DNA of 34,445 nt. Source: Bacteroidota bacterium (GTDB taxonomy: Bacteria; Bacteroidota; Bacteroidia; B-17B0; Aurantibacillaceae). The notes beneath the pieces were generated by a model. The model was given only the letters and a program-made list of their open reading frames with translations. It made no database searches and was not told the origin of the DNA. The stretch covers positions 1 to 34,445 of the forward strand of contig CANLAV010000008.1 in the NCBI GenBank assembly GCA_947487905.1, written 5' to 3'. Shown piece by piece: positions 1-34,445 of the stretch; within the stretch, counting starts at the first letter, position 1, and the number at the start of each line of letters is the position of its first letter. The translations under genes and the position numbers were made by a program.

Positions 1-2
1 AA

Positions 3-365
3 TTTGGAACAACCGAAAAATATTTAATTGGTAAATACGATATAGAAATACTGACTTTGCCGCGTATTAAAATGAATGATATTGAGATTAAACAAAGTGA
101 ATCAACTAAAATTTACGTTGAAAATTCGGGCAATGTTTATATCAAAAAAGGAGGTATGGGATTTGGTAGCCTTTATTTAGATGATGGTAAAAAAGTAACT
201 TGGGTTTGTAATCTAAACTCAAATATAAATACTGAAATCATTTATTTACAACCCGGTAATTATAAGATGGAATTCAGATACGAATCGATTAAACAAACAA
301 TTAAAACAATAGAAAGGAAATTCTCTGTAAAATCTAAAACTACAACAAACATAACAATCAATTAA
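3..365 (+). CDS. C-terminal part of a CDS truncated by the window start (possibly vWA-domain-like protein; function uncertain)
   Basis: Reading frame is open from base 3 (FGTTEKYLIGKYDIEILTLPRIKMNDIEI...) through the stop at 365, so the listed TTG start at 57 is probably internal. Confidence 0.6.
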   Translation, partial: FGTTEKYLIGKYDIEILTLPRIKMNDIEIKQSESTKIYVENSGNVYIKKGGMGFGSLYLDDGKKVTWVCNLNSNINTEIIYLQPGNYKMEFRYESIKQTIKTIERKFSVKSKTTTNITIN

Positions 366-448
366 CACTACTATAACCATATTAACAATCAAAAATAATT
401 TGGCTAACGTATTGATAAATGATATATTTAACTACCAAAAAAAACATT

Positions 449-892
449 ATGATAAAAAAAATACTACTTACCAGCTTAATTATTACATCGTCTATTATAG
501 CAATAGCTCAAAAAGAAGAAGTTAAAGAATTAAATTGTTATAATAAATGGTCGATTAAATTTGACGAAAGAGGCGCAGAAGAAATTACGGATGGTATCTA
601 TACAGATGTTATTGTAACAACTCGTGTTGGAGCTGTTGCGAAATGTTACAGTGGTAAAGCTGAAGTGGTAGGTAAAAAGCTAATTAAGTTTTACATAACG
701 CTCGAAGATGGCAGTTTTGAAGAAGTTAAAAGAACATGGAAAGATAAATCAAATACTGACGTTTATATCATCAATGGTATAAGTAAGTCAATGATAACCG
801 TTCATAATGAATTAGTTAATGTACTTTGGCCAAAAAAAATTAAGCCAAAAAAAGCTGCTATGAAATTAGCACCAGAACCATCAGACGACTAA
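449..892 (+). CDS. Small secreted hypothetical protein
   Basis: ORF 419-892; the ATG at 449 gives a clean signal peptide (MIKKILLTSLIITSSIIAIAQ). Confidence 0.6.
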   Translation: MIKKILLTSLIITSSIIAIAQKEEVKELNCYNKWSIKFDERGAEEITDGIYTDVIVTTRVGAVAKCYSGKAEVVGKKLIKFYITLEDGSFEEVKRTWKDKSNTDVYIINGISKSMITVHNELVNVLWPKKIKPKKAAMKLAPEPSDD

Positions 893-916
893 TTGACCGT
901 TTTTAAGATTTTACTT

Positions 917-2152
917 TTAATTATCTAAGTAGATTCTACCTTGGCGCCATGCATCAACAGCCTGATACCAAGGCAATTTAAGTGATTCACTACGTTCCAA
1001 ACTAAAATCATTATTTGTAAACGGATTCACAACTTTATTAAATGCGAAAATGGTTGATTTTTGATTATCAATTTCACCATAGGTCCAAACTTCTCCATTT
1101 ACAAGTTTTGTAACAGAATTAGGTGCGCCAAAAACCACATAAATCATACCTCTATCGGTTTTCCAACCTTCTTGATAACTAGAAAATAATTTATTCGCTT
1201 CTTGAATTCTCCCATAATATTTTTTCAAAAGTTCTATCGCTCTTTCTTTACTCCCACCAATGCTTGTCCAAAATTTATCAATGGATGTTTTTTTATCAAT
1301 CGAATTCATGCAATTCTCAAACTCTTGTTTAGCCATAATAAAGCGTGTGGCAAGTATCATTTGCTCTGCATCTTTTATTTTAGGAAAAGAAGGTTCATAA
1401 ACATAAAAAGTTACTCCATCTTTTGAAGTATCATTTGTTTGAAGGTGATAAAATCCTCTATTAGGAAGTGTTATTTCAATTTCATCGCTATTTGCATACA
1501 CACTAAAACTGGAATCGGCTTGATAACTAAACCTTGAAACTTGCTCATAAGAAAAAGGAGGCAATGCCAATTTAAACGATTTAGTGTAGTAATCAAGATT
1601 GAAAAATTTTTCAGTATTTCTATGAGAAGTTACATATATCAAATCATTTGGCTTGAAATAATTTGTATAACACACTTCATGATTTGAATTTTTAATTAAA
1701 AAATTTTCACGACTAAAAGGACTAGTTTTGCTTGAATAAAAAGATTGCGTGTAACTTACTTTTTTATGTCTATCATAAACACGCATGTTAATGAAATAAT
1801 CAAAGCCCTTTTTTAATTTAAAAAAAACGGTGCCATTTAAATCTTTGACTTTAACGCTAGCCTGCTTATCATTTAAATCAAAAGAAATTGTATCCGTGAC
1901 TTTTTGAAGATTATCTTGTAAACTAATTTCTAATGTAATATTTACCGAAGTTGAAAACCATTGAGTTGTATCAAGTCGCTTATAAATCAACACCTCATTA
2001 TTAATTTTATAAAATAATTGACTTACGCTATCGTTTAAATGATAAACTAAATTTTGCCATTGCAATTCATTGTTTGTTTTTTTATACAAATTAGTGTTAC
2101 TAATCTGATTTGTCTTTTGCGTTGTACATTTAAAAAATGAAATCAAACTCAA
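917..2152 (-). CDS. GWxTD domain-containing protein, probable lipoprotein
   Basis: Contains EGWKTDRGMIYVVFGAPNSV, the GWxTD domain signature; hydrophobic N-terminus ending in FFKC suggests a lipobox. The start codon is uncertain (TTG in the ORF track). Confidence 0.8.
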   Translation of the reverse strand: MSLISFFKCTTQKTNQISNTNLYKKTNNELQWQNLVYHLNDSVSQLFYKINNEVLIYKRLDTTQWFSTSVNITLEISLQDNLQKVTDTISFDLNDKQASVKVKDLNGTVFFKLKKGFDYFINMRVYDRHKKVSYTQSFYSSKTSPFSRENFLIKNSNHEVCYTNYFKPNDLIYVTSHRNTEKFFNLDYYTKSFKLALPPFSYEQVSRFSYQADSSFSVYANSDEIEITLPNRGFYHLQTNDTSKDGVTFYVYEPSFPKIKDAEQMILATRFIMAKQEFENCMNSIDKKTSIDKFWTSIGGSKERAIELLKKYYGRIQEANKLFSSYQEGWKTDRGMIYVVFGAPNSVTKLVNGEVWTYGEIDNQKSTIFAFNKVVNPFTNNDFSLERSESLKLPWYQAVDAWRQGRIYLDN

Positions 2153-2260
2153 AACAACAATGGCTATTTTAATACGTAAATGGATAGGCGATTTGTTTAA
2201 ATAAATTAAAATTACATCATTTTCTCCAAACTCATGTTACAAAAAAAACAATGACTTTTT

Positions 2261-2896
2261 TTACAAAATCTTTTTTAATTCTGAAATAGCTTGAAGTTGG
2301 CCCCAATTAGGATGATAAATCGTTTCTGGCACAAACTTTTTATACTTTTCGACCGCCACTTCAAAAATTGGCTTAGCTTTTTTCGCGCCACCACCAAACA
2401 ATACGGGAGTATTTAAAATCAATCTAGCTTTCTGTAAATATACTCTTGGATTTTGTGGATTATAAATAGCTGCCTGCTCGTTTAATTTAGTTGAAAGCGT
2501 ACTGTATTTTTGCCCTCTTCGCAAAATACTCACATTAATTCTTACAGCCGCAATGATAGATTTAACGACAAATATTTCAGAATTATTTCTACTCAACGAA
2601 TCTGCTTTTGTTGCAAATTTATCTGCTTTATCACAATATACATCAATTTGATCTCCAGTTTTAGAAAAGGCTATTAGGACATTACAAAGTGATGCATAAT
2701 AATAAACTAACCAATTGTTTGACTCTTTGATGACTAATTTCTCGAAGCTTGATGCAGGTATATAATAGTTATGTGTGTAATTAGCTGAATCTAACGCTGA
2801 AATACATTTTCTGAATTCGGGTGTGACTTTTACTGTTTGTGAATTCAAATCAAATGAACTCATAATAAGTACAAAACAAATTATCTTAAATTTCAT
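2261..2896 (-). CDS. Secreted hypothetical protein, TPR-like helical repeats
   Basis: ATG start, signal peptide MKFKIICFVLIMSSFDLNSQ, alpha-helical repeat-like composition. Confidence 0.65.
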   Translation of the reverse strand: MKFKIICFVLIMSSFDLNSQTVKVTPEFRKCISALDSANYTHNYYIPASSFEKLVIKESNNWLVYYYASLCNVLIAFSKTGDQIDVYCDKADKFATKADSLSRNNSEIFVVKSIIAAVRINVSILRRGQKYSTLSTKLNEQAAIYNPQNPRVYLQKARLILNTPVLFGGGAKKAKPIFEVAVEKYKKFVPETIYHPNWGQLQAISELKKIL

Positions 2897-3093
2897 ATTG
2901 TAAACTTAATCCACGATTTAATATGAAACAAATTTTTACAAAAATATTTTTTTAGGTTTAAAATACTGTTAATCGAATCCTCTATTTAAGAAATAAATCG
3001 GTACTTTTATTACCATTAATTATGATACAAAAAAAACGTGTAAAGCTCACTTATTATTGCAAATCACAATCTGTATTTTGAAACACACAAGCC

Positions 3094-6000
3094 ATGAAAC
3101 TATTTCTATTTATTGTTCTATTCATTTTAAGTTTTAATTACGAATTAAAATCACAAACTGAATTCATTGAATACCGTTCTGAATCAAATCCATTATATTG
3201 GAAAAACAGAAAACCATTTAGCGATTATTGGCAACAAGATGTCCATTATAATATTTCAGCTCAATTAAATGACAGTACAGATATCATTACTGGCCACGAA
3301 GAATTAATTTACTTTAACAACTCTCCAAAAGATTTAAACGTCGTTTTTTTTCATTTATACAATAATGCACAAACCAAAAATTCTTATTTATCAGATTTAT
3401 ATAAAAACAATAATTATCATCTAAAATACAGCAAATACCGTGATAATGATAAAGGTACAAACATCGAAAAACTAACAGTTAATGGAAAAACACTTCAGTT
3501 AGAATTAGATAATACTGTTTTAAAAGTTTACCTTGAAAAGCCTTTAAAATCAGGTGAATCCATTACATTCGATATTGATTTTAAAACTTACTACGATAAA
3601 GAAGTAATCAGAAATCGCATGAAACAGTTTAATGCATTTGGTTACAAACATTATGATGTAACACATTGGTATCCCCGAATTTCAGTCTATGATAGAAAAT
3701 TAGGTTGGGATACCGACCAACACATGGATCATGAATTTTATGGCGACTTCGGCTCATTTCACGTTGAGTTCACACTTCCAAATAATTACGTGTTAGACGC
3801 CACTGGTAATTTATTAAATCAAAAAGACGTATTACCAGATACATTGCGCCAAAAATTAGATTTATCAAACTTTGCTAAGAAACCATGGAATTCAAAACCA
3901 AGCGTAATCATTAAAAAAGATGGCACCAATAAAACGTGGAAATTTTCTGCTGTAAATGTTCATGATTTTGCTTTAACAGCCGACCCAACCTACCGCATTG
4001 GCGAATATAATTGGAATAATATCAAATGCGTGGCACTTGTTCAAGAACCACACGCAGCAGGCTGGCAAAACACACCACAATTTATTGCAAAAGTATTAGA
4101 TGTAAATACTTACAATATTGGAACGTATCATTATCCAAAAATGATTTGTGCTGATGCTCAGGATGGCGTTGAATATCCTATGCTAACATTAGATGGTGGT
4201 TTTGATCCCGAAAACAGAGATTTACTTATCCATGAAATGACCCATAATTGGTTTTTTGGGATGGTTGGAAATAATGAAACATACCGGGCTTTTTTAGACG
4301 AAGGATTTACACAATTTTACACTGCTGATACTTACCAATTTATTGATGGTCCTAATAAAATTTCTCTACAGCCCAAAAGTAAATACATGAGAAGATTTAC
4401 CGAACAAAACCGAATTTTAGACGACCAAGTTTATAATGGGTATATGAATGCTGTGACGGTTCGTGGAGAAGAAGTTACATTAAATACGCATAGCGATGAT
4501 TTTAATGGAGGAATAAGACATGGTGGTGGATATGGCGCTGTATACACAAAAACAGCGACTATGCTTAAAAATTTAGAATATGTTTTAGGCCGTTATTTAT
4601 TTGATAAATCTATGCAGCATTATTTTAATCAATGGAAATTTTGTCATCCTTATCCAGAAGATTTTCGTAATTCCATAATTCAATACAGCAATGTTGACTT
4701 AAATTGGTTTTTTGATCAATGGTTAGAAACCACAAAAAAAATTGATTATAAAATTGGTCGCATAAAAAACGCTAAAGAAAAAAACGAATACTTAATTACG
4801 TTTAAACGTAAGGGCGATATGCAGATGCCTATTGACTTTACTGTATTAGACATAAATGATTCAGCATACCATTATTATATTCCAAATACATGGTTTGAAA
4901 AACCATCAAAATCAACGGTTTTACCGCGATGGATAGGCTGGGGAAAAGTAAAACCTACCTACATTGCCAAGGTAAAATTAACAGATCCTATCAAAAATGT
5001 CATCATCGACCCATCAAGAAGATTAGCCGATGTTGATATGACGAACAATGTGAAACATCATAAAGTAAATATTACGTTTGATTCTAAGGTTTATAATCCC
5101 TTAGATTGGAAACATTATGAATTAAAAGCAAGGCCTAGCATTTGGTATAATGGTTATGATGGTATTAAAGTTGGTGCGCATTTAAACGGCGGATATATGA
5201 ATACAAAACATGTATTTGATGCAACAATTTGGTTTAGTACTGGAGCAGGTCAAAATTACATAGATAGCACACAAATAAAAAGTAATTATAACATCGTTTC
5301 ATTTCTATTTAATTACAAAACATCTACAGCTCGATTCATAAAAAAATCAAATGTATATGCTACTTTAAAATCATTAGATGGATTAGAAAGTGGTTTAGTG
5401 GGTTTTGAGAAAAAAAGTAATAACGATAAAAATAAAATATACATTCAAGTTAAAGCCATGGTCAGAGATTTACAAAGAGATTTGGTATATCTGATTAATC
5501 AAAATGAATGGCAAATTCAAAAATTAAACAGCTATATCAATGTTGGTATCGATCATAATTACGTTTATAAGAATGGAGTTGGTTCTATGAATATTAATGC
5601 ACGAGCAAATGCCTTTACAAATGATTATGATTTTTCATCCTTGCAATACACCGCATTAAATAAAAACGATTTAGGTAAATTATCATTAAATACAAGGCTA
5701 TTCGCTCAACTAGGTTATGGAAGTAAATTAGCAAGTGAATCCATGTTATTTGCTTCAGGTGCAAACCCAGAGGATTTAATGGAAAACAAATATACTCGTT
5801 CGATGGGTTTAATCCCACCTGACTGGGGAAAATATGGAAATACGACCAATCATTTTAATGCTGGAGGTGGTTTAAACTTAAGAGGATACTCGGGTTATCT
5901 TTTAGCACAAACAGATGCAACAGGAAGTATGATTTACAATTACAAAGGCACAACAGGTGCATCTGCCAGTGTTGAGTTAGAATTTGGTAAATTATTTAAA

Positions 6001-6288
6001 TTCATGACTATTAAAAAATTAAATAACAGTGTAAAAATAAATCCTTATTTATTTGCTGATGCTGGTTCCATTAACGTTAATCAGCCGGGTAAAGCCATAG
6101 TGATGAGTAATGTGATGGCTGACGCCGGTATTGGGGCAACATTAAGCATTCAGAAATGGGGAAATTTAAACGGACTTAAGCCATTAGTTTTACGATTTGA
6201 CATGCCCCTATTTTTAAATCGATTACCATTTGCAGAAAAAGATTATGTGCAAGTGAGATGGATTGTTGGAATAAATAGAGCTTTTTAA
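3094..6288 (+). CDS. M1 family metallopeptidase with C-terminal beta-barrel-like region
   Basis: Signal peptide; gluzincin motif HEMTHNWFFGMVGNNETYRAFLDEGF (HExxH-x18-E) and upstream GVEYPMLT; C-terminal ~350 aa rich in alternating hydrophobic strands with FNAGGGLNLRGYSGY. Confidence 0.9.
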   Translation: MKLFLFIVLFILSFNYELKSQTEFIEYRSESNPLYWKNRKPFSDYWQQDVHYNISAQLNDSTDIITGHEELIYFNNSPKDLNVVFFHLYNNAQTKNSYLSDLYKNNNYHLKYSKYRDNDKGTNIEKLTVNGKTLQLELDNTVLKVYLEKPLKSGESITFDIDFKTYYDKEVIRNRMKQFNAFGYKHYDVTHWYPRISVYDRKLGWDTDQHMDHEFYGDFGSFHVEFTLPNNYVLDATGNLLNQKDVLPDTLRQKLDLSNFAKKPWNSKPSVIIKKDGTNKTWKFSAVNVHDFALTADPTYRIGEYNWNNIKCVALVQEPHAAGWQNTPQFIAKVLDVNTYNIGTYHYPKMICADAQDGVEYPMLTLDGGFDPENRDLLIHEMTHNWFFGMVGNNETYRAFLDEGFTQFYTADTYQFIDGPNKISLQPKSKYMRRFTEQNRILDDQVYNGYMNAVTVRGEEVTLNTHSDDFNGGIRHGGGYGAVYTKTATMLKNLEYVLGRYLFDKSMQHYFNQWKFCHPYPEDFRNSIIQYSNVDLNWFFDQWLETTKKIDYKIGRIKNAKEKNEYLITFKRKGDMQMPIDFTVLDINDSAYHYYIPNTWFEKPSKSTVLPRWIGWGKVKPTYIAKVKLTDPIKNVIIDPSRRLADVDMTNNVKHHKVNITFDSKVYNPLDWKHYELKARPSIWYNGYDGIKVGAHLNGGYMNTKHVFDATIWFSTGAGQNYIDSTQIKSNYNIVSFLFNYKTSTARFIKKSNVYATLKSLDGLESGLVGFEKKSNNDKNKIYIQVKAMVRDLQRDLVYLINQNEWQIQKLNSYINVGIDHNYVYKNGVGSMNINARANAFTNDYDFSSLQYTALNKNDLGKLSLNTRLFAQLGYGSKLASESMLFASGANPEDLMENKYTRSMGLIPPDWGKYGNTTNHFNAGGGLNLRGYSGYLLAQTDATGSMIYNYKGTTGASASVELEFGKLFKFMTIKKLNNSVKINPYLFADAGSINVNQPGKAIVMSNVMADAGIGATLSIQKWGNLNGLKPLVLRFDMPLFLNRLPFAEKDYVQVRWIVGINRAF

Positions 6289-6435
6289 AAACAAATCTTC
6301 AATTAAACGTTTTAAAACAATGATATTTTAAAAATAACGAAAGACAACAAACCATAAGATTAATAAAACAAAAGGTTATTATATTGTTAATGTAAAAAAT
6401 ACTAATACGTGTAATAAAAAAAAGAGATTTACAAA

Positions 6436-7911
6436 ATGGAACATTACGATTTAGTAATTATTGGAGGGGGCCCAAGCGGATATGCTGGAGCAATGAGAGC
6501 TATAGATTTTAAGAAAAAAGTTTTATTAATAGAAAAAAAACGTTTAGGAGGTGCTGGCATTTACGACGGCGTGCTCACATCAAAAACGTTATGGGAATAT
6601 TCTTTAAAGATTTCATCTATAAGAGAAATGATTCCTAATTATGAAGTAGACTATAATGACATTGTGAAAACACTTAAAGAATCGGTGTTTGAAAGAAAAA
6701 CGCAAATGTCGGTTCACATGCAACTATTACAAAAACAAACAGACAATTTACTAAGTTATGAAAAAGGGTTAGCATCGTTTATTGATAAACATACAATTTC
6801 TATAAAAAAAGATGATGGTTCAACAAAAATAATTACAACTGAAAACATACTCATCGCATCAGGTAGTAGACCTCGTTATTTACCAAACATTGCGATAGAT
6901 GAACAAATCATCATGACGAGTAACGGTGTGAAAAATTTGACTGAATTACCAAAAAGTATGGTCGTTCTTGGTGCTGGTGTTATTGGTTGTGAATTTGCAA
7001 CTATTTTTTCGAACTTAGGAAAAACAAAAGTTTACCTAATTGATAAAGCGGATCGTATTTTACCATTTGAAGATGCTGACGTAGCAGATGTAGTTAGTGA
7101 AAATTTAGAAAAACATGGCGCTTTTATTCATCACGGTGCATCATTAAAACGAATGGAAATAAAAGATGGAGAAGTTGAATATGAATTGCAATACAAGGAT
7201 GACAAAACAGAAATTTTTAGAGTAGAAAAAGCGCTCGTTTCTGTTGGAAGAGTGCCAAATATTGAAGATTTAAATTTAGAATGTGTTGGCGTAAAATTAA
7301 ATGAAAAAGGAAGTATTTGGGATGATGATACCCAAACTCATACTAGTAATATTTATGTGGCAGGCGATGTAACAACTGATATTGCCCTAGTAAATGTTGG
7401 AGAGCGAGAAGCTAGGCATGCCGTGGTTCGGATGTTTGGTCCTACCATCAAACCTCTATCCTATCAAAATATTTCTACCATCATGTTCTTAAATCCAGAA
7501 GTAGCAAGTGTTGGTATGAGTGAACAAGACTGTGTGAAAAAAGGCTTAGCTCATAAGGTTGTGAAGCTAGATTACAGCACCAATGCCAGAGCCATTGCTA
7601 TGCGAAAAACAAAAGGATTTTTTAAAATTATCGTAACCAATGATAATGGCATGAGAATATTAGGTATGCGTTGCGTTGGAGAACATGCTAGCTCTGCTAT
7701 ACAAGCAGTAGCTTATTTAATTCATACAAACCAAGGAATTAGAGAATTGGCAGATATGATGCATCCACACCCAAGTATCATTGAAGGAATTCAAGAATGC
7801 TTGCGTATGCTATTAGGAAAATCGATTTACAAATCATCTGTATTTAAAGACAAACTAAAATGTTATGTGTGTGAAAATGGAACATGTACTAATGTTGAAA
7901 CGTTAGTTTAA
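6436..7911 (+). CDS. NAD(P)/FAD-dependent oxidoreductase, dihydrolipoyl dehydrogenase/soluble transhydrogenase fold, lacking the redox-active cysteines
   Basis: FAD-binding IIGGGPSGYAGAMRA, NAD-binding VVLGAGVIGCEFA, dimerisation-domain HPHPSIIEGIQE; the GGTCLNVGCIPSK position reads GGAGIYDGVLTSK. Confidence 0.9.
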   Translation: MEHYDLVIIGGGPSGYAGAMRAIDFKKKVLLIEKKRLGGAGIYDGVLTSKTLWEYSLKISSIREMIPNYEVDYNDIVKTLKESVFERKTQMSVHMQLLQKQTDNLLSYEKGLASFIDKHTISIKKDDGSTKIITTENILIASGSRPRYLPNIAIDEQIIMTSNGVKNLTELPKSMVVLGAGVIGCEFATIFSNLGKTKVYLIDKADRILPFEDADVADVVSENLEKHGAFIHHGASLKRMEIKDGEVEYELQYKDDKTEIFRVEKALVSVGRVPNIEDLNLECVGVKLNEKGSIWDDDTQTHTSNIYVAGDVTTDIALVNVGEREARHAVVRMFGPTIKPLSYQNISTIMFLNPEVASVGMSEQDCVKKGLAHKVVKLDYSTNARAIAMRKTKGFFKIIVTNDNGMRILGMRCVGEHASSAIQAVAYLIHTNQGIRELADMMHPHPSIIEGIQECLRMLLGKSIYKSSVFKDKLKCYVCENGTCTNVETLV

Positions 7912-7919
7912 GACATTGA

Positions 7920-8609
7920 TTAAAGTTCTATACCATTAGTATCTGTCGATAAAACTTCCGTCATGTAATCGAAAAAAGGTCGCATGTTTTTAAAGGTTTG
8001 ATTTGCCTCTTTTAAAAAGTTTTTATCTAACACTTCTTTATCAGTGAAATTTCGAATGAGTAAAAACTGTTTGTAACGTAATAAATCAATCGCTGAATTC
8101 TCAGCATCAAATCCTTTTGGAGTTGTTTTCAGTTGTTCGCCTTGCATATCTCCAAACGTAGAAAGAAACGATTTACTTTTTAAAATTTTACGCAAAGGCA
8201 TATCATCAAAAGCAAGATCTTCTCTAATACGTTTTAAATCTTCAGGATTTGGCGCCCAAAAACCGCCAGCAATAAAAGAATTCCCTTTTTCAATGTGAAA
8301 ATAACAGCCACCGCGGGACTTCCCTGCCCTCTTAAAACTTCCACTCCAATTTGTTTTATAAGGTATTTTTTCTTTTGAAAAACGAATATCTCTGTAAATA
8401 CGGTGCAAACATTTTTTTCCTGTTGGAGTTTCAATTACATCATGTGTACTAAGCTCATGTAAAAGGGCATCAGCAAATTTTTCAATTTGATATTGTTCTT
8501 TTAAGAACTCGTCCTTATGATCATTAAACCAATCGCGATTGTTATTTTTTTTCAATTGAATTAAAAAATCAAAACTAGATGATGGAATACAAACCGATTG
8601 TTTTGTCAT
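7920..8609 (-). CDS. DUF2461 family protein
   Basis: FLIQLKKNNNRDWFNDHKDEFLKEQ plus the conserved IYRDIRFSKEKIPYKTNWSG block typical of the family. Confidence 0.9.
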   Translation of the reverse strand: MTKQSVCIPSSSFDFLIQLKKNNNRDWFNDHKDEFLKEQYQIEKFADALLHELSTHDVIETPTGKKCLHRIYRDIRFSKEKIPYKTNWSGSFKRAGKSRGGCYFHIEKGNSFIAGGFWAPNPEDLKRIREDLAFDDMPLRKILKSKSFLSTFGDMQGEQLKTTPKGFDAENSAIDLLRYKQFLLIRNFTDKEVLDKNFLKEANQTFKNMRPFFDYMTEVLSTDTNGIEL

Positions 8610-8651
8610 ATGATAAAGATATTTGAATTAAAGTTAAGAAAACTAAATTCA

Positions 8652-8677
8652 TAAAAAAAGAACGCATAAGCGTTCTA
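8652..8677 (-). terminator. Rho-independent terminator for the 8702-9355 gene
   Basis: Hairpin AGAACGC-ATAA-GCGTTCT preceded on + by an A-run (T-run on the minus strand). Confidence 0.7.
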
Positions 8678-8701
8678 TTAAATTTTATTTGAACCTAAAT
8701 A

Positions 8702-9355
8702 CTAACCGGGCATTCGGTTGATTTGTTTTTCCATTTGCTTCAACTGATTCAAAATCTCGTCGTTCTTAGGTTTTAAATCTTTGGCTTTCTTAAAGTATTG
8801 TTTAGCAATTTTATACTGCATACGCTGAGCTTCCAGATTACACAATTGTAAATAGGCAGCTGCTAAATTTTCTTTATCTGGAATACCTGCTTTAACAGCT
8901 TCCACCAAATGCAAACGCCCTTGTTTGGTATTTCCTTTTTTAAGTTCGATAAATCCTAACTGCATGAGGTTAGCCCCTTCCATATCACCAACAATTTTTG
9001 ATTTAATTTTCAAACTTTCTCTTATATTTGCTTCTGCTTTAACTAAATCGTTACTTGCCATCGATAAATTACTTTGTAACATGTAGAATCCAGCACGAAT
9101 GGGTTTAAACAACAAACGAGGAAATTTAATCTTACTCATGTAAGTCATAGCTAAATCAACATCTCCATCACTAACGGCTTCTTGAACAATACGCATAGTT
9201 CCCATCATAAAATATAGGAGTAATGAAATAAAAGCCAATACATAACAAATCCAAGCAGTAACAGCATCCATGTACACATGAGATAAAACACCTAAAACCA
9301 TTAATAAGATAATGATTTGTAAACGGTATAAAATGTAAAAACGTAAAAATTTCAT
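8702..9355 (-). CDS. Membrane-anchored tetratricopeptide-repeat protein
   Basis: Two N-terminal hydrophobic helices followed by TPR-like repeats. Confidence 0.75.
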   Translation of the reverse strand: MKFLRFYILYRLQIIILLMVLGVLSHVYMDAVTAWICYVLAFISLLLYFMMGTMRIVQEAVSDGDVDLAMTYMSKIKFPRLLFKPIRAGFYMLQSNLSMASNDLVKAEANIRESLKIKSKIVGDMEGANLMQLGFIELKKGNTKQGRLHLVEAVKAGIPDKENLAAAYLQLCNLEAQRMQYKIAKQYFKKAKDLKPKNDEILNQLKQMEKQINRMPG

Positions 9356-9390
9356 AAATAGTTTTATTTAATATGCGGGTCAAATATAAC

Positions 9391-9432
9391 AAAAAAACGC
9401 CCTTCAACTATATTATGAAGGGCGTTTTTTTT
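9391..9432. terminator. Strong bidirectional-looking terminator downstream of the TonB-dependent receptor
   Basis: AAAAAAACGCCCTTCA ... TGAAGGGCGTTTTTTTT inverted repeat with flanking A/T runs. Confidence 0.9.
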
Positions 9433-9445
9433 GAATTACTACAAA

Positions 9446-11845
9446 TTATATTTTGTAACGTAAACTCATTATAAAATTCCTACCCGGTGCATTCATTCCA
9501 CTAGCGAATGCTCGGTAACGATTATCGGTGAGGTTTTCACATGCAACGTTCAACCGTAAGTTTTTAGTTAAGCTAAAGCCTAAACGAATATTTAAGATGA
9601 ACCACGCAGGCATACCGTTCAAAGTAGCGTATTGCAAATTATCTTCCCCACTTGGACTATAATCTGCCAATGATTTTTTACCATTATATCTGATAAAGAA
9701 TTCACCGTCAAATCCTTTTACTTTATAGGTAAGTGACGTTTGTCCAAACATGGGAGCGATATGATCCAAAGGAATAACAGTATCTAATTTTGAACTGATG
9801 TATCGTCCATAGGTATAATTTAATACACTTTTAAATGATACACGTTCATTAAAATCAAACTGAACACCTACTGAAACACCATAAATATAAGCATTATCAG
9901 CATTTTGTGTAGCTTTTACTTTAGTCATTGAACCATTATACATGGCAGAATCTTTTCCATCCAATTTAAAATCAGCCACAACTAACGCATTGGTTAAATT
10001 CGTATAAAACCCAGTTAAATCAAATTTATATTTTCCCTGAATCACTTTACTAATTCCCATTTCAAAATTATACGTGTATTCCGCTTTTAACGTTGGATTA
10101 GGAACTACAACGTACGTTGAACTTTCAAATACTTTACTCATATCATCCACATTAGGTGAACGAAAACCGGTGTTAGATAAAATAGAAACTTTATAATCAT
10201 TATCTAATTTCCAAGTGAAACCAATGTTTCCAGTTAAAGCTTGATTTTTTTGATTAGCCGTTGTAAATGGAAACTTAAAAAATGTAGTATCAGTAAATTT
10301 GCTGGATAAACTTGTATTGGTGTAACGCATACCATCCGTAATAACAAACTGTTTACTAACTTCCCAAGCATGAGATGCATAAGCAGCAAACGTTGTCATT
10401 GCGCTTCCACCGCCAGCATAACGCGTATCGGCTTCGGTTTCAATATTGGTAGAAATGTTTTTAAAACTAGCCTTAGACTGAACATCGTTATGCGTAAATT
10501 CTAATCCATAACGCACTTCGTGCTTTTCTTTTATCAATTTAAAAGCATCCACATTGGCAGATAACACAGTCACGTCTTCTTCTTGTGTTTTACGATTTAA
10601 ACTTTGAAAATTACGCGTAATTCTGTCTTGATCTATTTTTTGATAGGCTAAAATTACTTTTACATTATCAGAAATCTTTGTTTTACCATCGTAATTCAAG
10701 GTATAAGCAGCGAGTATTCTTTTTTGAGGATTATATCCATTTTCTGCAAACTTAAATTTACCGCTTTTATAATCGCCATTTAATCGATCGTAACGAGGTA
10801 AAAAACTAGACGCACCATATTGAAAATTTAAATTGTGAACCATATACTGGCCTGATTTAATATTAAAACGTTGCATGATGTCTACTTGAGAATAACCACT
10901 TCCTTTTTGTACGTTATTCTCAGAATTTTTAATCATTGTATCTCGCTCATTGATTCTATCTTGGTAATAATTTCTATCCCACACATTGGTATATCCAGTT
11001 AGTTTATTTGAACCACTTCTTACATCACCAAAATCAGAAAATGTAATATTCGTTAATGATGCAATTTTTTTCCATCCTAAATTAAAATCTAAATGGCTAG
11101 TTTTTTCTTGTGATGCAGAGGCATATCGAATCATCGCGTTTGCTTTCACTAACATTTTTTCGTCAGTACTAAACTGTGCGTTCTTTGTGTAAAAATGCAT
11201 CACACCACCTAAGGCATCACTGCCATAAATAGTGGATGATGGACCGAACATAACCTCTGTTCTTTCTAACATATTAGGATCTATGGTCATGACGTCTTGT
11301 AAATGTCCTCCACGATAAATGGCATTATTCATTCTAACTCCATCAATGACTAATAAAACTTTATTTGCTTCAAAACCTCTTAAACTAGGACTACCTCCAC
11401 CCGCTTGACTTTTTTGAACAAATACCTGTCCTGTATTTGCTAATAAATCACCACTTGTTGCTGGATTAGTAAATTCAATATCCTTCTGTTTGATTATTTC
11501 AATAGAATAAGGTACATCAATTTTATGTTCTGATTTTCGGTTTGCTGATAACACAATTTCATCCAAATTAACAGACTTAGAAATTAAATCGATGGTTGTT
11601 TCGGTAGTTACTTTTACCTTTTTTAAAGTGTATCCAAACGAAAATATAATAATAGAATCTTCTTTATTAAGATTGGATATATTCGCTTTTCCTTTGGCAT
11701 CAGTAAAAACTTGGTTATTATTTTTATCTTGAATGAGTACTTTTTCAAGAGGTTCAAGAGTTGAATTATCTCTAATTGTAATGTTTTGTGAAAACCCTAT
11801 AAAAGATAAGGTTATAAACGCTATGAATAGTTTATGTTTTTTCAT
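9446..11845 (-). CDS. TonB-dependent receptor (heme/siderophore-receptor-like)
   Basis: Carboxypeptidase-like N-terminal domain; plug motifs GGGSPSLRGFEANKVLLVIDGVRMNNAIYRGGHLQDVMTIDPNMLERTEVMFGPSSTIYGSDALGGV; barrel ending ...GRNFIMSLRYKI. Confidence 0.92.
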   Translation of the reverse strand: MKKHKLFIAFITLSFIGFSQNITIRDNSTLEPLEKVLIQDKNNNQVFTDAKGKANISNLNKEDSIIIFSFGYTLKKVKVTTETTIDLISKSVNLDEIVLSANRKSEHKIDVPYSIEIIKQKDIEFTNPATSGDLLANTGQVFVQKSQAGGGSPSLRGFEANKVLLVIDGVRMNNAIYRGGHLQDVMTIDPNMLERTEVMFGPSSTIYGSDALGGVMHFYTKNAQFSTDEKMLVKANAMIRYASASQEKTSHLDFNLGWKKIASLTNITFSDFGDVRSGSNKLTGYTNVWDRNYYQDRINERDTMIKNSENNVQKGSGYSQVDIMQRFNIKSGQYMVHNLNFQYGASSFLPRYDRLNGDYKSGKFKFAENGYNPQKRILAAYTLNYDGKTKISDNVKVILAYQKIDQDRITRNFQSLNRKTQEEDVTVLSANVDAFKLIKEKHEVRYGLEFTHNDVQSKASFKNISTNIETEADTRYAGGGSAMTTFAAYASHAWEVSKQFVITDGMRYTNTSLSSKFTDTTFFKFPFTTANQKNQALTGNIGFTWKLDNDYKVSILSNTGFRSPNVDDMSKVFESSTYVVVPNPTLKAEYTYNFEMGISKVIQGKYKFDLTGFYTNLTNALVVADFKLDGKDSAMYNGSMTKVKATQNADNAYIYGVSVGVQFDFNERVSFKSVLNYTYGRYISSKLDTVIPLDHIAPMFGQTSLTYKVKGFDGEFFIRYNGKKSLADYSPSGEDNLQYATLNGMPAWFILNIRLGFSLTKNLRLNVACENLTDNRYRAFASGMNAPGRNFIMSLRYKI

Positions 11846-12077
11846 TTTAATGTTTTTATGTTGATCAACTATAATGGTTGTATGATTCGAGCAAAAACGA
11901 GCGCATCGAATTCACAAAAGTGATTGCGAGTAACTTTCTGGTTAAATAAACTACCATTTAATTCACTTAAACATTTTATTGAGAAAGTGGTATTAAAATA
12001 ATAATAAATAAACCTAGCACAAGCATGTTTCACAGTGCTATGCTAAATTTAAATGAGACTTAAAAAGAAAGTGGGTG

Positions 12078-12614
12078 TTATAATAAATTTGGAGGAGGTG
12101 TCTCTACACATTGAACACCAGTTTGAATGACAAACCTATTTGACTGAAAAAACAAAATAACATTCGTCGTTTTTATAAATTCAAAAACATCATTATGACA
12201 TATACATTTTAAAGACAGTAATTGTTTCAATAATTTGGCAGGTTGAGATGATTGATTTACATCATTCTCATGATACATAGAAGCAAATTGTTTCTTCAAA
12301 TTCATTTCTTGTTTATCGGAAACAACTGTTAAAACTACGTTATCATTTACCACTTGAATATCGACGATATCATATAAATGGCCTTTATACACCACTTCTT
12401 TATTTTCATCTTCCCAAACTAACTGTTTAGAATTTTTATACAATTGATTTTTATTAATTTCAATTTTAGTGTGCGCTATAATTGTTTTGTTTTTAAAAAC
12501 ATAGGCTTTAAAATCTTTTTTATAGGATTTTAAATACAATTTAGAGACAACATAAGAACCTGTACTTAAAACAGTAATCAAAAACAAGGTAATTATGATG
12601 GTTATTTTTTTCAA
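12078..12614 (-). CDS. Hypothetical membrane-anchored/secreted protein upstream of the TonB-dependent receptor
   Basis: ATG, N-terminal hydrophobic segment, 178 aa; CICHND and terminal QCVETPPPNLL; co-directional with the receptor gene. Confidence 0.65.
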   Translation of the reverse strand: MKKITIIITLFLITVLSTGSYVVSKLYLKSYKKDFKAYVFKNKTIIAHTKIEINKNQLYKNSKQLVWEDENKEVVYKGHLYDIVDIQVVNDNVVLTVVSDKQEMNLKKQFASMYHENDVNQSSQPAKLLKQLLSLKCICHNDVFEFIKTTNVILFFQSNRFVIQTGVQCVETPPPNLL

Positions 12615-12639
12615 TGTAACGGTTTAAATATAATACCTT

Positions 12640-13779
12640 TTATTCTTTTATGAATTTTTGTTTTGCAAGTTGTTTTCCATTTTCACTAATAGTAATGAAA
12701 TAAAGTCCAGAATTTAATTGACCAATTTGAATGTTATTAGAATGATGATTTTCACTTAATACAATTTTCCCGCAAATATCAACAATCTCAATACTTAACA
12801 GTTGTTGATTGTATCCATCAAATTTAAATTGCAATTGATTCGTAGCAGGGTTTGGGAACAAACTAAAATTTAAATTTTGTTTATCAACCTCTATCGCGCT
12901 CGTTAATAGATTTAATTTAAAAGGTCTAAAGAAACGCCAAATTTCTTTTGACGCACTAAAATCTTGATTAGTCACTCCAATTGGAAATGGCGCTCCTGGC
13001 CAAGTATGAGCGCCTGCATTTACTCGATAAAGCTCTACTGTACTTCCTGATGTTCCTGAAGCATAAACAAAATGATCGGCCGTGCAACCATCTGCTACAT
13101 TAATATTTGGCACAGCACTTGTTGTTGGTACACTATTGCAATTATTTTTTCTCACCCAATACTTTACAACACTATCAATAGGTGCCATCGTTGAATTACC
13201 AATATAAGGAACCGTTGCATCCGCTGTTCCATGAATTTGCATGACAGGAACTGGACGAGTTGGATGACAATTTGTACCATATTGCGAAACAAAAATACTA
13301 CCTGTCACTGAAGCAATAGCCGTGATACGATTACTTAACTCACACGCCAAAGTGTGACTCATAAATCCACCATTACTCATGCCAGTTGAATACACGCGAT
13401 TTAAATCAATATTGTATTGCGCTTTTAAAGAATCAATTAGGTTTGATAAAAAACTAATATCATTAACGCCTAAAGGAGAAATACCTGCATTCCAAAATTG
13501 ACTTCCACCCGAAGACGTTCCGTTTGGATATACTATTAAAAAATTAGCCGTATCTGCAATGGGGCCGAAATTAGAATATAATTGCTGTTGAATAGCATTG
13601 CTTGTATAGCCATGCATATTAATAATTAATGGTCGTGCACTTGCTCCTGTAAAAATTGCAGGTATGTATAAACGGTAATTCCGATATAGACCTCCGGTAT
13701 AAATACTATCAACGACTAATGTCTGCGATTGAGCCATAAACGCAAAAGAAATGCATATAAATAAGTATATTTTTTTCAT
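12640..13779 (-). CDS. Polyhydroxybutyrate depolymerase-like alpha/beta-hydrolase esterase with T9SS type A sorting domain
   Basis: LIINMHGYTSN, YSTGMSNGGFMSH (GxSxG-type nucleophile elbow), C-terminal FSLFPNPATNQLQFKF...GLYFITISENGKQLAKQKFIKE. Confidence 0.85.
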   Translation of the reverse strand: MKKIYLFICISFAFMAQSQTLVVDSIYTGGLYRNYRLYIPAIFTGASARPLIINMHGYTSNAIQQQLYSNFGPIADTANFLIVYPNGTSSGGSQFWNAGISPLGVNDISFLSNLIDSLKAQYNIDLNRVYSTGMSNGGFMSHTLACELSNRITAIASVTGSIFVSQYGTNCHPTRPVPVMQIHGTADATVPYIGNSTMAPIDSVVKYWVRKNNCNSVPTTSAVPNINVADGCTADHFVYASGTSGSTVELYRVNAGAHTWPGAPFPIGVTNQDFSASKEIWRFFRPFKLNLLTSAIEVDKQNLNFSLFPNPATNQLQFKFDGYNQQLLSIEIVDICGKIVLSENHHSNNIQIGQLNSGLYFITISENGKQLAKQKFIKE

Positions 13780-13881
13780 TATAAATTAAATTTAAAAATT
13801 AAATATACAAAGTTTATGTAAGAATTATATTATAATTTTTAGTTAAAAAAACGTACATTCGCATTCCTAAATTTAATACTT

Positions 13882-16152
13882 ATGTCAAAATCTTTAAAAC
13901 AGGATGCCCTTGATTATCACTCTCAAGGAAGACCTGGAAAAATTGAAGTTATTCCAACTAAACCATATACAACACAGCGTGATTTAACACTTGCTTACTC
14001 TCCTGGCGTTGCAGAACCTTGCCTTGAAATTGAAAAAAATCAGGATGATGCCTATAAATACACCGCTAAGGGAAATTTAGTGGCCGTTATTTCAAATGGA
14101 ACAGCCGTTTTAGGTTTAGGCGATATTGGAGCATTAGCCTCAAAACCAGTTATGGAAGGAAAAGGCTTATTATTTAAAATTTTTGCAGATATCGATGTGT
14201 TTGACATTGAAGTTGACACCAAAAACATTGACGAATTTGTAAATACAGTAAAGAATATTGCCTGTACATTTGGAGGTATTAACCTCGAAGATATCAAAGC
14301 GCCAGAATGTTTTGAAATTGAAAGACGATTAAAAGAAGAATTAAATATTCCTTTGATGCACGATGATCAGCATGGTACGGCTATCATTTCTTCTGCAGGA
14401 TTATTAAATGCGGTTGAGCTTTCTGGTAAAAAAATGGGTGATGTAAAATTAGTCATCAATGGTGCTGGTGCTTCCGCTAACTCTTGTGCTAAAATGTATA
14501 TCGCCGTTGGAGTTAAAAAAGAAAATATTTTAATGCTCGATAGTAAAGGTGTTATTAATAAAAATAGAAAAGATTTAGACCAATACAAAACGTTTTTTGC
14601 ATCAGATAATGTCAGCGTCAATACTTTAGAAGAAGCCATTAAAGGTGCTGATGTATTTGTTGGATTATCAAAAGGTAATATTTTAAAGCAAGACATGATT
14701 CGCTCAATGGCGCCAAATTGTATTGTTTTTGCCTTAGCTAATCCAACACCTGAAATTTCTTATGAAGAAGCGATTGAATCTCGACCTGATATTATTATGG
14801 CAACAGGCCGCAGTGATCATCCTAATCAAGTGAATAATGTCTTAGGCTTTCCATTTATTTTTAGAGGCGCTTTAGATGTAAGAGCAACGTGTATTAATGA
14901 AGAAATGAAATTAGCCGCTGCCTTAGCGATTGCTGCATTAGCAAGAGAAAGTGTGCCTGATTATGTAAACTTAGCTTACGGTTCTAAAAACTTAAGTTTT
15001 GGTACAGAATACATTATTCCGAAACCAATTGATAACCGTTTAATTTCTACAGTAAGCTCAGCGGTAGCAAAAGCGGCTATCGACAGCGGTGTCGCTAAAC
15101 GCATCATTAAAGATTGGGATGCTTATCGTATCGAATTAGACAACCGATTAGGTAAGGATAACAAATTAATGAGAAGCCTTGCCAATAAAGCTAAATCAAA
15201 CCCCAAGCGCGTTGTATTTACGGAAGCAGATACGTATAAAATTTTAAAAGCCGCACAAGTTGCCAAAGATGAAGGCATTGCCAAACCAATTTTACTTGGA
15301 AACAAAGAAAAAATTCTAGCTTTATTAGAAGAGCACCAAATTGATTTAGGTGATACGCCTATTATTGATACTTGGTTAGCTGAAGAGGAAGCGCGAAGAG
15401 CAGAATTTGGTGATATCTTATGGAAGAAACAACAGCGTCGTGGTTTAACACAATATGATGCTCGTAAATTAATGCGTGATCGTAATTATTTCGGAGCCAT
15501 GATGGTTGAACAAAATTTAGCTGACGCTATGATTTCTGGATTGACCAGAAAATATGGTGCACCTATTAAACCAGCTTTGGATGTGATTGGCGTGCAAGAT
15601 GGCGTTTCGAGGGTAGCAGGATTATACATGATGATTACAAAAAAAGGCCCCTACTTTTTTGCTGATACAACCATGAATACTGACCCTACAGCTCAACAAT
15701 TAGTTGATATTGCAGTGTTAACAGCTAATACAGTTAAGCAGTTTAATATTACGCCGCGTATTGCGATGTTATCTTACTCGAACTTTGGATCTGCAAAAGG
15801 TGATGTTCCTAAAAAAGTAAGTGAAGCAGTTAAATTATTACACAAGAATTACCCTGGACTAATTGTTGATGGAGACATTCAAGGTAATTTTGCTATTAAT
15901 AATGAATTATTAAAAGAACAATTTCCATTTAGTACTTTAGTTGATAAGGATGTGAATACATTTATCTTCCCTAACTTAGCATCTGGTAATATTGCTTATA
16001 AACTTCTGCAAGAATTAGCTGGTGCTGAAGCCATTGGACCAGTATTAATGGGATTAAAAAAACCAGTCCACGTTTTACAATTAGGAAGTTCGGTTCGTGA
16101 AATTTTAAATATGATTACGATTGCTGTGGTAGACGCTCAAAATAAAAAATAG
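13882..16152 (+). CDS. maeB: NADP-dependent malic enzyme with C-terminal phosphotransacetylase-like domain
   Basis: YSPGVAEPCLEI, HDDQHGTAI, then a PTA-like domain (RVVFTEADTYKILKAAQVAKDEG ... VLMGLKKPVHVLQLGSSVREI). Confidence 0.95.
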   Translation: MSKSLKQDALDYHSQGRPGKIEVIPTKPYTTQRDLTLAYSPGVAEPCLEIEKNQDDAYKYTAKGNLVAVISNGTAVLGLGDIGALASKPVMEGKGLLFKIFADIDVFDIEVDTKNIDEFVNTVKNIACTFGGINLEDIKAPECFEIERRLKEELNIPLMHDDQHGTAIISSAGLLNAVELSGKKMGDVKLVINGAGASANSCAKMYIAVGVKKENILMLDSKGVINKNRKDLDQYKTFFASDNVSVNTLEEAIKGADVFVGLSKGNILKQDMIRSMAPNCIVFALANPTPEISYEEAIESRPDIIMATGRSDHPNQVNNVLGFPFIFRGALDVRATCINEEMKLAAALAIAALARESVPDYVNLAYGSKNLSFGTEYIIPKPIDNRLISTVSSAVAKAAIDSGVAKRIIKDWDAYRIELDNRLGKDNKLMRSLANKAKSNPKRVVFTEADTYKILKAAQVAKDEGIAKPILLGNKEKILALLEEHQIDLGDTPIIDTWLAEEEARRAEFGDILWKKQQRRGLTQYDARKLMRDRNYFGAMMVEQNLADAMISGLTRKYGAPIKPALDVIGVQDGVSRVAGLYMMITKKGPYFFADTTMNTDPTAQQLVDIAVLTANTVKQFNITPRIAMLSYSNFGSAKGDVPKKVSEAVKLLHKNYPGLIVDGDIQGNFAINNELLKEQFPFSTLVDKDVNTFIFPNLASGNIAYKLLQELAGAEAIGPVLMGLKKPVHVLQLGSSVREILNMITIAVVDAQNKK

Positions 16153-16168
16153 ATTTAAAATAAGTCCT

Positions 16169-16204
16169 AAAAAATCCCGTTAGTTTCTATCGGGATTTTT
16201 TTTT
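16169..16204 (+). terminator. Rho-independent terminator after maeB
   Basis: AAAAAATCCCG-ttagtttctat-CGGGATTTTTTTT. Confidence 0.9.
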
Positions 16205-16406
16205 ACATATAAATGATTTTGTGAAAAATGACTAAATCTTCGAAACTAAAATGAAAACTTTCAAAACAAATGACTCACTTAGTTGTTGAATTATTAATTT
16301 ATATAGATAAAATGCATTAAAAATAAGATAATTTAACAATTACATAAAAAAACCAAGAAATAATTACCTAAATTTACACCCAAAAAAAAGCATATAAAAT
16401 ATTGCC

Positions 16407-18761
16407 ATGAAAAAACAATTTCTTTTAATTATCACCATTCTCTTTATATCGCAGGTTGCATTCACTCAAACCAAGCACACAATTAGTGGTTACATCAAGG
16501 ATGCTAAAAATGGGGAAGCCCTTATTGGTGTAACCATTTATAAAAAAAATTCGCAAATCGGAACTGTGACTAATCCATATGGTTTTTATTCGTTAACACT
16601 TCCTCAAGGAAAAGACACGGTTGTTTTTTCGTTTGTTGGTTATAAAACCATTTTAAAACCAGTTAATTTAACAGGAAACCAAACCATCAGTGTTGAACTA
16701 TCAGATGAAGGAACAGAAACGGATGAAGTGATTATTACGGCGGAAAAAGCAGATGCTAATGTAAAAAGCATGGAAATGAGTGTGGCTAAATTGGACATCA
16801 AACAAATTCAAAAAATGCCTGCTTTACTTGGTGAAGTAGATATTATTAAAAGCATACAATTATTACCAGGTGTAACCACTGTTGGCGAAGGCGCTAGTGG
16901 ATTTAATGTACGTGGTGGAAACATTGATCAAAATTTAGTATTGATGGATGAAGCACCCGTTTATAATTCATCACACTTATTTGGGTTCTTTTCTATTTTT
17001 AATCCTGATGCGGTTAAAGATGTTAAACTCATCAAAGGTGGAATTCCAGCACAATACGGAGGAAGAGCTTCTTCAGTTTTGGATATTAGAATGAAAGAAG
17101 GAAACAGTAAAAAATTAGAAGTGAACGGCGGTATTGGAACCATATTTAGTCGTTTTTCTATTGAAGCGCCTATTTTAAAAGATAAGGCTTCTTTTATTAT
17201 TGCAGGAAGAAGAAGTTACATTGACGTGTTAGCAAAACCATTTTTGAAAGGCGATTTAAAATCAGCTAAATTTTATTTTTATGATTTAACTTCCAAATTT
17301 AATTGGCGCATTAATGATAAAAACACCGTGTTTGCCAGTGGTTATTTTGGTAGAGATGTATTTGGTGCTGGCTTTAAATTTAATTGGGGAAATAGCACGG
17401 CAACCGTTCGTTGGAATCACATCTTCAACAGCAAATTATTTATGAACTTAACCTCATTTTACAGTAACTATCAATACAGTTTAGGTTTCAAAACAGAAGG
17501 AACAAGTCAAGCCTTTGATTGGAATTCGAATATTATTAACTACAGTTTTAAACCTGATTTTACGTACTACCTCAATGCCAAAAACACCATCAAGTTTGGC
17601 GCGCAGGCCATTTTGTTTACTTTTAAACCAGGTGATGCGGTGGTGACAGGCGAAGATGGTGTAAAATCAAAATTATTATTAGCAAACCAATATGGCACTG
17701 AATATGCAGCTTACATCGACAACGAACAAAAAATAACCCCACGCTTAACCATTCAATATGGTATCAGATGGTCATTATTTAATTACACAGGTAAAGGAAC
17801 TAAATACACGTATCGTGATACCATTCCAAATGAAACTAAGCCATTAGAAAAAGAAGAAGCTATTTCCGCTGGAAATGTGATTAAAACATACAACAACCCT
17901 GAGCCACGCTTAGCAGTTAATTATACCATCAATGATAAAAGTTCTATTAAATTAGGATACAATCGTATGTCGCAATACTTACACATCGTTTCTAATACGG
18001 CTGCCTCAACTCCACTAGATATCTACACACCAGCAACCAACAATGTCAAACCACTTATTGCTGATCAAATTACATTAGGTTATTTCAGAAATTTAAAAGA
18101 CAATATGTTTGAAACTTCTGCTGAAGTGTATTACAAAAACTTAGAAAATCAATTAGATTACGTTGACAACTCCAATCTTTTATTAAATAGATACCTTGAA
18201 GCTGATTTAATACAAGGAAAAGGCAGAGCATATGGTTTAGAATTATACGTTAAAAAAACAAAAGGAAAATTAAATGGTTGGGTGAGTTATACCTTATCTA
18301 AAACAGAACGTAAAGTAATTGGTATTAGTAATAATGATTGGTTTTTATCTAAATACGACAGAACGCATAACATCAATACGGTTTTAATTTATGATTTAAA
18401 TAAACGTTTAAGTTTTTCTGCTAATTTCTTATTTCAAACAGGTACGCCTGCTACATTTCCTAATGTGAAAATAGAATTGCAAGGGTATAGCATTCCTTAC
18501 AATACAGACGGCACACGTAACAATTACCGTAATACACCATACCACAGAGCAGATATTGGTGTAACGTATAATTTTAAAAAGAATGAAACACGTCGCTACA
18601 AACAAACATTAGTACTTAGTGTATACAATGTATACAATCGTAGAAATGCATTTTCTATATACTTCCGAGAAAATAAAGATATACCGGGAACAACAGAAGC
18701 CGTTAGATATTCTGTGATAGGAAGCATTGTACCAGCTATTACTTACAATTTTAAATTTTAA
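16407..18761 (+). CDS. TonB-dependent receptor with carboxypeptidase-regulatory-like domain
   Basis: Signal peptide, HTISGYIKDAKNGEALIGVTIYKKNSQIGTVTNPYGFYSL, plug region GEGASGFNVRGGNIDQNLVLMDEAPVYNSSHLFGFFSIFNPDAV. Confidence 0.93.
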   Translation: MKKQFLLIITILFISQVAFTQTKHTISGYIKDAKNGEALIGVTIYKKNSQIGTVTNPYGFYSLTLPQGKDTVVFSFVGYKTILKPVNLTGNQTISVELSDEGTETDEVIITAEKADANVKSMEMSVAKLDIKQIQKMPALLGEVDIIKSIQLLPGVTTVGEGASGFNVRGGNIDQNLVLMDEAPVYNSSHLFGFFSIFNPDAVKDVKLIKGGIPAQYGGRASSVLDIRMKEGNSKKLEVNGGIGTIFSRFSIEAPILKDKASFIIAGRRSYIDVLAKPFLKGDLKSAKFYFYDLTSKFNWRINDKNTVFASGYFGRDVFGAGFKFNWGNSTATVRWNHIFNSKLFMNLTSFYSNYQYSLGFKTEGTSQAFDWNSNIINYSFKPDFTYYLNAKNTIKFGAQAILFTFKPGDAVVTGEDGVKSKLLLANQYGTEYAAYIDNEQKITPRLTIQYGIRWSLFNYTGKGTKYTYRDTIPNETKPLEKEEAISAGNVIKTYNNPEPRLAVNYTINDKSSIKLGYNRMSQYLHIVSNTAASTPLDIYTPATNNVKPLIADQITLGYFRNLKDNMFETSAEVYYKNLENQLDYVDNSNLLLNRYLEADLIQGKGRAYGLELYVKKTKGKLNGWVSYTLSKTERKVIGISNNDWFLSKYDRTHNINTVLIYDLNKRLSFSANFLFQTGTPATFPNVKIELQGYSIPYNTDGTRNNYRNTPYHRADIGVTYNFKKNETRRYKQTLVLSVYNVYNRRNAFSIYFRENKDIPGTTEAVRYSVIGSIVPAITYNFKF

Positions 18762-18765
18762 TAAC

Positions 18766-19632
18766 ATGAAATCATACATTAAAACAATTTTTGCACTAAT
18801 TACTATTGTTGCATTTACATCTTGCGAAGATGTCATTCAAGTAAAACTAGATAAAGGGTCGCCATTAATTACGATTGACGCTTTTGTGAACGATATGCGT
18901 TCGCAACAAAAAATAAGACTAACCTATGCTAGCGATTATTTTTCGGCGTCTAAAAATAATCCTGTTACCGGAGCCGTTGTTAAAATTAAAAATACAACGA
19001 ATGGAGAAGAGTTTAATTTTACAGATGCCAACAATGGCGACTATTATTTAAATTTAAAGACAAGCGATACACTTGGAAGATTAAACAACGATTATCAATT
19101 AACAGTTATGTATGATGGCGTTACTTACACGGCCACAAGTAAAGTAAACAGAACCGTAAAGATAGATAGCCTCGATGTAAAGTTTAACGAAGCTGGACCT
19201 TTTGGCGGCAAAGAAGGATATGTATTTAAATTTATAGCGTATGATTTGCCTGGTACTACACCCGATTTGTATTGGATAAAATCATTTAAAAATGGTAATT
19301 ATTTAAAAGGCAATGGTTTTAATTTAGCTTATAATAGCGCCTATGGCGATGGTTCTGATGGGTATCCATTTATCCCACCTATTGCAGAAGCAATTACACC
19401 AGGAAGTGAAGTATTTCAAAAAAACGATGTGTGTAGAGTAGAAATACACTCGATTAACTTACCAACTTACAATTTATTATTACAAGCACAAGCGCAAATT
19501 TCGAATGCAGGTTTATTTGCTACCACACCCGAAAACATAAAAACAAACATCACCTCTAGTAATGATAAAATAAAAGTAGTTGGGTGGTTTTGCATGAGCG
19601 CCGTGAGTGTGAAAGAAAAAGTAGCTCAGTGA
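18766..19632 (+). CDS. DUF4249 family lipoprotein
   Basis: ATG at 18766 (internal to the listed ORF) gives lipoprotein signal MKSYIKTIFALITIVAFTSCEDV; DUF4249-type order; immediately follows the TBDR. Confidence 0.85.
   Translation: MKSYIKTIFALITIVAFTSCEDVIQVKLDKGSPLITIDAFVNDMRSQQKIRLTYASDYFSASKNNPVTGAVVKIKNTTNGEEFNFTDANNGDYYLNLKTSDTLGRLNNDYQLTVMYDGVTYTATSKVNRTVKIDSLDVKFNEAGPFGGKEGYVFKFIAYDLPGTTPDLYWIKSFKNGNYLKGNGFNLAYNSAYGDGSDGYPFIPPIAEAITPGSEVFQKNDVCRVEIHSINLPTYNLLLQAQAQISNAGLFATTPENIKTNITSSNDKIKVVGWFCMSAVSVKEKVAQ
19596..19630 (+). repeat. 35-bp direct repeat, copy 1 (inside the 3' end of the DUF4249 CDS)
   Basis: gagcgccgtgagtgtgaaagaaaaagtagctcagt; matches 20633-20667 at 34/35 positions. 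Confidence 0.95.
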
Positions 19633-19658
19633 TTTTTTAGATTATTTAAAAAAATAAT

Positions 19659-20462
19659 ATGTTAAAAAAGCCTCTTTCCTATTTTTTGAAAAGGCATTTT
19701 TTGTACGCCGTATTTATGCTATTTTTCGTAAATACGACGTTCTCTCAAAATACAAGAATTTCAAACCACAACACGATTGGTTGGTATAACTATTTTGGTA
19801 CGCTTAAGCTAAATTCAAAATGGGGCATTCATTCAGAATATCAATGGCGAAGGAATCATTTAATAACTGATTGGCAACAAAGTCTTTTACGTTTGGGTGT
19901 AAATTATCAATTAAATCCAAAAGTGCAGTTAAGAGTTGGTTATGGTTGGATAGAAACTTTTCCTTATGGCGAGATACCCATAAATGGAATGGGAAAAGAT
20001 TTTACCGAACACCGTATTTTTGAAATGGTAACCATAACCGATAAAGTATCTATCGTTGATTTATCGCATCGCTTTATGCTTGAACAACGCTTTGTTGGAC
20101 GATATTCCACTATCAATTTGACCAAGGAAGATGAGTTTCCGTTGTTAAACCGTTTAAGATATATGTTTCGTTGTCAAGTTCCGCTAAAAGGAACCGAGGT
20201 AAAAGACAAAACGCCTTATGTTGCTATTTATAATGAACTATTTGTAGGCTTTGGAGAAAATGTTAATGAAAATATTTTTGACCAAAACAGGTTAGGTATG
20301 CTCTTAGGCTATCGCTTTAATTCTTCTGTGCGTATTGAAGCAGGTTACTTAAATCAAATAGTTCAATTAGGCAGAGAAGTGAACAACAGAAATGTATTTC
20401 AATACAATAATGGGCTAATTTTAAACGCAAACTTTAACATAGACTTAAGTAAACAAAACTAA
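19659..20462 (+). CDS. DUF2490 family protein (outer-membrane barrel-like)
   Basis: Signal peptide; NTIGWYNYFGTLKLNSKWGIHSEYQWRRNH...LLRLGVNYQLNPKVQLRVGYGW pattern of DUF2490. Confidence 0.85.
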   Translation: MLKKPLSYFLKRHFLYAVFMLFFVNTTFSQNTRISNHNTIGWYNYFGTLKLNSKWGIHSEYQWRRNHLITDWQQSLLRLGVNYQLNPKVQLRVGYGWIETFPYGEIPINGMGKDFTEHRIFEMVTITDKVSIVDLSHRFMLEQRFVGRYSTINLTKEDEFPLLNRLRYMFRCQVPLKGTEVKDKTPYVAIYNELFVGFGENVNENIFDQNRLGMLLGYRFNSSVRIEAGYLNQIVQLGREVNNRNVFQYNNGLILNANFNIDLSKQN

Positions 20463-20472
20463 AAACTGCCAC

Positions 20473-20561
20473 TAACAGCAGTTTGTAAAATGTCAGGTTT
20501 AATACTAAATTGAAAGTAAGTGCATCAAAGTCTGCCACCTTCGCAAAGCCTGAAACCGTTA
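20473..20561 (+). other. Structured intergenic element after the DUF2490 gene (possible dispersed repeat)
   Basis: Nested complementary blocks TAAC(20473)/GTTA(20558), GTT/AAC, TCAGG(20493)/CCTGA(20549) flanking a ~50-nt interior. Confidence 0.4.
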
Positions 20562-20632
20562 TACATTAATAAAGTGCGAAGCTAAATCATTATCCCCTGC
20601 TCGTTCTCGCTTGTAACTAAACTATTTTATAG

Positions 20633-20667
20633 GAGCGCCGTGAGTGTGAAAGAAAAAATAGCTCAGT
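20633..20667 (+). repeat. 35-bp direct repeat, copy 2 (intergenic)
   Basis: gagcgccgtgagtgtgaaagaaaaaatagctcagt; 34/35 identical to 19596-19630. Confidence 0.95.
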
Positions 20668-20870
20668 AGATTAAATAAAACTATTTCAGTAATAATTCTT
20701 TACTTATTTTCTGTAATTAGTAATAAAACGATCATCCTAGATTATTGTTTTTTTATAATCAATAATAGTTTAACTATTTTATGCTTTACTCCAACTTTTG
20801 ATTTGAAGATAAATTTAACGCTTGAAATTTTAATAGAATAATTAGTTTATCTTTAACAGTATTATTTTAT

Positions 20871-21800
20871 ATGAAAACAAATTTCATCATACGTAGTATT
20901 TTTTTCTTAATATGTGCTCAACAAATAAATGCACAGGTTAATAATTACCTTATTAATCAACCCGTTTGGAAAATAAGCAGCACATGTTCTGTGTCTTATC
21001 CTTGCGTACAACAAGAAACCTACAATTATTACACCAATGGTGACACGCTATTTAATACATTAGTGTATAAAAAAATAGTTAAAAAAGGTTACGGTTATTA
21101 CAGTTGGATGGCAATGCCACCGGCCTCACCGGGTTGTAATGGTTCTTACAATTATAACTACACTTCGCCTTGGTATTTTATTAGATCGGCTGGAAAAAAA
21201 ATGTTCTTGAGGCAACCAGCAGATAAAAGCGAGTATTTATTATACGATTTTAATTTATTGGTTGGCGATACCTTACCTGTTTCCTACAACAATTACGCAA
21301 CGGATATTACCGTTACAGCCATTGATAGCATTTACACCTCATCAGGTTATAGAAAACGATTTCAATTAGCTGGAGGTACTTGGTCTACTTATTTATTAGA
21401 AGGCATTGGACATTCAAAAGGATTAGTTGAGCCAATGAATTTTCCATTAGAATGTGGTTACAATTTAGATTGTTACAGTTTAAACGATTCCGCCTATTAT
21501 CCAATAGTTGGTGCGGCCTGCAATATCAATGTTGGACTGCAAACCTATCCACGCCAAAAAGGGTGTTTTGTATTTCCAAATCCAATGCAAACGCATACAA
21601 CGTTTCAATTTAATACTTACTTGAATCATGCTGATATTAGTATTTACAATCAGGTAGGCCAACTCATAAAATCCATACATAATCTTTCAGGTCAATCCTA
21701 CAACATAGAACCTGGCCTTTTAAGTGAAGGGATTTATTTTTACGATATAAAAGAGCAAGGCCAACCTTTTGCATCTGGCAAGCTAATTGTTATGCAGTAA
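20871..21800 (+). CDS. T9SS type A sorting domain-containing secreted protein
   Basis: Signal peptide MKTNFIIRSIFFLICAQQINAQ; C-terminal GCFVFPNPMQTHTTFQFN...SEGIYFYDIKEQGQPFASGKLIVMQ. Confidence 0.85.
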   Translation: MKTNFIIRSIFFLICAQQINAQVNNYLINQPVWKISSTCSVSYPCVQQETYNYYTNGDTLFNTLVYKKIVKKGYGYYSWMAMPPASPGCNGSYNYNYTSPWYFIRSAGKKMFLRQPADKSEYLLYDFNLLVGDTLPVSYNNYATDITVTAIDSIYTSSGYRKRFQLAGGTWSTYLLEGIGHSKGLVEPMNFPLECGYNLDCYSLNDSAYYPIVGAACNINVGLQTYPRQKGCFVFPNPMQTHTTFQFNTYLNHADISIYNQVGQLIKSIHNLSGQSYNIEPGLLSEGIYFYDIKEQGQPFASGKLIVMQ

Positions 21801-21809
21801 AAAGAGCGA

Positions 21810-22028
21810 AGGTTAGAACAACATCAAAATGGTGAAGGTGCTAATCATACAAAAAAACATTTGCCTGTTACGTTATTGTATTACGAAGAATATCCAAGAA
21901 TAGATGAAGCTTTTTACCGCGAAAAACAAGTACAAGGTTGGAGTAGAAAAAAGAAAGAAGCGTTGATAGAAGGCAACAGTAATTTATTACCAGAATTAGC
22001 AATAGCTTACAGAGATTTGAAAAAGTAG
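21810..22028 (+). pseudogene. 5'-truncated GIY-YIG nuclease family remnant
   Basis: Open frame without its N-terminal GIY-YIG half: RLEQHQNGEGANHTKKHLPVTLLYYEEYPRIDEAFYREKQVQGWSRKKKEALIEGNSNLLPELAIAYRDLKK*; not in the supplied ORF list. Confidence 0.85.
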
Positions 22029-22055
22029 GGTTTTACTTTTTAGTGTCTGAGGAAC

Positions 22056-22082
22056 CGTTGACTTCGAGAACCTCAGTCAACG
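22056..22082 (+). repeat. REP-like hairpin A
   Basis: CGTTGACT-TCGAGAACCTC-AGTCAACG: perfect 8-bp stem, 11-nt loop. Confidence 0.8.
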
Positions 22083-22103
22083 TTTGGTGGATGAGGCTCA
22101 CGA

Positions 22104-22130
22104 TGGTAGCTGAGGGACTCGAAGCCACCA
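22104..22130 (-). repeat. REP-like hairpin B, inverted relative to A
   Basis: TGGTAGCT-GAGGGACTCGA-AGCCACCA: 8-bp stem with one mismatch; reverse-complement loop TCGAGTCCCTC matches the hairpin A loop at 9/11. Confidence 0.8.
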
Positions 22131-22131
22131 T

Positions 22132-22174
22132 AAAAAAAGAGCGAAGCTGAAACCTCAACTTCGCTCTTTTTTTT
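22132..22174. terminator. Bidirectional terminator between convergent genes
   Basis: AAAAAGAGCGAAG-ctgaaacctcaa-CTTCGCTCTTTTTTTT. Confidence 0.9.
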
Positions 22175-22185
22175 CTCATTAATTT

Positions 22186-23868
22186 TTAATTGACTGAAAT
22201 AGGCATTGTTTTAGGAGCTTTGATTTGGTATACAAGGCTTACTTTTTTAGAGTCTTTGGCTTGTACATTCAATCTCCATTTCAAAATACCCGTTAATTCA
22301 TCGTACTTAGCACCTGATAGTTCTTTGCGCTCAATGCTTACATTTTTATCATTGGTTAATGGCAATTGATCTTCGATATCAATTTCTATTTTTGAAGAAC
22401 GTGCATTTTTAATCGTGATTTCATACGTGTATTGGTGTACGATATTTTCTTCCAATAATTTTTGCGAACATTTATCTTTTATTTTTTGTCGCTTAATGGC
22501 TATGTTTTTATCAATACCTAATGATAATTGAATGGTGTCTTCTGTTCCACCTGGCGATAAACTGGTGCGACCAACGTAAGAACCATCGTAATAAATAGAG
22601 GCTTCGCCACCCATCGTGATAGCGTCTTCCCAATCGGGCAACACAGCTGTTAAATACACATTATTGTTTAATTTTGGGATGGCTTTGTAACGGTACAATG
22701 TTTTTAAATCTTTCACCAAGATGGCAGCAAAATGAGTTTTACCATCGCTCGGAATCGTGTAGTTTAATTTAATTTCATATTCTGTTTCAATCACATTTTC
22801 ACTAACGGTTGTGTAACTCGATGCGTCTTTTGCTTCATCAGTTTCAACGCCACCACTTAATGAATAACTATCGGTGTTCGCTATTGATTTTTGAGTCGTT
22901 GAAGCAGGTTGTTCGTACATTGAATTTAATTTTTTGATGTCAGTATTTTTGTATTGGTAAGCATAACCCAAATACCAAGGCGATAAATTAGGAATGTTGT
23001 AAGAACGATTTGGATTAGCTGTGGATAACACTAATTTCACGCCATTCCAATCGATGCCAGATTGTTGATAGATTTGAGCTTTATAAGTTAACTTCACACT
23101 TTGTTCGTTAGAGATAGCACGCAAATCGTAAGAAGGAGTCCAGCCAGCATTGGTGATGTAATAATTTACATTAACAGAAGCCACCATTGGTTGATCGGCT
23201 ATCACATTAACAATAATACGGTAATCAACAACCTCAACTTCTCCATCTTGATTTTGATTAGACAGTTCGTTATTGATGGCTGTGATGCGGTCATTCAATG
23301 TTTGGATTTTAGATTCCATTTTTTCTTTTTCACGCTTCAGTTTCAAGTATTCCGAATTAATATTAAATAGTTTTTCTCTTAAAAACGACAAGCCTTCTTT
23401 GAGATAAGGCATGCTATCTTTTTTGGTTTGTCCTTTGTATAAGCCATAACTCATTAACACGTTTTTTTCGGTTACCAATGCATCTGATTTGGCACGAACT
23501 TCTTCAATCACATACGTTATTTCTTGTATGCTATCTGTAATACTTTTAATAGCTTTCTTATAACGCACATCTCCATTTAGTTTTGCTTTCACCACTTCAG
23601 GATAATAAACCAAATGCTGAATGTCGGCAATGATGAAATTGCCATTACCAGAAGCTTGTATGGCTGCTGCATTGATGCAATTTTCTAGTCCAGTAAACAC
23701 AATGGTGTTTTGTCCTGCTACTAAATTGACACTGGCTGTGCGATGCACTTGTGCGCCTTGTGTGTAAACCACAATTTTATCGGGTTTAGATTTTATTAAT
23801 TTTTCAGTTTCTGCGGCATTTGCATTAAATAGAGTGATGCAAAAAGCCATAATCATCATACGTTTCAT
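22186..23868 (-). CDS. DUF4139 domain-containing protein, mucoidy inhibitor MuiA family
   Basis: N-terminal DUF4140-like segment (VVYTQGAQVHRTASVNLVAGQNTIVFTGL), coiled coil, DUF4139 region (AGWTPSYDLRA...WNGVKLVLSTANP). Confidence 0.88.
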   Translation of the reverse strand: MKRMMIMAFCITLFNANAAETEKLIKSKPDKIVVYTQGAQVHRTASVNLVAGQNTIVFTGLENCINAAAIQASGNGNFIIADIQHLVYYPEVVKAKLNGDVRYKKAIKSITDSIQEITYVIEEVRAKSDALVTEKNVLMSYGLYKGQTKKDSMPYLKEGLSFLREKLFNINSEYLKLKREKEKMESKIQTLNDRITAINNELSNQNQDGEVEVVDYRIIVNVIADQPMVASVNVNYYITNAGWTPSYDLRAISNEQSVKLTYKAQIYQQSGIDWNGVKLVLSTANPNRSYNIPNLSPWYLGYAYQYKNTDIKKLNSMYEQPASTTQKSIANTDSYSLSGGVETDEAKDASSYTTVSENVIETEYEIKLNYTIPSDGKTHFAAILVKDLKTLYRYKAIPKLNNNVYLTAVLPDWEDAITMGGEASIYYDGSYVGRTSLSPGGTEDTIQLSLGIDKNIAIKRQKIKDKCSQKLLEENIVHQYTYEITIKNARSSKIEIDIEDQLPLTNDKNVSIERKELSGAKYDELTGILKWRLNVQAKDSKKVSLVYQIKAPKTMPISVN

Positions 23869-23936
23869 AGTTAGAGTGTTAAGGTTTTCTATTTAGATGC
23901 AGGAATTGGATTTATTCCATAAATTTTTTTTATTTA

Positions 23937-24182
23937 TTTTATAATCTTGGTTTTAATAAATGGTTTTACTTTTTCTTTTCTTTCTTGAAAAAGAAAAGAA
24001 ACAAAAGAATTCAAGGCGAAATACCAAATCCAATTCTTTTTTCGCGCGAAATGCCTTCGTTGTGCCACCAAAAAAATTGTGTTTCGCACTATTTCGCCAA
24101 AGCCAACCGCACCATTACTAACGTATGCATTTGGTAATTTGCTTAGCCAATAAAAAATCGAACCATGTAGTTATCTACTTTC
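23937..24182. repeat. ~247-bp tandem repeat, copy 1
   Basis: Positions 23984-24150 match 24231-24397 with 4 mismatches and no gap; weaker similarity extends outward on both sides. Confidence 0.95.
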
Positions 24183-24185
24183 AAA

Positions 24186-24430
24186 TTTTATAATCCTTGA
24201 TTTAATGAATGATTTACTTTTCTTTTCTTTCTTGAAAAAGAAAAGAAACAAAAGAATTCAAGGCGAAATACCAAATCCAATTCTTTTTTCGCTCGAAATG
24301 CCTTCGTTGTGCCACCAAAAAAATTGTATTTCGCACTATTTCGCCAAAGCCAACCGCACCATTACTAACGTATGCATTTGGTAATTTACTTAGCAAAAAA
24401 AAGTCGAACAATGTATTTGTTCGACTTTTA
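24186..24430. repeat. ~247-bp tandem repeat, copy 2
   Basis: See copy 1; ends in an intact terminator hairpin. Confidence 0.95.
24399..24429. terminator. Terminator downstream of porX (bidirectional symmetry)
   Basis: AAAAGTCGAACAA-TGTAT-TTGTTCGACTTTT, perfect 13-bp stem. Confidence 0.9.
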
Positions 24431-24452
24431 AATAATATAAATAAAATGGATT

Positions 24453-26009
24453 TTACTTTGCGCTTAGTGTAATGTAAGGGATAATCATTTCTTCTAAACT
24501 AATGCCACCATGCTGAAAGGTGTTTTTATAATAATTAACGTAATGGTTAAAATTATTAGGATAAGCAAAAAATTTATCTTCGCGTGCAAATATAAATCGT
24601 GAACTCACATGTTGTTTTGGTAAAAAAGCATCTGCCGGATTTTTCACTTCAAATACTTCCTTGGCATTATAATCTAATGCCCTACCCTGCTTGTAACGTA
24701 AATTAGTATTAACTGATTTATCACCTATTACTTTGGTTGGTTCTTTTACATGCACCGTTCCATGATCTGTTGTGATAACTAACTTAGCATGTTTGGAAGC
24801 AATGAATTTAATCATCTCTAATAACGGAGAATGTTCAAACCACGATACTGTTAAACTTCTATAAGCTGGTTCATCATCAGCCAACTCTCTGATCATTTCT
24901 AATTCGGTACGCGCATGACTGAGCATGTCTACAAAATTATACACAATCACATTGAGCTTGTTATTCATTAAATTACTCATGTTTTCTGATAATTTCTTAC
25001 CAGCTGCAAAATTGGTTATCTTATTGTAACTCGTTTTCACATCCTTGCCTAAACGTTTTAATTGTGCGTTTAAGAAATCTTCTTCATGCATATTTTTCCC
25101 ACCGTCATCCTCATCATTCAACCACCAATCTGGATGACGCTTTTCCATTTCACTTGGCAAAAGCCCAGAAAATATAGCATTTCGAGCGTATTGCGTTGCA
25201 GAAGGTAAAATACTAAAAAATAATTCTTCGTTATCAACTTTAAAATAGTCTTGAATAATGGGTTGAATCATTTTCCACTGATCGTAACGCAAATTATCAA
25301 TCACAATTAAAAATGTACATGGGTTTGAATCCAAATTGGTGAAGAATTTATTTTTCAATAACGTGTGACTCATCACAGGTGGATTTTTGTCAGCGCCATT
25401 TAACCAATTGATGTAATGCTTATCAATGAATTTAAAAAACTGTTTGTTGGCTTCTTGCTTCTGCATTTTCAATACTTCAAGCATACCTTTATCTTGGTTT
25501 TGATCAATTTCAAGTTCCCAATACACAATTTTTTTATACACCTCTTGCCACTCTTGCCAATTTAAATGATCGGATAAAGTCATACCAATTTGACTAAATT
25601 CTTTTCGGTATTCGGTATTCGTTTTTTCGGAAACCAATCGTTTATTGTCTAATGCTTTTTTGAGTGATAACAAAATTTGATTTGGATTAACTGGTTTAAT
25701 CAAGTAATCTGCTATTTTACTTCCAATGGCATCTTCCATGATATACTCCTCTTCGCTTTTTGTAATCATAATGACAGGCAAATCCGATTTGAGTTGTTTA
25801 ATTTTGGTAAGCGCTTCCAATCCTGAAATGCCTGGCATATTTTCATCCAACAAAACAGCCGAAAGTGTATTGTTTTCTTTCACAATATCAATGGCTTCAT
25901 CGCCACTTAATGCGGTAATGATGTCGTAACCTTTACTATTCAAAAATAAAATATGGGGTTTTAGTAAATCTATTTCATCGTCGGCCCAAAGGATATTTAT
26001 TTTTTCCAT
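24453..26009 (-). CDS. porX: PorX-type response regulator with C-terminal PglZ (alkaline phosphatase superfamily) domain; T9SS regulator
   Basis: Receiver domain MEKINILWADDEIDLLKPHILFL...VLLDENMPGISG...MITKSEEE...YLIKPVNP followed by a PglZ domain (FLIVIDNLRYDQWKMI, VITTDHGTVHVKEP). Confidence 0.92.
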   Translation of the reverse strand: MEKINILWADDEIDLLKPHILFLNSKGYDIITALSGDEAIDIVKENNTLSAVLLDENMPGISGLEALTKIKQLKSDLPVIMITKSEEEYIMEDAIGSKIADYLIKPVNPNQILLSLKKALDNKRLVSEKTNTEYRKEFSQIGMTLSDHLNWQEWQEVYKKIVYWELEIDQNQDKGMLEVLKMQKQEANKQFFKFIDKHYINWLNGADKNPPVMSHTLLKNKFFTNLDSNPCTFLIVIDNLRYDQWKMIQPIIQDYFKVDNEELFFSILPSATQYARNAIFSGLLPSEMEKRHPDWWLNDEDDGGKNMHEEDFLNAQLKRLGKDVKTSYNKITNFAAGKKLSENMSNLMNNKLNVIVYNFVDMLSHARTELEMIRELADDEPAYRSLTVSWFEHSPLLEMIKFIASKHAKLVITTDHGTVHVKEPTKVIGDKSVNTNLRYKQGRALDYNAKEVFEVKNPADAFLPKQHVSSRFIFAREDKFFAYPNNFNHYVNYYKNTFQHGGISLEEMIIPYITLSAK

Positions 26010-26067
26010 AAAAAGTATTTTACTACATACGGTTGTATGCGTTTTTTATTGTGTTAAATTTTACTAA

Positions 26068-26766
26068 TTAATCTAATAACACAGCAAATGCGTTACAAGC
26101 AAATACACCAGCTGTTTCAGTTCTTAATCTTGAATTCCCTAAACTTGTTGGTGTATAGTTTAAAGCCAAGGCATCTTTAATTTCTTGTGTATTGAAATCG
26201 CCTTCGGGTCCAATTAAAATAGTGTATGATTTATTTGGTGCTATAAATTGTTTGAGGTGTTGCTTGCTTTCTTTTTCGCAATGAGCTATTAATTTAATAT
26301 CTGAGGTATTTGTTTTAATAAATTCTTTATACTCTTTTATTTCATTTATTTTAGGCATAAAGGCTTGTTGACTTTGTTTTAAAGCACTTTCGGCCACTTT
26401 CACAATTCTATCAATTTTTACAACGGTGCGTTCGGAGTTTTTACATTTTAAAAATGATATTTCATCCACGCCCATTTCAGTGGCTTTTTCGGTAAACCAT
26501 TCTATTCTGTCCATGTTTTTAGTTGGAGCAATGGCAATGTGTAAATAATACGGACGAGTTTGTTTAACTGTTTCTTTTTCAATTAAACTAACGGCACATT
26601 GTTTGGCGTGTGCGGCTTCTATTTTTCCAATAGCACGAATTCCTTTACCATCAATTACCTGAATCATATCGCCCACTTTATGACGCAACACTTTTACGCA
26701 GTGCAGCGATTCATCCTCATTTAATATGGCAACGTTATTTTGTATAATTCCGAAAAAAGTATTCAT
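26068..26766 (-). CDS. rsmE: 16S rRNA (uracil(1498)-N(3))-methyltransferase
   Basis: HCVKVLRHKVGDMIQVIDGKG, YTILIGPEGDFNTQEI, SLGNSRLRTETAGVFA: SPOUT/RsmE signatures. Confidence 0.95.
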   Translation of the reverse strand: MNTFFGIIQNNVAILNEDESLHCVKVLRHKVGDMIQVIDGKGIRAIGKIEAAHAKQCAVSLIEKETVKQTRPYYLHIAIAPTKNMDRIEWFTEKATEMGVDEISFLKCKNSERTVVKIDRIVKVAESALKQSQQAFMPKINEIKEYKEFIKTNTSDIKLIAHCEKESKQHLKQFIAPNKSYTILIGPEGDFNTQEIKDALALNYTPTSLGNSRLRTETAGVFACNAFAVLLD

Positions 26767-26873
26767 TACTAATTAGTTTGGAAGTAAAGTTAAGGATAAA
26801 AATAGGTTTTCGTGCTTGGATTTTAGGAATAAATAAATGGATATTAAGTATATTCGTCTTTTAAATAAATACG

Positions 26874-27467
26874 TTGAATTATCTAGCACATCAATTTTTA
26901 TCCTTTAAAAATACCGATTTAATGATTGGGAATTTCATTGCAGATTCTATCCAAGGCAATCGATTTGAAGGATTGAGTGATGACGCCATCAAAGGTATTA
27001 TGCTTCATCGAAAAATTGATTCGTTCACTGACTCGCACCCTATTTATTTAACCAGTAAACACCGATTTAGTAAAGACTTTGGAAAATACAGTGGCGTTTT
27101 AATGGACATGATTTATGATCATTACTTGGCAAAAAATTTTGAAAACTATTCAGATAGTTCCTTACAAGAATTTTGTAATCATACTTACCATGTTCTCAAT
27201 CAAAACATCTCAATTTTTCCCGAGCCCGCTAAACGGTTTCATGGGTATATGCTTGAGCACAATGTATTATTTAATTACTCCACCCTGCATGGTTTAGAAA
27301 CTGTGTTAACGCATCTCAATCATCGCATCAGGCATCGTTATCAACTTCAGCATTCATTAACATTGATTAAAAAATACAACGCTGACATAGAAGAAGAGTT
27401 CTTTATTTTTTTTGATGAATTACATCGCTATTGTTTAAAACAAGAAGAAGTGATGTCGTTGTTATAA
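26874..27467 (+). CDS. Acyl carrier protein phosphodiesterase family protein (DUF479)
   Basis: MNYLAHQFLSF...MIGNFIADSIQG...GIMLHRKIDSFTDSHP...DMIYDHYLAKNF; TTG start. Confidence 0.88.
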   Translation: MNYLAHQFLSFKNTDLMIGNFIADSIQGNRFEGLSDDAIKGIMLHRKIDSFTDSHPIYLTSKHRFSKDFGKYSGVLMDMIYDHYLAKNFENYSDSSLQEFCNHTYHVLNQNISIFPEPAKRFHGYMLEHNVLFNYSTLHGLETVLTHLNHRIRHRYQLQHSLTLIKKYNADIEEEFFIFFDELHRYCLKQEEVMSLL

Positions 27468-27522
27468 TTTTTTTAAAAATTAAGCTTCATTATTTTAATC
27501 CTTTTTATAATTTTACAACACT

Positions 27523-27849
27523 ATGACAGACATCAAAATTAATATTCAAAACAGCGATAACAGCATTACAACATTAGAAGCTCCAACCGATATGGGATTA
27601 AGTTTAATGGAGTTTTTAAAAGGAAACGATTATGATGTGTTAGCAACGTGCGGAGGCATGGCACTTTGCGCAACCTGTCATGTTGAAGTGGTAACTGGCT
27701 TTGAAAATCTACACGAGATTACAGATGATGAATACGCGATGTTGGATACATTACCTAATATAACCGACACATCACGTTTAGCCTGCCAATTAAAATTAGC
27801 TGATAATATGGATAATATTACAGTTAAAATTATGGGCGACGGACATTAA
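27523..27849 (+). CDS. 2Fe-2S ferredoxin
   Basis: CGGMALCATCHVEV ... RLACQLKL gives the plant/adrenodoxin-type cysteine pattern. Confidence 0.93.
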   Translation: MTDIKINIQNSDNSITTLEAPTDMGLSLMEFLKGNDYDVLATCGGMALCATCHVEVVTGFENLHEITDDEYAMLDTLPNITDTSRLACQLKLADNMDNITVKIMGDGH

Positions 27850-27977
27850 TCAAACTACTTTTATCGGTTAACTAATGAACTTTAACATTTATTTTTTTGA
27901 TTTTTAACTAAATTGGATAAGAAATTTTAATTTTTAATTCATAATTTCGTTTTAGTTACAATCTAAATAAAACAATC

Positions 27978-28682
27978 ATGACTAAACTATTCATTACAGC
28001 TATCGCTATAGCTTGTTCATCTTTAAGCTCATTAGCACAAACTACCGACGAAATTGTTGCCAAACACATTGAAGCCATTGGCGGAAAAGATAATTGGTCA
28101 AAAATAAAATCCATGCGTACAGAAGGAATCATTAAAGCGCAAGGTGCTGAAATTAAAATAACTAATACTCAAATCGATAAGAAGGCGAATCGCACTGACA
28201 TTGAAGTAATGGGTATGAAAGGCTATTCTATTTTAACAAAAACAGAAGGTTGGAATTTTATGCCTTTTCAAGGTCAAACAAAACCTGAACCAATTACGGC
28301 TGATGAATTAAAAATGGGACAAGATGAGTTAAATATTCAAGATGAGTTTTTAACCTATACAGTATTAGGAAAGAAAATTGAAAATTTAGGGAAAGATGAA
28401 GTAGATGGTACCGAATGTTTCAAAATTAAATTAATTGATAAAGAAGGCATAGAATCAACTTACTTCATTGACCAAAGTAATTATTTCACAATTAAAGAAA
28501 TAAATAAAGTAAAAGTGAATGGTCAGGAAATGGAAAATACGACTACCTACAGTAACTATAAAAAAACGGATACAGGGGTATTTATAGCCATGAGTATTGG
28601 AAGTGATTATGGAGATTTAGAAATTTCTAAAATTGACATCAATCCAAACATTGATGAATCCATCTTTAAACTTGCAAAATAA
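27978..28682 (+). CDS. Secreted LolA/outer-membrane-lipoprotein-sorting-like protein
   Basis: Signal peptide; IVAKHIEAIGGKDNWSKIKSMRTEGI...VDGTECFKIKLIDKEGIESTYFIDQSNYF. Confidence 0.75.
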   Translation: MTKLFITAIAIACSSLSSLAQTTDEIVAKHIEAIGGKDNWSKIKSMRTEGIIKAQGAEIKITNTQIDKKANRTDIEVMGMKGYSILTKTEGWNFMPFQGQTKPEPITADELKMGQDELNIQDEFLTYTVLGKKIENLGKDEVDGTECFKIKLIDKEGIESTYFIDQSNYFTIKEINKVKVNGQEMENTTTYSNYKKTDTGVFIAMSIGSDYGDLEISKIDINPNIDESIFKLAK

Positions 28683-28698
28683 TTAGTAAACCTACTTG

Positions 28699-28729
28699 AA
28701 AGTCTGGTGCAATACCAGACTTTTTTTTT
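28699..28729 (+). terminator. Rho-independent terminator
   Basis: AAGTCTGGT-gcaat-ACCAGACTTTTTTTTT. Confidence 0.93.
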
Positions 28730-28752
28730 CAAATCACTTAAACCACCAATTA

Positions 28753-31700
28753 ATGAAAACGAAAATTTTATTAGCATCCGTTATTTATAGTTCATTATGT
28801 TACTCTCAATCACCTGTAAACGCGGCCATGTTTGGAACTATGGAAGCTAGAAACTTAGGTCCTGGAACCATGAGTGGAAGAATTACAGCCATTGAAGGCG
28901 TGAATAGTGATGAAGGAAAAACAATTTATATTGGTACTGCTGGTGGCGGAGTTTGGAAATCAAAAAATGCAGGCGCAAGTTATAAACCACTATTTGATAA
29001 ATATTGTCAGTCAATTGGGGCATTGGCAATAGATCAAAAAAATCCATCAATTGTCTATGTGGGAACGGGAGAAAGCAATATGCGAAACTCAGTTTCAATT
29101 GGAAACGGAATGTACAAAACAAAAGACGGTGGAGATAATTGGAAATACATTGGTTTAGATAGTACGGAGCATATTTCTAGAATCATTGTAAATCCAGACA
29201 ATACAGACATTATTTATGCAGCAGTGCCAGGTGCTTTGTGGAGTAATAGTAAACACAGAGGTTTATACAAATCAACGAACGGAGGCGAAACATGGGAAAA
29301 AATTTTATACACCGACGATCAAACTGGCTGTGCTGAAATTTTAATGGATTCAAAAAATTCCAATATTTTGTATGCTTCCATGTGGCAATTTCGTCGTCAA
29401 CCATATAGTTTTAATTCGGGTGGAAAAGGAAGTGGATTATATAAAAGTATAGACGCTGGAAAAACATGGAAAGAATTAAAAACAGGTTTACCCGACAAAC
29501 CATTTGGAAGAATTGCCATGACCTTAGCTCCTAGCGAACCAAATAAAATGTGGGCCATTGTTGAAAGTAACAAAACTGGATTATATATTAGTGAAGATGG
29601 TGGAGAAACATGGAAAAGCCAAAGCGCCACATTAAATGTGACTGCTCGTCCGTTTTATTTTAGCACCATTGTTGTAGATCCAAAGGACTCAAAAAGAGTT
29701 TATCGTCCTGCATTTAATTTTGCTTATAGTAATGATGGTGGTTTTTCATTTACTGAGGCAAGTTATGGCGGTGGTTGGGTTCATAGCGACATGCATGCAC
29801 TTTGGATAAATCCTACAAATACTAATGTGATGTATGTTGGAACAGATGGTGGCATATACACGAGTATTGATAAAGGAATAACATGGCAATTTAATCATTG
29901 TTTACCTGTGGGTCAATTTTATCATGTAGCTGCTGATGAAAAAGAGCCCTATAACGTTTATGGTGGATTACAAGATAATGGAAGTTGGATGGCGCAAAGT
30001 TCGGGTCCTGGTGGTGTAAATAACGCACATTGGCAAAATGTTGGCGGTGGTGATGGTTTTTGGACAGTTCCAGATGCTGATGGAAAAGTTGTTTACTCTG
30101 AATACCAAGGTGGAAACATGTCAAGAGTAAGTATTCAAACAAAAAAATCTGAATCCATACAACCTAAAAAAACAAGTAAAGAAGATAAATTAAGATGGAA
30201 TTGGAATACACCAATTGTTACAGGTGCAAATAATCCGAAAAATTTATACGTTGGCGCGCAATACCTCTACAAATCAACCGATCAAGGACGAAATTGGAAA
30301 CGTATTTCGAACGACTTAACTACAAACGACAAAAAGAAACAAGAGCAAGAAGAAAGTGGTGGTTTAAGTGCCGATAATACCTCAGCAGAAAATCACTGTA
30401 CTATTTTTACAATTGCTGAATCGCCTTTAGATGAAACTCAAATTTGGGTTGGAACAGATGATGGAAATTTACAAGTTAGTACAGATGGAGGCAATTCTTG
30501 GACAAATGTTTCGGCAAATGTAACTAAATGTGGAATTGCAACCCAAGCTTGGGTAAGCAGTATTGAGCCATCACATTTTGATAAAAATACTGTGTATGCA
30601 ACATTTGAAAATCATATGTACGGCGACCATAAAACGTATTTAGCAAAAAGTTCTGATTTAGGAAAAACATGGGTAAAATTATCAAATAAAGAATTTATAA
30701 GTTTTGCTCATAAAATTATTGAAGATCCAATTAATAAGAATTTACTATTTCTTGGAACTGAAATGGGCTTATTTGCAACATTAGATGGTGGAACAACTTG
30801 GTTTAAAATAAAAAATAAAATTCCTGAATTTGCGTTAGTTCGTGATTTAAAAATACATCCAAAAACACACGATTTAATTGTAGGGACACACGGAAGAGGT
30901 ATTTTTATCTTAGATGATATTAGACCAATTCGAAATTTAACAAAAGAGATTTGGGATCAAGATGTTTATTTATTTCCAACGCCTGATATTACTTTAAACA
31001 ATGGCAAATATGGCTGGGGCGGACCTGAAGTTTCAGGTGGATGGCAAGCTGGAAACCCTGACTTCACACCAACAATTAATTATTATTTAAAACAACGCTT
31101 AGCATCAGGCAAAGCAACAATCGAAATTTATGACGCAAATGGCTTAATGTTACAATCCATGACAGCGGGCATCAGAAAAGGCATCAACAAAGTAAGTTGG
31201 AATTTAAGAGGCACTCCTCCAAAAGTTGCAGCAGGTAGTGCTAAAATGGATGGCGCTGGCTTTACGGCTCCAATGGTATTACCTGGATTGTACACAGTTA
31301 AACTAAAATTAAATGATAAGGAATATACTAGCACCATTAACTGTATCCATGATAAGGAAAATGTTGACTTAACTGAAGCTGACAGAAAAATGGTTTACGT
31401 TCATGCAACAAAACTAAAGACACTATTTGAAAATGTAAATCATTTGATTGATTCTGTTAGTTATTATAAACTAACGTTAAAAACAGACTCTATTGATTTT
31501 AATAAAAATAAAACTAAAAAAGTATTTTATTCAGATTTAGAAAAAATAAGATCAGAATTAATGAGCACTAAAAAAACATCGATATTTGCAGATGAAGAAA
31601 GATTAAGAGAAAAAGTTTCTTCCCTTTATAGCACATTCTGTTATATGGAATCAAAGCCAAATTCAACACAACTTGAGGCCATTGAAGTTTTAGAAAATGA

Positions 31701-31770
31701 TTATAAAAAGCAGGAAGAAATTTATAAAGCATTGATGATTAAAAATAAAAAAACAATCGTTAAGCCTTAA
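28753..31770 (+). CDS. Large secreted VPS10/BNR Asp-box propeller protein (sialidase/sortilin-like)
   Basis: ATG at 28753; the ORF-track TTG start at 28696 lies upstream of the terminator hairpin. Signal peptide and about 11 Asp-box-like motifs such as KSTNGGETWEKI, ISEDGGETWKSQ, VSTDGGNSWTNV. Confidence 0.9.
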   Translation: MKTKILLASVIYSSLCYSQSPVNAAMFGTMEARNLGPGTMSGRITAIEGVNSDEGKTIYIGTAGGGVWKSKNAGASYKPLFDKYCQSIGALAIDQKNPSIVYVGTGESNMRNSVSIGNGMYKTKDGGDNWKYIGLDSTEHISRIIVNPDNTDIIYAAVPGALWSNSKHRGLYKSTNGGETWEKILYTDDQTGCAEILMDSKNSNILYASMWQFRRQPYSFNSGGKGSGLYKSIDAGKTWKELKTGLPDKPFGRIAMTLAPSEPNKMWAIVESNKTGLYISEDGGETWKSQSATLNVTARPFYFSTIVVDPKDSKRVYRPAFNFAYSNDGGFSFTEASYGGGWVHSDMHALWINPTNTNVMYVGTDGGIYTSIDKGITWQFNHCLPVGQFYHVAADEKEPYNVYGGLQDNGSWMAQSSGPGGVNNAHWQNVGGGDGFWTVPDADGKVVYSEYQGGNMSRVSIQTKKSESIQPKKTSKEDKLRWNWNTPIVTGANNPKNLYVGAQYLYKSTDQGRNWKRISNDLTTNDKKKQEQEESGGLSADNTSAENHCTIFTIAESPLDETQIWVGTDDGNLQVSTDGGNSWTNVSANVTKCGIATQAWVSSIEPSHFDKNTVYATFENHMYGDHKTYLAKSSDLGKTWVKLSNKEFISFAHKIIEDPINKNLLFLGTEMGLFATLDGGTTWFKIKNKIPEFALVRDLKIHPKTHDLIVGTHGRGIFILDDIRPIRNLTKEIWDQDVYLFPTPDITLNNGKYGWGGPEVSGGWQAGNPDFTPTINYYLKQRLASGKATIEIYDANGLMLQSMTAGIRKGINKVSWNLRGTPPKVAAGSAKMDGAGFTAPMVLPGLYTVKLKLNDKEYTSTINCIHDKENVDLTEADRKMVYVHATKLKTLFENVNHLIDSVSYYKLTLKTDSIDFNKNKTKKVFYSDLEKIRSELMSTKKTSIFADEERLREKVSSLYSTFCYMESKPNSTQLEAIEVLENDYKKQEEIYKALMIKNKKTIVKP

Positions 31771-31828
31771 TTTGTATTTAAAGTGTTTGTAAATGCATAT
31801 TTTTACAAACACTTTTTTACACTGTTTT

Positions 31829-32044
31829 ATGTCAGAACAAAAAAATAATCCATTACACGGCAAAACACTTCAAGCTATTTTAGAACATTTAGTTCATCAT
31901 TACCGTTGGGATGGTTTAGCGCATCACATGGATGTAAATTGTTTTAAAAAAGACCCAAGCATTAAATCGAGTTTAACGTTTTTACGCAAAACACCTTGGG
32001 CTCGCAAAAAAGTAGAAGATTTATATCTTGATTTATTTTTATAA
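31829..32044 (+). CDS. VF530 family (DUF2132) DNA-binding protein
   Basis: [64 protein letters not shown] at 31829 preferred over 31793. Confidence 0.9.
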
Positions 32045-32185
32045 TTTTTTAAATTATCTAAATAGTTAGGATTACTATTTACTTATTTTTTATTCTGACT
32101 TCTAAAGCTAAAATTCAGATTAGATATTTTGAAAAAGACTTTTTTTCATTAGCTTTACTATACAACTAATTTATCAATTTTAACT

Positions 32186-34237
32186 ATGAAAAAAATTTCT
32201 ACCATTACATTAGGGTGTTTATTTGCAATAACTTCCTTAAAGGCTCAAACTTTTTTTGATACTTTTGAAACTTATACAGTAACAACTCCCTTATTAGGTG
32301 TGCAATCACCAAACTGGAGAACTTGGTCATCAACTGTTGGAGGTGGTGCAGAAGATGTTGCTGTAACAACTACAGATAATCATACATCCGCTGGTTCAAA
32401 ATCAATTTATTTTTCTTCAACCTCAGCCACTGGTGGACCAGCAGATGTTGTGCTACCTTTTACAACTGGTGCTCCATTAAGTACTGGCCAATTTACATTC
32501 ACCAGTTGGTTTAAAATTCCAACGGGTAAAAATGGGTATTTTAATTTTCAAGGTAATGCAACAATGGGTAATCTATATACCTTAGATTGTTTTATGACCT
32601 CAACAGGAGCTGTTAATATTCAAAATTCTGGATCTATTGTAGCTACAGGTACACATCCATTTGGTGCTTGGTTTGAATTAACAATAAAAGCCAACTTAAA
32701 TACCAATACTTGGGAATTATTAGTAAATGGCGTTTCACAAAGTGTTTGGTCGAATACTGCCAATCAAATTTGGGGAATTGATCTTTACCCAAATGATGCT
32801 AGTTCCAGCTATTGGGTGGATGATGTGAGTTACAATGTTGCTCCATACACATTACCAGCATTAAACGGCGCATTAAATTTAATTGGAGTTTCAAATGGTT
32901 TAGTAGGCCAAACAAGAAATCCGTCCATTACATTAAGAAATTTAGGAGTTGGTGCTATTAATTCTTGCACGTTGGCAATCTCTCGTAATGGAGGAACTCC
33001 AGTTATTCAGCCAGTTACTGGACTAACATTAGCCTCTTTGAGTTCAACGGTAATTAACATTGCAACACCATTTACATTAACGGCTGGTCCAAATGTATTT
33101 ACTGCAACCGTAACAAATGTAAATGGATTAGGTGTTGATGGTGATAACTCAGATAATATCATTAGTAAAACCATTACACCAGTAACTGCAGCATTAGGAA
33201 AAGTAGTTGTTGCAGAAGAAGGAACTGGAACATGGTGCCAATGGTGTCCAAGAGGAGCTGTCTTTATGGATGCGATGGATACTAAGTATGCAGGATATTT
33301 TGCTCCCATTGCGGTTCACAATGCTGATCCAATGGTTGTAACCGCTTATGATGCAGCAATTGGAACTTTAATTACAGGTTATCCCAGCGCATTAGTAGAT
33401 AGGTTACCAAAAATTGATCCAAGTGGACTTGAAACTGATTTTTTAACGCGTATCGTAGTTGCACCAAAAGCGTTTATCGTGAATGGAGCTACTTACAATT
33501 CAAGTACTCGCGTATTAAATGTATCTGTTAAAAGTACCATTCAAACAGCCATTACTGGTAATTATAAAGTAGCATGCGTATTAACTGAAGACAGTGTGAA
33601 AGGAACAGGAAGTACCTACAACCAATCTAACGCATACGCAGGCGGTGGTGCAGGCGTAATGGGTGGTTATGAATTATTAGCTAATCCAGTACCAGCCGCA
33701 CTAATGAAATACGATCATGTAGCGCGTTTTATCCTTCCTAATTTTGGTGGGTTTGCAGCTACTGGTGCAAGTGCAGCAGTTGGTGCTATTTTCACACATA
33801 CATTCACATTTACTTTGCCTGCAAACTTCAATAGTTCAAAAATTCATATTGTTGGTTTATTTATTGATCCAACAGGCAAAATTGACAATGCAGGAACTTC
33901 TACTATTGCTCAAGCTGTTTCAAATGGTTTTGTAAATGGCCCTGCTGGATTTGATGTTGGTGTAGCAGAAACACCTTTTGCTCCAGATGCTCAAGTGCGT
34001 GTCTTCCCTAATCCAACTATCAATCATTCATCTATTAATTTAAATCTTACTAAATCTTCAAACGTAAAAGTTTCTATATATTCGGTAAATGGTGTATTAG
34101 TTGGAAGTAAAGAATATGGTGAGTTAAATGGTCAATTAACGTTGCCAGTTGATTTAACAGCATTTAGTGCAGGAATGTATATGGTAAATGTTACAATTGA
34201 TGGTAATACAACTTTACACAAATTAATTAAAGAATAA
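32186..34237 (+). CDS. T9SS cargo with jelly-roll-like N-terminal region and Omp28/thioredoxin-like domain
   Basis: Signal peptide; VVVAEEGTGTWCQWCPRGAVFMDAM (CxxC); C-terminal VRVFPNPTINHSSINLNL...AGMYMVNVTIDGNTTLHKLIKE. Confidence 0.87.
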   Translation: MKKISTITLGCLFAITSLKAQTFFDTFETYTVTTPLLGVQSPNWRTWSSTVGGGAEDVAVTTTDNHTSAGSKSIYFSSTSATGGPADVVLPFTTGAPLSTGQFTFTSWFKIPTGKNGYFNFQGNATMGNLYTLDCFMTSTGAVNIQNSGSIVATGTHPFGAWFELTIKANLNTNTWELLVNGVSQSVWSNTANQIWGIDLYPNDASSSYWVDDVSYNVAPYTLPALNGALNLIGVSNGLVGQTRNPSITLRNLGVGAINSCTLAISRNGGTPVIQPVTGLTLASLSSTVINIATPFTLTAGPNVFTATVTNVNGLGVDGDNSDNIISKTITPVTAALGKVVVAEEGTGTWCQWCPRGAVFMDAMDTKYAGYFAPIAVHNADPMVVTAYDAAIGTLITGYPSALVDRLPKIDPSGLETDFLTRIVVAPKAFIVNGATYNSSTRVLNVSVKSTIQTAITGNYKVACVLTEDSVKGTGSTYNQSNAYAGGGAGVMGGYELLANPVPAALMKYDHVARFILPNFGGFAATGASAAVGAIFTHTFTFTLPANFNSSKIHIVGLFIDPTGKIDNAGTSTIAQAVSNGFVNGPAGFDVGVAETPFAPDAQVRVFPNPTINHSSINLNLTKSSNVKVSIYSVNGVLVGSKEYGELNGQLTLPVDLTAFSAGMYMVNVTIDGNTTLHKLIKE

Positions 34238-34259
34238 GATTTGATTCTTATCAAAACTA

Positions 34260-34292
34260 AAAAGCCCTACTCAATGAGTAGGGCTTTTTTTA
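34260..34292. terminator. Terminator between convergent genes
   Basis: AAAAGCCCTACT-caatg-AGTAGGGCTTTTTTT. Confidence 0.93.
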
Positions 34293-34304
34293 TCTTGCTT
34301 TTTT

Positions 34305-34445
34305 TTACTTCAACAACTCAATTAACTTCTCTAACGTAACTTCTTCTTTATGACCCGTTTGAATATTTTTTAAAGTTAATTTAACTGTTCCGTTTTCATT
34401 CACATCCGTGGATAAAACAAAAGGAATTTGTTTTTTCTCTGCATA
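34305..34445 (-). CDS. hisS: C-terminus of a CDS running off the window, probable histidyl-tRNA synthetase
   Basis: Reverse-strand frame reads YAEKKQIPFVLSTDVNENGTVKLTLKNIQTGHKEEVTLEKLIELLK*, resembling the anticodon-binding domain end of HisRS. Confidence 0.6.
   Translation of the reverse strand, partial: YAEKKQIPFVLSTDVNENGTVKLTLKNIQTGHKEEVTLEKLIELLK

Follow-up and report, generated by a model that had tools for sequence, protein, structure and literature searches.

REP-like DNA hairpins with a putative cognate GIY-YIG nuclease, surviving as a relic at a Bacteroidota locus

The locus raises the question of what two short inverted hairpins are, where they come from, and whether the broken nuclease gene beside them belongs to the same system. 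The window (the whole stretch of DNA that was analysed, 34,445 nucleotides) carries the following features in this region, the hairpins and the terminator being located between convergent genes:

21799-21811 (+) and 22134-22146: 13-bp direct repeat AAAAAGAGCGAAG, the second copy lying in the terminator arm
21801-22028, plus strand: what remains of a GIY-YIG endonuclease gene of the single-domain type, truncated at its N-terminus (Pfam PF01541)
22056-22082, plus strand: hairpin A, CGTTGACT-TCGAGAACCTC-AGTCAACG, core CTTCGAGAACCTCAG
22085-22103, minus strand: degenerate 3' half-copy of hairpin B, TCGTGAGCCTCATCCACCA, recognised by sequence inspection
22104-22130, minus strand: hairpin B, TGGTGGCT-TCGAGTCCCTC-AGCTACCA, core CTTCGAGTCCCTCAG, stem with one G.T wobble
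22132-22173, no strand assigned: inverted repeat resembling an intrinsic terminator and flanked on both sides by A/T tracts, apart from the hairpins and shared with the downstream minus-strand gene

The original prediction of two hairpins with 8-bp stems and 11-nt loops, the loops agreeing at nine of eleven positions, was confirmed from the sequence. Two details had to be corrected. The pair does lie within the proposed extent, 22047-22130, the start of which is 9 bp outside the stem, and the mismatch announced for hairpin B is the wobble rather than a true mismatch. Absent from the original prediction were the truncated GIY-YIG gene immediately upstream and the half-copy at 22085-22103. The inverted REP/BIME-like layout with a fixed core is not due to chance, since exact CTTCGAGNNCCTCAG was found twice in the window, in A and B only, and never in 100 dinucleotide shuffles. 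Furthermore, a covariance model from which both hairpins had been left out matched only A and B in the window, at 40.1 bits (E 4e-9) and 34.1 bits (E 2e-7), respectively. When folded as single-stranded DNA, both hairpins were more stable than shuffled sequences (z of -4.2 and -3.4 for A and B, respectively). The half-copy at 22085-22103 is placed on the 3' side of hairpin B, within the spacer between A and B.

As the site lies between convergent genes and near a terminator, and as an RNA hairpin would form, the repeats could act as RNA, by terminating or attenuating transcription of the adjacent genes or by stabilising their mRNA. We regard this explanation as very improbable: the hairpins are not followed by a T-tract and are found in both orientations, a separate terminator is present at 22132-22173, no Rfam match was obtained anywhere in the window, and the linkage to a nuclease gene and the matching of X/X' classes described below would be left unexplained. 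A search of NCBIfam returned nothing specific.

The GIY-YIG remnant, whose 3' end is 27 bp upstream of hairpin A, aligns with positions 24-76 of PF01541 (E 9e-9) and shares 84% identity with the intact protein encoded in a relative (genome G068, locus L103). Its first ~19 residues are gone, and with them the two tyrosine motifs of the catalytic site, MYIL and YYTG. The direct repeat AAAAAGAGCGAAG brackets the remnant together with the hairpins, and the break in the gene falls inside the repeat, which is either a microhomology junction or a target duplication. The intact relatives are single-domain GIY-YIG proteins of ~92 residues, with conservation at the catalytic positions Y, R22 and E59. 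The AlphaFold model of the nuclease (pLDDT 86.7) has the GIY-YIG fold, and its best matches in the PDB are the UPF0213 structures 1zg2 and 1ywl, followed by weaker matches to the GIY-YIG domains of I-TevI and UvrC.

In the host genome, eight copies of the hairpin were detected with the covariance model at E < 0.01, that is about 8 clear, scattered hairpins, and the exact GAGNNCC core occurs at five sites. These copies are mostly intergenic; one is inside a valyl-tRNA synthetase gene and another, an in-frame 18-bp tandem, in a probable methionyl-tRNA synthetase gene (both named by reading the translation). An in-frame 18-bp tandem made of the hairpin loop and 3' half was seen at ~1480-1527 of L217 (host contig C60), in a tRNA synthetase-like coding sequence. 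Copies of the Flavo-1 RNA (RF01705) lie beside or around hairpins in L005 (1211-1309 and 1052-1142) and L220 (1398-1477 and 1550-1629), on host contigs C152 and C49, respectively; in L005, the hairpin falls within the span of one Flavo-1 match. No Y1_Tnp match was obtained in the host genome, and a search of its 95%-complete assembly for intact relatives of the nuclease was negative. The host-genome system is a relic, with some eight hairpins, a dead nuclease gene and no Y1 transposase.

The many copies that had been expected are found in the relatives. CTTCGANNNNCTCAG is present in 70 of 87 genomes of the host's family, with up to 82 copies per genome, compared with 0-3 for a reversed control pattern in the same genome set. 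The family core reads CT-TCGA-X-NR-X'-CTC-AG and is enclosed by a stem that is variable yet complementary. Among 343 unique cores, picked by core alone so that outer pairing was not a criterion, the loop pair X/X' covaries, being G-C, C-G or T-A in 328 (GC 258, CG 57, TA 13). In the same cores, stem pair 3 is paired in 93% of cases, against 42% in shuffles, and pair 4 in 92% against 57%; all four Watson-Crick types occur in the stem, with pairing well above that of shuffles. X and X', at positions 7 and 10 of the core, are not placed symmetrically about the axis of the stem; their pairing would therefore not be explained by a double-stranded dyad, but would be by a folded strand. The covariation score was 0.786 against 0.173 for shuffled alignments in a diverse subset chosen for hairpins, a selection that inflates the score. 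For 23 sites of one genome chosen by core alone, it was 0.355 against 0.124 for shuffled sites, with a maximum of 0.132 when slid. Thus, the compensatory stem changes foreseen in the original prediction exist both across relatives and within one genome. Its intergenic placement holds as well: 20 of 24 sites in G068 are outside ORFs, and 83% of random positions fall inside ORFs. A literature search for the literal motif found no report of it, and one for GIY-YIG together with REP found nothing useful.

Closeness to GIY-YIG genes had also been named as a point to check, and the linkage proved to be tight in relatives, the gene of the host being the dead remnant. In G068, the intact nuclease gene is inside an array of eight hairpins. 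At all 80 GTDB loci of the nuclease subfamily (subfamily A), a hairpin was present within 700 bp, with the exact core in 72 cases and a variant core in 8; the variants were TCGRCTNCGCTC with a 12-nt loop, TCGGGAGCCTC, or a closing pair T-A in place of C-G. Hairpin density at the GTDB loci is ~4/kb beside the gene and, beyond 1 kb, mostly at or below ~0.3/kb. The training set of model R1 consisted in part of hairpins from the same loci. In genomes of the host's family that possess the nuclease gene, hairpins were found at 17 of 17 loci; the control with other GIY-YIG subfamilies gave 0 of 23.

These repeats could be classical REP/BIME elements moved by a RAYT transposase (Y1/HuH TnpA-REP), the GIY-YIG gene being a mere neighbour. 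Inverted pairs, intergenic location, covarying stems and a gene flanked by its own repeats do correspond to the description of REPtrons (PMC6006769). Yet the host genome lacks a Y1_Tnp match, a hairpin was found at only 1 of 31 loci of Y1_Tnp, the REP-type transposase, in the family in which all 17 loci of the GIY-YIG gene had one, and the GT[AG]G foot at the 5' stem base is not conserved in the hairpin alignments. On these three grounds, mobilisation by RAYT is mostly refuted, and we give it very little credence. The REP label is therefore kept for the inverted layout and the covarying stem and abandoned in its strict RAYT sense.

The core type of the hairpins tracks the nuclease tree. Presence or absence of hairpins requires 8 changes on the tree (shuffled mean 33.3), the GNRC core 20 changes (shuffled 47.0) and the CNRG core 8 changes (shuffled 14.5), and in each case none of 500 shuffles was as low; the tree comprises 146 proteins and 75 columns with weak support, and near-copies and shared hosts add to the clustering. 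A second GIY-YIG group (L077, L081, L194, L199, L206 and L208) is accompanied by a C..G core. Inside subfamily A, the core class switches several times, which implies that the specificity is loose or fast-changing. A core with a 12-nt loop (CTNCG) was also observed with further GIY-YIG subgroups (L189, L193, L198, L039, L042 and L192), some of the stems being shorter; the pairing between repeat and nuclease is thus wider than subfamily A. Some genomes have GAGNNCC hairpins and no detected subfamily-A nuclease (e.g. G010, with 7 sites).

Relatives turned up in 42 plasmid and 23 phage records, every one of them below 60% identity, so that they provide no evidence of carriage of subfamily A by phage or plasmid. 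The unit of nuclease and hairpins was also seen in metagenome-assembled genomes labelled Planctomycetota (L110), Fibrobacterota (L119), Spirochaetota (L138) and Chloroflexota (L174), as a result of either horizontal transfer or binning errors.

The arrangement of the repeats near the gene was analysed in 181 neighbouring hairpin pairs: 90 were '+-', 27 '-+', 43 '++' and 21 '--', inverted pairs in the orientation of the window ('+-') being the commonest. The partial copies around full hairpins are polar. Upstream, they are 5' halves (28 in 22 loci), and downstream they are 3' halves (50 in 39 loci), mostly within ~25 nt of the full hairpin, and none was found in shuffled flanks. Only two halves in each direction lie on the wrong side at less than 20 nt; the other wrong-side halves are ~30-50 nt away. 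The identity of a half-copy to its full hairpin tends to stop within the loop. In the window, one 3' half of this polar type accompanies hairpin B. Such half-copies are possibly traces of breaks in the loop, replication slippage being an alternative origin. They would be the footprint of what may be called a 'GIY-YIG REPtron', in which a widespread Bacteroidota nuclease would cut the loops of its own hairpin repeat, and the breaks would be the places where halves duplicate and new hairpins insert, so that genome-wide spread of a REP-like family would be driven by a GIY-YIG enzyme that is no transposase. We put this forward as a speculative proposal, with a modest chance of being correct.

Since hairpins bracket the nuclease gene at many loci, and since the copies in the window and in G082, the closest relative with the gene, decay jointly, nuclease and hairpins could constitute one small mobile element, with the hairpins as its ends and no separate life. 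This is unlikely: most hairpins are found without the gene (68 GAGNNCC sites for one subfamily-A gene in G068), and the ends and the spacing vary.

In G082, the same intergenic site holds only the last ~14 codons of the nuclease and a hairpin accompanied by two partial copies in tandem, whereas the other members of the genus examined mostly have a terminator, without hairpin, at this position. This comparison indicates that the nuclease-hairpin unit probably predates the split between the host and G082 species and is now decaying. The upstream neighbour is a gene with a T9SS-type C-terminus in the host and a fumarylacetoacetate-hydrolase-like gene in G082; the host counterpart of the latter is on contig C74, beside another hairpin. 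When L003/L213 (host C74) are compared with L246 (G082), the fumarylacetoacetate-hydrolase-like gene is by a hairpin in both, with different partners. The difference in neighbours suggests a rearrangement that may have had its break points at hairpins.

We consider it likely that the hairpins form a dispersed REP-like DNA family whose cognate protein is the ~92-residue GIY-YIG nuclease, with cutting and spread as its proposed activities and a relic at the present locus. The association described above suggests that the nuclease recognises and cuts the hairpins, and it may help them to spread. The repeat would fold when its strand is single, during lagging-strand replication, DNA uptake or repair. 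The nuclease would then recognise the X-X' pair together with the fixed TCGA/CTC internal loop and cut the hairpin, probably in or beside the loop. Repair of the cut, or strand joining at it, would duplicate hairpins and spread them round the gene and to sites between genes. At the present locus, the nuclease has lost its catalytic N-terminus, and of the system only the hairpin pair is left.

The same pairing of nuclease and hairpin, with a different purpose, is assumed if the hairpins are targets of a GIY-YIG nuclease that controls DNA uptake or foreign single-stranded DNA, as is reported for Ssn/NTS of Neisseria, their spread being a by-product. This explanation has a fair claim to attention without being the probable one; it is favoured by the protein superfamily and by the repeat/nuclease pairing, both of which are the same. 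With a dispersed hairpin family and its cognate nuclease as the preferred reading, a very common type of Bacteroidota repeat (TTCGA...CTCAG) gains an enzyme that is likely to be its cognate partner and whose family is not counted among the transposases. If this is true, GIY-YIG nucleases can drive REP-like repeat families, and the natural series of core variants matched to protein lineages offers a ready specificity code with which to test sequence- and structure-specific single-strand cutting.

Among known systems, REPtrons associate REP/BIME repeats with RAYT (TnpA-REP, Y1 HuH) transposases (PMC6006769, PMC3733652). The present hairpins resemble them as short extragenic hairpins with a fixed core, a covarying stem and inverted pairs, as well as by the presence of the repeats on both sides of their cognate nuclease gene and by occasional in-frame insertions in linkers. 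They differ in that the linked gene encodes a GIY-YIG rather than a Y1 HuH enzyme, in a host without RAYT, and in that the GT[AG]G foot is missing, the fixed sequence being in the loop here and at the stem foot in REPs. The different enzyme and the missing foot place the hairpin system outside the REP/RAYT family. Our inference is a REPtron-like system with a GIY-YIG enzyme at its centre, probably a structure-specific single-strand nuclease.

I-TevI-type homing endonucleases have the fold of the catalytic domain in common with the nuclease, but here there is no intron and no separate DNA-binding domain, and the putative target is a multicopy hairpin. The best matches in both sequence and structure are the single-domain GIY-YIG proteins of the UPF0213/YhbQ type (1zg2, 1ywl), for which we know of no repeat partner or substrate. 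Finally, a Neisseria study (Nat Commun, 2025) reportedly describes Ssn, a GIY-YIG site-specific single-strand nuclease paired with the NTS repeats. By this description, both systems combine a small GIY-YIG protein with dispersed repeats, and Ssn/NTS of Neisseria is probably the nearest known system.
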